Origin: Comamonas fluminis
Lineage (GTDB): Bacteria; Pseudomonadota; Gammaproteobacteria; Burkholderiales; Burkholderiaceae_C
Length of the DNA: 64,000 bases
NCBI RefSeq assembly: GCF_019186805.1
Contig: NZ_CP066783.1
Coordinates: forward strand, 1,377,501 to 1,441,500
Direction: 5' to 3'
Shown: one piece after another, positions 1 through 64,000 of the stretch
How positions within the stretch are numbered: position 1 is the stretch's first letter
Layout: each line of letters begins with the position of its first letter
Made by a program: the position numbers and the translations under genes
The notes under the pieces: model-generated
What the model was told of the DNA's origin: nothing
What the model saw: only the letters and a program-made list of their open reading frames with translations
Database searches by the model: none

Positions 1-1997
<1,997 letters not shown>

Positions 1998-2168
1998 TAT
2001 AACTTTGGGTTTAGCTCAGAATTTAAGACTGAATGATCTGGAGACGGACATTCAAGTTATGCCGAAAAGGCGCAATCGAAAAGCTGATTGAGACTCTATG
2101 AATTCGTTGGATTGAGAGGGAAGTCATTAAGAAGTTAATGGCAGCCGATTAATCTGACAAAAAGTTTA

Positions 2169-2282
2169 TGCCTGATGACCATAGCAAGTTGGTACCACTC
2201 CTTCCCATCCCGAACAGGACAGTGAAACGACTTTGCGCCGATGATAGTGCGGGTTCCCGTGTGAAAGTAGGTCATCGTCAGG
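2169..2282 (+). rRNA. 5S ribosomal RNA
   Basis: About 114 nt beginning tgcctgatgacc and closing with the complementary ggtcatcgtcaggc, with the conserved internal cccatcccgaacaggacagtg-like block. It follows 23S after a spacer of about 170 bp that holds no tRNA, the normal order of a bacterial rrn operon. Confidence 0.95.
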
Positions 2283-2296
2283 CTCTTACAGAGAGA

Positions 2297-2328
2297 AACC
2301 CCGTAGTCGAAAGGCTACGGGGTTTTTT
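2297..2328 (+). terminator. rRNA operon terminator
   Basis: Ten-base-pair stem AACCCCGTAG / CTACGGGGTT with an 8-nt loop followed by a T run, 15 bp after 5S. A classic intrinsic terminator. Confidence 0.9.
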
Positions 2329-2396
2329 ATTTGATGAATCAGTATTCTTGATATTGCTTGCACAAGCAGTGGTCGTGGACAGGGAAGGAATCGAGT

Positions 2397-3143
2397 ATGC
2401 AGTTGCAGGACATGTTGTATTCACAGGGCTTCGGGATTCGCCGTGTGTGCTCTGGCCTGGTGCAGCAGGGCTGGGTGGAACTGTGGAATACAGAGACCGA
2501 GGACTGGGAAAAAGTGCTGGATTCCACCCTGGATATTGACCCAGAAGGCATGAGCTTTCGGGTGCAGGGGGTGGAGTGGGAGTATCACGCTCTGGGCTAT
2601 GTGCTGTTGAACAAACCTGCGGGCACTGAGTGTTCGCAAAAGCCATCGGCCTACCCCAGTATCTATACCTTGCTGCCATCTCCTTTGCGCCTGCGTCCCA
2701 ATAAGGGGGCGGTGCAAGGTGTTCAGGCTGTGGGGCGTCTGGATCAGGATACGACGGGCATGCTGCTGCTCAGTGATGACGGGCAGTTCATTCACCGCAT
2801 GGCTTCGCCCAAAAAGCATGTTTCCAAGATTTACCGCGTGACCTGCAAGCACGAGGTGGATGCCAAGCAGATCCAGAAGTTGCTGGATGGCGTGGTGCTG
2901 GATGATGATCCCAAGCCCGTGAAAGCTGCTGCTTGCGAGCAGGTGAGCAGCCATGTGCTGGATTTGACGCTGACTGAGGGAAAGTACCATCAGGTCAAGC
3001 GCATGATTGCGGCAGTGAGCAATCGCGTGGAGGAGTTGCATCGCCGCCGTATCGGTGGGCTGGAGCTGCCTGATGACTTGAAGCCCGGGCAGTGGCGCTG
3101 GCTGACAGCCGATGAGCTGGAGTTGCTCAAGCCAGGCAAGTAA
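2397..3143 (+). CDS. rsuA: RsuA-family 16S rRNA pseudouridine synthase
   Basis: 248 residues. The N-terminus resembles the S4 RNA-binding fold (about residues 1-50), followed by the RsuA/RluB/E/F catalytic domain. The signature VGRLDQDTTGMLLLSDDG holds the catalytic Asp. The family isomerises a uridine in rRNA; the RsuA branch acts on U516 of 16S rRNA, which is the likely but unproven target. The ATG at 2397 is preferred over an upstream in-frame ATG at 2358 because a ggaagga ribosome site precedes it and the S4 domain starts there. A single gene that shares a bidirectional terminator with the converging nuclease gene. Confidence 0.88.
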   Translation: MQLQDMLYSQGFGIRRVCSGLVQQGWVELWNTETEDWEKVLDSTLDIDPEGMSFRVQGVEWEYHALGYVLLNKPAGTECSQKPSAYPSIYTLLPSPLRLRPNKGAVQGVQAVGRLDQDTTGMLLLSDDGQFIHRMASPKKHVSKIYRVTCKHEVDAKQIQKLLDGVVLDDDPKPVKAAACEQVSSHVLDLTLTEGKYHQVKRMIAAVSNRVEELHRRRIGGLELPDDLKPGQWRWLTADELELLKPGK

Positions 3144-3154
3144 GTCGGTCACCA

Positions 3155-3195
3155 ACAAAAAAGCCTGCTGGCAATAACCAGCAGGCTTTTTTGTT
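3155..3195. terminator. bidirectional terminator between rsuA and the nuclease gene
   Basis: Inverted repeat GCCTGCTGG / CCAGCAGGC with an A run on the left and a T run on the right, so it can end transcription from either side. It lies between two convergent genes. Confidence 0.9.
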
Positions 3196-3208
3196 GAATG
3201 GCATGTGT

Positions 3209-4099
3209 TTACTGGGTGCGTGTCGAGCCGGGCAAAGACACCTGCTGCAGCTTACCTGTGCTTTGAAGCATGGGGCCGGGCAAGAATTCAATGCCCGTGC
3301 GGCGCACCAGCTCTTCGTAGCTGATGGGCTGGGTTACGCGGGCTGCGTCGTCATTGGCCTGCCAATGTGCCCATGCACGATGGCTTTGGGCGTCATAAAC
3401 CAGTTTGTAGAGAAAGCTGGGCACCCGAACCTGGTTGCTGCCAACGGTGCCGGAATCAGCTGCGAAAACAGGGCCGGTGATGACATAGACATCGCCTGTT
3501 GCACGTTGAGCGTAGCTGCGGGTGTCTTTTTCGATGCGGGCCCATGGGCCGCCGTTTTGCTTGATGGACTGAGGCACCATATTGGCCAGAGAAAAGCTCT
3601 GGGCCATGGCCTGCGCAGTGGGCATATCGCCAGCAGGTGCCATGTGGCCGCGTGAGTAGCCTGAGCGCTTGTAGTCGTCCAGTTCTGCGCGCTCATCACG
3701 GGGCAGACGGGCATCGCTGTAGAACTTGTTGGTGCGCTTTTCGTCTGCATCATTGACCAGGGCGCGGTTCAGGCGCTGCGCGACGAACACAGGGGTTTTG
3801 CTCTGGCCACTGTGCAGTACAGCGAATGCGTCATAGCACAGGGCACGCAGCTTGGGCTGATCGCTGAGGACTGGCGGCTTGCCATTGGCAAAGAATTGCG
3901 GGCATTGGCTGAAGCCCTGGGTGATGCGTGTAGGGTTCCTGACCTGAATGACGGCGGCAGAACTGGGCTCTGTCGGCAAAGGCATCTTGGCCGTACAGGC
4001 GACGCTGCTGAAGGTCAGAAGTGCAATGCCCAGCCAGCGGGTCAGCAAGGGATGGGCAGCATGGGAGAAGGAAGACGGTGCTGAAAAAGCAGAAGACAT
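3209..4099 (-). CDS. DNA/RNA non-specific endonuclease (NUC1 family), exported
   Basis: 296 residues from the ATG at 4099; a TTG two codons upstream is also possible. Residues about 18-36 form a hydrophobic export segment ending in VAC, which may be a non-canonical lipobox. The catalytic block reads YSRGHMAPAGDM, the beta-beta-alpha-metal RGH motif of Serratia-type nucleases, where His is the general base and a downstream Asn (LANMVPQ) helps bind Mg2+. Such enzymes cut DNA and RNA without sequence preference, normally outside the cytoplasm. The first motif position is Ser instead of the usual Asp of DRGH, a known variation. No immunity or secretion partner is adjacent, so nutrient scavenging is the simplest role (inference). 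Confidence 0.85.
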   Translation of the reverse strand: MSSAFSAPSSFSHAAHPLLTRWLGIALLTFSSVACTAKMPLPTEPSSAAVIQVRNPTRITQGFSQCPQFFANGKPPVLSDQPKLRALCYDAFAVLHSGQSKTPVFVAQRLNRALVNDADEKRTNKFYSDARLPRDERAELDDYKRSGYSRGHMAPAGDMPTAQAMAQSFSLANMVPQSIKQNGGPWARIEKDTRSYAQRATGDVYVITGPVFAADSGTVGSNQVRVPSFLYKLVYDAQSHRAWAHWQANDDAARVTQPISYEELVRRTGIEFLPGPMLQSTGKLQQVSLPGSTRTQ

Positions 4100-4150
4100 G
4101 CGCAAGAAGGCGAGAGGAAAAAGACGAAAGAGTCAGGGTGAAGAGACAGT

Positions 4151-4171
4151 TGCCAGCCGCAATGGCTGGCA
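4151..4171. other. hairpin in the intergenic region upstream of the nuclease gene
   Basis: Perfect 8-bp stem TGCCAGCC / GGCTGGCA with a 5-nt loop. It lies between the start of the nuclease gene and the stop of the next minus-strand gene. No T run follows on either strand, so it is not a clear intrinsic terminator. The neighbouring gagctgccagcgc at 4190-4202 resembles half of the dispersed palindrome described elsewhere in this window. The rest of 4100-4312 shows nothing recognisable. Confidence 0.5.
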
Positions 4172-4312
4172 GGCCGCTATCTAAATAAGAGCTGCCAGCG
4201 CATTCTTCGAAAGCAATAGAGGGAAAAAGTTTCCTGAAAACGTATGTCAGCAGGCGCTAGCTGCTCATATTTTCTGTGAAATGGCGACTTGCGCGATGCA
4301 GGAGCTGCAGGT

Positions 4313-5080
4313 TCAGGGCTTTGATGCTTGCTCTGAAGCTGGTGTGCCGTGCATCAGCAGCAACTGCAAAGCTTCCTGGGTTTGCAGGTGTAAATGCTTC
4401 AAGGTCTCGTCTTTTTCGGGCAAAAGGATATAGCGGCCATGCGCATCTTTGGCATAGGGCTGGCCCAGCAGTTCTGCCATGTCGATCTGGTAGTAGCTGC
4501 GATCACCATAAGGACGTTTGCCATCGATATACGGCATGGGCCACAACGTCTGGCTGCTCTCTTCATTGGCCAGGACGTCGGAGACGTTATCAGCGCCGAT
4601 TTCGCGCCATTGGGCTGCGTGCAGCAAAGGCAGGTGCTCGGGCTGAAACTCGAAGGGGCGGGGTTGCCCATCGCGTGAAAAGTCTGCTGGCAGTGTGTAG
4701 ATGCCGGTTGGCAAGGCGGCTGATGCGACAAACTCCGGAATCCAGAGGCAGACCTCGGCCAATAGCTGGGTGGCCAGAGTCGGGTTCTGAATCTGCAAAA
4801 TCTGCTGGGCATTTTCCAGACTGGAATGAGGCCCGCGCAGGGGCTGCAATGGATCAATGCCGGGGGCGCCGGATTCGATGGGAAACCAGCTCACGCGCAG
4901 TTGGCGTATCAGCTGTAGATGCTGAGCCGTCAGCGGCGGCAGAGGGCTGGAGAAAACTGCCTGAACAATGGCGTGGCGATCCGCATTGCCCGCGTGTTTG
5001 CGCATCCACAGCCAGCCCAAAGAGCCGGTGGCAGCGACAGCGATGGCGGCGAGTGTGGCAAGCCACTGCCTGCGCTTCAT
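4313..5080 (-). CDS. exported protein of unknown function
   Basis: 255 residues, family not recognised. The N-terminus (MKRRQWLATLAAIAVAATGS) has a basic start and a hydrophobic stretch to about residue 25, fitting a signal peptide or a single membrane anchor. The mature part is mixed and soluble-looking, with many Pro, Leu and Gln residues and no Cys pair or obvious catalytic motif. It ends 13 bp upstream of the hslR stop side, so it is probably read first after or with hslR on the minus strand. Codon use and frame are like the neighbours, so it is a real gene. Confidence 0.75.
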   Translation of the reverse strand: MKRRQWLATLAAIAVAATGSLGWLWMRKHAGNADRHAIVQAVFSSPLPPLTAQHLQLIRQLRVSWFPIESGAPGIDPLQPLRGPHSSLENAQQILQIQNPTLATQLLAEVCLWIPEFVASAALPTGIYTLPADFSRDGQPRPFEFQPEHLPLLHAAQWREIGADNVSDVLANEESSQTLWPMPYIDGKRPYGDRSYYQIDMAELLGQPYAKDAHGRYILLPEKDETLKHLHLQTQEALQLLLMHGTPASEQASKP

Positions 5081-5092
5081 GGGCGCTGGAAT

Positions 5093-5539
5093 TCAGTCAT
5101 CAATGGACGCGCTCCAGCGATCGCCCCAGCCGCTGCTGGCGGGGTCTTTGCGCAAACGGTCTATATCGCGCCGGTCGCGTTTGGTGGGGCGGCCGGTGTG
5201 CAGCGCTGCAAGAGCGGCAGAAGGCTCGGGCGCAAGACGGCGCTGCTCGGCAAGCTCTGCGCGCAGGGCAAGGCTTTGGGGCGTTTCTTCATACAGCTGC
5301 TGGGCGACGGGGGCTGGGCCGCGCATGCCGCTCAATCCCCGCACCACCACTTCCCGGGGCACATTGCCCTGGCGCAGATCAATGGTGTCACCCACCCGCA
5401 CTTCTCGGGATGCCTTGGCGTTGGCCTTGTTGACGGTGACCCGGCCTTTGCCGATTTCGTCCACGGCCAGACTGCGCGTTTTGTAAAAACGTGCGCACCA
5501 CAGCCATTTGTCCAGACGCATGGAATCAATTTCGCTCAT
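5093..5539 (-). CDS. hslR: Hsp15-like S4-domain RNA-binding protein
   Basis: 148 residues. The N-terminal 60 residues are an S4 domain (MRLDKWLWCARFYKTRSLA, then GRVTVN and VRVGDTIDL), and the tail is basic (GRPTKRDRRDIDRLRKD), as in heat-shock protein 15. Hsp15 binds stalled 50S subunits carrying nascent peptidyl-tRNA and helps recycle them. The start at 5539 (MSEIDSMRLDK) is chosen because longer starts run into the upstream kinase gene; Met at 5521 is an alternative. It lies 32 bp after the tctE stop on the same strand. Confidence 0.85.
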   Translation of the reverse strand: MSEIDSMRLDKWLWCARFYKTRSLAVDEIGKGRVTVNKANAKASREVRVGDTIDLRQGNVPREVVVRGLSGMRGPAPVAQQLYEETPQSLALRAELAEQRRLAPEPSAALAALHTGRPTKRDRRDIDRLRKDPASSGWGDRWSASIDD

Positions 5540-5571
5540 GCCAATATTTTGCCTGTCGGTGAGGTGGGATA

Positions 5572-7032
5572 TCAATCCTGCGCCGCATCGCTATCCGCAG
5601 CCTTGAGTGGCAGTTGCACACGCGCCTGAAGGCCGCAGATTCTGCCCTGCGCATCATGCTGGTTGCGCAGCTCAATCTGGCCGCCAAGTGTCTGCACAAT
5701 TTCCTGGCAAATGGCCAGACCAAGGCCGGATCCGCTATGCGCGTTACCCGCAGAAAATGGCTGAAATAGGCGCTGAGCCAGCTCTTCATCAATGCCGCTG
5801 CCGCTGTCTTCGATGCAGAGCAGCGCACGGCCATCTTCGGGTTTGAGGCTGATTTGCAGGCGCCCGTGATGGGGTGTGTGGCGTATGGCGTTGTGCAGCA
5901 GATTGCGTGTCAGCTCGCGCAGCATCCATTCGTGTGCAGGCACGGGGCAGGGCTCGGTGTCCATGCCAAAGTCCAGATCATGCTCGGCAATCAGGGGCGA
6001 TATCTCCAGCGCAACATCTCGAACCACTTCGTCGAAAGCACTGAGGCTGTCGGCAGGACGGGCGCTGTCTTGCTGACGCAATTGCTCTACCTTGGCAAGA
6101 GCCAGCATCTGGTTGGCCACGCGTGTGGCGCGGTCCACGGTGTCGTCGATTTCTTCAAAGGCCAGCGCTGGGGGAATATCGCCACGCTTGGCCGATTGCA
6201 CCTGCACCTTGAGCACGGCCAGTGGCGTGCGCAACTGGTGCGAGGCATCGCGTACAAAGCGTTTCTGGTCATTGAGCAAACGCCGCAGCCTTTGCATGGT
6301 GTGGTTGGTGGCTTCCAGCAGGGGCTGAATTTCACGCGGTGCCTCTGGCGCGTTGAGGGGGCTCAGGTCACCCTGGTCGCGCTCTTGCAGATCATGGCTG
6401 AGCTGGCGAATAGGCTGGGTGGCGCGCTGCACGACGATGATGACGATTAGTGCTACCACCAGCACCAGCAGCGCCTGGCCGATCAAGGTGTCGCGCAGAA
6501 TCTGCAGGGCCAGCGATTCGCGCAGCTCCAGCGTTTCGGCGACCTGAATGACGGCCATGCCGCGGCCACTGGCACTGGCGACGGGCTGGAGCAGCACGGC
6601 CACGCGCACGGGGTGGCCACGAAACTCTGCATCGTAAAAGTCCACCAGCGCGGCATAAGGCGGGCGCTGCGGAATCTTGCCGTGCCACATGGGCAGCTCG
6701 GAAAAGCCGGAGATCAGCTTGCCATCCAGCGTGGAGACGCGATAGAACATGCGGCTTTGGTTGTCGGCCTCGAAAATCTCCAGCGCCGAGTAGGGAACGA
6801 TGGCGCGCAGCTGCGCTTCATCGTCATAGCCCACCACGCCAATTTGCTCGCTGATGCTTTTGGCGGAGGCCAGCAGCGTGCGGTCATAGGCGGTGTGCAA
6901 GGAGGACAGCGTCTGCCCGTACAGACTCCAGGCGTTGAGCGCAATCAAGGCCAGCACCGGCAGCAAAATGCCCGTCAGCAGCAGGCGGCGCAGCGACCAC
7001 ACGCTTTTGCGGGGGGCTGCGGAGCCTGTCAT
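5572..7032 (-). CDS. tctE: sensor histidine kinase, TctE type
   Basis: 486 residues. Membrane helices at about 16-34 and 184-202 flank a periplasmic sensor domain of roughly 150 residues. A HAMP linker follows (about 203-255), then the phosphoacceptor box DASHQLRTPLAVLK with His265, the N box (LTRNLLHNAIRHTP) and G boxes (EDSGSGID, GSGLGLAICQEIV). It overlaps tctD by 4 bp, so the two are translationally coupled. Known TctDE systems sense tricarboxylates and induce the TctCBA uptake system, and those genes start just across the divergent intergenic region. The actual ligand cannot be read from sequence. Confidence 0.88.
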   Translation of the reverse strand: MTGSAAPRKSVWSLRRLLLTGILLPVLALIALNAWSLYGQTLSSLHTAYDRTLLASAKSISEQIGVVGYDDEAQLRAIVPYSALEIFEADNQSRMFYRVSTLDGKLISGFSELPMWHGKIPQRPPYAALVDFYDAEFRGHPVRVAVLLQPVASASGRGMAVIQVAETLELRESLALQILRDTLIGQALLVLVVALIVIIVVQRATQPIRQLSHDLQERDQGDLSPLNAPEAPREIQPLLEATNHTMQRLRRLLNDQKRFVRDASHQLRTPLAVLKVQVQSAKRGDIPPALAFEEIDDTVDRATRVANQMLALAKVEQLRQQDSARPADSLSAFDEVVRDVALEISPLIAEHDLDFGMDTEPCPVPAHEWMLRELTRNLLHNAIRHTPHHGRLQISLKPEDGRALLCIEDSGSGIDEELAQRLFQPFSAGNAHSGSGLGLAICQEIVQTLGGQIELRNQHDAQGRICGLQARVQLPLKAADSDAAQD

Positions 7033-7718
7033 GCCGCAGCCTCTGCCTTGATGAGGTAGCCCAAGCCACGCAATGTGACTAGCTGCAGGCCGGTACCTGT
7101 CAACTTTTTGCGCAGGCGGTAGGCCACGACTTCCACCGCTTCATATTGCACATCGGTTTCGCCGGGAAAGACGAGACTGAAGAGCCGCTCCTTGGCCACG
7201 GCATGACCGGGGCGTGCCAGCAGGGCATGCATCATGGCCAGCTCGCGCGGGGTGAGTTCGAAAATTTCATCATGCAGATAGATGGCGCCGCTTTCTTTTT
7301 CATAGCGGATAGCGCCTATCTGCATTGACTCATGTGCTGATTTGGGTGTGAAACTGTCCTGGCTGCGACGCAGCAGGGCACGCAGTCTGGCTTCCAGCTC
7401 ATCCAGATCAAAAGGCTTGGCCAGATAGTCATCGGCCCCCGCATTCAGGCCCAGTACGCGGTCGCCCACGGTGCCGCGTGCGGTCAGGATCAGCACGGGC
7501 GTGCGCAGGCCCTGGGCGCGGGCGCGCTCCAGCACCTGCAGTCCATCCATGCCGGGCAGGGTCAGGTCCAGCACGACGGCCCCGGGTTCGCGGGTTTGCC
7601 AGTGGGCCAGGGCGCTGGGGCCATCCGCAGCCACCTCAACGTGCAGGCCACGGCGCATCAGCGTGCGCTGCAGCGTGGTGCGCATGGCGGAGTCATCTTC
7701 TACAAGCAGTAAATGCAT
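7029..7718 (-). CDS. tctD: response regulator, TctD type (OmpR family)
   Basis: 229 residues. The receiver domain (1-120) has the acidic pair VEDD at residues 7-9, phosphoacceptor Asp51 (VVLDLTLPGMDG), Thr79 and Lys101. The C-terminal winged helix is of OmpR type (FELTPRELAMMHALL, VEVVAYRLRKKL). The start at MHLLLVEDD is taken because the receiver fold begins there; the frame stays open a further 76 codons upstream but that stretch has no domain and covers the promoter region. It is divergent from tctC and most likely activates it. Confidence 0.88.
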   Translation of the reverse strand: MHLLLVEDDSAMRTTLQRTLMRRGLHVEVAADGPSALAHWQTREPGAVVLDLTLPGMDGLQVLERARAQGLRTPVLILTARGTVGDRVLGLNAGADDYLAKPFDLDELEARLRALLRRSQDSFTPKSAHESMQIGAIRYEKESGAIYLHDEIFELTPRELAMMHALLARPGHAVAKERLFSLVFPGETDVQYEAVEVVAYRLRKKLTGTGLQLVTLRGLGYLIKAEAAA

Positions 7719-7791
7719 GGCGCTGAACATAGCACTGTGCTGCAGGTGCTCAGGTAATGTCCCGAAAAGTTCAGAGAATGAAGGCTTTGAT

Positions 7792-7852
7792 CTAGGGATA
7801 GCCCTAGTGAGTTGGACAGCTGTTTGACAGGCAGGCTGTCCATGATTGACAG
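7792..7852. promoter_or_regulatory. candidate operator region between tctD and tctC
   Basis: Two inverted repeats lie in the 158-bp divergent gap: CTAGGG-N4-CCCTAG (7792-7807) and GGACAGC-N14-GCTGTCC (7814-7841). A repeated TTGACAG-like word (7823-7829 and 7846-7852) overlaps the second. OmpR-type regulators bind direct repeats, so TctD binding here is plausible but inferred. Confidence 0.4.
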
Positions 7853-7876
7853 CACCAACTACATAAGGAGTACACC

Positions 7877-8842
7877 ATGCGTCGTGATACGTTTCTGAAG
7901 TCTCTGGCAGCCTTGGCGGCAGCTGGCGCGTTGCCGCTGTCGGCACAGGCCGCTGCAGCCATCAAGATGATGCTGCCAGCCAACCCCGGTGGTGGCTGGG
8001 ACACGACTGGCCGTGCCCTGGGCAAGGCTTTGCAGGACGCAGGTGTGGCTTCTTCCGTCACGTATGACAACAAGGGCGGCGCTGCGGGTGCCATCGGTCT
8101 GGCCCAGTTCGTCAATGGCAGCAAGGGTGATCCCAACGCCATGATGGTGATGGGCGCGGTGATGCTGGGTGGCATCATCACCGGCAAGCCTCCGGTCAAC
8201 CTGAGCCAGGCTACGCCTCTGGCCCGTCTGACCAGCGAATACAACGTGTTTGTGCTGCCTGCCAACTCGCCTTACAAGAGCATGGCGGAAGTGGTGGCCC
8301 AGCTCAAGAAAGACCCAGGTTCCATCAAGTGGGGCGGCGGCTCGCGTGGTTCCACCGAGCACATTGCTGCGGCCATGATTGCCCGTGAAGTGGGCGTGGA
8401 CCCTGCCAAGATCAACTACGTGGCTTTCCGTGGGGGCGGTGAGGCGATCTCCGCCATTCTGGGTGGCAACGTGACTGTGGGCGGCAGCGGCTTCAGCGAA
8501 TTTGCGGAATACATCTCCACCGGCAAGATGAAGCCCATTGGCGTGACCGCAGGTCAGCGTCTCAAGGGTGCTGCAGCCAGCATCCCTACGCTCAAGGAGC
8601 AGGGCATCAACGTGGAAATCGGCAACTGGCGCGGTGTTTACGGTGCGCCCGGCATTTCCAAGGCGCAGCGCGATGAGCTGGTTGCCCAGATCGAAAAAGC
8701 CACCAAGAGCAAGGCCTGGGCCGAAGCTCTGCAAAAGAACGACTGGACGCCCGCATGGCTGGGCGGCGATGCTTTCGGCAAGTTTGTGGACGATGAGTTC
8801 GCCAGCCTGCGCGCCACCATGGCCAAGTCCGGCATGATCTGA
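7877..8842 (+). CDS. tctC: tripartite tricarboxylate transporter substrate-binding protein (TctC/Bug)
   Basis: 321 residues with a Sec signal peptide of about 26 residues ending SAQA. The Bug-fold landmarks are present: NPGGGWDTTGRALGKAL near the start and DNKGGAAGAIGLAQ. The protein delivers a carboxylate-type ligand in the periplasm to the TctAB membrane pair encoded downstream. A good ribosome site (ataaggag) lies 8 bp before the ATG. Unlike orphan Bug proteins (see 33537-34559), this one is next to its permease and its two-component regulator. The ligand may be citrate or another carboxylate and cannot be told from sequence. Confidence 0.9.
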   Translation: MRRDTFLKSLAALAAAGALPLSAQAAAAIKMMLPANPGGGWDTTGRALGKALQDAGVASSVTYDNKGGAAGAIGLAQFVNGSKGDPNAMMVMGAVMLGGIITGKPPVNLSQATPLARLTSEYNVFVLPANSPYKSMAEVVAQLKKDPGSIKWGGGSRGSTEHIAAAMIAREVGVDPAKINYVAFRGGGEAISAILGGNVTVGGSGFSEFAEYISTGKMKPIGVTAGQRLKGAAASIPTLKEQGINVEIGNWRGVYGAPGISKAQRDELVAQIEKATKSKAWAEALQKNDWTPAWLGGDAFGKFVDDEFASLRATMAKSGMI

Positions 8843-8849
8843 TGATCTC

Positions 8850-8879
8850 AAGGCCACGGCGTTCTGCAGTGGCCTTTTT
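8850..8879 (+). terminator. terminator or attenuator between tctC and tctB
   Basis: Stem AAGGCCAC / GTGGCCTT with an 11-nt loop and a short T run, 8 bp after the tctC stop. It probably limits read-through so that the binding protein is made in excess over the permease. The following stretch to 9072 shows no gene. Confidence 0.7.
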
Positions 8880-9072
8880 CAGAACATGGCACAGGGCTGG
8901 TGACTTCAGCCCTGATCGCGTTGTGTTCTGCCGTTTTCCCCCTCGCACTGATTGATGGCCTGCCCCAAAAATGGCGCAAGCCAGGGTTTGTGCAACCCCA
9001 TGATGCTGTCAGAGCTGCTTGCACAGCGGCGCTGACAGGTTCCGAAAATCACTGAAATCAAACACATCCATC

Positions 9073-9666
9073 ATGTCTGATTCCTTTCAAGATCTGGCCA
9101 GGGCTGCGGAGGCCGCACAGGCTTCGGCCTATGCAGACCCCGATGAGCCGCAAAGCCCCAATGTGCCTTCCAAAAAGGCCCAGACCATTGTGGGGGCCGG
9201 CGTGCTGCTGGTCGCTGCAGGCCTGGCCTTTGGCGCGCTGCAGATTCCTTCCGATTCTGGCTATGGCGGCGTAGGCCCCAACTTCCTGCCCTGGGTTTGC
9301 GCTGTGGTGCTGGGCATTTGTGGTGCCCTGCTGATCTGGGAAGCCCAGACCGGCGGCTTTCGCCATGCAGCGGACCCGGGTGGCAGCCCCAAGGCTGACA
9401 TCGTGCCCTTTGTCTGGGTCTCTGCTGGCCTGCTGGTCAATGCAGCACTGATCGGCACCATTGGCTTCATCCTGAGCTGCACCGTCTGCTATGTGCTGGC
9501 CGTGCAGGGCCTGCGCCGCGCGGCGCACCAGTCGCAGGCTTCGGCGCCTGGCACCTGGGTCAAGGATGTGATTACGGGCCTGCTGATCTCGGCTCCCGTG
9601 TTCTGGATGTTTACGCAATTCCTGGCCATCAACCTGCCAGGCCTGACTCAGACGGGGTGGCTGTAA
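9073..9666 (+). CDS. tctB: tripartite tricarboxylate transporter small membrane subunit TctB
   Basis: 197 residues. After a soluble N-terminal stretch of about 35 residues come four hydrophobic helices (about 38-54, 69-87, 113-140, 167-185), the usual TctB layout. It pairs with TctA in the inner membrane. The ATG at 9073 ([10 protein letters not shown]) is preferred over an in-frame upstream start at 9019 on family length. The stop overlaps the tctA start by one base (TAATG), so the two are coupled. Confidence 0.85.
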
Positions 9667-11174
9667 TGGAAATTTTCAACGCATTGATGGCGGGCTTTGC
9701 CACGGCCATCACGCCCGCCAATTTGCTGTGGGCTCTGGTCGGCTGTGCACTGGGTACAGCCGTGGGCGTGTTGCCTGGCATCGGCCCCGCAGTGGCCGTG
9801 GCCATGCTGCTGCCCATTACTGCCAAGGTCGATGTCACGGCTTCGATGATTTTCTTTTCCGGCATCTACTACGGTGCCATGTACGGTGGCTCAACCACTT
9901 CCATCTTGCTGAACACGCCGGGTGAAACGGCTTCCATGGTCACGGCCATGGAGGGCAACAAGATGGCCAAGAGCGGGCGAGCGGGGGCGGCGCTGGCAAC
10001 GGCGGCCATAGGCTCGTTTGTGGCGGGTACCTTTGCCACCATCGTCGTCACCTTGTTTGCCCCCTATGTGGCGGACTTTGCCGTCAAGCTGGGCCCACCT
10101 GAATACTTCATGCTGATGGTGCTGGCTTTCACCACGGTGAGTGCGGTGCTGGGCCAAAGCTCGCTGCGCGGCATGACAGCGCTGTTTGTGGGTCTGGCTG
10201 CTGGCCTGATCGGCATGGACCAGATCTCTGGTGCGGCACGCTACACCGGCGGCAAGATGGAGTTGCTGGATGGCATCGATATCGTGCTGGTGGCCGTGGG
10301 CCTGTTTGCGGTGGCTGAAGTGCTGTATGCCGCCATGTATGAAGGCAAGGTAGAGGAATCCCAGAACAAGCTGACCCGCGTGCACATGACCAAGCGCGAC
10401 TGGAAGCGTTCCTGGCCCGCATGGATTCGCGGCACGCTGCTGGGCACACCCTTTGGCTGCATCCCTGCTGGCGGTACCGAGATTCCCACCTTCCTGAGCT
10501 ACGCGACCGAGAAGAAGCTGGCCAAGGGCGAGGACAAGGCCGAGTTCGGCGGCAAGGGCGCGATTGAAGGCGTGGCCGGCCCCGAAGCAGCCAACAACGC
10601 CACGGTGACTGCGGCGCTGATTCCGCTGCTGACGCTGGGCATTCCCACCAGCAACACCACGGCGGTGCTGCTGGGCGCTTTCCAGAACTACGGCATCAAT
10701 CCCGGCCCACAGCTGTTCACCAGCTCGGCGGCTCTGGTCTGGGCGCTGATTGCATCGCTGTATATCGGCAACGTCATGCTGCTGGTGCTGAACCTGCCCA
10801 TGGTGGGCCTGTGGGTCAAGCTGCTGAAGATTCCACGTCCTCAGTTGTACGCGGGCATTCTGATCTTCGCAACGGTCGGTGCCTATGGCATGCGTCAAAG
10901 CGCTTTCGATCTGTTCCTGCTCTACGGTATTGGCGTGCTGGGCGTGATCATGCGCCGCTTTGACTTCCCCACCGCACCTGTGGTGGTTGGCATGATTCTG
11001 GGCCCATTGGCCGAAGCCCAGATGCGCAACGCCGTGTCGATTGGCGAAGGCAGCTGGATGATCTTCCTGCAGCGCCCCATGTCGCTGACGCTGATCGTGA
11101 TCGTGCTGGCTGTGCTGATTGTTCCCCGTGTGCTCAAGCGCATGTCGGCATCCAAGGAGGCGGCAGCTAGCTGA
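9666..11174 (+). CDS. tctA: tripartite tricarboxylate transporter large permease TctA
   Basis: 502 residues with about 11-12 membrane helices. Family landmarks are [19 protein letters not shown] near the start, [20 protein letters not shown], and the second-half counterpart [15 protein letters not shown]. It carries substrate handed over by TctC using the cation gradient. The start is set by the one-base overlap with tctB. It ends the tctCBA unit and is followed by an intrinsic terminator. Confidence 0.93.
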
Positions 11175-11235
11175 GCCTGAAATGATTGCCTAGTTTGCTG
11201 CGGGCGTCTGACGCATGGACCCCGCTGCATTTTTC

Positions 11236-11271
11236 ATCCCCCGCCTGGCTTGCTGTGCGGGGGATTTTTTA
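11236..11271 (+). terminator. terminator after tctA
   Basis: Stem ATCCCCCGC / GCGGGGGAT with a 12-nt loop and a T run. Confidence 0.9.
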
Positions 11272-11498
11272 TTGAGGCTCAAAGTGCTTCGGTCGCTTAT
11301 CTGTAAAGCGCTGGCAGCTATCCTTTTGATAAATGGGGTGCAAACCTCTGCAGGTGTTGCGGCCGATGGATTGGCCGGTGGCCCAAATCCTTGGCGAGCA
11401 TCTCAATTCTCGATAGATCCTAGGGAATCCCCTTGGAAGCACCGACTTGATTTGTTTTTATAGTTATAAAAAATATCTAGTTTGAGTCCGGAGATAGC
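11272..11498. other. leader region upstream of the CoA ligase gene
   Basis: No gene. At 11305-11331 it holds a half-copy of the dispersed palindrome (AAAGCGCTGGCAGCTAT followed by TTTTGAT). The last 50 bp are AT-rich and probably carry the promoter, but no convincing -35/-10 pair with normal spacing was found. Confidence 0.4.
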
Positions 11499-13487
11499 AT
11501 GGCAGTGGAACAAGGGCAGGAGCTGTGGCAGCCCACACAGCAGCAGGTGGAGCAAAGCGGCCTGTGGCATTACATGAACTGGCTGCGCGAAAGCCGTGGC
11601 CGTGACTTCCCGGATTACGCGGCGCTGTGGGAATGGTCGGCCACGGATATTGAAGGCTTCTGGCGCTCCATCTGGGACTACTTCCATATTCAGGCTGACG
11701 GCGACCCCACCCAGGTGCTGAGCAGCCACAAAATGCCAGGCGCGCAGTGGTTTCCTGATACCGCACTCAACTACGCCGAACATATCTTTCGCAATGCCAC
11801 AGACCAGCGCCCCGCCATCATTGCGCGCTGCGAAGGCAGCCAGCCCGTCGAGATGTCATGGCAGCAGCTGCAGCGTGATGTAGGGGCACTGGCAGCCACG
11901 CTGCGTGGGCTGGGCATAGAGCGCGGTGACCGCGTTGTGGCCTATCTCTCCAACGTGCCGCAGACCGTGGTGGCTTTTCTGGCCTGCGCCAGCATTGGCG
12001 CCATCTGGTCCAGTTGCGCACCGGAAATGGGCGTTTCCGTGGTGCTGGACCGCTTTCAGCAAATTGCGCCCAAGCTGATTTTTGCCACCGACAGCTACAC
12101 CTATGCGGGCAAACAGTTTGATCGCCGCGAGGTGCTGAACGAGGTATTGCAAGGCCTGCCTGATATTGCGAATGTGATCCATGTGCCGGGCCCCCTGTTC
12201 GGCCGCGACGCAGAGCATGCATCTGTGCCCTGGCGCGACTGCATGGGCTGGAGCGATGCAACGCGGGATGAAGCGCCGCTGCAGTTCGAGCGCGTGCCGT
12301 TCTCGCACCCGCTGTGGGTGGTCTATTCGTCGGGCACGACCGGCTTGCCCAAAGCCATGGTGCACAGCCATGGCGGCATTGTTCTCACGCATCTGAAAAC
12401 CAACCGCCTGCAGCACGATGTGCTGCCCGGCGATCGTTTCATGTTCCTGGGCAGCACGGGCTGGATTGTCTGGAATCTGATGATTGGCAGTCTGCTGGCT
12501 GGCGCGACCGTGGTGCTGTCCGATGGCAACCCCACAGCGCCCAATGACGCTGCGCTGTGGGACTTTATCGACCAGTACCAGGTCAGCATCTTTGGCTGCG
12601 GCGCGGCTTTCCTCATCAAGAGCATGAAGGATGGTGTGCAGCCCAGCCAGGGCCGAAAGTTCGAAAAGCTGCGTGCCATCAACTCCACAGGCTCGCCGCT
12701 GCCGCTGGATGCCTATGCCTGGGTGTATGACAACGTCAAGCGTGACCTGTGGCTGGCCTCAATCAGCGGCGGCACGGACATCGCTTCGGGCTTTGTGGCC
12801 TGTGCGCCCATACTGCCGGTCAATGCTGGTGAGATTCAGTGCCGCGAGCTGGGCGTGGCTGCCTATGCCTTCAATGAGCAAGGCGAGAAAGTGATTGGCG
12901 AGGTGGGTGAGTTGGTGATTACCGAGCCCATGCCCTCCATGCCCGTGTTCTTCTGGAACGATGAGCAAGGCGCTCGCTATTACGACAGCTATTTCGATGT
13001 CTTCCCCGGCTACTGGCGCCATGGCGACTGGATCGAGTTCAGTCAGCGCGGCACGGCGGTAATTTATGGCCGCTCCGACAGCACCATCAACCGCTTCGGC
13101 ATACGCATGGGCACGGCAGAAATCTACCGCGTGGTGGAGGAGCTGGACGCCGTCAAGGACAGCCTGGTGGTCGATCTCGAATATCTGGGGCGCCCCTCCT
13201 TCATGCCGCTGTTTGTGACGCTGGGCGATGGCCAATCGCTGACGGACGAGCTGATTGCCCAGATCAAGAACGCCATCAAGAACAAGGCATCAGCGCGCCA
13301 TGTGCCCAATGTTGTGGTGCAGGTGGCAGAGATTCCGCGCACACTGACGGGCAAGAAGATGGAAGTGCCGGTGCGCAAGCTGCTGCTGGGGGCTGATGCC
13401 GCCAAGGTGGCCAGCCCGGATGCCATGGCCAACCCGTCCAGTATTGACTTCTTTATTCAATTTCGAGAGCAGATACCCAAGGATTGA
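11499..13487 (+). CDS. acetoacetate-CoA ligase (acetoacetyl-CoA synthetase)
   Basis: 662 residues, the normal length of the family. An AMP-forming adenylate domain carries the P-loop YSSGTTGLPKAMVHSHGG (from about residue 276), then STGWIVWNLM, and near the C-terminus the catalytic-lysine region RTLTGKKMEVPVRKLL. The enzyme activates acetoacetate, or a related beta-keto acid, with ATP and CoA in the cytoplasm, feeding ketone bodies or degradation products to thiolase. The next gene begins 50 bp downstream and is probably cotranscribed. Whether the natural substrate is acetoacetate is open, because the neighbour suggests processing of a different acyl compound. Confidence 0.87.
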   Translation: MAVEQGQELWQPTQQQVEQSGLWHYMNWLRESRGRDFPDYAALWEWSATDIEGFWRSIWDYFHIQADGDPTQVLSSHKMPGAQWFPDTALNYAEHIFRNATDQRPAIIARCEGSQPVEMSWQQLQRDVGALAATLRGLGIERGDRVVAYLSNVPQTVVAFLACASIGAIWSSCAPEMGVSVVLDRFQQIAPKLIFATDSYTYAGKQFDRREVLNEVLQGLPDIANVIHVPGPLFGRDAEHASVPWRDCMGWSDATRDEAPLQFERVPFSHPLWVVYSSGTTGLPKAMVHSHGGIVLTHLKTNRLQHDVLPGDRFMFLGSTGWIVWNLMIGSLLAGATVVLSDGNPTAPNDAALWDFIDQYQVSIFGCGAAFLIKSMKDGVQPSQGRKFEKLRAINSTGSPLPLDAYAWVYDNVKRDLWLASISGGTDIASGFVACAPILPVNAGEIQCRELGVAAYAFNEQGEKVIGEVGELVITEPMPSMPVFFWNDEQGARYYDSYFDVFPGYWRHGDWIEFSQRGTAVIYGRSDSTINRFGIRMGTAEIYRVVEELDAVKDSLVVDLEYLGRPSFMPLFVTLGDGQSLTDELIAQIKNAIKNKASARHVPNVVVQVAEIPRTLTGKKMEVPVRKLLLGADAAKVASPDAMANPSSIDFFIQFREQIPKD

Positions 13488-13537
13488 TAAGGACCTTGGA
13501 CCGATTTGACCCATAACTCACAAAAGCAGGCCCACTC

Positions 13538-14413
13538 ATGAACCATCAAGACCTGATCGCTATCGACTTCCACACCCATGCCGAAGTCAGCTGCCGCAAC
13601 CCCTTCGACAGCTATGGTGAGGAATACGACCGCGCGGCCGACAAATACTTCGGTAGCTCGCTGCGCCCCACCATTGCCGAGACCATTGCCTATTACCGCG
13701 AGCGCAAAATCGGTCTGGTGATGTTCACCGTGGATAGCGAGGCGCAACTGGGCCGCCGCCGCATTCCCAATGAAGAGATTGCCGACGCCGCGCGTGAGAA
13801 CAGCGACATGATGGTGGCGTTTGCCAGCATCGACCCGCATAAGGGCAAGATGGGGGCACGCGAGGCCGAGCGCCTGATTACCGAATGCGGCGTCAAGGGC
13901 TTCAAGTTCCACCCTACGGTGCAGGGCTTTCACCCCTATGACCGCATGGCCTGGCCTATTTATGAGGTCATCAACCACTACAAGCTGCCCGCCATCTTTC
14001 ACACCGGCCACAGCGGTATCGGCAGCGGAATGAAGTGCGGTGGCGGCTTGCGCCTGGCCTATAGCAACCCCATGCTGCTGGACGATGTGGCCGTGGACTT
14101 TGGTGATATGCAGATCGTCATGGCCCACCCCAGCTTCCCCTGGCAGGATGAGGCGATCTCGGTGGCGCTGCACAAGCCCAATGTCTGGATTGACCTCTCG
14201 GGCTGGAGCCCCAAGTACTTCCCCAAGCAGCTGATCCAGTACGCCAACACCCTGCTCAAGGATCGCGTGCTGTTCGGCAGCGACTTCCCGCTGATTACGC
14301 CAGATCGCTGGATGAAAGACTTTGAAGTGGCTGGCTTCAAGCCCGAAGTCATGCCCGGCATCCTCAAGGGCAATGCCGTGCGCCTGCTGGAACTCGATGG
14401 CAAGCGCGAGTAA
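13538..14413 (+). CDS. amidohydrolase family protein (amidohydrolase 2)
   Basis: 291 residues, a metal-dependent TIM-barrel of the amidohydrolase-2/ACMSD group. Metal ligands visible are HTH at residues 12-14, the His of FHTGHSG, the His of MAHPSFPW and the Asp of LFGSDFPL. Members are decarboxylases or hydrolases of cyclic or acyl substrates. Close relatives are, from memory, sometimes named 4-hydroxyphenyl-beta-ketoacyl-CoA hydrolase, which would suit its place after an acyl-CoA ligase; I cannot confirm that here. It lies 50 bp after the ligase and is followed by a terminator. Confidence 0.8.
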   Translation: MNHQDLIAIDFHTHAEVSCRNPFDSYGEEYDRAADKYFGSSLRPTIAETIAYYRERKIGLVMFTVDSEAQLGRRRIPNEEIADAARENSDMMVAFASIDPHKGKMGAREAERLITECGVKGFKFHPTVQGFHPYDRMAWPIYEVINHYKLPAIFHTGHSGIGSGMKCGGGLRLAYSNPMLLDDVAVDFGDMQIVMAHPSFPWQDEAISVALHKPNVWIDLSGWSPKYFPKQLIQYANTLLKDRVLFGSDFPLITPDRWMKDFEVAGFKPEVMPGILKGNAVRLLELDGKRE

Positions 14414-14431
14414 AGCAGCAAGAACTCCCGC

Positions 14432-14467
14432 AAAAAAGGATCACGCAACCGTGATCCATTTTTTATT
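14432..14467. terminator. bidirectional terminator after the amidohydrolase gene
   Basis: Stem GGATCACG / CGTGATCC with an A run to the left and a T run to the right. It separates convergent genes and overlaps the stop of the minus-strand gene. Confidence 0.88.
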
Positions 14468-14759
14468 CCTCGTCCTGAAGCCAGCCCTGGTGTGCGGCTA
14501 CGCGTGCGGTGAACTGTCGGGCCAGGGCCTGCGCAGTTGCGCGTTGCTGTGTCAGCCACTGGCGTTCCTCATCAGACTGCAATTCGCGCGGTGGCTGCAG
14601 GTCTCCCATGGCGTGAACCAGCAGGTCTTCAAAGCCTTTCCAGCGCTCTTGCGCATCGGGCATTTTGCGCAGCAAGTTGGTGTAGAGGTTTTCCAGCAAA
14701 GCCTCATGCAGCGCCAGTCGGCTGGCCAATTCAAGCCCAAAGTTGTCAGACGGATTCAT
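14463..14759 (-). CDS. small protein of unknown function
   Basis: 98 residues from the ATG at 14759 (MNPSDNFGLELAS). Family not recognised. It is predicted mostly helical, rich in Leu, Gln and Glu, with no membrane segment, signal peptide or Cys. An in-frame start 14 codons upstream is possible but adds an unlikely tail. It lies alone between two terminators, so it is probably its own transcription unit. Confidence 0.6.
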   Translation of the reverse strand: MNPSDNFGLELASRLALHEALLENLYTNLLRKMPDAQERWKGFEDLLVHAMGDLQPPRELQSDEERQWLTQQRATAQALARQFTARVAAHQGWLQDEE

Positions 14760-14879
14760 TGCAAACGCATTTGAGATAAATAGCTGCATTTTCCATGACA
14801 AAGCGCCTGGCGCCTGCTTGGGTTTGTCTCCATTTTTTGGGTGCTTGCGTCGGCCGCCAGGTCAGCCTGCTGAAGAAAC

Positions 14880-14918
14880 AAAAAAAGCCGCCAGGCCGTA
14901 GAGGCGTGGCGGCTTGCA
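14880..14918 (-). terminator. terminator after the lipoprotein gene
   Basis: Read on the minus strand: AGCCGCCA / TGGCGGCT stem followed by a run of seven T, about 30 bp beyond the stop of the 14950-15690 gene. Confidence 0.85.
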
Positions 14919-14949
14919 AGACAAGCGCAATTTAACTTAGCAAGATCGC

Positions 14950-15690
14950 TCAGGGTTTGGCAGTAGCCAGCACGCGGCCTTGCTTGTCGCGGATTTCGAT
15001 GGCCATGGGCTCAAAGCGCACATTGTTGCTGCCCACGGGAACATCCATGGCAAACAGGTACATGCGCGCCTGCAACTGGTACTTGGTGCGCAGTTGCTCG
15101 ATCTCGCGGGCCACGTTCTCATCGCTGACCTTGAGCAGCGCGAAGGGTTCGATATGGTCGAACTCTGCCTTGTAGCCGTAGATGTCGTTGAAATAGCGGT
15201 AGGAGCCAGAGCTCAGCAGCTTCATGGGGAAAGCCGACTGGTTGAAGTCAAAGGTCTCCAGCGGGGTATCGCTCAAATCCATATAGACATAGCGGCGGCT
15301 CTTGGCGCCTTCAATTTCCTGATCGATGCCGGGCTTGAGTGCCTTGAGCATGTCATTCTTCTTGAAGTTATCGCTCTCATTGTTGTAGTTACGCGAAATG
15401 TTGTTGGCAATGGCGGAGTAGTCGGCAGGCATGCCGCTGAGCGCCAGGTTCAAGAACATCAGCTGCTTGCCGCTGTCCAGCTCGACATATTCGTTCAGTG
15501 CCTTTGCCTTGTCGCCACGAGGCGCTTTGGCGGCAATGGTTTCCTTGGCTTTTTCTTCTACCTTGCTTTTGCTGGCATCCGACAGGCTGGGCTTGGGGGC
15601 TTCGGTCTTGGGGGTATCACCGTCAGATTTGCCACAGGCGGTCAGGGCCAGAGCAGCGGACAGGGTTGTCAGGGTCAACAGGTATTTCAT
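14950..15690 (-). CDS. predicted lipoprotein of unknown function
   Basis: 246 residues. A lipoprotein signal is clear: a hydrophobic stretch followed by the lipobox LTAC with Cys19, then GKSDGDTPKTE typical of a flexible linker. The mature part starts with a Lys/Ala-rich helix (about 35-65) and continues as a soluble domain containing NNISRNYNNES and FDFNQSAFPMKLL. I do not recognise the family with confidence. It is followed by its own terminator, and the membrane-protein gene lies 39 bp upstream on the same strand, so they may form an operon. Confidence 0.75.
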   Translation of the reverse strand: MKYLLTLTTLSAALALTACGKSDGDTPKTEAPKPSLSDASKSKVEEKAKETIAAKAPRGDKAKALNEYVELDSGKQLMFLNLALSGMPADYSAIANNISRNYNNESDNFKKNDMLKALKPGIDQEIEGAKSRRYVYMDLSDTPLETFDFNQSAFPMKLLSSGSYRYFNDIYGYKAEFDHIEPFALLKVSDENVAREIEQLRTKYQLQARMYLFAMDVPVGSNNVRFEPMAIEIRDKQGRVLATAKP

Positions 15691-15729
15691 GGTGATCTTT
15701 CGGTTCTTGATAGAGGCGGGGGCAGGGAA

Positions 15730-16524
15730 TCAGCGTGATTCCTTGAAGGCGATAAAGGCGCCGGCGATGGCAAAGGCGAGGGCGACGTAGAAGCCGAGCC
15801 CCAGAGAAATAGCCTGCATGACGGCTTTCATCATTTCGTCGGCCATCTGTGCGGCCATGTCACCACCAAGGCCGCCCGCCATGGAGCGTGCCTGCGAGGA
15901 ACTGGAGCGAATCTTGAGCCAGAGCGAAAGCAGTGTCAGCACCATGAAGACCAGAGGTGCGGCTGCACCCCAGGCTGCGAGTCGGTGCTTCCAGAGCAGT
16001 GGCAGAAACAGAAGCAGTGCGCTGACCCAGGCGAGGAAGCCATAAAAGCCAGAGCTGGGGGCCTTGCCTCGGCCCAGAGAGTCCAGTCCGCCATTGCTGG
16101 CGACCCCCAGAACTTCAAACAGATTGAGGTCAACGGAATATCTGGAGCTGACCTGAATGACCAGCGTGCTGAGCACATACCAGGAGATCAGCAGGCCCAC
16201 GAAAATCACAATGCGTGGGATACCGACGGTGGCCACAAAATTCTGACGAATATGCTCGCCCAGCTCCTTTGCGACGGGCAGACCTTCGGCTTGAACTTTC
16301 CCGCTGATTTGCTTGAATCGCTGGCTCACTTCAGATTGAATATCCAGAGCCTGAACCGTCAAGAGCTGACCGTTGCTATCAATTTCAATGTTGACATTGC
16401 CGCCTAGCTTAGGCGGTGTGTCAGACTTCCAGTGCTTTTCAATGGAAAATTCGTATTGATCCCCATTGGATGAAACCAGGCCATTTCCATTCTGGCCGTC
16501 TCTCAGAATTTTTCCCGTAATCAT
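15730..16524 (-). CDS. membrane protein of unknown function
   Basis: 264 residues from the ATG at 16524 (MITGKILRDGQNGNG). A soluble N-terminal domain of about 95 residues resembles a small beta-fold (GLVSSNGDQYEF, then GGNVNIEID). Four hydrophobic segments follow at about 102-124, 159-176, 181-200 and 236-258; the last, near the end, is Gly/Ala-rich. The family is not recognised. The longer reading upstream lacks a plausible ribosome site and is Cys-rich and unlikely. It faces the DedA-rhodanese gene across an AT-rich divergent gap. Confidence 0.65.
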   Translation of the reverse strand: MITGKILRDGQNGNGLVSSNGDQYEFSIEKHWKSDTPPKLGGNVNIEIDSNGQLLTVQALDIQSEVSQRFKQISGKVQAEGLPVAKELGEHIRQNFVATVGIPRIVIFVGLLISWYVLSTLVIQVSSRYSVDLNLFEVLGVASNGGLDSLGRGKAPSSGFYGFLAWVSALLLFLPLLWKHRLAAWGAAAPLVFMVLTLLSLWLKIRSSSSQARSMAGGLGGDMAAQMADEMMKAVMQAISLGLGFYVALAFAIAGAFIAFKESR

Positions 16525-16838
16525 TGAATATATGCTGTGATTAGTGAGTACATAAATGCAAACGCATCGGGGGATGAATTTCCATGATTGATGAAAATTC
16601 ACAAAATAATTCTTATTTGAATGTGGCGTTTCTGTCGAATGAATATGGTTTTATTTATTTTTCAAATGAAATGCATAAATAAATTGAACCGAGGGAGATG
16701 ATTATTCGAATAATCAGTCCAGCGCTTTGATGTCCGTCTGATGGCTTCAACCCCACGGGCGCGAGGATGAAGGCCTGCCGCTAGCATTTGCACAGACCCT
16801 TGAATGGTGCGAGGGTTCTCTAGGCAGGAGCAGCAGCC
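16525..16838. other. AT-rich divergent intergenic region
   Basis: 314 bp without a gene and visibly poorer in GC than its surroundings. It holds the 18-bp perfect palindrome TGATTATTCGAATAATCA at 16699-16716 and a looser TGAATTT-N13-AAATTCA at 16575-16601. It presumably contains promoters for both flanking genes. Confidence 0.5.
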
Positions 16839-17810
16839 ATGGGCTTGGTGGTAGATCTGATTCGCGAATACGGCTTTGGCATTGTTTTCCTCAATGTGCT
16901 GATTGAGCAACTGGGGGCGCCGATTCCTGCCTATCCGGTGCTGGTGGTGACAGGTGCGCTGGAAGGGGGCAGTGCTGCTCGTCTGGGCTGGCTTACTGTG
17001 ATTGCCGTGGCTGCGGCGCTGATTGCCGATGTGCTCTGGTATCACGCGGGCAAGGCCTATGGGCATCGGGTACTGGGGCGTATTTGCCGGATTTCGCTCT
17101 CGCCAGACGCATGCATTCGCCAGACCGAATCGGTTTACGGTCGCTGGGGCGCTCGCTCCTTGCTGGTTGCCAAGTTTGTGCCGGGTTTTGCCTCCATTGC
17201 CAGTGCTCTGGCGGGTGTGGTGGGCACGCCGCTGCGCACCTTTGTGCTGTTCGATACTCTGGGCGCTCTGATCTGGGTGGGCTCGGCCGTGTTTCTGGGC
17301 TCGCTGTTCGCGTCCACCGTGCAGGATTTGCTGGATGTGCTGACCGCTTTGGGCAAGTGGGGGCTGTTGCTGATTTCTATCGCCTTTGTGGTGTTTGTGG
17401 CGCGCAAATGGTGGCAGCGCCAGCGCGTGGTGCGCTCGCTGAAGATGCCGCGTATTTCGGTGCAGGAGCTGGCAGGTCTTAATGCCCAGGGCATACACCC
17501 GACAGTGATTGATGTGCGCGAACCCATGCTCTATGGCCTGGGGCATATCCCCGGTGCTCATGCGTGGGCGAATCGGGCTGAAAAAGGCAAACCAGCCTAT
17601 GAGGGCCTGCTGCCGCGAGAGCAGCACAAGCATGGGCTGGTGGTGTATTGCGACTGTCCGAATGAAATATCCGCAGCCCGCGTGGCGCGCCAGTTGCAGC
17701 GGGCGGGCTTCAGCAATGTGAGGCCGCTGGTGGGAGGACTCTCCGCCTGGGAAGCTGCGGGGCTGAATGTGGAGGCGGTGCCTGACCAGGTGGTCGATGC
17801 TCAGTCCTAA
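16839..17810 (+). CDS. DedA-family membrane protein fused to a rhodanese domain
   Basis: 323 residues. The first 200 are a DedA/SNARE-associated membrane protein, with GAPIPAYPVLVVTG, then the characteristic VAKFVPGFASIASALAG block and four to five helices ending near residue 200. The C-terminal 110 residues are a cytoplasmic rhodanese domain: VIDVREPMLYGLGHIPGAH, and the active-site loop YCDCPNEISAARVA with Cys in the catalytic position. DedA proteins work in lipid or ion handling; rhodanese moves sulfane sulfur. A good ribosome site (ggcagga) precedes the ATG. It converges on the sulfur-transport operon at 17877-20258, suggesting a shared theme. Confidence 0.88.
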   Translation: MGLVVDLIREYGFGIVFLNVLIEQLGAPIPAYPVLVVTGALEGGSAARLGWLTVIAVAAALIADVLWYHAGKAYGHRVLGRICRISLSPDACIRQTESVYGRWGARSLLVAKFVPGFASIASALAGVVGTPLRTFVLFDTLGALIWVGSAVFLGSLFASTVQDLLDVLTALGKWGLLLISIAFVVFVARKWWQRQRVVRSLKMPRISVQELAGLNAQGIHPTVIDVREPMLYGLGHIPGAHAWANRAEKGKPAYEGLLPREQHKHGLVVYCDCPNEISAARVARQLQRAGFSNVRPLVGGLSAWEAAGLNVEAVPDQVVDAQS

Positions 17811-17848
17811 AAAAAGCGGCAAGCCCTGATGGAGCTTGCCGCTTTTTT
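17811..17848. terminator. bidirectional terminator
   Basis: AAAAAGCGGCAAGC / GCTTGCCGCTTTTTT inverted repeat between convergent genes, with a T run on each strand. Confidence 0.9.
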
Positions 17849-17876
17849 GATGGGAGAGAGCTGTTCTCGTTGCTTC

Positions 17877-18050
17877 TTATTTACCCGCAGGCATGGAGCA
17901 ATGCCCGCCTTGAGCAGCCTGGCCGGAGCCTGCTGCAATCAGTGGCGCTTCAAAGCGCAGATCAATGGCGGGTGAGCTATGAACATCCCAGGCCAGAAAA
18001 ACGACAAGCACGGTCCAGAAAACAGCGCGCAAGGTGGTTTGTGTAGTCAT
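17877..18050 (-). CDS. small single-pass membrane protein, 57 residues
   Basis: Starts MTTQTTLRAVFWTVLVVFLAW with one hydrophobic helix (about 9-21) and ends GGHCSMPAGK, with one Cys close to the C-terminus. Family not recognised. It begins 14 bp after the stop of the YeeE/YedE gene on the same strand and is the last gene before the bidirectional terminator, so it is almost certainly cotranscribed. A single helix with an exposed Cys near the end fits an accessory role in sulfur-compound uptake, but that is inference. The frame stays open upstream inside the transporter gene; the ATG at 18050 is preferred for that reason. Confidence 0.6.
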   Translation of the reverse strand: MTTQTTLRAVFWTVLVVFLAWDVHSSPAIDLRFEAPLIAAGSGQAAQGGHCSMPAGK

Positions 18051-18064
18051 CTGTGATTCCTTGC

Positions 18065-19162
18065 TCAGAAGCCAAAGTGGCGGCGAATGCGCAGTCCGAA
18101 GATGGTGCCGGCAAAGGCCAGCGGCACCCAGATCCAGCCGTGAATGGAGCCGGTGGAGATGCCTGACAGCATGGCCCCCACATTGCAGCCGAAGGCCAGA
18201 CGCGAGCTGTAACCCAGCACCAGACCTGCAACCAGCGCGACGATCCACTGCGTTCCGGTCAGCGCCTTGGCTGCAGTGGGCTTGCCTGCGGCAATCCACA
18301 GCGCGCCGCCCAGAATGCCGATATTGGTGATGCTGGTCACGTCCAGCAGCACAGTCTCGTGCAGGCGGGCAGCGTTGCCGGGCTGGCTCCAGAACCAGTT
18401 GCTGGCCAGATCGACGGCCCCCGTGGCATTGACCACCTTGGCCGCCCACAGGCCAAAGCCATAGACCACGCCCCAGGGCTGGCCTGCAATGATGAGGTTC
18501 AGTGTGGCAAAGATGGCCAGCAGCACCGCACCCACCAGCCATTTGCGCACCAGCAGTGGCTTGGCGGGGCGATTCAGCGCGGCGTTGGCCTTCTTCACAT
18601 ACAGGGCCACGCCAGCAGCCAGCACGGCCAGAGCCGCCAGGGTGGCGATCAGTGCCGGGGCCCAGCCCCACTCTGTGACCAGTCCCACGGGCGCGGTGTT
18701 GCCCAGGTCCAGCCACCAGCCCAGGTGCAGGCTGCCCAGAAAGCTGCCAATGGCAAACACGGGCAGGATGGCAGTATTCATGGGGATGCCCATGCCAGCC
18801 TTGTACAGCGTGCCGCTACCGCAGCCGTCTGCAATCTGCATGCACAGGCCGAAGACAAAAGCGCCAATCAGCAGGCTGATGCTGGGTGGGCCAAGGGCTG
18901 CTGTGAGTTCGGGGAAATGCCCCAGCAAAGGCATGGCCAGAGCCGCAGCCAGCGCCAGCAGCAGCAACTGGCCAAAGATGCCGCTGCCGTCTTTTTCCTC
19001 AACCAGCATGCGCCAGCCGGTGGTAAAGCCAAAGCGCTTGCCAGCCAGCACGGCGCCCAGGCCAATGCCCACGGCAAACAGCGCTGCCTGACGCACGGAG
19101 ACTGACCATAGCAGCCAGCCAAAGAAAACGGCCAGCAGCGCCGTTATGGGAAGTCGTTTCAT
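18065..19162 (-). CDS. YeeE/YedE family sulfur-compound (thiosulfate) transporter
   Basis: 365 residues from the ATG at 19162 (MKRLPITALLAVFFGW) with about nine to ten helices. Two family signatures contain the conserved Cys residues: ADGCGSGTLYKAG in the first half and LAFGCNVGAMLSGIS in the second. In the structurally characterised member TsuA, such Cys residues pass thiosulfate through the membrane. A periplasmic sulfurtransferase gene lies just upstream and a 57-residue membrane protein just downstream, all on the minus strand. An in-frame extension to 19240 reaches into an intergenic repeat and is not used. Confidence 0.88.
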   Translation of the reverse strand: MKRLPITALLAVFFGWLLWSVSVRQAALFAVGIGLGAVLAGKRFGFTTGWRMLVEEKDGSGIFGQLLLLALAAALAMPLLGHFPELTAALGPPSISLLIGAFVFGLCMQIADGCGSGTLYKAGMGIPMNTAILPVFAIGSFLGSLHLGWWLDLGNTAPVGLVTEWGWAPALIATLAALAVLAAGVALYVKKANAALNRPAKPLLVRKWLVGAVLLAIFATLNLIIAGQPWGVVYGFGLWAAKVVNATGAVDLASNWFWSQPGNAARLHETVLLDVTSITNIGILGGALWIAAGKPTAAKALTGTQWIVALVAGLVLGYSSRLAFGCNVGAMLSGISTGSIHGWIWVPLAFAGTIFGLRIRRHFGF

Positions 19163-19226
19163 TGTTTTTTTGAATTTAGGGATAAGGAGCGTGGCGCACT
19201 CTTCACGCAGGGCACCCATCGAGTCA

Positions 19227-19300
19227 GAGACAACGAGCAAAGGCCGCCCTGCAGCGAGGTTGTCGTCCCTTGGGGGAAGGCGCGAAGCGACTCAGGGGGA
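19227..19300. repeat. intergenic repeat element, copy 1
   Basis: About 74 bp between the sulfurtransferase stop and the transporter start. It matches 33441-33536 over gagaca(a/t)cgagcaa(a/g)ggccgccc, gcagcgagg and tgtcgtccc and ends in the same ctcaggggg. Its outer stem is GACAAC (19229-19234) with GTTGTC (19259-19264). The inner hairpin of copy 2 is missing here. Confidence 0.8.
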
Positions 19301-19301
19301 A

Positions 19302-20258
19302 TCATTTAAAAGTTTTTTCCCACCACTTCTTGGCGTCGTATGCGAGTGATTCGGCGCGGCCCGGTTGATTGGCCATGCGCGGTGCATCTTTTTGCTGGGT
19401 CCAGTCCACCATGGAGCCTGCATACAGCTTCACATGGGGCAGGCCCGCCATTTCGGACAGGCCAAACCAGTCGGTCGCCGCCCAGTGGCCGGTGTTGCAG
19501 AAAGCCACCATGTCCTGGCCCTGCTGGCGCTGGATTTTTGCGGCAATGTCCTTGGCCTTGGTGGCATCCACAAATTGCGAAGTGCCGGGCACAAACCATT
19601 GGTTGAAATCCAGCTGCTGTGCGCCGGGCAGCGTGCCCGACACCTTGGCGGCGGGCGCACGCGTCTTGCCTTGATAGAAGGCATCGGGGCGCGAATCCAC
19701 CAAGGCGGCGTTGGACAAGTCCAGGTGCTTGCCCACATCCTGCTGCGTGGCCAGCCAGCTGGCATCGAAGGTGGGGGCATAGTTGCTGGTGGCAATTTGC
19801 ACCGTGGTTTTACCCACGGGCTTGCCCGCAGATTCCCAGGCCTTCATGCCACCGTTGACGATGGACAGTTCCTTGAGGCCCAGGCTTTTGAGCGTCCAGT
19901 ACACACGGGCCATGGCGCCAAAGTCTGTAGCGTCAGCGCCGCTGGAAATAACGATGGCGTGCGTGTCAGGCGTCAGGCCCAGCGACTGCACCAGCGCTAC
20001 CAGCTTGGGCTGGTCAGGCAGCTCACCAGGATTGCTGGCCGGGCCACGCCATTTGCCGTAGGGGGCACTGGCGGCCTTGTCGATATGTCCAGCCTCAAAG
20101 GATTTGGGGTCGCGGATATCGATCAGGCGCACGTTGGCTTGTTGCAGCAGCGGCTGCAATTGATCGGGGGTAAGCAGGGGCTGGGCTGCAAAAGCCCAGC
20201 CGCCGGTGCCCAGGCCCAAGCCCAGACCCAGCACGCAGGTTGTCAGAGAGGTTTTCAT
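19302..20258 (-). CDS. periplasmic sulfurtransferase, tandem rhodanese
   Basis: 318 residues with a signal peptide of about 24 residues ending AFA. Two rhodanese modules follow: residues about 28-150 (RLIDIRDPKSFEAGHI; the loop ISSGADATDFG has no Cys, as usual for the inactive first half) and about 165-300 (ALVDSRPDAFYQG, active loop AFCNTGHWAATDWFG with the catalytic Cys). It likely moves sulfane sulfur from thiosulfate or 3-mercaptopyruvate in the periplasm. It is the first gene of an operon with the YeeE/YedE transporter, from which it is separated by about 140 bp that contain a repeat element. Confidence 0.87.
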   Translation of the reverse strand: MKTSLTTCVLGLGLGLGTGGWAFAAQPLLTPDQLQPLLQQANVRLIDIRDPKSFEAGHIDKAASAPYGKWRGPASNPGELPDQPKLVALVQSLGLTPDTHAIVISSGADATDFGAMARVYWTLKSLGLKELSIVNGGMKAWESAGKPVGKTTVQIATSNYAPTFDASWLATQQDVGKHLDLSNAALVDSRPDAFYQGKTRAPAAKVSGTLPGAQQLDFNQWFVPGTSQFVDATKAKDIAAKIQRQQGQDMVAFCNTGHWAATDWFGLSEMAGLPHVKLYAGSMVDWTQQKDAPRMANQPGRAESLAYDAKKWWEKTFK

Positions 20259-20440
20259 GGCGGAGTCGGCAGTGCCGAGTCGTGAAAGGCATGGCTATGC
20301 CCAAGGCCTCTATTGTCCGGTCTTGCCGGAGCAGGGCCAACCAAGAAAAACTTGTCTGCTTATTGCCTGGGGTCATGAGCCGCAGGCAAGCGCATGTGAA
20401 TTCAGTGAATGACTTGGAAAAGTGCCTGATGTGCTTATAG

Positions 20441-20472
20441 AAAAAGCGGTTGTAGCTATTGTTTTTGATGCT
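20441..20472. repeat. degenerate copy of the dispersed palindrome
   Basis: AAAAAGCGGTTGTAGCTATT followed by GTTTTTGAT, directly after the stop of the iron-sulfur subunit gene. It resembles one half of the AAGCGCTGGCAGCTAT element. The remaining 20259-20440 shows nothing recognisable. Confidence 0.4.
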
Positions 20473-21009
20473 TCATAAGCTTTGCGCTGCCGGGAACAGC
20501 TCTTGCACAGCGCGCCGAATGCCGCCATAGCCGGTGCAGCGGCACAGGTTGGCGCACATCAAAGCCTCAGCTTCGGCAACTGTGGGGCGGGGCTGTTGCT
20601 GGTGCAGCCAGCTCATGCTCATGACCATGCCGGAGGTGCAATAGCCGCATTGCACGCCGCCACATCGCGCCAGCGCTTCACGCACAGGGGCGCTGGCGCT
20701 GTCTTGTGCGACGGATTCAATGGTGCGAACGGTCTGGCCCTGGATTTGGTAGGCCATCAGCAGGCAGGCGTTGACGGGCTGACCGTTGAGCCAGACCATG
20801 CATGCCCCGCAGCGGCCCACTTCGCAGCCGGGCTTGGCACCTGTCAGTTGCCAGTGCTCGCGCAGCAGGGTCAGCAGCCGGGTGTCGGGACTGCATGGGG
20901 TGCTGACGGACTGGCCGTTCAGGTTTAACTGCAGAACAAAGGCCTCTGTCGCATTCGCCGCATCTGCTGGCGGCTGAATGCCGTGATTCGGGGTGTTTGT
21001 CGTTGTCAT
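20473..21009 (-). CDS. molybdenum hydroxylase, [2Fe-2S] subunit
   Basis: 178 residues. A plant-type ferredoxin cluster motif lies at Cys62, Cys67, Cys70 and Cys82 (GCEVGRCGACMVWLNG), and the second, helical cluster domain uses Cys121, Cys124, Cys156 and Cys158 (CGYC, LCRCTG). This is the electron-transfer small subunit of xanthine-dehydrogenase-type enzymes. It overlaps the large-subunit gene by 4 bp and is last in the cluster. Confidence 0.92.
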   Translation of the reverse strand: MTTTNTPNHGIQPPADAANATEAFVLQLNLNGQSVSTPCSPDTRLLTLLREHWQLTGAKPGCEVGRCGACMVWLNGQPVNACLLMAYQIQGQTVRTIESVAQDSASAPVREALARCGGVQCGYCTSGMVMSMSWLHQQQPRPTVAEAEALMCANLCRCTGYGGIRRAVQELFPAAQSL

Positions 21010-23288
21010 GGTGCGGATGCTTCCGGGTCAGCCTCCAGCAGCGCAATCACGCGCTGCGGGGTCATGGGCAAATGTGTGATGGGGCGCTGCAGAGCGGTGG
21101 CCAGCGCATTGGCCACTGCAGGCAGGGCAAAGTTGACACTGATCTCGCCAGCTCCACGGGGGCCGATGGGGTCATCTTTCGGCAGATTTTCAATGGCCAG
21201 CACCTGCATGGCAGGGGCATCCGCCAGCGTGGGAATGAGATAGCCGTCAAGGTTACGGGCCTGGTAGTGGCCATCCTGGCAAGTCAGCTCCTCTTGCGTG
21301 CACATGGCCATGCCCATGACGGCGCCGCCTTCCATCTGCCCCAGATAGCCCTGGGCCGAGGCCACAGGGCCAAGCGCTGTGCACATCACCAGTTCCTGGA
21401 CCTGCACCATGCCGCTCCAGGTATCAACGCGAACCTGGGCAATGGCTGCGCAGGCGCCAAAGACAAAGTGCGTGTCATGCGCGTTGTCTTCCGGGTCTTC
21501 GGCATGCAGATCAATGGCGATCTTCGGCGCTTGTTCGCCCAGGGCCTTTGCCAGGTCGGCATAGCTGAGGCACAGGCCTGTTGCGCTTTTCAGGCCTTGT
21601 GCGCCGCAGCAAAGAAGAGTGTCAGGCTGCAGCTTGGCACCTGCCAGAAGCAAGGCCTGCTGCCAGGGCTGGGCTGCTTGCTGCAAGGCGCGCCATACCA
21701 GCGTGGTGGCGCGTGATGCGGCTACCGGGCCGGAGTCTGGTGTCAGCCGCGTATCGCCCAGCACTGGGAGAATGTCAGCAGCCGCGCAGCCCAGATACTG
21801 CGCACCAAGGCTTTGAATGGCTCCGACCAGGTTCTGCCCCAGCTCTGTAAAGCCGCACCGCAACTCGATGGCGCCATCGGCGGCCAGTGCCAGCTCCATG
21901 CGGCAGTCGCTGGGGCCGCCCTTGCCAAAGCCGTCACTGCGATGAATAAGCGCAAGGCCCACGCCGTGAAGATGGCGGCCATTTCCGCTGGCCCAGCGAT
22001 GCGGGCCGCGCCACAGATCTTGCTGGCAGGCAACATCGAGTGCGCGCTGGGCGCCGTCAAACGGCACGACGAACTGGCCCAGCGGACCGGGTGCATCGGG
22101 GGGCGCAAGATTACGGGCGCGAAACGCGTCAGCTGTCATGCCGGCCAGCGCAGCCAGTCTGTCGATTTGCTGCTCAAGCGCGAATTGCACCTGCACAGCA
22201 CCAAAGCCGCGAAACGCGCCAGCGATGCCGTTATTGGTGTAGGTAAGACGGGCGCTGAGGTTAAGCGCCCGATATTGGTAGGGGCCGGGAGCATGCTCAA
22301 GAGCAGCATCCAGCACTTCGGGGCCGTGCGTGGCATAGGCGCCGGTATCGGCCAGTATCTCTACCTGGTGGAAGGTGAGCCGGCCCTGTGCATCGCAGCC
22401 AGTGCGTATGCTGATCTGCATGGGATGGCGCTTGACGCCCAGATCCACCGATTGCGGGCGGGTCAGATGCAGCCGCACGGGACGCTGTGCTTTCCAGGCC
22501 AGAAGCGCAGCAATGGGCTGAACCGTCAGTTCGTCCTTGCCGCCGTAGGAGCCGCCCACGGGTGTGCCCACTGCATGAACTTTGTGGTACGGCAGACCCA
22601 GCATGTCGGCGATGACCTGCTTTTCCCGCGCCGGGTTGTGGCTGCCGAAGAACAGGCGCAGGCCGCCAGCACCGTCGGGTTCTGCCACGCCACCTTCGGT
22701 CTCCAGAAAGGCGTGCATCTGGCGCGGTGTGGCATAGCTGTCCTGCACCCAGTGCACGGTGGCCGCCTGGGCCGCATGGATGTCGCCATTGCGGTGGCTG
22801 CAGGTGTGCAGCAGATTGCCACTTTCATGCACCAGGTGCTGTGCCGTCTGCTGCTCTTTGAGGGCTGTGACAGGGTCACAGACTGGAGGCAGAAGCGCAT
22901 AGTCAACCTGAACCAGCGCCAGAGCTTGTCGCGCTGTCGCCATATCTATTGCGGCAACGGCGGCAACAGGGTCACCCACATGGCGCACTTTGTCGATGCA
23001 GAGCACAGGGCGGTCCACCTTGCGCAGGCCATAGTGCTTGACGCCGGGAATATCGGCATGGGTGACTACGGCATGGACGCCGGGCAGCGCCTGGGCTGCG
23101 CTGGTGTCAATGCGCAGAATGCGCGCATGGGGGTGAGGGCTGCCGAGAATGGCTCCACGCAACTGGCCTGGCTGAATACGGTCGGTCAGAAAGCCTGGGT
23201 TGCCGCTGAGTTTGGCTGCAGCGTCTGACCTGGCGTGCAGAGGCTCCAGCCCCAGGTCGCGGATGTGATGAGGGGTGAGAAATTCCAT
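21006..23288 (-). CDS. molybdenum hydroxylase, molybdopterin-binding catalytic subunit
   Basis: 760 residues, the normal length. Landmarks are GGSYGGKDELTVQPIAALLAW, GAFRGFGAVQVQFALEQQID and, near the end, GPRGAGEISVN with the Glu that acts as base in xanthine-oxidase relatives. The subunit hydroxylates a carbon next to nitrogen in an aromatic ring or an aldehyde, with water as oxygen source. It lies 6 bp after the FAD subunit gene and overlaps the iron-sulfur subunit gene. Neighbouring deaminase and NMT1-type transporter genes favour a purine-like or N-heterocyclic substrate (inference). Confidence 0.92.
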   Translation of the reverse strand: MEFLTPHHIRDLGLEPLHARSDAAAKLSGNPGFLTDRIQPGQLRGAILGSPHPHARILRIDTSAAQALPGVHAVVTHADIPGVKHYGLRKVDRPVLCIDKVRHVGDPVAAVAAIDMATARQALALVQVDYALLPPVCDPVTALKEQQTAQHLVHESGNLLHTCSHRNGDIHAAQAATVHWVQDSYATPRQMHAFLETEGGVAEPDGAGGLRLFFGSHNPAREKQVIADMLGLPYHKVHAVGTPVGGSYGGKDELTVQPIAALLAWKAQRPVRLHLTRPQSVDLGVKRHPMQISIRTGCDAQGRLTFHQVEILADTGAYATHGPEVLDAALEHAPGPYQYRALNLSARLTYTNNGIAGAFRGFGAVQVQFALEQQIDRLAALAGMTADAFRARNLAPPDAPGPLGQFVVPFDGAQRALDVACQQDLWRGPHRWASGNGRHLHGVGLALIHRSDGFGKGGPSDCRMELALAADGAIELRCGFTELGQNLVGAIQSLGAQYLGCAAADILPVLGDTRLTPDSGPVAASRATTLVWRALQQAAQPWQQALLLAGAKLQPDTLLCCGAQGLKSATGLCLSYADLAKALGEQAPKIAIDLHAEDPEDNAHDTHFVFGACAAIAQVRVDTWSGMVQVQELVMCTALGPVASAQGYLGQMEGGAVMGMAMCTQEELTCQDGHYQARNLDGYLIPTLADAPAMQVLAIENLPKDDPIGPRGAGEISVNFALPAVANALATALQRPITHLPMTPQRVIALLEADPEASAP

Positions 23289-23294
23289 GACGGT

Positions 23295-24092
23295 TCAGGC
23301 CAGCAGCCCGCAATGTCCTGCAATCAGTCGGCTGGCAATCTGGGCAAGGTGAGGCGGCAGGCTTTGCTCGCAAGTGGTGCGTATGTCGGTGAGAGTGGGG
23401 CGGATCTGTAAATCGTGCGCATGGCGCAGCAGTTTTTCGGCGGCCTGCAGGCGGTGTACGCCCAAGCCCGGGGCGGCAGCTGCAATGCGGTTCACGCTCA
23501 GGTGCTGTTGCGCATCGCTCCAGCGCAAGGCCATGCGCAAAAGTGCGGGGGAGAAGGCTGCGCGATAGCCGACCTTCTCAAAGACCAGTGGCGGGGGCGG
23601 TGCTACATCGCTGCGTGGGAGTAAAAATGACAGCATCAGGGGGCGCTGCTGGAGTTTCAGCGTCTGCTCCAGAGGCTGAATATTGCTGTCCGTCAGCTCA
23701 ACCTGTGCATCCATGGCCAGCAGTACCGGGCAGCAATCGCCTTCACCCCAGCCTATGTTTCCACCCAAGGTGCCCAGGTGCCGCACACCCATGGCGCCAA
23801 GCTGCGCCAGAGCCTGGGCCAGCACAGGGGCATGTTGCTGCACCAGCGGATGGCGGCGCACGGCCTCCAGGCGCATGCCTGCACCAATGTGCAGGTATTG
23901 GGGGCTCAGGCTGATCTGCTGCATCTCAGGCCAATGCATCACATTGATGAAATGCGTGGCCTGCGGTGCCAGACGGGGCTCTGCCCATGATTGCTGCAGC
24001 AGCGTGCCCCCGGCGATGAAGCAGGCTGCATTGCCAAGCTTGCGGGCCAGGGCCTGTGCAGCCTGGGGCGATGAGGGGTGAGTCAGCAGCAT
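23295..24092 (-). CDS. molybdenum hydroxylase, FAD-binding subunit
   Basis: 265 residues. The FAD-binding signatures of CoxM/XdhB-type subunits are present: FIAGGTLLQQSW near the N-terminus and VRHLGTLGGNIGWGEGDCCP in the middle, followed by the C-terminal CO-dehydrogenase flavoprotein domain. It passes electrons from the iron-sulfur subunit to the acceptor. It is the first of three tightly packed subunit genes in the order FAD, Mo, Fe-S. Confidence 0.9.
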   Translation of the reverse strand: MLLTHPSSPQAAQALARKLGNAACFIAGGTLLQQSWAEPRLAPQATHFINVMHWPEMQQISLSPQYLHIGAGMRLEAVRRHPLVQQHAPVLAQALAQLGAMGVRHLGTLGGNIGWGEGDCCPVLLAMDAQVELTDSNIQPLEQTLKLQQRPLMLSFLLPRSDVAPPPPLVFEKVGYRAAFSPALLRMALRWSDAQQHLSVNRIAAAAPGLGVHRLQAAEKLLRHAHDLQIRPTLTDIRTTCEQSLPPHLAQIASRLIAGHCGLLA

Positions 24093-24116
24093 GGAGGCGT
24101 CCTGCAGGTGTGGGTT

Positions 24117-24629
24117 TCAGCGCTTTGCCCAGAAGGCTTGCTGCTGGGCGGCGATCTCGGCTTCCATCTCGGGTACGGGGCCGATGAGTTCCACGGCTTT
24201 CTGGCAATGGTCGAAAACATAGCGAGAAGCAACGCTCATGGTTGGGTTCTCGCCATGGCTGCCCGTACATTCCAGCAGGCGGTGCTCGGTCATGCCGAAC
24301 ACGATGCGGCCGATATTGGCCCAGTAGGCTGTGCCTGCACACATGCAGCAGGGCTCCACGTTGGTGTAGAGCGTGCAGCTCCAGAGAAACTCAGGCGTGT
24401 AATTGGTGGCAGCCATGCGCGCCAGCGTTGATTCCGCGTGGTTGACGGTGTCGATATTGCACTGCTCCATGAGCACGGTTTCCTGATCAGGGCCGACCAG
24501 CACGGCTCCGAACGGGTGGTGACCCATCTGAGTGGCTCGCTTGGCCACGGTTTGTGCGCGGCGCAGATTGCGCTGGATTTGCTCCGGGGATGGCCTGAGG
24601 CCCTGCGGGGGAAAGTCTTTGCTTGTCAT
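24117..24629 (-). CDS. nucleoside/nucleobase deaminase family protein
   Basis: 170 residues of the cytidine-deaminase fold. The zinc site is His64 and Glu66 (NHAESTLARMAA) with Cys94 and Cys97 (EPCCMCAGT). The PCxxC and HAE layout is that of guanine deaminase and tRNA-adenosine-deaminase relatives, and the gene context points to free nucleobase rather than tRNA as substrate. It begins 21 bp beyond the permease stop and lies 24 bp before the Mo-hydroxylase FAD subunit. A two-step deaminate-then-hydroxylate route would mirror guanine to xanthine to urate, but the substrate is not proven. Confidence 0.83.
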   Translation of the reverse strand: MTSKDFPPQGLRPSPEQIQRNLRRAQTVAKRATQMGHHPFGAVLVGPDQETVLMEQCNIDTVNHAESTLARMAATNYTPEFLWSCTLYTNVEPCCMCAGTAYWANIGRIVFGMTEHRLLECTGSHGENPTMSVASRYVFDHCQKAVELIGPVPEMEAEIAAQQQAFWAKR

Positions 24630-24650
24630 GGTGGTAGCTCGTGGTTTTGA

Positions 24651-25412
24651 TCAGGCAGGTGTGCTTTGGCTCCAGGGGAACAGGCGTTTGTGCAATTGCT
24701 GAACTGCGCCATAGAGCAGCAGGCTGCACAGCACCAGCAGTGCCAGTGCGGCAAAGGCCACCGGCACCTTGAAGGAGGAGGTGGCAAACAGAATCAGATA
24801 GCCCAGGCCTTTTTCTGCGGCGACAAATTCAGCGACCACGGCGCCCACAATGGCCAGCGTGATGGAGACCTTGAGGGCCGAAAACACATAGGGCACGGCA
24901 AACGGCATGCGAATCTGCCAGTACTGGCGGCTGGTAGAGGCGCGCAGCGAGCGTGAGAGCTCCACCAGTTCTGCAGGTACCGAGGCCAGGCCCAGCGCCG
25001 TAGAAACCACCAGCGGGAAAAAGGCAATCAGCGTGGTGATGACGACGCGGGGCAGCAGTCCGGCGCCCAGCGTGACGACGATGATGGGGGCAACGGCCAC
25101 GATGGGTGTGGACTGGATCACCACCAGCCAGGGCATGATGATTTGCGACAGCAGTGGTGAGCGAGTGATGGCAATCGCCAGCGGAATGGCCAGTGCAATG
25201 GCCAGTGCATAGCCGATTAGGGCAACTTGCAGGGTTGCGGATACATGCTCCAGCCAGCGTTGCGCTCCCAGCTCAGAGGCGGCAGCCCAGATGGCGCTGG
25301 GAGCGGGGAAGATGTATTCCGGAATCTGCGCCAGGCGACAGGCGCCTTCCCAGAGCAGCAGAACGGCAAGGAAAACCAGCAGCGAAGCATGGCGTTGGAT
25401 AAGGGCAGGCAT
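24651..25412 (-). CDS. ABC transporter permease (NitT/TauT/SsuC type)
   Basis: 253 residues with six helices and the family cytoplasmic loop VPAELVELSRSLRASTSRQYWQ (the EAA-like loop contacting the ATPase). The ATG at 25412 (MPALIQRHASLL) is chosen because the longer reading overlaps the ATPase gene and has no hydrophobic start. It forms the inner-membrane channel with the ATPase at 25444-26223 and the binding protein at 26293-27291. Confidence 0.88.
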   Translation of the reverse strand: MPALIQRHASLLVFLAVLLLWEGACRLAQIPEYIFPAPSAIWAAASELGAQRWLEHVSATLQVALIGYALAIALAIPLAIAITRSPLLSQIIMPWLVVIQSTPIVAVAPIIVVTLGAGLLPRVVITTLIAFFPLVVSTALGLASVPAELVELSRSLRASTSRQYWQIRMPFAVPYVFSALKVSITLAIVGAVVAEFVAAEKGLGYLILFATSSFKVPVAFAALALLVLCSLLLYGAVQQLHKRLFPWSQSTPA

Positions 25413-25443
25413 AGGGGCCTTTCGGAGCTGCGGGGTGGACTTT

Positions 25444-26223
25444 TCAGGCGTGTGCGGGGTGTTTGCTGAACACCTTGAGACGAATCTCGTTGGCCATTTC
25501 GGTAAACACCGGGTCGGCCAGCGTGGCCAGGCTGCGGGGGCGTGGCAGTGGCACATCGATGATGTCGGCCACACGGCCCGGACGTGCGCTCATGACGACA
25601 ATGCGGTCGGACAGCAGCAGGGCTTCCTGAATGGAGTGGGTCACAAAGACCACGGTCTTGGGACGCTCGTTCCAGATTCGCAGCAGCTCAAAGCTCATCT
25701 CGTCGCGGGTGAGTGCATCCAGCGCCGAAAAAGGCTCGTCCATCAGCAAGATGTCGGGGTCATGCAGCAAAGAGCGCGCAATCGAGACGCGCTGCTGCAT
25801 GCCGCCAGAGAGTTCGTGGGGCCGCTTGTGGCCGAAGTCCTTGAGGCCGATCATCTCCAGCAACTGCTGGGCGCGGGCCTCTTCCTTCATTTCCACATGG
25901 CCGTATTTGTGGCGCATGGGAAAGGTGATGTTGTCCAGCACCGAGAGCCAGGGCAATAGCGTGGGCTTCTGGAACACCATGCCGATTTCGTCACGCGGCT
26001 CGGTCACCGGCAGATCGAAGATGCGAACTTCGCCGCTGCTGGGCCGAATCAGGCCTGCAATCAGGCGCAATATGGTGGACTTGCCACAGCCCGAGGGGCC
26101 AATGAGCGAGACGAATTCATGGCGGCGCAGATGTAGATCCACGCCCTGCAAAGCTGTGACAGGGCTGCCATCGCTGGAGACAAAGGTCTGGGTGACCGCG
26201 TTCAGATCGATTACGTGTTGCAT
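25444..26223 (-). CDS. ABC transporter ATP-binding protein (NitT/TauT type)
   Basis: 259 residues. Walker A GPSGCGKST (about residues 42-50), Q-loop FQKPTLLPW, signature LSGGMQQRVSIAR, Walker B ILLMDEPFSALD and switch His (FVTHSIQEA) are all intact. It powers import with the adjacent permease. The start matches the usual family start. Confidence 0.92.
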   Translation of the reverse strand: MQHVIDLNAVTQTFVSSDGSPVTALQGVDLHLRRHEFVSLIGPSGCGKSTILRLIAGLIRPSSGEVRIFDLPVTEPRDEIGMVFQKPTLLPWLSVLDNITFPMRHKYGHVEMKEEARAQQLLEMIGLKDFGHKRPHELSGGMQQRVSIARSLLHDPDILLMDEPFSALDALTRDEMSFELLRIWNERPKTVVFVTHSIQEALLLSDRIVVMSARPGRVADIIDVPLPRPRSLATLADPVFTEMANEIRLKVFSKHPAHA

Positions 26224-26250
26224 GGCAGGCGATCAAAGAGAGAACAGAAT

Positions 26251-26281
26251 CAGGGGCGGCGGCGCTGTGCTGCCGCCCCTG
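26251..26281 (-). promoter_or_regulatory. strong hairpin between the binding-protein and ATPase genes
   Basis: Ten-base-pair stem CAGGGGCGGC / GCCGCCCCTG with an 11-nt loop. On the transcribed minus strand no T run follows, so it probably stabilises the upstream mRNA rather than ending it, giving more binding protein than ATPase. Confidence 0.55.
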
Positions 26282-26292
26282 GGGATATGGAT

Positions 26293-27291
26293 TTACTTGC
26301 TCAGAAAACTGCGATCCACCAGCGTTTCAGGATCGACCTTTTTGAGGTCATAGTTCATGGACTGGGCCACCCAGCCCCAGGTGGATGCCAGCATCTTTGG
26401 TTCGAACTTGCCCAGGCCATCGCGCTGACTGATCTCGTTCCTGATCAGCGGGATAGAGGCTTCAAACTCGGCCTTGACCACGGCAACGTCTGCTTCGGGC
26501 ACCATGGCTTTCAGTGACTCGGCCGCCTTGCTCGGGTTCTGGATGGAGAACTCCAGCGACTTGCCCAGTGCGCGCACATAGCGCTTGAGAACCTCGGGGC
26601 GTTCCTTGATGGTCTTGTCGCTGGCCATGACGGACCAGCCATAGCCGTCCAGACCGAACTGCGTCCAGGGCAGGGTGGACAGTTCCTTGCCCGCCTGCTT
26701 GAGCACGGCGCCAAAGGCAGGAGCGACGGTTACCCAGTTGATGGTCGCATCCACGCGGCCCTGAGCCAGCATGGGGGCCAGTGTGGCGGGGTCCGACTTG
26801 ATGATCTTGATCTTGCTGGCGTCCACGCCGTTCTTTTGCAGCACGATGGGCCACAGCGCATTGGAGGAGGAGAAAGTGGGCATGGCCACCGTCTTGCCTT
26901 CCATGTCCTTGAGGCTTTTGATCTTGCTGTCGGTGCGTGTGAACAGCGCATCGGGCTGTTTGGAATACAGCGACATCACGGCCTTGACGGGAATTCGTCC
27001 TTCGGCTGCGGCCATCATCAGCGCTGAAATGCCGCCAAAGCCGACATCGGCAGAGCCTGAAGCCACCTTTGTCACTGCGTCAGCAGAGCCACGACCGGGA
27101 ACAATTTTTACCTCCAGGCCTTCGTCCTTGAAAAAGCCCTGCTGCACACCTGCATAGACAAAAGACTTGTCACCACCGGGCAGCCAGTCGAGCTGAATGG
27201 TGAGCTTGTCGGCTGCCTGGGCCGCGCCACCACAGGCGATAAGCATGGCGGCGATGAGGGGCAGTTTGAAGGAGGGGGTGGGGTGGGTCAT
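26293..27291 (-). CDS. ABC transporter substrate-binding protein, NMT1/ThiY type
   Basis: 332 residues from the ATG at 27291, which has an aggag ribosome site. The signal peptide ends near GGAAQA. The mature fold opens LTIQLDWLPGGDKSFVYAG and contains GFFKDEGLEVKIVPGRGSADAV, as in binding proteins for thiamine-precursor pyrimidines, nitrate or taurine. Such proteins in this subfamily often bind flat heterocycles, which fits the deaminase and Mo-hydroxylase genes downstream. The ligand is not known. Confidence 0.87.
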   Translation of the reverse strand: MTHPTPSFKLPLIAAMLIACGGAAQAADKLTIQLDWLPGGDKSFVYAGVQQGFFKDEGLEVKIVPGRGSADAVTKVASGSADVGFGGISALMMAAAEGRIPVKAVMSLYSKQPDALFTRTDSKIKSLKDMEGKTVAMPTFSSSNALWPIVLQKNGVDASKIKIIKSDPATLAPMLAQGRVDATINWVTVAPAFGAVLKQAGKELSTLPWTQFGLDGYGWSVMASDKTIKERPEVLKRYVRALGKSLEFSIQNPSKAAESLKAMVPEADVAVVKAEFEASIPLIRNEISQRDGLGKFEPKMLASTWGWVAQSMNYDLKKVDPETLVDRSFLSK

Positions 27292-27337
27292 GAGGTACTC
27301 CTGAGCAGTGCGAAGGCGGAAAAGGGTCTGTGGTTTG

Positions 27338-28138
27338 CTATGCATTGATGAGCGGTGCGCGCAATTCCATCAATGGCTGGTCTGTGATTTCATTCAATAT
27401 GGGCAGCAAGGCGTCAGTCAGCTCCTGCGGGCAAGCCAGCTGGGGCACATGGCCGCAGTTCAGGCTGATGCGTCTGGCGCCTGGCGTGAGCTGCTGCATG
27501 CTTTGCTGCAGCGGCAGCGTCACGGATCGGTCCTGACGGCATTCCACATAGATGCGCGGCACCTGGCCAAAGCGCTCAGCACTGAGCTGGTTCACCATGG
27601 TTCGGCCCGATTCGGGCTGTGCACACAGACGACTGGCGGCTTTGAGAGCTGCGGTCGGATTGCAGTCATGCAAAAACAGTGCCATGGCTGCATCCAGGGG
27701 CACGCTGCTGGTGCTGCGATCCTCGTTCCAGAGCAGATGTGGGCCAATGCCCTGGTAGTCAAAGCTGGGGTCGGCAGCGCGGCATTGCGCAATCACGTCG
27801 CCGTAGCTGATGCCGCTGGGCAGCATCATTCCGGCCAGATAGACCAGGGCGCTGACCCGTTCGGGTGCGGCTTGTGCGACCTGGGAAGCCGTCATGCCGC
27901 CGCCACTGTGGCCCACCACGACGGCAGGGCCGTCCAGAGATTCCAGCACGCGCAGCACATGGGCGGTGTAGCCGTCGAGATTGGCCTGGCTGCTGTCGGC
28001 GTTGGAGACATCGTTACCCGGCAGATTGACGGCAAGCACCTTCCAGCCATGGGCCTGCAGCAGTGGTGTCCAGGCTGCAAACGCCCAGCTGCCTTGCCAT
28101 GCTCCGTGAATCAGCACCATATTGCGTGAGTTTTTCAT
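27338..28138 (-). CDS. alpha/beta hydrolase
   Basis: 266 residues. The oxyanion start VLIHGAWQGSWAF and nucleophile elbow VVGHSGGGMTA with the catalytic Ser are clear. A C-terminal His is in NCGHVPQLACP and the acid is probably in the preceding segment. The family includes plant-esterase-like and carbon-carbon or ester hydrolases. It lies 11 bp after the dioxygenase gene, so it probably works on that enzyme's product. The ATG at 28138 (MKNSRNMVLIHG) is preferred over an upstream in-frame start inside the dioxygenase gene. Confidence 0.83.
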   Translation of the reverse strand: MKNSRNMVLIHGAWQGSWAFAAWTPLLQAHGWKVLAVNLPGNDVSNADSSQANLDGYTAHVLRVLESLDGPAVVVGHSGGGMTASQVAQAAPERVSALVYLAGMMLPSGISYGDVIAQCRAADPSFDYQGIGPHLLWNEDRSTSSVPLDAAMALFLHDCNPTAALKAASRLCAQPESGRTMVNQLSAERFGQVPRIYVECRQDRSVTLPLQQSMQQLTPGARRISLNCGHVPQLACPQELTDALLPILNEITDQPLMELRAPLINA

Positions 28139-28149
28139 CGCGGTCTCCG

Positions 28150-29103
28150 TCAACCGTAGGTGCGGCGGTAGCACTCAATCTGGTGCTGTTCCACCGTGAC
28201 GGCCGGATATCTGGGCTGCTCGCCCTCGTCCAGGCAGGTAGGGATGCATTCGACCTTGTGCAGCGGGTTGCCAGTGAAGAAGAAAGGTACGGAATAGCGC
28301 TCACGTCCCGAGACATTGATGACCCGGTGAAGGGTGGAGACATAGCGGTCGTTGGTCCAGCGCGCGAACAGATCGCCAATGTTGACGACGAAGGCGCCGG
28401 GCACGGGGGGGGCATCAATCCAGCCGCCGCTGTCCTTGGCCCACACTTGCAGGCCACCCGCCTCGTCCTGCAGCAGCAGCGTTACGCCGCCGAAATCCGT
28501 GTGCTCGCCGCAGCCTTTCTCGCCCGGCTCGGGGTTGGCTGGCTGGGGTGGGTAGTGCAGCAGGCGCAGGGTGGCGGAGGCATCCTTGAGGTAGCCGTCG
28601 AAGTGGCTGACTGGCACACCCAGTGACAGGGCCAGGCCATGCACGATGGTCGCGCCCAGCGCATAGGCAGCCTGGTAGTAGTTCTGCATCACGGTGCGAA
28701 AGCCCGGCAGGGTGTCAGGCCACTGGTTGGGGCCGGTGTTGAAGCGGCCTGCCAGCACGCGTGGGTCGTTGGCTGCCACCTCTGCGCCAGCGTAAAAGCT
28801 TTCCTTCAGGTCGGGCGGTGCGCCGCTTTCCAGCGTCTGGGCACGCAGCGGTTCATAGCCGCGATTGCAAGGGGAGAGCTTTTTGTCCACTGCCAGCTTT
28901 TCGGTCATGGGCAGGTCAAAGAAGTGCTGGCTGGCCGCAAACAGATCGCTGATCAGTGCAGGGTCTATGCCGTGGCCCGTGATATAGAAAAAGCCGCGTT
29001 GCTCGCAAGCCTGGCGCAGTTGTGCCGCCACGAGGTGCTGGGCCACAGGGTCAGGGCTGCGAAGGCCGCTGATATCGATGATGGGGAGGGCTGAAGTGCT
29101 CAC
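28150..29103 (-). CDS. isopenicillin-N-synthase-like Fe(II)/2-oxoglutarate dioxygenase
   Basis: 317 residues. The N-terminal DIOX_N-type domain (PIIDISGL, ACEQRGFFYITGHGID) is followed by the double-stranded beta-helix with the iron triad HTD in GEHTDFGG and the distal His in STLHRVIN; the RYSVPFF motif binds 2-oxoglutarate in most relatives. It oxidises a small molecule in the cytoplasm. The start codon is GTG at 29103, preceded by a good aggaag ribosome site. It is the first catabolic gene after the LysR regulator and its candidate operator. Confidence 0.87.
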   Translation of the reverse strand: MSTSALPIIDISGLRSPDPVAQHLVAAQLRQACEQRGFFYITGHGIDPALISDLFAASQHFFDLPMTEKLAVDKKLSPCNRGYEPLRAQTLESGAPPDLKESFYAGAEVAANDPRVLAGRFNTGPNQWPDTLPGFRTVMQNYYQAAYALGATIVHGLALSLGVPVSHFDGYLKDASATLRLLHYPPQPANPEPGEKGCGEHTDFGGVTLLLQDEAGGLQVWAKDSGGWIDAPPVPGAFVVNIGDLFARWTNDRYVSTLHRVINVSGRERYSVPFFFTGNPLHKVECIPTCLDEGEQPRYPAVTVEQHQIECYRRTYG

Positions 29104-29240
29104 AAGTGGCTTCCTGAAGCTGAAGAACTGGATTCAGTTTAGAAAGCGAGGCTTGCGCTGGATAGCGCAGCTTTTGCTGCGGGGTGATCTAAAAATGTGA
29201 GCAGCAGTCGTTGATGGGTAAAGCGCTGCACGGCATTGGT

Positions 29241-29260
29241 GCATTGATGAACGTCAATGC
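29241..29260. promoter_or_regulatory. candidate LysR-type operator
   Basis: Perfect inverted repeat GCATTGA-N6-TCAATGC containing the T-N11-A pattern of LysR-regulator boxes. It lies between the LysR stop and the dioxygenase start, about 140 bp upstream of the latter, where an activator site would be expected. Confidence 0.5.
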
Positions 29261-29292
29261 GCACAACACCGGTGCAAGGGTTTGGCGAGGTC

Positions 29293-30276
29293 TCAGGCTT
29301 GGTGGCTGGCGCAGGTGGCCGTGGCTGCGGATGGCACTTGGGCCACCCACTCACGCAGTGTGAGGCTTTCCTCATCCTCGCGGTTCTCTATGGCATCAGC
29401 CACGATGCGGTTGAAGGCATCAAGTGCCGAGGGCAGCGTGCGCCCCGCGCGCACATAGACGCCAAGTTCTGAGTACAGCGTGGTAGGTGTGTCCAGCGGG
29501 ACATGAACCAGTCGCCCCTCGCGCAGTTCACGCTCCAGACCCAACCGGCTCTGGAAACAGATGCCCACACCACGCTCTACAAGGCTCTTGGCTAGCTCTA
29601 TGGATGAAGTTTCCAGCAGCACCTGAAGTGCACGCTTGTGGTGCGCCAGCAGGGGCTGGAGCAATTCGTGTATGGAGAGTTCAGGTGTTGGAAGAATCAG
29701 CGGAAACGCCGCACATTGCGCAAAATCCACGCGCTCCAGTTGGGCAATTGGGTGCTTGGGGGGAACGATGGCACCCAGCGCAAAGCGCCCCATGGTGCAT
29801 TGGCGCAGATTGTCATGGCGCTTGACTGAGAAGCCTATGCCCACGTCCGCATCGCCCTGAATCACAGCCTGTGCAGCCTGCTGGGAGCCGCAGGTGCGCA
29901 CATGAATCTGAATCGTCGGGTAGCGCCTGTGCATCTGCGTGAGTACGGCAGGCATCAGGTCGGCATTCAGTCCTTCAACCGCAGCCACGTTAACGGAGCC
30001 ACGGCGCACACCGCGCAGCAACTCCAGCTCGGTGCAGAGACGGTGCTCGTCCTGCAACACCGTGATGACATGGCGCGAAAACACTTCGCCAGCGGCTGTG
30101 AGTCGCAGGCCTGAGCTCAGGCGCTCGAACAAGGGGTTGCCGATTTCGTCCTCAAGCTGCAGCAACTGGCGGTTGACGGCTGATGAGGCGACATGCAGAT
30201 GGCGTGCGGCCTCACGTATGGAGCCGCAGCGGCGAATCATGTCGAAATAGCGAATGGAGCGTGCGTGAATATGCAT
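29293..30276 (-). CDS. LysR-family transcriptional regulator
   Basis: 327 residues. Winged helix-turn-helix at about residues 10-65 (IREAARHLHVASSAVNRQLLQLEDEIG, partly quoted: AARHLHVASSAVNRQL), then a two-lobed effector domain (VNVAAVEGLNADLMPAVL onward). It is co-oriented with, not divergent from, the catabolic genes it precedes by about 190 bp. It probably activates them in response to a pathway compound. Confidence 0.88.
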   Translation of the reverse strand: MHIHARSIRYFDMIRRCGSIREAARHLHVASSAVNRQLLQLEDEIGNPLFERLSSGLRLTAAGEVFSRHVITVLQDEHRLCTELELLRGVRRGSVNVAAVEGLNADLMPAVLTQMHRRYPTIQIHVRTCGSQQAAQAVIQGDADVGIGFSVKRHDNLRQCTMGRFALGAIVPPKHPIAQLERVDFAQCAAFPLILPTPELSIHELLQPLLAHHKRALQVLLETSSIELAKSLVERGVGICFQSRLGLERELREGRLVHVPLDTPTTLYSELGVYVRAGRTLPSALDAFNRIVADAIENREDEESLTLREWVAQVPSAATATCASHQA

Positions 30277-30321
30277 GCTGCCGAAAGCAGCATTTGCTGT
30301 GCCAGTTCGCAGTGTTGCGGT

Positions 30322-31419
30322 TTACTGAGGCGCGCCCGATGCCTTGGCGCGCTGTGCGCGGGCCGCTAGTTCGGCTTCATCCTCGCGCTGGGTGGGCCAG
30401 CCTTGCATGTGCTGCTGGGCAATATCGCAGAGCGCGGTGATCCACGGCGCGCTGTCGTTGAGGCAGTCTATGTACTCAAACTGCTGGCCCCCCGCATGCA
30501 AAAAGGCTTCGCGCGCTTCCTGGTTGATCTCTTCCAGAGTCTCCAGACAGTCGCTGGTAAAGCCGGGGCAGACCACATCCACGCGTTGGGTGCCTGCCTG
30601 CGCCAGGGCAATCAGTGATGGCTCGGTATAGGGCTCCAGCCACTTGGCTTTGCCAAAGCGCGACTGGAAGGTGACCATGTATTGGTCGGCGCTGAGCTTG
30701 AGCCGCTCGGCCAGCAGGCGTGCGGTTTTGTGTGATTCGCAGTGGTACGGGTCGCCCAAATGCAGGGTGCGCTCTGGCACGCCATGAAAGCTCATCACCA
30801 GCTTCTCGCCACGGCCATGGCCCCGCCAGTGCGCTTCGATGCGCTGGGCCAGCGCTTCGATATAGCCAGCGTCGTCGTGGTAGCGGTTCACAAAGCGCAG
30901 CTCGGGAATATGGCGCTGGGTCTTGGCCCAGTCGTAGACGGCGTCGAAGACGCTGGCCGTGGTAGTGCCCGAGTACTGGGGGTACAGCGGCAAAACCAGA
31001 ATGCGGTTGACGCCTTCTTTTTTCAGCGCATCCAGCTGCGCCGCAATCGCGGGCTTGCCGTAGCGCATGGCGGGCAGCACCAGAACGTTGTGGCCGCGTT
31101 CGCCCAGCCAGCCGCGCAGCAGGGTGGCCTGGCGTGTAGTCCAGTGCAGCAGGGGCGAGCCTTCTTTTTCATGCCACACGGTGGCATATTTGGCCGCCGA
31201 TTTGGCTGGGCGGGTGCGCAGGATGATGCCGTGCAGAACAGGCCACCAGGCGAATTTAGGAATCTCCACCACGCGGTCATCGCCCAGAAACTCGGCCAGA
31301 TAGGGGCGCACGGCGGCTGCCGTCGGAGCGTCGGGCGTGCCCAGATTGCACAGCAAGATGGCGGTGCGGGCGGATTGGTCGTGACGGAACTTCGGTTCGG
31401 GCGCAAAGCGTGATGGCAT
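30322..31419 (-). CDS. hemH: ferrochelatase
   Basis: 365 residues. Family blocks are ILLCNLGTPDAPT at the start, LPLYPQYSGTTTASV, the metal-site SFHGVPERT with catalytic His, FQSRFGKAKWLEPYT and VVCPGFTSDCLETLEE with the conserved Glu. It inserts Fe2+ into protoporphyrin IX, the last step of heme synthesis, at the membrane surface. The ATG at 31419 sits at the expected place. It is divergent from the HAD gene. Confidence 0.95.
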   Translation of the reverse strand: MPSRFAPEPKFRHDQSARTAILLCNLGTPDAPTAAAVRPYLAEFLGDDRVVEIPKFAWWPVLHGIILRTRPAKSAAKYATVWHEKEGSPLLHWTTRQATLLRGWLGERGHNVLVLPAMRYGKPAIAAQLDALKKEGVNRILVLPLYPQYSGTTTASVFDAVYDWAKTQRHIPELRFVNRYHDDAGYIEALAQRIEAHWRGHGRGEKLVMSFHGVPERTLHLGDPYHCESHKTARLLAERLKLSADQYMVTFQSRFGKAKWLEPYTEPSLIALAQAGTQRVDVVCPGFTSDCLETLEEINQEAREAFLHAGGQQFEYIDCLNDSAPWITALCDIAQQHMQGWPTQREDEAELAARAQRAKASGAPQ

Positions 31420-31488
31420 GGAGCAATTGTCTCAGCTATGCGGTAGGCACGGCAGGCTTGCGGCCTTGACTGCGGCTATTCTTGGCTT

Positions 31489-32241
31489 ATGCAAATTCAA
31501 TCGCCCATTGACGACAAGGCCCTTCATACCCTGCAGCAGCTGCGTGCCAGCGGCCAGATTCGCGCTATCAGCCTGGATCTGGATGACACGCTTTGGCCCA
31601 TCTGGCCGACGATTGCCAAGGCTGAAGCAACACTGCTGCAGTGGCTGGGAACGCACGCACCGACCACTGCAGAGCATCTGGGCGATACCCAGCATGTCAG
31701 AGCGCTGCGCCATGAAATCGTGACTCTGCGCCCTGATCTGAAAGGCGACCTCAGCGGTCTGCGCCGCGAATCCATCCGCCTGGCGCTGAGCCGCGCGGGT
31801 GACGATCCCGCGCTGGCGGAGCCCGCATTCGATGAATTCTTTGCCGCCCGCCAGCGGGTGGATTTGTTTGACGACGCGCTGCCCGCGCTGGAGTTTTTCT
31901 CGCAGCGCTGGCCGGTGGTGGCCTTGTCCAATGGCAATGCGGATGTGAACGTGGTGGGCATTGGCCAGCATTTCAAAGCCAGTCTGTCGGCCAGCGGTAG
32001 CGGTATGGCCAAACCTGAAACCCGGTTTTTTCTTGCTGCAGCAGAAGCAGTGGGTGTCGCCCCCGAGCATGTGCTGCACATTGGTGATGATGCGGCGCTG
32101 GATGCGCAAGGCGCCATGGATGCGGGTATGCACGCAGTCTGGCTCAATCGTGCGCAGGTAGCATGGCCTCACGTGGGCGCTGAACCCCACGTCACAGTCG
32201 CCAGCCTTTGGCAGTTGTGTCAGGGGCTGGCAGATCGCTGA
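31489..32241 (+). CDS. HAD-superfamily hydrolase
   Basis: 250 residues. Motif I is LDLDDTLWP with nucleophile Asp30 and acid Asp32, motif II VALSNGNAD, motif III the Lys of GMAKPETRFF and motif IV HIGDDAALDAQGAMDAGM. The layout, with a helical cap between motifs I and II, is that of small phosphatases and dehalogenase relatives. The substrate is unknown. It is first of a likely three-gene run with the two membrane proteins downstream. Confidence 0.85.
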   Translation: MQIQSPIDDKALHTLQQLRASGQIRAISLDLDDTLWPIWPTIAKAEATLLQWLGTHAPTTAEHLGDTQHVRALRHEIVTLRPDLKGDLSGLRRESIRLALSRAGDDPALAEPAFDEFFAARQRVDLFDDALPALEFFSQRWPVVALSNGNADVNVVGIGQHFKASLSASGSGMAKPETRFFLAAAEAVGVAPEHVLHIGDDAALDAQGAMDAGMHAVWLNRAQVAWPHVGAEPHVTVASLWQLCQGLADR

Positions 32242-32285
32242 TTCGAAGATGCATTGCTTCTTCGGGCTGCGAACAAGGAGCCCCC

Positions 32286-33134
32286 ATGCCTGCCTGTTTG
32301 CCCGCCTGTCTGTTGACCCCGCCCCCTCTGGCCCCTGTGCGTCAGGTGCACTGGACACAGCCCTTTGTCTGGCTGGGGCGCGCTTTTCAAGATATTGCTA
32401 ACGCTGCCTTAATCAGCCTGGCTCATGGTCTGATCTTGATCCTGATCGGTGCTGCGATATGGGGCGTGGGGCACAATCGCTTCTGGTTGATGGCAGGGGC
32501 CTTGTCGGGCTTTCTGGTGATGGGGCCGATTGTGGCTACCAGTCTCTACGCCATCAGCCGTGCGCTGGAAAGAGGTGAGGCGACAGATATCGGTCTGATT
32601 CGCCGCACCTGGACCCAGTGGCAAAGCTGCCATGCCACAGGCCGGGGAGGGTACTGGTGCATGGTGAAGTTTGGCGCGCTGCTGGCGCTGGCGGCCACGG
32701 GCTGGGTGCTGGTTTCGGCATCGCTGATTACCGTGATGTCGCCGGTGCCCGTGCACACCCTGCAGGATTTCATTCACCACATTGTGCTGGCCAGAGATGG
32801 GCAGCTGTTTGTGCAGTGGATGGCGCTGGGCAGCTTTCTGGCTGCTCCTATTTTTGCGTCCAGTGTCGTGGCCATGCCGCTGATGCTGGACAGACGCGTC
32901 ACCGTACGCCAGGCCGTGTTGACCAGCTGGTCCGTGGTGCTGGCCAACCCGGGCCCCATGGCCTTGTGGGCGGTGCTGATTGTGATGTTGACTTTGCTGG
33001 GCCTTGGCAGCTATTTGCTGGGGCTGGTGATTGTGATGCCCCTGCTTGGCCATGCCAGCTGGCATGCCTATCGTGATCTGGTAGATGCTTCGGCCTTCCC
33101 CTCCAGAGAAGAAGCGATAAAGCCTGCCGACTGA
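32286..33134 (+). CDS. DUF2189-like integral membrane protein
   Basis: 282 residues from an ATG preceded by aaggag. About six hydrophobic helices are visible (for example HGLILILIGAAIWGVG and MALWAVLIVMLTLLGLGSY), with a conserved-looking loop ISRALERGEATDIGLIRRTW. This matches what I know of DUF2189, a family without assigned function. An in-frame upstream start overlaps the HAD gene and is not used. Confidence 0.7.
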   Translation: MPACLPACLLTPPPLAPVRQVHWTQPFVWLGRAFQDIANAALISLAHGLILILIGAAIWGVGHNRFWLMAGALSGFLVMGPIVATSLYAISRALERGEATDIGLIRRTWTQWQSCHATGRGGYWCMVKFGALLALAATGWVLVSASLITVMSPVPVHTLQDFIHHIVLARDGQLFVQWMALGSFLAAPIFASSVVAMPLMLDRRVTVRQAVLTSWSVVLANPGPMALWAVLIVMLTLLGLGSYLLGLVIVMPLLGHASWHAYRDLVDASAFPSREEAIKPAD

Positions 33135-33181
33135 GCCATCCTCCAGCCAGGGCCTGGCAAAGGCGTAAGGACCTGGTTGTC

Positions 33182-33394
33182 GTGATATTTGGCTATACGG
33201 AAGAGCAGCTTGCCCACTTTTTCCTGACCTGGGGCGTGGGCGCCTTCATCTTGTTCATGGTGTTCATCATCTTGCAGCTGGCGCGTCAGTCCAAGGCAGG
33301 CAAGTTCGGCACCTTTGTGATCTTTCTGGGCCTGGGTGTGGGCTTTGTTGGCTACATCGCCAAGGTCATCATCCAATGGTGGATAGAGCGCTGA
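33182..33394 (+). CDS. DUF2788-like small membrane protein
   Basis: 70 residues, starting with GTG. Two helices (about 13-32 and 42-62) flank the basic loop ARQSKAGKFG, the pattern of DUF2788. Function unknown. It follows the DUF2189 gene by 47 bp and is probably cotranscribed. Confidence 0.72.
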   Translation: MIFGYTEEQLAHFFLTWGVGAFILFMVFIILQLARQSKAGKFGTFVIFLGLGVGFVGYIAKVIIQWWIER

Positions 33395-33440
33395 CCTTCG
33401 CCATCGGACAAGGCTGAAGAAACCGGCGCGATCCAAGTGA

Positions 33441-33536
33441 GAGACATCGAGCAAGGGCCGCCCCGCAGCGAGGATGTCGTCCCCCTTCCGATGCAACGCA
33501 TCGAGAAAGGGGGAAGGTGCGTAGCACCTCAGGGGG
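33441..33536. repeat. intergenic repeat element, copy 2
   Basis: About 96 bp ending directly at the stop of the Bug-protein gene. It shares most of its left half and the closing ctcaggggg with 19227-19300. The outer stem is GACATC (33443-33448) with GATGTC (33473-33478). It adds an inner hairpin (ccccctt, cgatgc-aac-gcatcg, aaggggg) and a third, GGTGC-gta-GCACC. Confidence 0.85.
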
Positions 33537-34559
33537 TTAACTGGGCTTAACCTGCGCGCGCTTGAGCACTTTTTGCCAGCGGCCTTGCTCTACGGTAATG
33601 AATTGCGCAAATTGCTCGGGTGTGCCGCCAATGGGCTCGGCGGCGTCGCCCTGCAGACGTTTGAGGGCATCCGGGGCCTTGACGGCCTTGGCGCAGGCGG
33701 CGGCCAGTTTGTCCACATGGGTGCGGGGCATGGAAGACGGGGCCAGCATGCCGTACCACTGGGTCATTTCAAAACCGGAAAAGCCTTGCTCTGCCACCGT
33801 GGGTACATCGGGCAGTTGCGGCAGACGGGCCGTAGAGCCTGTGGCAATGCAGCGCACCTTGCCCGCCTTGATGAAAGGGATCAGGGCAGAAGCGCCCACA
33901 GACGCAGCATCCAGACGGCCCGCAATCAGGTCCTGCATCATGGGGCCGGTGCCACGATAGGGCACATGCAGCATGAAGATATCGGCCGTCATCTTCAGAT
34001 ATTCAAACGCCAGATGCCCGGCGCTGCCATTACCGGCCGAGCCGTAGCTAAGCTTGCCGGGGTTCTTCTTGGCATAGGTCACCAGCTCTGCAATGTTCTT
34101 GACCGGGAGGTCGGGGTGCACCACGTACAGACTGGGCACCTTGGCCAGCAGGCTCACCGGCACAAAGTCCTTCTTCGGGTCATAGGGCAGTTTGTCGAAG
34201 ATATAGGGGTTCACGGCCAGCGTGCCAATGTGGCCAAGAATGATGGTGTGCTGGTCATCGGCCCGCGCCACGTCCTGCATGGCGATATTGCCCGCCGCGC
34301 CGGGCTTGTTTTCGACAAACACGTTCTGCCCCAGAACCTTTGATAGTTCTGCAGCGGTGGAGCGGGCCACGATTTCGGAGCTGCCGCCGGGCGCAAAGGG
34401 CACGACAAAGCGCACAGGCTTGGTGGGCCAGCCATCATCGGCTGCCAGGGCGCGGCCACTCAACAGGCTGGTGCATGCAGCTGCGCCAGCGCCCAGTAAA
34501 AGATGGCGGCGCGAGATGCTCAGAACTTCGCGGGTAGATTGCTCAAAGGTGGTTGCCAT
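33537..34559 (-). CDS. orphan tripartite tricarboxylate transporter substrate-binding (Bug) protein
   Basis: 340 residues from the ATG at 34559. The N-terminus holds SRRHLLLGAGAAACTS, a twin-arginine (Tat) type signal, ending near ALAAD. The Bug landmarks are PVRFVVPFAPGGSSEIVAR and ENKPGAAGNIAMQDVARA. No tctA/tctB genes are near; such orphan binding proteins are numerous in Comamonadaceae and Bordetella and may share a permease or act as sensors. The ligand is unknown. Confidence 0.86.
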   Translation of the reverse strand: MATTFEQSTREVLSISRRHLLLGAGAAACTSLLSGRALAADDGWPTKPVRFVVPFAPGGSSEIVARSTAAELSKVLGQNVFVENKPGAAGNIAMQDVARADDQHTIILGHIGTLAVNPYIFDKLPYDPKKDFVPVSLLAKVPSLYVVHPDLPVKNIAELVTYAKKNPGKLSYGSAGNGSAGHLAFEYLKMTADIFMLHVPYRGTGPMMQDLIAGRLDAASVGASALIPFIKAGKVRCIATGSTARLPQLPDVPTVAEQGFSGFEMTQWYGMLAPSSMPRTHVDKLAAACAKAVKAPDALKRLQGDAAEPIGGTPEQFAQFITVEQGRWQKVLKRAQVKPS

Positions 34560-34712
34560 GCTTTGTCTCCGTTGTTTTGGAATGGTGCGTGCACCTTGTT
34601 CTGGTGCTTCGCTGCATGGTTGCAACTGTGGCTGTCAAACCGCTGTCAAACGTGGTTCAGCAGGACTATGCGGGCATCAGGATTGCCCTGATAGGGCTTG
34701 CCCCAGTACGTA

Positions 34713-36071
34713 CTATTTCTGGTCTGCCTTGACTAGTTCAACAGCGGCGGCGAGGGCGCTGCGCACCGCACCTTCCAGCGTGGCGGGGTAGGGGCCGTCC
34801 ACATAGTCGCCGCAGGCCCACAGGCCCTGACCCAGTTCAATGGCCGGGCGCGCAAGTGCAGGCGTGCAGGCAAAAGTGGCACGCTTTTCAATCACGGTCT
34901 GCACGGGGGTGATATCGGCCCAGCCCAGCTCGCTGCGGGCTTGTTGCAGCACTTGCTGCTGCAGCGTCTGGCGGTCTGTGCGGCAGTCGCTGATGACAAA
35001 AGCCATCAAGCCTTGCTGCCGCGCATCGTTCTGGTGCAAATGCCCCCGGTCAAACACAAACTGCGCAGGGGCATCGGCACTGGGGCGCAGTGCCAGCCAG
35101 GGCAGATTACTTGGCAGACGATGGCTGGTGCGGGCGTAAACCGTGGCAATCGCGGTGTGCTCCAGTGCCTGCGCTTCGATGGCCCAGCGCTGAAACTGCA
35201 CGCCCATTCGGGCAGGCAGGCGCTCATCTTCTGAGGCGCCAAGCGCCAGTCTGGCCGCTTCCTGCGGGGGGCAGGCCAGCAGCACGGCATCAAAACGGCT
35301 TTGCTCCAGCTGCGCCGCAAGTTCGGGCTGCTGAGCACGCAGCTGCCATTGCTGCCCTGAAGGAATCAGCTCCTGCACACGGCAGCCGGTATGCACGGCC
35401 AGCCCTTGCCTTTGCAGCCATTGGGCCGCCGGAGCGGGAAAGAGATCGCTCAGGCTGCAGCGTGGCACCAGAAAGTGCGAGCCGCCCGTGCCTGCAAACA
35501 GCGCATCCTGCTGCACGCGTAGAAAGATGCTGCCGCTGGCCTGTGCAGCAGGCAGATTGAGGGCGGAGACGCACAGCGGCTCAATGAATTCGTCCATCAG
35601 CCTGGCGGGCAGACCTGCGCAGACATCGGCCACCGTCGCAGTCTCTGCACAGCGAAAGCCTTGCAAGCGCCAGCGAATGGCTCGGCGCAGCAAGGCGGCG
35701 CGTTCAGACAAGGTCCAGCCACTTGCGCTGGCAATACCGGCCAGTGCATCCAGCGGCGCAGGCCAGCGGGGGAAGGACAGGCCGCAGCCATCGGCATAGC
35801 GCATGGCAAGCGGCTTGCGCAGCAGCAGTTGCTCCGGGTTCAGCCCCACGTCGCGCATCAACTGCAGGCATTCGGTGTAGGCGCCGATCAAGATGTGCTG
35901 GCCGTTGTCCGCTTCTGTCTGCGTTTCGTCTGGCGGGCCTAGCATCAGGGCTCTTGCACGGCCGCCCAATGTGCGGCTGGCTTCAAATACCTCGGGGGCA
36001 TGGCCTTGCTGCGCCAGTTTCACGGCTGCGGCCATGCCGGCCCAGCCGCCACCAATCACTGCAATCTTCAT
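34713..36071 (-). CDS. hpnE: hydroxysqualene dehydroxylase (squalene-associated FAD enzyme)
   Basis: 452 residues from the ATG at 36071. The FAD-binding Rossmann start is IAVIGGGWAGMAAAVKLAQ, followed by the amine-oxidase-type fold (FEASRTLGGRARAL) and a C-terminal GDYVDGPYPATLEGAVRSA block. HpnE reduces hydroxysqualene to squalene, completing the HpnC/HpnD/HpnE route. It overlaps the preceding alanine-rich protein gene by 4 bp and ends the operon that begins with the HpnC-HpnD frame. No squalene-hopene cyclase is in this window. Confidence 0.88.
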   Translation of the reverse strand: MKIAVIGGGWAGMAAAVKLAQQGHAPEVFEASRTLGGRARALMLGPPDETQTEADNGQHILIGAYTECLQLMRDVGLNPEQLLLRKPLAMRYADGCGLSFPRWPAPLDALAGIASASGWTLSERAALLRRAIRWRLQGFRCAETATVADVCAGLPARLMDEFIEPLCVSALNLPAAQASGSIFLRVQQDALFAGTGGSHFLVPRCSLSDLFPAPAAQWLQRQGLAVHTGCRVQELIPSGQQWQLRAQQPELAAQLEQSRFDAVLLACPPQEAARLALGASEDERLPARMGVQFQRWAIEAQALEHTAIATVYARTSHRLPSNLPWLALRPSADAPAQFVFDRGHLHQNDARQQGLMAFVISDCRTDRQTLQQQVLQQARSELGWADITPVQTVIEKRATFACTPALARPAIELGQGLWACGDYVDGPYPATLEGAVRSALAAAVELVKADQK

Positions 36072-36850
36072 CGTTGTCTGGGCACGTTGGTGCACAGCTC
36101 TGCGTGCGAGGGCTGCCAGGTGGCAGCAGGCCTGTTTTTGCAATAGCTTTGCAGTTCATGCAAGGCTGCTGTGTTGTGCTGGCTATTGGCCGCGTGGGAG
36201 AGCAGGCGCAGTGCGTGAAAGCTCAACTCGGCGGCAGGAAGCTGACTTGTTGCTGCGGAAGTCATAGCTGCTGGCGCTTTTGTTGCAGGGGCTTCAAGCG
36301 TTTTTGGTGTGTTGTGCAGCGATGGCATATGTTCCACCACGGTGAAGTCGCCAGTTTTGGCGGCTTTGCCCATCATCTGCTGATAGAGGTTGAGCATCTG
36401 CGTGCTGTCAGCGCTGCTCAGCATATTGGTGGGAAGTGTGAGGTAGCGGCTTACTTCTGGTGGTGTGGCTTCCAGCAAGGCCTTGTCAGCCACAGACATC
36501 GGGGCTTTGCCTGCAAGGTGCGCAGCATCATCGGCGGCAAATACCAGACCATGGCGGGTGCTGGCCGCCGCCATCTCGGCCCCGCCTGCGGCAGCAGCGC
36601 CTGTGGCTGCACCGGCAGCACCGGCCTTGCCAGCAGTGCTGGCGGTTTCGGCGGCCTTGCCAGCCTTGGCGGCTTTACTGGCCGCATTTGCCGCTTCGGC
36701 GCCACCTTCGGCCACTTTTCCGGCTGCAGCGGCAGCTTTGCCTGCCTTGCCAAGCCAGCCAAGGAATGCGTGGCTGGGCAAGGCGGCGCCCATGCCCAGC
36801 GCGAAAGCCAGGGCCAGAGCACTTGTGCGCAGGCGGTTTGCAGATGTCAT
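36068..36850 (-). CDS. alanine-rich exported protein of unknown function in the squalene operon
   Basis: 260 residues. A signal peptide of about 28 residues ends PSHAF. Residues 33-95 are almost entirely Ala, Gly, Lys and Glu with KAGKAA-type repeats, probably helical. The C-terminal half is mixed and has two Cys (SYCKNRP, AELCTNV) near the end that could form a disulfide. Family not recognised. It begins 32 bp after the HpnC-HpnD stop and overlaps hpnE by 4 bp, so it is a true member of the operon. Around 36265-36283 the coding strand holds a half-copy of the dispersed palindrome, read as KAPAA. Confidence 0.7.
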   Translation of the reverse strand: MTSANRLRTSALALAFALGMGAALPSHAFLGWLGKAGKAAAAAGKVAEGGAEAANAASKAAKAGKAAETASTAGKAGAAGAATGAAAAGGAEMAAASTRHGLVFAADDAAHLAGKAPMSVADKALLEATPPEVSRYLTLPTNMLSSADSTQMLNLYQQMMGKAAKTGDFTVVEHMPSLHNTPKTLEAPATKAPAAMTSAATSQLPAAELSFHALRLLSHAANSQHNTAALHELQSYCKNRPAATWQPSHAELCTNVPRQR

Positions 36851-36882
36851 GCTGGCACTTTAGCAGCCCGACCAGAGCAGGC

Positions 36883-38772
36883 TTACATGCGGCCCAGGGC
36901 CTGCATCTTCCACACGCGCCACAGCTTGCGCAGCGGTGTGAGGCTGATGCGCTGGTGCAGCACCTGGAAGTTCTCGGATTCGATCTCGCGCAGCAGCGTG
37001 CGGTAGATGCTGGCCATCATCAGGCCGGGCTTTTGTGCCTGACGGTCGGCATCGGGCAGCAGGGCCAGGGCCTTGTCGTAAAGGCCGTGGGCGCGCTCGG
37101 CCTGAAAGCGCATCAGGGCGGTGAAACGGTTAGAGTATTCGCGCTTATTAATTTCATGCGCCTTGACATCAAACTGCTGCAACTCGCTGATGGGCAGATA
37201 GATGCGGCCACGCATGGCGTCTTCACCCACGTCGCGGATGATGTTGGTCATCTGCAGGGCCTGGCCCAGGGTGTGGGCGTATTCGGTGGTGCGGTCGTCG
37301 GTCTGACCAAAGATGCGTGCAGCCACTTCGCCCACGACGCCTGCGACGAGATGGCAGTAGCGCTGCAGGCCTGCATAGTCCAGGTAGCGGGTCTGCTCCA
37401 GATCCATCTGGCAGCCTTCGATGACGGCCTGCAGATGGCGCTCCTCAATGCCAAAGGTCTTGGCATGGGGCATCAGCGCCTGCATGACGGGATGGGTGGA
37501 CTGGCCCGCAAAGGCTTTGTGCACCTCGCTCTTCCACCATGCGAGTTTGGTGGCAGCAACGCCAGGGTCCGTGACCTCATCGACCACATCGTCCACTTCG
37601 CGGCAGAACGCGTAAAACGCTGTGATGGCGGCGCGGCGATCCTTCGGCAAAAAGAGGAAGGCGTAGTAGAAGCTGCTGCCCGAGGACGCGGCCTTGTCTT
37701 GGACGTACTGATCCGGATTCATAGGGGCATGATTGTCCCATGGCCCAGCCGCCCGGCCAAAGCAATAGTGAATTGCGTCAGCGTTGCGCGATGCTGGTGT
37801 GGGTTTGCTTGTGTTTTGATAGCTGCCAGCGCTTTTGGAATAAGCGCTGGCGGTGGATTTGATGAAATTTACATGCAGCAGGCTGCGCCACAGCATGAAG
37901 GGTACATCCAGTTTGCCCAGCTTGATGCGCTGATAGAGGTTGCGGCCCTGCATGGCCTGCAGCCTGTCCAGCACCCGCAGCCCGCCTTGCACCACCAGAC
38001 GCAGCTCCCAGCCCGCACGGCCTGGCAGCTGGTGCACCAGGGGCGAGCCTTGATCCATAAGGCTGCGGGCATGGGCCAGCATTTCAGCCAGCAGCTTCTG
38101 CATGGCGGGTGTCAGTGCAGATGCTTCCGGTTTGATAGCGCTTCGCGCAATGCCGTAGCGGGCAATATCCGCATCGGTCAGATAGTGGCGCTGGCGCGGC
38201 AGGTCCTGGCTCAGGTCTTGCCAGAAGTTGATGAGCTGCAGCGCTGTGCAGATGGCATCGCTCTGAATCAAGGCCCTGGCATTGCCCACGCCGTACAGAT
38301 GCAGCAGCAGGCGCCCGACCGGGTTGGCCGAGCGGCGGCAGTAGTCAAGCAACTGGGCCATGTCTGCATAAGGCGTCTGGCTGGCAGTCATGTGCACGTC
38401 TTGCTCGAAAGCGCTCAGCAGGTCGGCCATCAGCGGCCTGGGCAGCTGGTGGGCCTGCATCTGCACTGCAAGGGGAATAAAGACCTGGGGCCATTCGGTG
38501 TGGGCAAGCGCGCCAGCTTCGGCCGCTGTGCCCAGCTGATTCAAGTCATGGCGATAGCGCTGCAGCCGCTCAAGCCGCTGGCTGGCGCTGAAATCGCCTT
38601 CATCGGCAATATCGTCGGCGGTGCGGGCAAAGTGGTAGAGCGCGGCAATGGGGGCGCGCAAATGCGGCGGGCACAGCCAGGACGCGACCGGAAAGTTCTC
38701 GTAATGCGTAATGGCAGGAGGGGGCGCAGACTGGGGCGCCGAGGTGGTGTTTGCAGAGTGCAGGTCGTTCAC
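36883..38772 (-). CDS. hpnC-hpnD: HpnC-HpnD fusion frame: squalene synthase-like HpnC and presqualene diphosphate synthase HpnD
   Basis: One open frame of 629 codons holds two trans-isoprenyl-diphosphate synthases. Residues about 20-300 are HpnC-like (HYENFPVASW, first Asp motif ARTADDIADEGD, second NFWQDLSQDLPRQRHYL). Residues 351-629 are HpnD-like (CREVDDVVDEV and NIIRDVGEDAMRGRIYLP). HpnD joins two farnesyl diphosphates to presqualene diphosphate, and HpnC turns that into hydroxysqualene. No stop codon lies between them; the linker (about 305-350) is low-complexity. An internal ATG at 37722 begins exactly at the normal HpnD start but lacks a clear ribosome site, so HpnD could be made separately. 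The N-terminal start is uncertain: GTG at 38772 is chosen because upstream sequence looks non-coding. Confidence 0.75.
   Translation of the reverse strand: MNDLHSANTTSAPQSAPPPAITHYENFPVASWLCPPHLRAPIAALYHFARTADDIADEGDFSASQRLERLQRYRHDLNQLGTAAEAGALAHTEWPQVFIPLAVQMQAHQLPRPLMADLLSAFEQDVHMTASQTPYADMAQLLDYCRRSANPVGRLLLHLYGVGNARALIQSDAICTALQLINFWQDLSQDLPRQRHYLTDADIARYGIARSAIKPEASALTPAMQKLLAEMLAHARSLMDQGSPLVHQLPGRAGWELRLVVQGGLRVLDRLQAMQGRNLYQRIKLGKLDVPFMLWRSLLHVNFIKSTASAYSKSAGSYQNTSKPTPASRNADAIHYCFGRAAGPWDNHAPMNPDQYVQDKAASSGSSFYYAFLFLPKDRRAAITAFYAFCREVDDVVDEVTDPGVAATKLAWWKSEVHKAFAGQSTHPVMQALMPHAKTFGIEERHLQAVIEGCQMDLEQTRYLDYAGLQRYCHLVAGVVGEVAARIFGQTDDRTTEYAHTLGQALQMTNIIRDVGEDAMRGRIYLPISELQQFDVKAHEINKREYSNRFTALMRFQAERAHGLYDKALALLPDADRQAQKPGLMMASIYRTLLREIESENFQVLHQRISLTPLRKLWRVWKMQALGRM
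37814..37857. repeat. full copy of the dispersed palindrome, inside the HpnC-HpnD frame
   Basis: TTTTGATAGCTGCCAGCGCT followed by the mirror AAGCGCTGGCGGTGG, with core stem CCAGCGCTT (37826-37834) and AAGCGCTGG (37842-37850). It lies in the linker between the two enzyme domains. Partial copies occur near 4190, 11305, 20441, 36265 and 40188. Confidence 0.75.
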
Positions 38773-38990
38773 GGTGCGTATTGTGAACCCAGCGGCTTGC
38801 CCTGCAAGGCTGGCGAAAAAAGGTTCGAGAAAATGGCACGAGCGTGCACAATCGCTTTTGTCTTGCGTGCAGCCCCCGGTCTGGTGGCTGCGCTTTTTTA
38901 TGGACTTAGGCATGTCTCTCATGGCGGGCACGCAGTGGTGCCGCCCCTGATGGGCCTGGGTCCTGTCTATTTCTACAAGCCCAGAACACC

Positions 38991-40247
38991 ATGGCTGTTT
39001 CGTCTTCCCATCGTTTTGCTGCAGGCCTGCGTGGCCGGCCTGCCAGCGCCTTGCTGGTACTTTCTGTGGTGGCTGCCGCTGCCATGCTCTCGGCCTGCTC
39101 CAAGAAGGAGCCGCTGCCCGAGCCGGTGCGGGCCGTGAAGTTGCTGACGGTGGGTGAAGGACAGATTGAAGCGGCGCAGGAGTTTGCCGGTGATGTGCGT
39201 GCGCGCGTGGAGTCTCGCCTTGGCTTTCGCGTGGGCGGCAAGATCATCAAGCGCGAGGTGGAACTGGGCCAGCGTGTGAAGGCTGGCCAGGTGCTGGCGC
39301 GGCTGGATGCGCGGGACTATCAGCTCAGCGCGGAAGCCGCACGGGCGCAGGTGACATCAGCAGCCACGCAGCGCGATCTGGCGCAGGCCAATGTGCAGCG
39401 CTTTCGCGCCCTGCGTGCACAGAACTTCATCAGCGCTGCCGAGATGGAGCGCTATGAAGCCAATCTGAAGGCCACCCAAGCGTCGCTGGATCAGGCCAAG
39501 GCGCAGCTGTCCAGCCAATCCAATCAGGAGAACTACACCCAGTTGCTGGCCGATGTGGATGGCGTGGTGACCAGTGTGGATGCGGAGCCGGGGCAGGTGG
39601 TGGCCGCAGGCACGCCCGTGGTGCGCATTGCGCAGGACGGCGCAAGAGACGCGGTGTTTGCCGTGCCCGAAGACCGCCGCGCTTCAATCCGCATAGGGCA
39701 GGGCGTGCAGGTCAGGCCCTGGTCTGATGAAAATCAGGTGGTGCAAGGTTTGGTGCGTGAAGTGGCAGCCAGTGCAGACACTGCAACACGCACCTACCAG
39801 ATCAAGGCCGCGCTGCAGGGGGCGGATGCGCCCGCTCTCGGCTCCACGGTGCGCATCCTGCCCCAGGGCATGAATGTGGCCAATGCCGCTGCAGGCGGCG
39901 TCATCAAGCTGCCCACGACAGCGCTGCGCCAGAACGGTGGTGGCGGTCAGGGCACGGCAGTGTGGCTGTTTGACCCTGCCACCAGCACGGTGCAGCTGCA
40001 CAGCGTGCAGGTGGCAACGGCGGATGGCAATGAAGCGGTGATTGCCGCTGGCCTCAAGCCCGGCATGCAGGTGGTGGCCACAGGTGTGCATGTGCTCAAT
40101 CCGGGGCAGAAGGTCACGGTCTATCGGGACAAATATGCCAAGCCGGTTGAGAAAACTGCATCAAATCAGCCCCAGGTTCAATCTGATAAAGCGCCAACAG
40201 CTACAGAAGGTGTAGCGCCTGCGGCTGCGCCGGAGGCTGGCAAATGA
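38991..40247 (+). CDS. RND efflux periplasmic adaptor (membrane fusion) lipoprotein
   Basis: 418 residues. A lipoprotein signal with lipobox LSAC (Cys at about 36) anchors it. The lipoyl/barrel-sandwich halves are RVGGKIIKREVELGQRVKAGQVLARLD and the mirrored DGVVTSVDAEPGQVVAAGTPV (each quoted in part), separated by a helical hairpin. It bridges the RND pump at 40244-43441 to an outer membrane channel not encoded here. The stop overlaps the pump start (ATGA). Near the C-terminus (40188-40205) a half-copy of the dispersed palindrome is read as KAPTA. Confidence 0.9.
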   Translation: MAVSSSHRFAAGLRGRPASALLVLSVVAAAAMLSACSKKEPLPEPVRAVKLLTVGEGQIEAAQEFAGDVRARVESRLGFRVGGKIIKREVELGQRVKAGQVLARLDARDYQLSAEAARAQVTSAATQRDLAQANVQRFRALRAQNFISAAEMERYEANLKATQASLDQAKAQLSSQSNQENYTQLLADVDGVVTSVDAEPGQVVAAGTPVVRIAQDGARDAVFAVPEDRRASIRIGQGVQVRPWSDENQVVQGLVREVAASADTATRTYQIKAALQGADAPALGSTVRILPQGMNVANAAAGGVIKLPTTALRQNGGGGQGTAVWLFDPATSTVQLHSVQVATADGNEAVIAAGLKPGMQVVATGVHVLNPGQKVTVYRDKYAKPVEKTASNQPQVQSDKAPTATEGVAPAAAPEAGK

Positions 40248-43200
40248 GCGCTAGCGGACAAAAACCGGGCGGCGGTCATTTCAATCTTTCGCGCTGGGCA
40301 CTCGATCATGTGGCGCTGACGCGCTACTTCATGGTGGTGCTGATGCTGCTGGGCTTTGCGGCCTATTTTCAGTTGGGGCAGGATGAAGATCCGCCGTTTA
40401 CCTTCCGCGCCATGGTCATTCGCACCTACTGGCCCGGTGCGACTGCAGAGCAGGTGGCCCAGCAGGTCACGGACAAGCTGGAGCGCACGCTGCAGGAGGT
40501 GCCGTATGCGGAAAAAATCAGCAGTTACTCCAAGCCCGGAGAGTCGCAGGTCATCTTCCAGCTCAAGGACACCTCACCCGCCAAGGAAGTGCAGCAGCTG
40601 TGGTACACGGTGCGCAAGAAGGTGGGCGATATGCGCTACACCTTGCCGCAGGGCGTGCAGGGGCCGTTTTTCAATGATGACTTTGGCGATGTCTACGGCG
40701 TCATCTATGCGCTGCAGGCCGAAGGCTTCAGCAATGCTGAGCTGAAGGTGCTGGCCGATGAGGTGCGCCAGCAGCTATTGCGCGTGCCCGACGTGGCCAA
40801 GGTTGAGCAGTTTGGCGTGCAGGACGAAAAAGTCTTTGTCGAGCTGTCTCAGCGCGCCACGCAGATGGGGCTGAACCTCAAGCAGGTGCTCGATCAGCTC
40901 AACCAGCAAAACGCGGTGACCTCGGCGGGCACGCTGCAGACGCCTGCGGAAACCCTGGTGCTGCGCGTACAGGGTCAGTTCAACGATCTGGCCCAGCTGC
41001 GTGACATGCCCATTCGCGGCCCTTCGGGGGCTCAGCTTCGCCTGGGCGATATTGCCGAAATTCACCGTGGCTATGCCGACCCTGCCAACGTGAAGGTGCG
41101 CTTTCAGGGTGAGGGCACGATTGCTCTGGGTGTCTCCATGGTCAAGGGCGGGGACATCATTGCCCTGGGCAAGGCACTGAAGGCAACGACGGAGGGCATC
41201 AGCAAGCGCCTGCCCGTGGGAGTGACGCTGCAGAATATGCAGGATCAGCCCAAGGCGGTGGCCGATTCGGTCAGCGAATTCGTCCATGTGCTGATCGAGG
41301 CTGTGGTGGTGGTGCTGGCGGTGAGCTTTATTAGCCTGGGCCTGCACAAGCGCGAAGGCCAGCAGCCACTGTGGAAGCGCTGGTATATCGACCCACGCCC
41401 CGGTCTGGTGGTGGGCATCACGATTCCGCTGGTGCTGGCCGCCACTTTCCTGGCCATGTGGTACTGGAATATCGGGCTGCACAAGGTGTCGCTGGGCTCG
41501 CTCATCATTGCGCTGGGCCTGCTGGTGGACGACGCCATCATTGCGGTGGAGATGATGGTGCGCAAGATGGAAGAGGGCTACGACAAGTACCGCGCCGCCA
41601 CCTTTGCCTATGAGATCACCTCCAAGCCCATGTTGACGGGCACCCTGATTACGGCCACGGGTTTCCTGCCCATTGGCATGGCCAAGTCCATGACGGGTGA
41701 ATACACCTTTGCCATCTTTGCGGTGACGGTGATTGCGCTGGTGCTGAGCTGGTTTGCCTCGGTGTACTTTGTGCCCTATCTGGGCACGCTGCTGCTCAAG
41801 AAGCCGCCGCATGCTGCCCACCTGCCGCCCGAAGTGGCTTCCGGCGAAGTGTCTGCCGAGGAGGCTGGCATCAATACCGACAGCGAAGAGCATGAGCTGT
41901 TCGATACACCCTTCTACAACCGCTTTCGCAGCATTCTGAACTGGTGCATTGCCCACCGCTGGCTGACGATTGGCGCCACGGTGCTGATCTTTGCGCTGGG
42001 CATTGTGGGCATGGGCCGGGTGCAGCAGCAGTTCTTCCCGGACTCCAGTCGCCCCGAGGTGCTGGTGGATATCTGGTTCCCCGAAGGCACGGCTTTGCAC
42101 GCCAATGAGGAAGTGACGCTGCGCGTCGAGCAGCACTTCATGAAGCTGGAGGGCGTGGCCTCAGTCAGCGAGTGGATTGGCTCGGGCGTTCCCCGCTTCT
42201 ATCTGCCGCTGGATCAGGTCTTCCCGCAGAACAACGTCTCGCAGTTCATCATCGTCGCCAAGGATTTGAAGCAGCGCGAAGAAATTCGCAAAAAGCTGCC
42301 AGCGCTGATGGCCGAGGAATTTCCTGAGGTGCGGGCGCGTGTCAAGCTGCTGCCCAACGGCCCGCCTGTACCCTATCCGGTGCAGTTCCGCATTCTGGGA
42401 GCGGACGCGGCCAAGCTGCGCGCATATGCCGATGACGTGAAAAAGCTCATGCAGGACAACGCGAATATGCGTGGTGTCAACGACAACTGGAATGAGTCCA
42501 TCAAGGTCATTCGCCTCAAGGTCGATCAGGACAAAGCCCGTGCGCTGGGTGTGACCAGCCAGTCGATTGCCGAGGCCACCAGCATGCAGTTCTCCGGCAC
42601 CACGGTGGGCCAGTTCCGCGAGGGTGACAAGCTCATCGACATCGTCATGCGCCCGCCCAAGCAGGATCGTGATGCGATCTCGGACATTGCCGACGTCTAT
42701 GTGACGACGAGCAGCGGTCAGTCCATTCCGTTGACCCAGATCGCCAAGCCTGTCATGACCTGGGAGCCAGGCGTGATGTGGCGTGAAAAGCGCAACTTCG
42801 CCATCACCGTGCAAGGCGATGTGCGCGAAGGTCTGCAGGGCGCCACGGTGACCAATGAGCTGCTGCCTGCGCTTCGCAAGATGGAAGAGGGCTGGCATGC
42901 CGCTGGTGATACGGCCTATCGCATCGAAGTGGCGGGCGCTGTGGAGGAAAGCTCCAAGGGCTCTGGCGCCATCGTGGCGGGCATTCCGGTGCTGCTGTTC
43001 CTGACCTTCACGCTGCTGATGCTGCAGTTGCGCAGCGTTAGCCGTTCGCTGCTGGTGTTCATCACCGGGCCTCTGGGCATTCCCGGCGTGGCGGCGGCTT
43101 TGCTGCTGCTGAACCGCCCCTTTGGCTTTGTGGCCCTGCTGGGTGTGGTGGCGCTGATGGGTATGATTCAGCGCAATTCGGTCATTTTGATTGACCAGAT

Positions 43201-43441
43201 TGAAGCCGGCCGCGCCCGAGGGCTGGCGGCATGGGAAGCCATTGTGGAAGCTGCGGTGCACCGCCTGCGCCCCATTGTGCTGACAGCTGCTGCCGCCGTT
43301 CTGGCCATGATTCCGCTGTCGCGCAGTGTTTTCTGGGGCCCGATGGCCGTGGCCATCATGGGGGGGCTGATTGTGGCGACTTTCCTGACGCTGCTGGCAC
43401 TGCCTGCCATGTATGCCGCAGCCTTCAGAATCAAGCGCTGA
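40244..43441 (+). CDS. RND-family efflux permease (AcrB/CusA superfamily)
   Basis: 1065 residues with twelve helices and two large periplasmic loops. The proton-relay Asp pair is in LGLLVDDAIIAVEMMV (fourth helix), and QRNSVILIDQIEAG marks the helix-10 region. The opening DHVALTRYFMVVLMLLGFAAY is typical of pumps of this group in Burkholderiales. It exports a drug or other small molecule from the inner membrane or periplasm; the substrate is unknown. No regulator or outer membrane factor is adjacent. Confidence 0.93.
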   Translation: MSASGQKPGGGHFNLSRWALDHVALTRYFMVVLMLLGFAAYFQLGQDEDPPFTFRAMVIRTYWPGATAEQVAQQVTDKLERTLQEVPYAEKISSYSKPGESQVIFQLKDTSPAKEVQQLWYTVRKKVGDMRYTLPQGVQGPFFNDDFGDVYGVIYALQAEGFSNAELKVLADEVRQQLLRVPDVAKVEQFGVQDEKVFVELSQRATQMGLNLKQVLDQLNQQNAVTSAGTLQTPAETLVLRVQGQFNDLAQLRDMPIRGPSGAQLRLGDIAEIHRGYADPANVKVRFQGEGTIALGVSMVKGGDIIALGKALKATTEGISKRLPVGVTLQNMQDQPKAVADSVSEFVHVLIEAVVVVLAVSFISLGLHKREGQQPLWKRWYIDPRPGLVVGITIPLVLAATFLAMWYWNIGLHKVSLGSLIIALGLLVDDAIIAVEMMVRKMEEGYDKYRAATFAYEITSKPMLTGTLITATGFLPIGMAKSMTGEYTFAIFAVTVIALVLSWFASVYFVPYLGTLLLKKPPHAAHLPPEVASGEVSAEEAGINTDSEEHELFDTPFYNRFRSILNWCIAHRWLTIGATVLIFALGIVGMGRVQQQFFPDSSRPEVLVDIWFPEGTALHANEEVTLRVEQHFMKLEGVASVSEWIGSGVPRFYLPLDQVFPQNNVSQFIIVAKDLKQREEIRKKLPALMAEEFPEVRARVKLLPNGPPVPYPVQFRILGADAAKLRAYADDVKKLMQDNANMRGVNDNWNESIKVIRLKVDQDKARALGVTSQSIAEATSMQFSGTTVGQFREGDKLIDIVMRPPKQDRDAISDIADVYVTTSSGQSIPLTQIAKPVMTWEPGVMWREKRNFAITVQGDVREGLQGATVTNELLPALRKMEEGWHAAGDTAYRIEVAGAVEESSKGSGAIVAGIPVLLFLTFTLLMLQLRSVSRSLLVFITGPLGIPGVAAALLLLNRPFGFVALLGVVALMGMIQRNSVILIDQIEAGRARGLAAWEAIVEAAVHRLRPIVLTAAAAVLAMIPLSRSVFWGPMAVAIMGGLIVATFLTLLALPAMYAAAFRIKR

Positions 43442-43535
43442 AGGAATGAGGCGCGGTTTGTGCTGAAAGACGCAAATTTGCGGCTAGAATCTGCGCCTTG
43501 ACCCCAGTTGGCGTAAATTTGCGTATGACTGGACC

Positions 43536-43622
43536 GCGCGGGTGGCGAAATTGGTAGACGCACCAGGTTTAGGTCCTGACGGTGGCAACACCGTGCCGGT
43601 TCGAGTCCGGCCTCGCGCACCA
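43536..43622 (+). tRNA. tRNA-Leu (anticodon UAG)
   Basis: 87 nt including the encoded CCA. Acceptor GCGCGGG pairs with CTCGCGC, the anticodon loop is TTTAGGT, the T arm is GCCGGTTCGAGTCCGGC and a long variable arm is present, as in class II tRNAs. Confidence 0.95.
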
Positions 43623-43644
43623 GAATTCGGCAGATCTCTGCCCA

Positions 43645-43681
43645 GGCCCGGCCCCTTGCGGTACGGGCTTTTTCTTTTTCT
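43645..43681 (+). terminator. terminator after tRNA-Leu
   Basis: GCCCG / CGGGC stem with a long loop and a T-rich run. Confidence 0.55.
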
Positions 43682-43739
43682 GACCGCCTTTTCAGGCAAA
43701 CCCCTGACATCCGACCACGGAGGCCGCGCAGCGCCTCGT

Positions 43740-43745
43740 TATAAT
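43740..43745 (+). promoter_or_regulatory. candidate -10 box in the tig leader
   Basis: A perfect TATAAT lies 220 bp before the tig start, in the gap 43682-43964 that otherwise shows no gene. No good -35 box is found at normal spacing, so the call is weak. Confidence 0.3.
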
Positions 43746-43964
43746 GGTCGGCTTCGCCTGTTCCTGTTTTGCAGATGCCCGGCGCCAGACGCAGGGCAAG
43801 CAGCATCGCCGCCGGAACCTCCGGCATCCGGGAGCAGGCTTCGGAAAATTTGTGGTGCCGCATGTCGCGACAAGTTCGCTGCACGTGCGCGCACTGTGAC
43901 TTTGCGCAATACGGTGCGGGTTGCAAGGCAATCTGCACGGTCCTTATCCCTCTTAGGAAAAATC

Positions 43965-45275
43965 ATGGCCGTTAACGTTGAAACTCTTGAAAAGCTCGAG
44001 CGCAAGATCACGCTGAGCGTGCCCCTGTCCTCCATCCAGTCCGAAGTGGATGCTCGCCTGAAGAAGGTAGCTCGCACTGTGAAGATGGACGGCTTCCGTC
44101 CCGGTAAGGTGCCCATGAGCGTTGTGGCTCAGCGCTATGGCTACTCGGTTCAGTACGAAGTGCTGAACGACAAGGTGGGCGAGGCTTTCGCCGCTGCCGT
44201 GAACGAAGCTGACCTGCGCGTTGCCGGTCAGCCCAAGATCACAGAAAAGGAAGGCGCTGCCGAAGGCGAAGCCCAGTTCGAAGCGGTGTTCGAAGTGATG
44301 CCTGAAGTCAAGATCGGCGATCTGGCGACTGCTGAAGTGGAAAAGCTGACTGCTGAAGTGGACGACGCTGCCATCGACAAGACTGTGGACATCCTGCGCA
44401 AGCAGCGCCGCACCTTCACCGATCGTGCTGCCGGTGAAGCTGCTGCTGACGGCGACCGCGTGACCGTGGACTTCGAAGGCAAGATCGACGGCGAGACTTT
44501 CTCCGGCGGCAAGGCTGAAGACTTCCAGTTCCTGGTTGGCGAAGGCCAGATGCTCAAGGAATTCGAAGACGCAACCCGCGGCATGAAGGCTGGCGAGTCC
44601 AAGACTTTCCCCTTGGCTTTCCCCGCTGACTACCACGGTGAAGACGTGGCCGGCAAGACTGCCGACTTCCTGGTGACCCTGAAGAAGGTCGAAGCCCCCA
44701 ACCTGCCCGAAGTGAACGAAGAGTTCGTTAAGACTCTGGGCGTGGACGGCGGCTCCGTGCAAGCTCTGCGCGACGACATCAAGAAGAACCTGGAGCGCGA
44801 AGTGAAGTTCCGCGTTCAGGGCCGTAACAAGCAGTCCGTGATGGACGCACTGGTGTCCGTGTCTGAGCTGGACCTGCCCAAGGCTTCCGTGCAAGCTGAA
44901 GTGGGCCGCCTGCTGGAAGGCGCTCGTGCCGAGCTGCAGCAGCGCGGTATCAAGGATGCAGCCAAGGCTGAAATCCCTGAAGACATCTTCCTGCCCCAAG
45001 CCGAGCGCCGCGTGCGTCTGGGTCTGGTTGTGGCCGAGCTGGTCAAGACCAACAACCTGCAAGCCACTGCCGAGCAGATCAAGTCCCACGTGGAAGAGCT
45101 GGCTTCCAGCTACGAAAAGCCTGAAGACGTGGTGCGCTGGTACTTCGGCGACCGTAACCGTCTGGCCGAAGTCGAAGCCGTTGTGATCGAAAACAACGTG
45201 ACTGAATTCGTGCTGGGCAAGGCCAAGGTCAGCGACAAGGCTGTGTCCTTCGATGAACTGATGGGCCAGGCTTAA
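43965..45275 (+). CDS. tig: trigger factor
   Basis: 436 residues, the standard length. The N-terminal ribosome-binding domain carries the [16 protein letters not shown] loop (GFRxGKxP signature), the middle is an FKBP-like prolyl isomerase ([20 protein letters not shown]), and the C-terminal domain is helical. It meets nascent chains at the ribosome exit. The ATG at 43965 is preceded by taggaaa. Its order before clpP, clpX and lon is conserved in many proteobacteria. The frame stays open upstream through tRNA-Leu, which is not coding. Confidence 0.97.
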
Positions 45276-45321
45276 TTGCCAGCCTTTATCGGTGCTTGCC
45301 CTAGGGTGGGCGCCGATAAGT

Positions 45322-45366
45322 AAAAAGCGGGGCTTGTGCTTTTGCGCGCAAGCCCCATTTTCTTTT
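45322..45366 (+). terminator. terminator after tig
   Basis: Stem GGGGCTTG / CAAGCCCC with a 12-nt loop and a T-rich tail. Confidence 0.85.
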
Positions 45367-45406
45367 CAGATTGCGGCTACAGTAGGCGCATAGCACTGGA
45401 GAAAAC

Positions 45407-46015
45407 ATGAGCGCATTGGATACTTTGGGTCTGGGCATGGTGCCCATGGTCGTTGAACAGTCGGGCCGCGGTGAGCGCTCCTACGACATTTACTCGCGTC
45501 TGCTCAAGGAGCGCGTGATTTTCCTGGTGGGCGAAGTCAATGATCAGACTGCCAATCTGGTGGTCGCACAGCTTCTGTTCCTGGAAAGCGAAAATCCTGA
45601 CAAGGACATCTCCTTCTATATCAACTCCCCTGGCGGCAGTGTGACGGCGGGCATGGCGATTTTCGACACCATGAACTTCATCAAGCCTGATGTCTCCACA
45701 CTGTGCACCGGCATGGCTGCCAGCATGGGCGCTTTCCTGCTGTCCGCAGGTGCCAAGGGCAAGCGTTACGCACTGCCCAATGCGCAGGTCATGATTCACC
45801 AGCCCCTGGGCGGTGCGCGTGGTCAGGCCACCGAGATCGAAATTCACGCCCGCGAGATCCTCAAGACCCGCGAACGCCTGAACAAGATCCTGGCCGAGAA
45901 CACCGGTCAGCCTCTGGAAAAGATCCAGCACGACACCGAGCGCGACTATTTCCTTTCAGCTGATGAGGCTAAGGAATATGGTCTGGTGGACCAGGTGATC
46001 AGCAAGCGCTCCTGA
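45407..46015 (+). CDS. clpP: ATP-dependent Clp protease proteolytic subunit
   Basis: 202 residues. Catalytic triad Ser106 ([12 protein letters not shown]), His131 (MIHQPLGG) and Asp180 ([12 protein letters not shown]). ClpP forms the 14-mer chamber that ClpX feeds. A good ggaga ribosome site precedes the ATG. Confidence 0.98.
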
Positions 46016-46107
46016 AAACCATAGCGCCTTGCGCTTGCCAGTATTGGCTTGCAAGGCGATTTCATTCAAACAGCGATGGGCTGGAAGGCCTGTTCGCCAA
46101 GAGGCTC

Positions 46108-46146
46108 GGCGGCGTTTGACCCTGAAGGGCAACGCCGCCTTGTCTT
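46108..46146 (+). terminator. possible weak terminator between clpP and clpX
   Basis: Nine-base-pair stem GGCGGCGTT / AACGCCGCC with a 14-nt loop, then only a T-rich stretch rather than a clean run. It may attenuate rather than stop. Confidence 0.5.
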
Positions 46147-46191
46147 TCGTTATCATTAATTTTCGTTTTTTCGTAACGAGGCACAGCCCCC

Positions 46192-47454
46192 ATGGCCGAT
46201 AAAAAAGGCTCTTCCACCGAAAAGAATTTGTATTGCACCTTCTGTGGCAAAAGCCAGCATGAGGTCAAGAAGCTGATCGCTGGTCCCTCCGTCTTCATCT
46301 GCGACGAGTGCATCGATCTGTGCAACGAGATCATTCGCGATGAGCAGCCCGCTGCTGACACCAAGGATGCTCGCGGTGATCTGCCTACGCCTGCCGAGAT
46401 CAAGACCAATCTCGACAACTACGTGATTGGCCAGGAGCAGGCCAAGCGCACGCTGGCCGTGGCTGTCTACAACCACTACAAACGCCTGCGCTACAAGGAC
46501 AAGGCCGGCAAGGACGAGGTGGAGCTGACCAAGAGCAATATCTTGCTGATTGGCCCTACAGGCTCCGGCAAGACCTTGCTGGCCCAGACGCTGGCGCGTC
46601 AGCTCAATGTGCCTTTTGTGATGGCCGACGCCACCACGCTGACCGAAGCTGGTTATGTGGGTGAGGACGTTGAGAACATCATTCAGAAGCTGCTGCAAAG
46701 CTGCGAGTACGACGTTGAACGTGCTCAGCGCGGCATCGTCTACATTGATGAAATCGACAAGATTTCGCGCAAGTCTGACAACCCCAGCATCACCCGTGAC
46801 GTTTCGGGCGAGGGTGTGCAGCAGGCACTGCTCAAGCTGATCGAAGGCACGATGGCCAGTATTCCCCCTCAGGGCGGCCGCAAGCATCCGAATCAGGACT
46901 TTCTGCAGATCGACACCACCAATATCCTGTTCATCTGTGGCGGTGCGTTCGCGGGTCTGGAAAAGGTGATCGAGAACCGTACCGAGGCATCTGGCATTGG
47001 CTTTGGCGCCGCAGTCAAGAGCAAGAAGCAGCGCTCCATCTCGGAAGTGTTCCAGGAGATCGAGCCTGAAGATCTGATCAAGTTCGGCATCATCCCCGAG
47101 CTGGTTGGTCGTATGCCTGTGGTGACGGCGCTGGCCGAGCTCAGCGAAGAAGCTCTGGTACAGATCCTGACCGAGCCCAAGAATGCTCTGGTCAAGCAGT
47201 ACAGCAAGCTGCTGTCCATGGAGGGTGTTGAGCTGGAGATTCGTCCTGCCGCGCTCAAGGCCATTGCCCGCAAGGCGCTGGCACGCAAGACGGGTGCGCG
47301 CGGTCTGCGCTCCATCCTGGAGCAGTCGCTGATCGGCACCATGTTCGAGCTGCCCAACGCCGAGAATGTGGAAAAGGTTGTGGTCGAGGAGTCCACCATC
47401 GAAGACGGCAAGGCACCGTTGCTGGTTTACCGCGAGGCCGCCAAAAAGGCCTGA
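46192..47454 (+). CDS. clpX: ATP-dependent Clp protease ATP-binding subunit ClpX
   Basis: 420 residues. The N-terminal zinc domain uses Cys15, Cys18, Cys37 and Cys40. The AAA+ part has Walker [17 protein letters not shown], Walker [11 protein letters not shown] and the pore-loop and sensor motifs. It unfolds substrates for ClpP. Confidence 0.98.
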
Positions 47455-47466
47455 TACTGTCATGAA

Positions 47467-47492
47467 GTCAGCAGGGCATATGCCCTCCTGAC
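47467..47492. promoter_or_regulatory. symmetric palindrome between clpX and lon
   Basis: GTCAG-c-AGGGCATATGCCCT-c-CTGAC: a 14-bp perfect palindrome nested in a second symmetric arm, 13 bp after the clpX stop. No T run follows, so it could be a protein-binding site rather than a terminator. Confidence 0.4.
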
Positions 47493-47544
47493 TGGGACTG
47501 AAAGGCAATGCCCCTGATGTCGCAAAAACAATTTGTGGCCGGGG

Positions 47545-47573
47545 GTTGAAATACACCGGTAAGCGGACCATCT
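47545..47573 (+). promoter_or_regulatory. candidate heat-shock (sigma-32) promoter of lon
   Basis: GTTGAAA then 14 bp then GACCATCT resembles the sigma-32 consensus CTTGAAA / CCCCATNT with a few mismatches and normal spacing, 25 bp before the lon start. lon is heat-induced in other proteobacteria. Confidence 0.4.
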
Positions 47574-47597
47574 TCCGCTGAGAAACCGAGGATACCT

Positions 47598-50012
47598 ATG
47601 TCTGGACAAACCCCTTTGCCTTCTACCGAGCTGGATCTGCCGCTGCTGCCCTTGCGCGACGTGGTGGTGTTCCCGCATATGGTGATTCCGCTTTTCGTGG
47701 GGCGTGCCAAGAGCATCAAGGCTCTGGAGCTGGCCATGGAAGGCGACCGCCGCATCATGCTGGTGGCGCAAAAGACCGCCTCCAAGGATGAGCCTGCTGC
47801 GGAAGATATGTTCGATGTGGGCTGCGTGTCCACCATCCTGCAGATGCTCAAGCTGCCTGACGGCACCGTGAAGGTGCTGGTTGAAGGTCAGCAGCGCGCT
47901 CTGGTCAAGCAGGTCAAGGACGAAGAGTCGCACTTCACGGCCACCGTCACGCCTGTGGAGGCGCAAGGCGATGCCCATGAGCAAAGCGAAATCGAGGCAC
48001 TGCGCCGCGCAGTGACCCAGCAGTTTGATCAGTACGTCAAACTCAATAAAAAGATTCCTCAGGAAATCCTGACTTCGATTGCCAGCATTGACGATGCGGG
48101 TCGTCTGGTGGACACCATTGCTGCGCATCTGCCGCTCAAGCTTGAGAACAAGCAGGCCGTGCTGGACTTGGTGGATATCAAGGCGCGACTGGAGAATCTG
48201 TTCGAACAGCTCGAACGCGAAGTCGATATTCTCAATGTCGACAAGCGTATCCGTGGCCGCGTCAAGCGCCAGATGGAAAAGAACCAGCGCGACTTCTATC
48301 TGAACGAGCAAGTCAAGGCTATTCAGAAAGAGCTGGGCGAAGGCGAGGATGGCGCGGACATCGAGGAGATCGAGAAAAAGATCAAGCTCGCCAAGATGCC
48401 TGCCGAGGCCCGCAAGAAGGCTGAAGCTGAACTCAAAAAGCTCAAGCTCATGTCTCCCATGTCGGCAGAGGCTTCGGTAGTACGCAACTACATCGAAGTG
48501 CTGACGGGTCTGCCATGGAGCAAGAAGACCAAGATCAAGCATGACCTGGCCAATGCCGAGGAAGTGCTGAACGAAGATCACTTTGGCCTGGAAAAGGTCA
48601 AGGACCGCATTCTTGAATATCTTGCTGTGCAGCAGCGTGTGGATAAGGTCAAGGCGCCGATTCTGTGCCTGGTTGGCCCCCCTGGCGTGGGCAAGACCTC
48701 GCTGGGTCAGTCGATTGCCAAGGCCACAGGTCGCAAGTACGTGCGTATGGCGCTGGGCGGCATGCGTGACGAGGCTGAAATTCGCGGTCACCGCCGCACC
48801 TATATCGGTGCTATGCCGGGCAAGGTGCTGCAGAGCCTGGAGAAGGTTGGCACACGTAATCCTCTGTTCCTGCTGGACGAAATCGACAAGCTGGGTATGG
48901 ACTTCCGTGGTGATCCTTCGAGCGCCTTGCTGGAAGTGCTGGACCCCGAGCAGAACAACACCTTCGGTGACCACTATGTGGAGGTCGACTTTGACCTGTC
49001 GGATGTGATGTTTGTGGCGACTTCGAACTCCATGAACATTCCTTCGGCCCTGCTGGATCGTATGGAAGTCATTCGTCTGTCGGGCTATACCGAAGACGAA
49101 AAGACCAATATCGCCATTCGCTACCTGCTGCCCAAGCAAGTCACCAATAACGGTGTGAAGGATGGCGAGCTGGAAGTGACCGAAGGCGCTATCCGCGACA
49201 TCGTGCGTTATTACACGCGTGAAGCGGGTGTGCGTTCGCTGGAGCGTGAGCTCTCCAAGATCTGCCGCAAGGTGGTCAAGGGTCTGCAGCTCAAAAAGCT
49301 CGAACCTAAGGTGGTGGTGACTGCTGACAATCTGCCTGACTATCTGGGCGTGCGCAAGTTCAGTTATGGCCGTGCCGAGCACAACAATCAGGTGGGTCAG
49401 GTCGTGGGCCTGGCATGGACAGAGGTGGGCGGCGATCTGCTGACCATCGAGGCTGCAACCATGCCTGGCAAGGGCGTCATTACACGCACCGGTTCGCTGG
49501 GTGATGTGATGAAGGAGTCGGTCGAGGCTGCCCGTACGGTGGTGCGCAGCCGTGCTCGCCTGCTGGGTATCAAGGATGAAGCCTTTGAGAAAAAGGACAT
49601 CCACGTTCACGTGCCCGACGGTGCAACGCCCAAGGATGGCCCCAGCGCTGGCGCAGCGATGACAACGGCTTTTGTCTCGGCACTGACAGGTATTCCGGTT
49701 CGCGCCGATGTGGCCATGACGGGTGAAATCACCTTGCGTGGTGAAGTGACAGCCATTGGTGGTCTCAAGGAAAAGCTGCTGGCGGCTCTGCGTGGCGGCA
49801 TTAAGACGGTGCTCATCCCTGAAGAGAACGTGAAAGATCTGCAGGACATTCCAGACAACGTGAAAAGCGGTCTGGAGATTGTTCCGGTCAAGTGGATCGA
49901 TCAGGTGCTCAAGGTGGCGCTGGAGCGCGAGCCTCAGCCTTTGGCGGAAGAAGAAGTGGCAGCAGTTGCTGCCACGGATACCAAGCCTGTGGAGCCTGCC
50001 ATCAAGCATTGA
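47598..50012 (+). CDS. lon: ATP-dependent protease Lon
   Basis: 804 residues. N-terminal LAN domain (PLLPLRDVVVFPHMVIPLFV), AAA+ with Walker A GPPGVGKTSLGQSIA and Walker B FLLDEIDK, and C-terminal protease domain with catalytic Ser683 (KDGPSAGAAM) and Lys in LKEKLLAALRGG. It degrades damaged and regulatory proteins in the cytoplasm. It lies about 140 bp beyond clpX with its own likely promoter. Confidence 0.98.
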   Translation: MSGQTPLPSTELDLPLLPLRDVVVFPHMVIPLFVGRAKSIKALELAMEGDRRIMLVAQKTASKDEPAAEDMFDVGCVSTILQMLKLPDGTVKVLVEGQQRALVKQVKDEESHFTATVTPVEAQGDAHEQSEIEALRRAVTQQFDQYVKLNKKIPQEILTSIASIDDAGRLVDTIAAHLPLKLENKQAVLDLVDIKARLENLFEQLEREVDILNVDKRIRGRVKRQMEKNQRDFYLNEQVKAIQKELGEGEDGADIEEIEKKIKLAKMPAEARKKAEAELKKLKLMSPMSAEASVVRNYIEVLTGLPWSKKTKIKHDLANAEEVLNEDHFGLEKVKDRILEYLAVQQRVDKVKAPILCLVGPPGVGKTSLGQSIAKATGRKYVRMALGGMRDEAEIRGHRRTYIGAMPGKVLQSLEKVGTRNPLFLLDEIDKLGMDFRGDPSSALLEVLDPEQNNTFGDHYVEVDFDLSDVMFVATSNSMNIPSALLDRMEVIRLSGYTEDEKTNIAIRYLLPKQVTNNGVKDGELEVTEGAIRDIVRYYTREAGVRSLERELSKICRKVVKGLQLKKLEPKVVVTADNLPDYLGVRKFSYGRAEHNNQVGQVVGLAWTEVGGDLLTIEAATMPGKGVITRTGSLGDVMKESVEAARTVVRSRARLLGIKDEAFEKKDIHVHVPDGATPKDGPSAGAAMTTAFVSALTGIPVRADVAMTGEITLRGEVTAIGGLKEKLLAALRGGIKTVLIPEENVKDLQDIPDNVKSGLEIVPVKWIDQVLKVALEREPQPLAEEEVAAVAATDTKPVEPAIKH

Positions 50013-50121
50013 TGGCTGATTTGTGAAAATTGTGGCGTTTTTTCTGGGAGGCCTCAGAACTGCGCTACAATTCATCCATCGCAGCAAACAACGTTGTACA
50101 ATGTTGGGCTTCGGTAGATAT

Positions 50122-50197
50122 GCGGGAATAGCTCAGTTGGTAGAGCGATACCTTGCCAAGGTATAGGTCGACGGTTCGAACCCGTTTTCCCGCTCCA
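50122..50197 (+). tRNA. tRNA-Gly (anticodon GCC), copy 1
   Basis: 76 nt with encoded CCA; acceptor GCGGGAA / TTCCCGC, anticodon stem ATACC-TTGCCAA-GGTAT. First of four identical copies with a 133-bp period. Confidence 0.96.
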
Positions 50198-50254
50198 GGT
50201 TTTCAGAATCTGTAGCAATGCAGATTCGCATCAAGAGGCGTAAGTCTTTTGAAT

Positions 50255-50330
50255 GCGGGAATAGCTCAGTTGGTAGAGCGATACCTTGCCAAGGTATAGG
50301 TCGACGGTTCGAACCCGTTTTCCCGCTCCA
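50255..50330 (+). tRNA. tRNA-Gly (anticodon GCC), copy 2
   Basis: Identical in sequence to copy 1, 57 bp after it. The spacer holds a small hairpin (AATCTG-N8-CAGATT). Confidence 0.96.
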
Positions 50331-50387
50331 GGTTTTCAGAATCTGTAGCAATGCAGATTCGCATCAAGAGGCGCAAGTCTTTTGAAT

Positions 50388-50463
50388 GCGGGAATAGCTC
50401 AGTTGGTAGAGCGATACCTTGCCAAGGTATAGGTCGACGGTTCGAACCCGTTTTCCCGCTCCA
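50388..50463 (+). tRNA. tRNA-Gly (anticodon GCC), copy 3
   Basis: Identical to copies 1 and 2. The spacer before it differs from the others by one base (gaggcgc in place of gaggcgt). Confidence 0.96.
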
Positions 50464-50520
50464 GGTTTTCAGAATCTGTAGCAATGCAGATTCGCATCAA
50501 GAGGCGTAAGTCTTTTGAAT

Positions 50521-50596
50521 GCGGGAATAGCTCAGTTGGTAGAGCGATACCTTGCCAAGGTATAGGTCGACGGTTCGAACCCGTTTTCCCGCTCCA
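50521..50596 (+). tRNA. tRNA-Gly (anticodon GCC), copy 4
   Basis: Identical to the other three; last of the tandem set, 16 bp before tRNA-Cys. Confidence 0.96.
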
Positions 50597-50612
50597 GGTT
50601 TTTTGTGATAGC

Positions 50613-50686
50613 GGCGCGATAGCAAAGCGGTTATGCCCCGGATTGCAAATCCGGTTAGACCAGTTCGACTCTGGTTCGCGCCTCCA
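50613..50686 (+). tRNA. tRNA-Cys (anticodon GCA)
   Basis: 74 nt with encoded CCA; acceptor GGCGCGA / TCGCGCC, anticodon stem CCGGA-TTGCAAA-TCCGG. Probably cotranscribed with the tRNA-Gly set. Confidence 0.95.
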
Positions 50687-50701
50687 AAATTGATAGCATG
50701 T

Positions 50702-50740
50702 AAGCCCTTCAGACTAACGGTTTGAAGGGCTTTTGCTTTT
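50702..50740 (+). terminator. terminator after the tRNA cluster
   Basis: Stem AAGCCCTTC / GAAGGGCTT with a 13-nt loop and a T-rich tail. Confidence 0.85.
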
Positions 50741-51270
50741 GTGTTCTCGAATACCTGTTTGTCGCTGCTGGCACTCCGCACAAGTAATGTTTGGCCCCCT
50801 AGCATGGCGCTAACCGGTGCCGCATATCGGTTGCAAGCTCATTTCCAGATGAGTTTGGGGTAAATGGGGATCTATCTTTCCGCTCCACTTTTGGCGCTTG
50901 ATGAATTGCTGGCAAGTGAGGGATTTCATTGAACTTGGCGACAACTGCTCTGGTCATCTGTGCCGTCTACGCATTGGAAGCATCGCTTTCAATCTGTCCG
51001 GATGGGTGCTCCTCCTGCGTGCGCTGCTGCACAACTTTTGCGCTATCGGGTCAAGTTAGTGCAGAGAGTGCCTGTAGGAGTTCATTGTGGGTCGAGCGAG
51101 GTAACGGCGTGTCAAGCCTTTAGTGATTTCGAATGTGCTGCTTCAAGTCTGGTGCGTTTGTTTGTATTTTGTGATTTATTGTCAATTTTTAAGGGTGAAT
51201 TGTTGTTGGAAGAGGTGTTTTTTAGGTTCGTTGATGGCAGGCTTTATTAATTTATTGTTAAATGCAACTT
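50741..51270. other. AT-richer intergenic region before the insertion sequences
   Basis: 530 bp in which I see no credible gene; the one 64-codon frame has no family resemblance and no ribosome site. The GC content drops toward 51150-51260. With the segments at 52605-52727 and 53959-54020 it made up one intergenic region of about 700 bp between tRNA-Cys and the adhesin gene before the two insertions. Confidence 0.6.
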
Positions 51271-52604
51271 GAGGGCGTGTCCGAATTTTTGTGTAAACGG
51301 TTCGGACTTCAATTGATGGAAATGCGGTCTCCGAACTGAATGGTAAAGCGGGTCAGCGCAGCCTTCCAATCCCGGATGGGCATGGTCCACTTCTGGCTGA
51401 TGTTGCGCAGGGCCAGGTAGAACAGCTTGGTCAGCGCCTCGTCGCTGGGGAACGAGCCCCGGTTCTTGGTCAGCTTCCTCAGGCCCATGTTCACCGACTC
51501 GATGGCATTGGTGGTGTAGATGACCTTGCGGATTTCCGGCGGGTAGTCAAAGAACGGGGTCAAGCGGCTCCAGTTCCTGCGCCAGGACTGGCCGATGGGC
51601 AGGTACTCGGCATCCCAGCGCTGCTCGAATTCACCGAGCATCAGCTCGGCCTCCTCGGCGGTGGCGGCCGTGTAGATGCGTCTCAGGTCTGCGGCCACTT
51701 CTTTGCGACGCTTCCACGAGACGTAGTTCAGGCTGTGGCGCACCATGTGCACGATGCACAACTGAACCACTGTCCTGGGAAACACGGCCTCAATGGCTTC
51801 AGGGAAGCCCTTGAGGCCATCGACGCAGGCGATGAAGATGTCATGCACGCCCCGGTTGCGCAGCTCGGTCACGACCTGCAGCCAGAATTTGGCCCCCTCG
51901 GTCTGCGCCAGCCACAGGCCCAGCACCTCCTTCTCGCCCGTCATGGTGATGCCGATGGCCAGGTACACCGCCTTGACCCGCACAGCGCCCTCGCGCACCT
52001 TCACATGGATGCAGTCCAGATAGACGATGGGGTAGATTGCATCGAGCGGGCGGGCTTGCCAGGTCTTGACCTCATCGGCCACGGCGTCGGTCACCGAGGA
52101 AATCAGGCTGGGCGAGACCTCGGTGCCGTACATCTCCTCTAGGTGGGCCTGTATCTCGCGCACCGTCATGCCGCGGGCGTACAGCGAGATGATTTTGTCG
52201 TCGAAGCCGGCCCAGCGGGTCTGGTGCTTGGGGATGAGTTGGGGCTCGAAGCTGCCATGGCGGTCACGTGGCACCTCGATGGGCAACTCGCCGAAATCGC
52301 CCTTGAGGGTCTTCTTGCTCTTGCCATTGCGGGTGTTGCCAGTGGTGTTGGCTACCGCTTCGTTGCGTTCGTGGCCCAGATGCTCGGTCAGTTCGGCGTC
52401 CAGGGCTCGCTCCACCAGCAGCTTGGTCAACTGTTTGAGCAGGCCGTTCTCGCCGATGAGGTCTTCGGGTTTCTTGTAGTTGGCCAGCAGGCCAGACAGC
52501 AGTTCTTCGGGTACGTCGTGTTTCTTGGTGCTCATTGTGCTTACGGATAGGCCGGCTTGCGCCGGCGGTGGATTGTCCGTTTACACAAAATTCTGCACAC
52601 CCTC
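51271..52604 (-). mobile_element. IS256-family insertion sequence
   Basis: Complete element of about 1.33 kb. The terminal inverted repeats (51271-51300 and 52577-52604) share GAGGG(c/t)GTG and TTGTGTAAACGG. The 8-bp word CAACTTGA lies at 51265-51272 and again at 52605-52612, consistent with a target duplication, with the outer two bases of the left end being ambiguous. One intact transposase gene fills it. Confidence 0.88.
51309..52535 (-). CDS. IS256-family transposase
   Basis: 408 residues, full length. The mutator-type DDE residues appear in IVYLDCIHVKV, IACVDGLKGFPEAI and YTTNAIESVN. The region ALDAELTEHLGHERN is the usual N-terminal signature. No frameshift or truncation, so the element may be active. 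Confidence 0.95.
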   Translation of the reverse strand: MSTKKHDVPEELLSGLLANYKKPEDLIGENGLLKQLTKLLVERALDAELTEHLGHERNEAVANTTGNTRNGKSKKTLKGDFGELPIEVPRDRHGSFEPQLIPKHQTRWAGFDDKIISLYARGMTVREIQAHLEEMYGTEVSPSLISSVTDAVADEVKTWQARPLDAIYPIVYLDCIHVKVREGAVRVKAVYLAIGITMTGEKEVLGLWLAQTEGAKFWLQVVTELRNRGVHDIFIACVDGLKGFPEAIEAVFPRTVVQLCIVHMVRHSLNYVSWKRRKEVAADLRRIYTAATAEEAELMLGEFEQRWDAEYLPIGQSWRRNWSRLTPFFDYPPEIRKVIYTTNAIESVNMGLRKLTKNRGSFPSDEALTKLFYLALRNISQKWTMPIRDWKAALTRFTIQFGDRISIN

Positions 52605-52744
52605 CAACTTGATTGCCTGTAGGTTAATTCCTTCAGTCTTGTAGTCTAAATTCGACTCTTGAGGGTTGCTTCTTGGGTGTAAACCCTTGTTTTTAATCGT
52701 TTTGAGTTGCCGGTCATTCTGCTAACTGAATCGCCCCGGATTCC

Positions 52745-53620
52745 CTAGACACTTTTAAGCCGTTGGGAATGGCGTTTCTCGAACTCTATCGGAGAAATAT
52801 CTCCTGCAGTGCCGTGACGCCTTTTTGGGTTGTAGAACATCTCGATGTAGTTGAAGATATCTGCCCTTGCGTCCTCGCGCGACGTGTAGATCTGGCGACG
52901 AATTCGCTCGCGCTTGAGCAACTGGAAGAAGCTCTCGGCCACTGCGTTGTCATGACAGTTACCGCGGCGACTCATGCTGGAGACTAGGTTGTGATCTCGT
53001 AGGAAGTCCTGCCAGTCATGCCCGGTGAACTGACTTCCCTGATCCGAATGCACCATGACCGCCTGATCAGGTCGACGACGCCACAGAGCCATCAGTAGTG
53101 CATCGAGTACCAAGTCGGTATCGATGCGGCTGCCCATGGACCAGCCCACGACCAGACGGGAGAACAGATCAACCACCACTGCCAGGTACAGCCATCCCTC
53201 GTGAGTGCGGATGTACGTGATGTCGGTCACCCACGATTGATTGGGCTCATCCACAGCGAAGCGGCGCTGCAGGTGGTTAGGGGCAACTATGGCGGGCTTG
53301 CCTCCGCGCATCCCAGGGCGGCGCCGGTATCCCGTTTGCGAACGCAGCCCTTGGAGCTTGAGCAAACGGGCCACGCGGTGTTTACCGCAGCGCTCTCCCA
53401 GATCCCGCATGTCCAGTGTGAGCTTGCGGTAGCCGTACACACCACCACTTTCAAGCCAGGCTTGTTTGAGCAAACCTTGCAGTCGCAGATCATCCCGAGC
53501 CCGTGGGCTGACGGGTTCAGCTTTCCAAGCGTAATACCCGCTGGGATGTACCACCATGACTTTGCACATGCTACGAATGCTGTATTCGTGCTCATGTTTC
53601 TGAATAAATGCGTACTTCAC
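52745..53620 (-). CDS. IS3-family transposase, OrfB (integrase catalytic part)
   Basis: 291 residues. An HTH_21-type region (MCKVMVVHPSGYYAWK) precedes the rve domain with DDE residues in WVTDITYI, VMVHSDQGSQF and CHDNAVAESFFQLLK. The frame opens at a GTG overlapping the OrfA stop (GTGA); expression is by coupling or by programmed frameshift as an OrfAB fusion. Confidence 0.93.
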   Translation of the reverse strand: MKYAFIQKHEHEYSIRSMCKVMVVHPSGYYAWKAEPVSPRARDDLRLQGLLKQAWLESGGVYGYRKLTLDMRDLGERCGKHRVARLLKLQGLRSQTGYRRRPGMRGGKPAIVAPNHLQRRFAVDEPNQSWVTDITYIRTHEGWLYLAVVVDLFSRLVVGWSMGSRIDTDLVLDALLMALWRRRPDQAVMVHSDQGSQFTGHDWQDFLRDHNLVSSMSRRGNCHDNAVAESFFQLLKRERIRRQIYTSREDARADIFNYIEMFYNPKRRHGTAGDISPIEFEKRHSQRLKSV

Positions 53621-53895
53621 CCGAGCTGCTTGGCAAAGTACGCTGCGGCCTTTTTTAGGATGTCACGCTCCTCGGTCACACGCTTGAGCTCGGACTTTAG
53701 TCTGCGCAACTCTTCTGTCTGCGTAAGTTGAGCTTGTCGCTCTGCGGGAGGCCCTGAATGCGTCTTCAGCCACTGATACAGGCTATGTTGACTAACGCCA
53801 AGGCGCTGTGACACGTCAGCGACCTTGTGGCCTCGTTGTGTGATCTGCTTGATGGCTTCGATCTTGAATTCGTCTGGATATTTAGGCTTACTCAT
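53617..53895 (-). CDS. IS3-family transposase, OrfA
   Basis: 92 residues. Helix-turn-helix (VADVSQRLGVSQHSLYQWLK) followed by a leucine-zipper-like coiled coil (ELRRLKSELKRVTEERDILKK, quoted in part). A perfect aggaggt ribosome site precedes the ATG. Confidence 0.93.
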   Translation of the reverse strand: MSKPKYPDEFKIEAIKQITQRGHKVADVSQRLGVSQHSLYQWLKTHSGPPAERQAQLTQTEELRRLKSELKRVTEERDILKKAAAYFAKQLG

Positions 53896-54020
53896 GGCAC
53901 CTCCTATTGGGCCTCGGGATTGAGGCTCAGAAGTGTCTAGAAAACCCGGGGCGATTCAAACTGTGCGGGCGATGCACGGTTTCCTCGGTTGAGTCTCAAG
54001 GCTCTTCATCACCCTAATCA

Positions 54021-57000
54021 ATGTCAAACATGTCAGTCAATATCGTCATCAAGTCGAACAATACGGTCAGCAAGGACATCCCTCTGGAAAATCTGAGCCT
54101 GACTCAGCCTTCCATCGTTCAACTGGATATCGCTCCTGAAAAAGTGGCCCGATTCGAGCGGCGTGACAATGATCTGGCATTGGTGCTCAAGGACGGTCGC
54201 ACGGTGATCGTGCAAAACTTTTTCGTAGTGGATGCCAATGGCGTGCGCAGCGATTTGGTGCTGCTGGATGATTCTGGCGTGCTGTGGTGGGGGCAGTACA
54301 GCTCGCCTTGGGCCCAGTTCCACTTTACGGAAATTGAATGGATTGATGCACCCATAGCGTTGCTGCCCAATGCTGGAGCTATTCCTGGCTGGTTGCTTGC
54401 AGGCCTGGGGGCTTTGGGGTTGATAGTGGCGTCAGACATTAATGCTGGCGGATCGTCACAACCTGAAAGCAATCGTGCTCCCACGGCTCTTGCGGATCCC
54501 TTGAGTCTCAAGGAGAACGGTACGGGTAGCGGCAAGATCACGGCGCAAGATCCGGATGGCGATGTACCAAGGTTTGTAGTTACTACCCCACCTGTCAACG
54601 GCACTGTGACAATGAACCCTGATGGGACGTTTGTCTACACACCAAACCCCGGTTTTAGTGGCGAAGACAAGTTCACGGTGACCGTGAGTGATGGTAAGGG
54701 CGGTACCACTACAGTGGACGTTCCCGTGACCGTGACGCCAAGCGAGACGCAGCCAGGCATTACCCCTCCGATCCAGCATGTGGTGACGGATGAGGACACG
54801 CCAGTATCTGGGAAGGTCACAGCAACAGACTCCGATGGCGGCACGCTGACCTACACCAAGGGTAGTGAACCCGCCCATGGCACCGTGACCGTCAATCCTG
54901 ACGGCACCTGGACCTATACGCCCAGCAAGGACTACAACGGCAAAGACAGCTTCACCGTGACGGTGGATGACGGCAAGGGTGGCACCAGCACGGTTACCGT
55001 GGATGTGGATGTGACTCCGGTCAACGATGCGCCTGTGGCCAAGGATGACGTGGGCACCTATGACCCCGCTTCCAGCACCTTTGTGGGAAGTGTGCTTAAA
55101 AATGACGCTGACCCAGACGGTGACCCGCTGAAGGTCACCGGCTTTGTCGTAGGCGGTAAAACCTATGCGCCTGGTCAAACCGTTGAACTGCTGTCCACCA
55201 ATGGTGACAAGGTCGGTTCGTTGACAGTCAAGGAAGACGGCAGCTATGCATTTGTGCCTCAGCCCGGCTATGCGGGTAGCGTGCCTAAAATTGACTACAC
55301 CGTCACTGACGGAACGTTGAGCGACACAGCAACGCTGACCTTCCCGGAACTGCCCTACAACAACAATCCGCCAGCAGGCAAGGCGGACCCTGTGACTACA
55401 AATGAAGACACGCCAGTGTCTGGCAAGGTCACAGTGACAGACCCCGATGGGGACACGCCAACGTTTATCGTGACCACGCCTCCTGCCCATGGCACGGTGA
55501 CCATCAATCCGGACGGCTCGTTCGAATACACCCCCAACTCGAACTACAACGGCGGTGACACGTTCACGGTGACCGTGGAAGACGGTAAGGGCGGTACCAC
55601 CACGGTGGAAGTGCCCGTGATGGTCAACCCTGTCAACGATGCACCTCTAGCCAAGGATGACGTGGGCACCTACGACCCCGCTTCCAGCACCTTTGTGGGA
55701 AGCGTGCTTAAAAATGATGTTGACCCAGACGGCGACACGCTGAAGGTCACCAGCTTTGTCGTGGGCGGTAAAACCTATGAGCCTGGCCAAACCGTTGAAC
55801 TGCTGTCCACCAATGGCGACAAGGTTGGTTCGTTGACAGTCAAGGAAGACGGCAGCTATGCATTTGTGCCGCAGCCCGGTTATGCGGGTAGCGTGCCTCA
55901 AATTGACTACACCGTCACTGACGGAACGTTGAGCGACACAGCAACGCTGACCTTCCCGGAACTGCCCTACAACAACAATCCGCCAGCAGGCAAGGCGGAC
56001 CTTGTGACGACAAATGAAGACACGCCAGTGTCTGGCAAGGTCACAGTGACAGACCCCGATGGGGACACGCCGACGTTTATCGTGACCACGCCGCCTGCCC
56101 ATGGCACGGTGACCATCAAGCCTGATGGCTCGTTCGAATACACCCCCAACTCGAACTACAACGGCGGTGACAGCTTCACGGTGACCGTGGAAGATGGCAA
56201 GGGCGGTACAACGACGGTGGACGTTCCTGTGACGGTTAACCCCGTCAACGATGTTCCTGTGGCATTTGTGCCACCAGTGGTGACAGATGAAGACACACCG
56301 ACCACCGGCAAGATCACTGTGACCGATCCGGATGGTGGTACACCGACCTTCTCGGTGACCACACCGCCTACCAACGGCACGGTGACGATCAAGCCCGACG
56401 GCTCGTTCGAGTACACCCCTAACCCTGGCTACAACGGTGGTGACAAGTTCACGGTAACCGTTGACGACGGCAAGGGCGGTACCACCACGGTGGAAGTACC
56501 CGTGATGGTCAACCCTGTCAACGATGCGCCTGTGGCCAAGGATGATGTGGGCACCTATGACCCCGCTTCCAGCACCTTTGTGGGAAGCGTGCTTAAAAAT
56601 GATGTTGACCCAGACGGCGACACGCTGAAAGTCACCAGCTTTGTTGTGGGCGGTAAAACCTATGCGCCTGACCAAACCGTTGAACTGCTGTCCACCAATG
56701 GCGACAAGGTTGGTTCGTTGACAGTCAAGGAAGACGGCAGCTATGCATTTGTGCCGCAGCCCGGCTATGCGGGTAGCGTGCCTAAAATCGACTACACCGT
56801 CACCGACGGAACGTTGAGCGACACAGCAACACTGACCTTCCCGGAACTGCCCTACAACAACAATCCGCCAGCAGGCAAGGCGAACCCTGTCATTACGAAT
56901 GAAGACACGCCAGTGTCTGGCAAGGTCACAGTGACAGACCCCGATGGGGACACGCCAACGTTTATCGTGACCACGCCGCCTGCCCATGGCACGGTGACGA

Positions 57001-60000
57001 TCAATCCGGATGGCTCGTTCGAATACATCCCTAACTCGAACTACAACGGCGGTGACAGCTTCACGGTGACCGTGGAAGACGGTAAGGGCGGTATAACGAC
57101 GGTGGACGTTCCTGTGACGGTTAACCCCGTCAACGATGTTCCTGTGGCATCCGTGCCTCCAGTGGTGACAGATGAAGACACACCGACCACCGGCAAGATC
57201 ACTGTGACCGATCCGGATGGTGATACACCGACCTTCTCGGTGACCACACCGCCCACCAACGGCACGGTGACGATCAAGCCCGACGGCTCGTTCGAGTACA
57301 CCCCTAACCCTGGCTACAACGGTGGTGACAAGTTCACGGTAACCGTTGACGACGGCAAGGGCGGTACCATCACGGTGGAAGTGCCCGTGATGATCAACCC
57401 TGTCAACGATGCGCCTGTGGCCAAGGATGACGTGGGCACCTATGACCCCGCTTCCAGCACCTTTGTGGGAAGCGTGCTTAAAAATGACGCTGACCCAGAT
57501 GGTGACCCGCTGAAGGTCACCAGCTTTGTCGTAGGCGGTAAAACCTATGCGCCTGGCCAAACCGTTGAACTGCTGTCCACCAATGGTGACAAGGTCGGTT
57601 CGTTGACAGTCAAGGAAGACGGTAGCTATGCATTTGTGCCGCAGCCCGGCTATGCGGGTAGCGTGCCTCAAATTGACTACACCGTCACCGACGGAAAGTT
57701 GAGCGACACAGCAACGCTGACCTTCCCGGAACTGCCCTACAACAACAATCCGCCAGCAGGCAAGGCGGACCCTGTGACTACAAATGAAGACACGCCAGTG
57801 TCTGGCAAGGTCACAGTGACAGACCCCGATGGGGACACGCCAACGTTTATCGTGACCACGCCGCCTGCCCATGGCACGGTGACGATCAATCCGGATGGCT
57901 CGTTCGAATACATCCCTAACTCGAACTACAACGGCGGTGACAGCTTCACGGTGACCGTGGAAGACGGTAAGGGCGGTACAACGACGGTAGAAGTGCCTGT
58001 GAGTGTCAATGGCGCTCCTGTGCTCGTCGATAGTAATGGCAACCCAGTCAGCGGCAAGGTGACGGAAACAACACCCGAGGACACCCCCGTCAATGGCAAG
58101 CTGACGGCGACCGATCCTGATGGCGACAAACTGACCTACACCAAAGGCAGCGACCCCACCAACGGCACCGTGACCGTCAACACCGACGGCACCTGGACCT
58201 ATACGCCCAACAAGGACTACAGCGGCAATGACAGCTTCACTGTGACGGTGGATGACGGCAAGGGTGGCACCAGCACGGTTACAGTGAATGTGGATGTGAT
58301 TCCGGTCAACGATGCACCGACAGCGCCAAGCAACACCATCACCGTGCTCGAAGAAAGCACCGGCACCAGCCTGGGCCTGACAACGCCCACCGATGCTGAC
58401 GGCGACACGCTGACCATCACTGTCACGGGCCTGCCCCCACTGGGCACGGTCAAGCTGGCCGATGGCACCGTGGTGACCAATAACATGACGCTGACCAGCA
58501 CGCAGCTGACCGGTCTGGTCTACGACGCACCGGCTGACTACAACGGCACCGATCCTGTGGGCAGCTTCACCTATACCGTCGATGACGGCCAGGGTGAGAG
58601 CAACAGCATCAGCACCGGCACCGTGACCATTGGTGTGACGGAAGTCAACGATGCACCGACAGCGCCAAGCAACACCATCACCGTGGACGAAGAAAGCACC
58701 GGCACCAGCCTGGGCCTGACAACGCCCACCGATGCTGACGGCGACACACTGACCATCACTGTCACGGGCCTGCCCACACTGGGCACGGTCAAGTTGGCCG
58801 ATGGCTCCGTGGTGACCAACGGCCAGACCCTGACCAGCAGCCAGCTGACCGGTCTGGTCTACGACGCACCGGCCGACTACAACGGCGTCGATCCTGTGGG
58901 CAGCTTCACCTACACCGTCGACGACGGCCAGGGTGAGAGCAACAGCATCAGCACCGGCACCGTGACCATTGGTGTGACGGAAGTCAACGATGCACCGACA
59001 GCGCCAAGCAACACCATCACCGTGGACGAAGAAAGCACCGGCACCAGCCTGGGCCTGACAACGCCCACCGATGCTGACGGCGACACACTGACCATCACTG
59101 TCACGGGCCTGCCCACACTGGGCACGGTCAAGTTGGCCGATGGCTCCGTGGTGACCAACGGCCAGACCCTGACCAGCAGCCAGCTGACCGGTCTGGTCTA
59201 CGACGCACCGGCCGACTACAACGGCGTCGATCCTGTGGGCAGCTTCACCTACACCGTCGACGACGGCCAGGGTGAACCCAACAGCGTCAGCACGGGCACC
59301 GTGACCATTGGCGTGACGGAAGTCAACGATGCACCGACAGCGCCAAGCAACGCCATCACCGTGCCCGAAGAAAGCACAGGCACCAGCCTGGGCCTGACAA
59401 CGCCTACCGATGTCGACGGCGACACGCTGACCATCACCGTCACTGGCCTGCCCACACTGGGCACGGTCAAGCTGGCCGATGGCTCCGTGGTGACCAACGG
59501 CCAGACCCTGACCAGCAGCCAGCTGACCGGTCTGGTCTACGACGCACCGGCCGACTACAACGGCGTCGATCCTGTGGGCAGCTTCACCTACACCGTCGAC
59601 GACGGCCAGGGTGAACCCAACAGCGTCAGCACGGGCACCGTGACCATTGGCGTGACGGAAGTCGACGACCCATCTGTGCTGGTGCCAGATACAAAGGTAG
59701 TGAACGAAGACAAGGATGCAATTGGCAATGTGCTGACCAACGACACCGATGTCGACAGCACCTTGACCGTGCAAAGTTTCACGATCGCTGGAGTAACTGG
59801 CAGCTTCACGGCAGGTAGCTTGGCGGTAATTGCTGGTGTGGGCACGCTGACCATTGGCAGCGATGGTGCCTATACCTTTAGGCCGGAGACCAACTGGGAT
59901 GGTCAGGTGCCGCAAGTCACCTACGCCACCAATACTGGCAGCAGCTCGACGCTGGATATCACCGTGCGGGCTGTGCCTGAAGCCACCATCGTCATTGCCG

Positions 60001-63000
60001 ATGATGTGCTGGTGCCGGGCCGTGGTACTACCGTCACGATCACCTTTGACAAGGACATTGATCCGAGCACATTCACCCTGGCGGATATATCGATCATGGT
60101 CGGTGGCGTGGCAACGCCGGGTGCTGGTGTGCTGAGCAATCTGGTTCAAGACCCTGTGACCCAAGAGTGGACGGCCACCTTTACGCCTGACGAGTCTGCG
60201 CGTGGCAAGCAGATCGATCTGGTGATTGCCGATGGCAGCTTCACGAGCACTGCGGGTGTGGCGGGTATCGGTGATGAGGATGACACACGCGTGAACATTC
60301 GTCCCACGTTGGATCTGGATGTTGATTCGGGCAGCATCAGCTATGTAGGGGGGGGGGATATTGCGGGGACAGGCAATAGCAGTGATTACAACAATAGCTG
60401 GTCTGTGACGGGTGGTAATTCTCAAATCTGGCCAGAAATAAAGAACGGAGGCATCAACCTTTCAGCTGATGGAGGGTCGTACTCCGCTATTCTCAAGAAC
60501 TCACCTGAACTAACCTCGGGCCAGGTGTTGCAGCTGTCCATGAGCTGGAACAATGGTTGGGGAGGAGGAGACGGCAAATCCGGTGGGGTGTCCACCCTGA
60601 CATGGAGCTACGGCGGGGCCGACTTCATGACAGCAACGACACCCGCGCCCGGTACTTCGGGGCCAAACTGGGGTGACGCCTTCCCGGCTGATTCGCTCAA
60701 CGCCACCATTACGCTGGCTCCCGGTGTGCAGATTTCCTTCGACGGTGGAGTGACGTGGTTGGATAACAGCAAACCGATTCCATGGGGAACATGGATGACG
60801 CATACCAATCAGGATAACAAATGGTCTGCAGCTGAGGTAGACGACATTCTGGTCAAGCTGCCGGATTCCATGCTGTCACCGGGCAACAAACTGAGCTTTG
60901 CTTGGAATGCCGTAACTGGCACGAGTGATGACTTCCAGATCTCTGATATACAGGTTATGACACCCGACCCCGCCAGCGGTAGCGGTGGCACTGCAGGCGA
61001 CACCGTGGTCTATGATCCCGATGCGAATGGCAATGCCGATGCCAGCAAGGACTTGCTGGACAAGGTCACCGTGGCCGATCTGGATTCGGGCGACTTCATC
61101 CGTTCCACGGTCATCGCCCTGAAGGACGCCCAGCCGGGCGACCAGATGTGGCTAGAGGGGAACACCTCGTCCACTGGCTCTGTGACTGTGAGCGGCTCCA
61201 CGCTGAATTACAGCATTGCGCAAGTGGCCGGCGATATTGTTCTGACCATCACTTCGCCTACCGGTGCAGATGTGCCCAAGGAAGTGTGGAACGAGGTGCT
61301 GGAGTCGCTGACCTTTGGTACGACTTACCCTGACCCTGGTGAGCGCACGGTGAGCTTTGTGATCAACGATGGTCTGGAAGATAGCGACGCTGCCGAGATC
61401 AAGATTGATGTGCAGTCTCCTGCTGATGTGGGCACGATTCCTGGTCTGGATGTGAGTTCAGATCCGGGCAGCTACACCAGCATGGACAATGATGACAACC
61501 CATTGAACGGCGGCAATGGCGATGACGTGCTGCTGGGCGACCCCGGTGGTGTTGGCGTAGTGCAGAACCCAGCAGAGGACTACAACATTGTTCTGCTGGT
61601 GGATCAATCCTTGAGCATGAACAGCAATAGTTTGATTCAAAATACGGAGGCCGCACTGAGGGCTCTGGTCACTAGCATGAGCGGTCATCAAGGCAAGATC
61701 AATATTGCTTTGGTGGGCTTCTCTGAATTGGCTAGCACGGGTGTGAAGGTGAGCTTGACCGATATCACTACAGGTGACTTTACGAGCAACGTTGCCAGTC
61801 TGATGACGGCAATTGATGCTCTGAGTACCGGCCTGAAGGCGAGAACCAACTATGAAGCAGGCTTTAACGCAGCTGTGAACTGGCTCAATACCCAGCCTTC
61901 GGGATACCAGAACCTGACCTACTTCATTACTGACGGTGTACCGAATGGTTATGTCAAGGACGATGGCACAGAGTTCCAAGGTTCTGGCACTACTACGACG
62001 GCTGCAATCATGAATGACACGATTGCTTCGTTCAACAAGCCAGGGGGTCTGGGTGATATCAGCAAGGTGCATGCCGTTGGCTTGGGTTCTGGCATTGATC
62101 TGAATACGCTCAAGTTCTTTGACAACAGCGATCTGGTCACGTCGAATCACTCTATAACCATTGGAGGAACCACTGTCACTGGTAATGGAGGAGATGTCAC
62201 GATGGTGGCAAATGCTACGGATCTGACTGCTGCTTTGAAGGGCGTTAGCACTGACATCAAGCAAGACCCTGTGGGTAGTGACGTGGTCAAGGGCGGCAAT
62301 GGGGACGATATCTTGTTCGGCGATACGTTGAATACGGATGCGCTCCAGTGGTCTGGCAGAGCAGCCTATCCCGCAGGTTCGGGGCTGGCTGCGCTCAAGG
62401 CGTATCTGAAGTCGGAAGTCACTGCCGGTGTCGATCCTACGGATGAGCAGATTTATGCTTATCTGCGTGAGAACCATGCCCAGTTCAATGTCTCTGGAGA
62501 CCTGCGTGGTGGCCATGACATTCTGGATGGCGGCGCAGGCAACGACATCCTGTACGGTCAAGGTGGACGCGATACCTTGCGTGGTGGCGCGGGTGACGAC
62601 ATCCTGTACGGCGGTACCGGTGCTGACACTTTTGTATGGAAGCAGGGTGACACTGGTAACGACAGCATCAAGGACTTCAGCATTGCCGCAGGCGACAAGA
62701 TTGACCTGAGTGGTTTGCCAAGTAACTTCACGTACAGCATGGTGGACAACGCCGACGGTGATGCCTTCCTGGTGCTGAAGGATCAAGCGGGTGTGTCTTT
62801 TGCTTCTATCACGGTAGACGGAGTAAGTACGGCGGATCTGAATGCGAGTGGTTTGTTGCTAGCTCCAGCTGCTGCTCCTGCTGCCACGTTTGCCATGGCC
62901 AGAGCCTTCCATTTGGATTCCTCAGAGGATGGGCTTGATGCAGCGACGCCGCAAAGTGGTGACCAGGTGAATCTTGTGTCTGCAACACAGGCTGCTGAAG

Positions 63001-63290
63001 TCAATGCCTTCCAGACTCCATCGTTGCTGTCGCTGGCAGCTCTGGATGGACTGGATTCAAGCGAGGACGATGGCGTCGAGCTGCCCGCTTTGGAGGACGT
63101 TCTGAGCACAGGTTCTTCGGCGGCTGAGTCGCTGAATCTTGGATCCGTGACCGACGACTCGGACGCTGAAGCGGTATCGGCGATGCCTAATGCCGCTGCA
63201 TTCAGCTTTGAAGCTGAGTCGCTGACCTATTTGCCGTCGACTGTGGCTTCACAGGACGACGAGCAACTGTATTCGAGCGTGCACATCTGA
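54021..63290 (+). CDS. giant repeat adhesin with Bap-like N-terminus, vWA domain and RTX repeats
   Basis: 3089 residues, probably secreted by a type I system and used in adhesion or biofilm. Residues 1-140 form a BapA-prefix-like domain with a hydrophobic stretch (121-139), which may anchor the protein. From about 150 to 1330 come cadherin/Ig-like modules with DPDGD calcium motifs, arranged in 612- and 885-bp units. Residues about 1429-1880 are four 113-residue modules. An Ig-like region follows, then, at about 2100-2320, a domain containing the G10 tract. A vWA domain (about 2519-2745) has an intact MIDAS DQSLS. RTX nonapeptides (GGNGDDVLLGD, GGAGNDILYGQ) sit at about 2494, 2756 and 2830-2872. 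The acidic tail ends SSVHI. No good ribosome site is seen; ATG at 54030 is an alternative. IS3 ends 62 bp upstream. A TolC-type gene follows. Confidence 0.9.
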   Translation: MSNMSVNIVIKSNNTVSKDIPLENLSLTQPSIVQLDIAPEKVARFERRDNDLALVLKDGRTVIVQNFFVVDANGVRSDLVLLDDSGVLWWGQYSSPWAQFHFTEIEWIDAPIALLPNAGAIPGWLLAGLGALGLIVASDINAGGSSQPESNRAPTALADPLSLKENGTGSGKITAQDPDGDVPRFVVTTPPVNGTVTMNPDGTFVYTPNPGFSGEDKFTVTVSDGKGGTTTVDVPVTVTPSETQPGITPPIQHVVTDEDTPVSGKVTATDSDGGTLTYTKGSEPAHGTVTVNPDGTWTYTPSKDYNGKDSFTVTVDDGKGGTSTVTVDVDVTPVNDAPVAKDDVGTYDPASSTFVGSVLKNDADPDGDPLKVTGFVVGGKTYAPGQTVELLSTNGDKVGSLTVKEDGSYAFVPQPGYAGSVPKIDYTVTDGTLSDTATLTFPELPYNNNPPAGKADPVTTNEDTPVSGKVTVTDPDGDTPTFIVTTPPAHGTVTINPDGSFEYTPNSNYNGGDTFTVTVEDGKGGTTTVEVPVMVNPVNDAPLAKDDVGTYDPASSTFVGSVLKNDVDPDGDTLKVTSFVVGGKTYEPGQTVELLSTNGDKVGSLTVKEDGSYAFVPQPGYAGSVPQIDYTVTDGTLSDTATLTFPELPYNNNPPAGKADLVTTNEDTPVSGKVTVTDPDGDTPTFIVTTPPAHGTVTIKPDGSFEYTPNSNYNGGDSFTVTVEDGKGGTTTVDVPVTVNPVNDVPVAFVPPVVTDEDTPTTGKITVTDPDGGTPTFSVTTPPTNGTVTIKPDGSFEYTPNPGYNGGDKFTVTVDDGKGGTTTVEVPVMVNPVNDAPVAKDDVGTYDPASSTFVGSVLKNDVDPDGDTLKVTSFVVGGKTYAPDQTVELLSTNGDKVGSLTVKEDGSYAFVPQPGYAGSVPKIDYTVTDGTLSDTATLTFPELPYNNNPPAGKANPVITNEDTPVSGKVTVTDPDGDTPTFIVTTPPAHGTVTINPDGSFEYIPNSNYNGGDSFTVTVEDGKGGITTVDVPVTVNPVNDVPVASVPPVVTDEDTPTTGKITVTDPDGDTPTFSVTTPPTNGTVTIKPDGSFEYTPNPGYNGGDKFTVTVDDGKGGTITVEVPVMINPVNDAPVAKDDVGTYDPASSTFVGSVLKNDADPDGDPLKVTSFVVGGKTYAPGQTVELLSTNGDKVGSLTVKEDGSYAFVPQPGYAGSVPQIDYTVTDGKLSDTATLTFPELPYNNNPPAGKADPVTTNEDTPVSGKVTVTDPDGDTPTFIVTTPPAHGTVTINPDGSFEYIPNSNYNGGDSFTVTVEDGKGGTTTVEVPVSVNGAPVLVDSNGNPVSGKVTETTPEDTPVNGKLTATDPDGDKLTYTKGSDPTNGTVTVNTDGTWTYTPNKDYSGNDSFTVTVDDGKGGTSTVTVNVDVIPVNDAPTAPSNTITVLEESTGTSLGLTTPTDADGDTLTITVTGLPPLGTVKLADGTVVTNNMTLTSTQLTGLVYDAPADYNGTDPVGSFTYTVDDGQGESNSISTGTVTIGVTEVNDAPTAPSNTITVDEESTGTSLGLTTPTDADGDTLTITVTGLPTLGTVKLADGSVVTNGQTLTSSQLTGLVYDAPADYNGVDPVGSFTYTVDDGQGESNSISTGTVTIGVTEVNDAPTAPSNTITVDEESTGTSLGLTTPTDADGDTLTITVTGLPTLGTVKLADGSVVTNGQTLTSSQLTGLVYDAPADYNGVDPVGSFTYTVDDGQGEPNSVSTGTVTIGVTEVNDAPTAPSNAITVPEESTGTSLGLTTPTDVDGDTLTITVTGLPTLGTVKLADGSVVTNGQTLTSSQLTGLVYDAPADYNGVDPVGSFTYTVDDGQGEPNSVSTGTVTIGVTEVDDPSVLVPDTKVVNEDKDAIGNVLTNDTDVDSTLTVQSFTIAGVTGSFTAGSLAVIAGVGTLTIGSDGAYTFRPETNWDGQVPQVTYATNTGSSSTLDITVRAVPEATIVIADDVLVPGRGTTVTITFDKDIDPSTFTLADISIMVGGVATPGAGVLSNLVQDPVTQEWTATFTPDESARGKQIDLVIADGSFTSTAGVAGIGDEDDTRVNIRPTLDLDVDSGSISYVGGGDIAGTGNSSDYNNSWSVTGGNSQIWPEIKNGGINLSADGGSYSAILKNSPELTSGQVLQLSMSWNNGWGGGDGKSGGVSTLTWSYGGADFMTATTPAPGTSGPNWGDAFPADSLNATITLAPGVQISFDGGVTWLDNSKPIPWGTWMTHTNQDNKWSAAEVDDILVKLPDSMLSPGNKLSFAWNAVTGTSDDFQISDIQVMTPDPASGSGGTAGDTVVYDPDANGNADASKDLLDKVTVADLDSGDFIRSTVIALKDAQPGDQMWLEGNTSSTGSVTVSGSTLNYSIAQVAGDIVLTITSPTGADVPKEVWNEVLESLTFGTTYPDPGERTVSFVINDGLEDSDAAEIKIDVQSPADVGTIPGLDVSSDPGSYTSMDNDDNPLNGGNGDDVLLGDPGGVGVVQNPAEDYNIVLLVDQSLSMNSNSLIQNTEAALRALVTSMSGHQGKINIALVGFSELASTGVKVSLTDITTGDFTSNVASLMTAIDALSTGLKARTNYEAGFNAAVNWLNTQPSGYQNLTYFITDGVPNGYVKDDGTEFQGSGTTTTAAIMNDTIASFNKPGGLGDISKVHAVGLGSGIDLNTLKFFDNSDLVTSNHSITIGGTTVTGNGGDVTMVANATDLTAALKGVSTDIKQDPVGSDVVKGGNGDDILFGDTLNTDALQWSGRAAYPAGSGLAALKAYLKSEVTAGVDPTDEQIYAYLRENHAQFNVSGDLRGGHDILDGGAGNDILYGQGGRDTLRGGAGDDILYGGTGADTFVWKQGDTGNDSIKDFSIAAGDKIDLSGLPSNFTYSMVDNADGDAFLVLKDQAGVSFASITVDGVSTADLNASGLLLAPAAAPAATFAMARAFHLDSSEDGLDAATPQSGDQVNLVSATQAAEVNAFQTPSLLSLAALDGLDSSEDDGVELPALEDVLSTGSSAAESLNLGSVTDDSDAEAVSAMPNAAAFSFEAESLTYLPSTVASQDDEQLYSSVHI
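55038..58017 (+). repeat. long in-frame tandem repeats in the adhesin (612/885-bp units)
   Basis: The same module start (GCCAAGGATGA) recurs at 55038, 55650, 56535 and 57420. The first spacing is 612 bp and the next two are exactly 885 bp. The 273-bp difference is one extra 91-residue module. Units are nearly identical in DNA, not only in protein, so they are recent or homogenised copies. Confidence 0.92.
58305..59660 (+). repeat. four 339-bp tandem repeats in the adhesin
   Basis: Units begin GTCAACGATGCACCGACAGC at 58305, 58644, 58983 and 59322, each 113 codons. The second and third are almost identical in DNA until their last 50 bp, pointing to very recent duplication or conversion. Confidence 0.93.
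60348..60357 (+). repeat. homopolymer run of ten G inside the adhesin gene
   Basis: Encodes VGGGD at about residue 2109-2113. Loss or gain of one G would shift the frame before the vWA, RTX and tail regions. Confidence 0.9.
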
Positions 63291-63295
63291 AGCTA

Positions 63296-63327
63296 AGTCA
63301 GTCCCCCGGCAATAGGCCGGGGTGACT
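63296..63327 (+). terminator. hairpin between the adhesin and the TolC-type gene
   Basis: Stem CCCCGGC / GCCGGGG with loop aatag, extended by AGTCA / TGACT. No T run follows, so it may attenuate transcription or protect the adhesin mRNA. Confidence 0.5.
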
Positions 63328-63358
63328 GGCTGTTGGCCGCTCCATTCTGAAGTTTTCT

Positions 63359-64000
63359 ATGTCTACGCATTTATTGGGAAAGTTCCGCGTCCGCCCTGTT
63401 ATGGCCGCGGGAGCTTGGTGCTGCCTGCTGGCGGCTCAAAGCATGGCTGCGCAAACGCTTGATGCAGGACCGGCTTCGGCCATGGATATGGGGGCGGCCG
63501 TAAAAGCTGCTGTGTCCTGGCATCCGTCGGTGCGTACTGCGCAAGGTCAGTTGCTGCAAGCTGATCAGGGTATCGCTGTGGCCAAGGCGGGTTACATGCC
63601 GCAGGTGAAGGCAGGTATCGGTAGTGAATTGCGCAACCGTGTGATTACGCCGTATGACACGCGCCGTGTGCATGACGCAAGTGTTTCGGTGTCGCAAATG
63701 CTCTATGACTTTGGTAAGGTGGACAGTGCCGTCCAGCAGGCCGAAGCGTCTATTTCTACAGCCCAGGCGCAGGTGCAGCTATCGACAGAAGAAGTTGCAC
63801 GCGAGGCTGCTTTGGCCTGGGTTGAGGTTAGGCGCCAGCAAGAACTGGCGACTGTGGCACAGGCTCAGGTGTCAGGAGTGAAGGCGTTGGCCGATTTGGC
63901 GCTGGAGCGTCAGATCAAGGGGGCAAGTGCCAAGTCAGATGCATTGCAGGCACAGTCGCGGGTGGAGTCTGCCCGTGCTTCCGCGATTAATTACGAAGCC
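63359..64000 (+). CDS. TolC-family outer membrane protein (partial, runs off the window)
   Basis: The first 214 codons are open to the window edge. A signal peptide of about 34 residues (ending SMAAQ) is followed by the outer-membrane-efflux start (MDMGAAVKAAVSWHPSVRTA), the strand VSVSQMLYDFGKVDSAVQQA and long helices. This is the layout of TolC/LapE channels of type I secretion. Its place right after the adhesin suggests it exports that protein; the ABC and adaptor genes would lie beyond the window. ATG at 63359 is chosen as the first Met before the signal peptide. Confidence 0.87.
   Translation, partial: MSTHLLGKFRVRPVMAAGAWCCLLAAQSMAAQTLDAGPASAMDMGAAVKAAVSWHPSVRTAQGQLLQADQGIAVAKAGYMPQVKAGIGSELRNRVITPYDTRRVHDASVSVSQMLYDFGKVDSAVQQAEASISTAQAQVQLSTEEVAREAALAWVEVRRQQELATVAQAQVSGVKALADLALERQIKGASAKSDALQAQSRVESARASAINYEA

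Follow-up and report, generated by a model that had tools for sequence, protein, structure and literature searches.

Poly-G tracts within reading frames

The closest described systems are genes in which a homopolymeric G tract lies inside the reading frame. In Moraxella catarrhalis, the mid/hag adhesin gene carries an in-ORF tract of 6-10 G among the five strains listed in Table 1 of the paper describing it, and the length tracks the on or off phase (PMC7302503). Campylobacter has phase-variable poly-G genes, among them the capD autotransporters, and in some of these the tract is in frame (PMC6321876, PMC7168839). The former study sets its cut-off for SSR tracts at 7 or more G or C, and the latter argues that the inactive capC autotransporter copies result from decay and not from poly-G switching. 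A third case is the 'C-terminal phase variation' of Helicobacter canadensis, with at least 10 G far into the reading frame; such late tracts are judged to sit too deep in the gene for translational switching of the usual kind (PMC2823697).

We have analysed a 64,000-nucleotide stretch of Comamonas fluminis DNA (hereafter the window) that contains a run of ten G within the gene for a giant adhesin. On paper, this tract works like the translational poly-G phase variation of Moraxella mid/hag and of Campylobacter. It shares with mid/hag its location in the frame of a surface adhesin, and with some of the Campylobacter genes a similar length (PMC6321876, PMC7168839). In Moraxella the variation in tract length was measured by fragment analysis (PMC7302503). 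The late position recalls H. canadensis, with the difference that there mostly a few end residues change, whereas an out-of-frame tract in the Comamonas adhesin would cost about 960-970 residues (PMC2823697). A literature search, with most subscription papers outside its reach, found no report of poly-G control of a BapA-type adhesin, nor of such a tract in any adhesin that leaves the cell by type I secretion, nor in the genus Comamonas. The mid/hag product is an autotransporter and is not known to be type I secreted.

The adhesin gene and its exporter

The features of the locus are collected in Table 1. The adhesin begins with a BapA prefix domain (PF22783, BapA_N, residues 5-112, E 2.3e-25), for which the NF033677 model scores 59.8 bits against a cut-off of 35. 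It also has Ig/cadherin-like tandem repeats (18 stretches of PF17963 and 17 of NF012211), a vWA domain at residues 2522-2660 and RTX repeats (two stretches of PF00353, the best RTX stretch being 2836-2870). The large-adhesin model for BapA, Bap and LapF (NF045619) stays below its curated cut-off, at 147 versus 180 bits, and its best stretch, 485-556, falls within the repeats. BapA_N, Ig/cadherin-like repeats, vWA, RTX and an adjacent TolC-ABC-HlyD set are all shared with the BapA-type, type I secreted adhesins, and the combination of RTX repeats with linked type I exporter genes (OEP, ABC and HlyD downstream) is present. The ORF is most simply read as a type-I-secreted adhesin with its own exporter. 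Its type I export signal presumably lies at the C-terminus, as in the BapA-type family.

Table 1. Features of the adhesin locus, in positions of the window
Feature	Position	Strand	Remarks
Mutator/IS256-type element	51277-52600	-	24-nt inverted repeats; further upstream of the adhesin
IS3-family element	52727-53958	-	inverted repeats of 35 nt; target duplication AAC (3 bp); 62 bp between its end and the adhesin ATG
Giant BapA-type RTX adhesin ORF	54021-63290	+	3089 codons; from ORF and domain searches
339-bp tandem repeat	58305-59668	+	4.0 copies, 96% matches; upstream of the G10 tract
GGG-rich module	60303-61010	+	about codons 2095-2330; no Pfam or NCBIfam match listed; tract near its N-terminal edge
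G10 homopolymer	60348-60357	+	in frame, codons 2110-2112 and first base of codon 2113
GTG, codon 2129	60405-60407	+	at 8, 9, 11 or 12 G, sole start codon from the preceding in-frame stop up to this point; P0025 starts there
TolC-like outer membrane factor (OEP)	63359-64000, runs past the window	+	followed by ABC exporter and HlyD-type adaptor

Predicted effect of slippage

The G10 tract is flanked by TATGTA (5') and ATATTG (3') and is read as GTA GGG GGG GGG GAT, that is V-GGG-D in the protein context Y-V-G-G-G-D, two thirds of the way into the 9-kb gene. In silico, tracts of 8, 9, 11 and 12 G give products of 2118, 2128, 2119 and 2129 residues, respectively, all four without vWA, RTX and C-terminus; with 7 or 13 G the frame is kept. 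In length and placement the tract thus resembles those of SSR phase-variable genes, since a slip at G10 breaks the frame. The first-pass annotation had placed the run in frame at codon 2110, upstream of the vWA, RTX and C-terminal regions, and had proposed that a slip of one base would remove them. The sequence and the ORF reading confirm the run and its frame, the domain analysis agrees with its placement, and the predicted loss is borne out in silico, with the type I exporter genes lying downstream.

When the tract has 8, 9, 11 or 12 G, a stop at 60323 or 60346 interrupts the C-terminal frame; the first start codon that follows this stop is the GTG of codon 2129. An in-frame copy, on the other hand, offers TTG or GTG start codons at 60309, 60291 and 60258 and more further upstream. 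Expression of a functional C-terminal piece from this GTG was considered and rejected, no purine-rich ribosome site being seen before it by eye. Transcriptional slippage at G10 was considered as well and set aside.

A near-identical relative that starts after the tract

A search with the last 953 residues of the adhesin retrieved P0025, the sole near-identical match of three protein searches. This protein of 961 residues, encoded on a contig of 5189 bp, is 99% identical, with 7 substitutions besides the start residue, and its initial methionine falls exactly on codon 2129 of the window's adhesin. Because this GTG is the first start open to the C-terminal frame with 8, 9, 11 or 12 G, P0025 has the form in which an out-of-frame allele would enter the records. 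It is probably such an allele in a near-identical relative. The same start could instead reflect a contig that begins no more than about 95 bp away, or a homopolymer miscounted in the assembly. Another relative, P0026, begins at an internal ATG in the absence of any such tract, which indicates that internal starts arise in such records for other reasons.

No upstream partner of P0025 with a shifted tail was seen among proteins of 220-700 residues (the best 120 of 487 matches, and 263 fetched proteins searched with both short tails). Nor did a search among proteins of about 1700-5400 residues, using residues 1980-2480 as query and scoring the best 2663 candidates, reveal a near-identical copy in either phase; the window's own protein was not returned either, so that this silence says little.

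The module around the tract

The surroundings of the run had been described as GC-balanced in the first-pass annotation. This is not quite right, since the module that starts near the tract is rich in GGG: this triplet encodes 8 of its 35 glycines, or 5 of 32 once the tract is left out, versus 9 of 230 in codons 1-2094. The GC content of its first 86 codons is 0.516 versus 0.565-0.615 upstream. A fold prediction from three sequences gave a mean pLDDT of 53.9, too weak to use.

Clear relatives of the module were found only in P0025, P0026 and a Pseudogemmobacter locus (L010:1230-1892; 53%), the one distant relative returned by the genome-contig search; other protein matches were weak and partial. 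Among 61 relatives, the window's own genome alone was matched, and among 399 genomes of the family the own genome was joined by one marginal match (E 3.3e-4). P0026 carries a 70% version of the module that reads YVGGTD at the tract position, and the Pseudogemmobacter locus reads YDAGPN; the GGG triplet is absent from both. The module looks like one that has been exchanged between distant lineages, the G run being specific to one version. P0026 also lacks about residues 2510-2835 (about 325 residues), including the vWA domain, and its last 255 residues are 92.5% identical to the window's adhesin; we note this as modular swapping within the adhesin.

Congener adhesins and other collections

The N-terminal 150 residues of the adhesin found a match in 9 of 53 genomes of the genus, the own genome included. 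Whole stretches were taken for seven of the eight others; G065 was omitted, and its short loci have no G or C run over 5. The adhesin ORF is closed by a stop in five of the seven stretches (1286-4053 codons) and cut by the contig end in G017 and G074. None of the five closed ORFs has a run of 9 or more G, and no G or C run of at least 9 occurs in any of the seven stretches, in which the longest is a G8. This G8 (L100:2278) lies near codon 145 of the 4053-codon ORF, a start-proximal position better suited to phase variation. In the congener adhesin stretches examined there is no conserved poly-G site. As to conservation of the tract with varying length, then, no closed congener ORF has a G9 or longer, P0026 and L010 are without the triplet, and P0025 suggests an out-of-frame allele at the level of the protein only.

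For the vWA/RTX part, relatives were found in 32 of 61 genomes (the own one among them), often as short RTX matches. The longest G or C runs in the 29 short loci from this search (L012-L040) are two of 8. Strain-level variants were sought in viral contigs with the flanking pattern and a gap of 3-30 bases, with no match. Two protein-guided scans of viral contigs found no relative, and plasmids gave no match; records of the window's own genome or a very near one may be absent from these DNA collections, which makes their silence weak.

Is the run exceptional?

In whole-window dinucleotide shuffles, at least one G10 on either strand was present in 14 of 100. Synonymous-codon shuffles with the codon use of the whole gene gave a run of at least 10 in 7 of 2000, and those with the local codon use of codons 2095-2330 in 100 of 2000. 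The run is therefore unlikely in the adhesin gene under gene-wide codon use and not so under local codon use; the former figure leaves room for selection.

In the genome (4.91 Mb, two contigs, both strands) there are seven G or C runs of at least 9, six of them of 9 and one, the G10 tract, of 10, which is the longest. G7 occurs at 157 places, and a hand count of the first 100 of these gave 57 runs of 7, 12 of 8, 5 of 9 and 1 of 10. This fall-off, by a factor of 0.24-0.33 per added base, leads one to expect about two runs of at least 10 versus the one observed, so that the excess over background looked for in an SSR phase-variable gene is absent. G10 is rare for the adhesin gene and ordinary for the genome. 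Of the six G9 runs, five lie in what look by eye to be the frames of a 3-dehydroquinate synthase, a lipoprotein, a VgrG-like protein (opposite strand), a periplasmic receptor and a GGDEF protein (at its very start), and one has no clear gene. The genome encodes MutS and MutL family members that score above cut-off, from which we infer modest slip rates.

The genus gives a similar picture: 42 of its 53 genomes (own included), and 36 of the 46 cleaner assemblies, contain one or more runs of at least 10. Artefacts of assembly may account for some of these runs, which reach 35 G. Thirty control loci, one per genome and including the own, were fetched; besides the window's, 12 have a stop-to-stop frame of more than 300 residues across the tract. 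Eleven of these were inspected (L078 was omitted), and one frame each of eight was searched in Pfam, L054, L064 and L081 being left aside as low-complexity or ambiguous. Seven of the eight frames had a match. The tract lies within or at the start of an enzyme domain in three (phosphomethylpyrimidine kinase, apolipoprotein N-acyltransferase and LuxC acyl-CoA reductase) and outside the matched domain in four (FimV, an F5/8 type C protein, a CoA-transferase III and a thiolase). Ordinary genes in the genus thus tolerate runs of at least 10. A 35-G run (L075:1501-1535) occurs in a single-contig congener genome (G001), with short frames only across it.

Insertion elements upstream of the adhesin

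The IS3-family element just upstream of the adhesin has its transposase pointing away from that gene. Nine further full copies in the genome (ten in total) are identical to it, indicating a recent insertion. The element may separate the adhesin gene from its promoter, and this strain may not express the adhesin at all, irrespective of the tract. The nearest IS3 and some of the protein matches fit the Comamonadaceae named in the first-pass annotation, but go no further than that. A consensus scan for one promoter type, sigma-70-like sites, found none in 52590-54100 versus 0.6 expected by chance. The Mutator/IS256-type element is flanked by CAACTT-like sequences that appear similar by eye.

A mutable tract or a switch

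We think it on balance probable that the G10 tract, within a GGG-rich module specific to the lineage, is mutable and a site of occasional inactivation, reversible in principle, rather than a selected switch. Ordinary codon choice together with slippage would have produced the run where this module encodes Gly-Gly-Gly. Any change by other than a multiple of three is computed to stop translation at about residue 2120-2130, ahead of vWA, RTX and the C-terminus. Slips would occur at a low rate and leave an unexportable stub, and slippage probably gave at least one out-of-frame allele, in the near-identical relative represented by P0025. The inactivation would be occasional and in principle reversible, most likely with no switch kept by selection. 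We count in favour of this reading the frame analysis, the start of P0025 at codon 2129, the run-length tail of the genome, the 42 genomes of the genus with such runs (some of them inside enzyme domains), the five closed congener ORFs without a G9 or longer, the missing triplet in P0026 and L010, and the presence of MutS and MutL. Counted against it are the doubt about a contig edge or assembly error in P0025, the internal start of P0026, the want of a shifted-tail partner and the 7 of 2000 shuffles.

The first-pass annotation had suggested that the tract could turn the adhesin on and off. The frame mechanics, the exporter downstream and the likeness of P0025 to the C-terminal piece of an out-of-frame allele speak for this, whereas the run is no outlier in genome or genus, is absent from the five closed congener ORFs, has no counterpart triplet in P0026 or L010, and is matched by runs of 9-11 in enzyme genes. 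A switch is possible but unproven, and the background of the genome and of the genus weakens the case for it; the single result that sustains it is P0025, probably an out-of-frame allele. In its full form, a contingency locus whose fast-flipping tract turns adhesin export on and off in the population, as poly-G tracts do for the autotransporter adhesins of Moraxella and Campylobacter, seems to us unlikely. The longest G or C run of the genome does lie within a surface adhesin, P0025 resembles an OFF allele, and ten G is within the range reported to switch in other bacteria (PMC6321876, PMC7302503). Yet it is the one such tract in the genome and on the expected tail, was not found in the congener adhesins or in the module relatives P0026 and L010, and lies so late that most of the product would still be made; MutS and MutL are present and the promoter is perhaps displaced by the IS. 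We are likewise doubtful of a late-ORF phase switch, by which ten G would export the whole fibre, a slip would leave an unexported stub of about 2100 residues, and strains like the one behind P0025 would be in the OFF phase.

That the tract is inert is also improbable. It would then be effectively stable, and P0025 would be a gene call at a contig edge or the result of a misassembled homopolymer; the adhesin would simply be on, or be off for reasons unrelated to the tract. The internal start called in P0026 without a tract, the lack of a shifted-tail partner, the short contig of P0025, whose 5' edge may be close to the tract, and the G9 runs in frames resembling housekeeping genes (named by eye) are consistent with this. 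However, the start of P0025 is exactly the one that a frame shift would force, and an in-frame copy has the alternative starts listed above. Very improbable, finally, is a decay in which the adhesin is being lost, the IS3 element has silenced the gene here and the tract is another site that gathers unselected frameshifts. The position of this element with its target duplication, the direction of its transposase and the result of the promoter scan would fit, but the 9.3-kb ORF has no stop in this genome, the exporter genes are present downstream, and the scan covered one promoter type.

If a mutable tract is all that G10 represents, it calls for caution, as a G10 run comes close to what is expected of a GC-rich genome, however attractive the gene that holds it. 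If it were a switch, poly-G contingency control would extend to the type I secretion class and to the Comamonas lineage. Whether a giant adhesin is exported, and with it perhaps how the cells attach and form biofilms, would then depend on a single tract, and adhesin annotations such as 'partial' or 'split' would need rereading.

Further observations

Upstream of the insertion elements, at 50122-50686, four near-identical tRNA-Gly(gcc) genes lie in tandem, followed by tRNA-Cys. Elsewhere in the genome, a LapG-type protease (PF06035) is encoded in L087 (G000:C2:2800837-2804076), flanked on one side by what looks like a gene of GGDEF type and on the other by the apparent end of a further RTX-like adhesin (neighbours identified by eye). 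From this context it is likely that the genome contains a second adhesin system.
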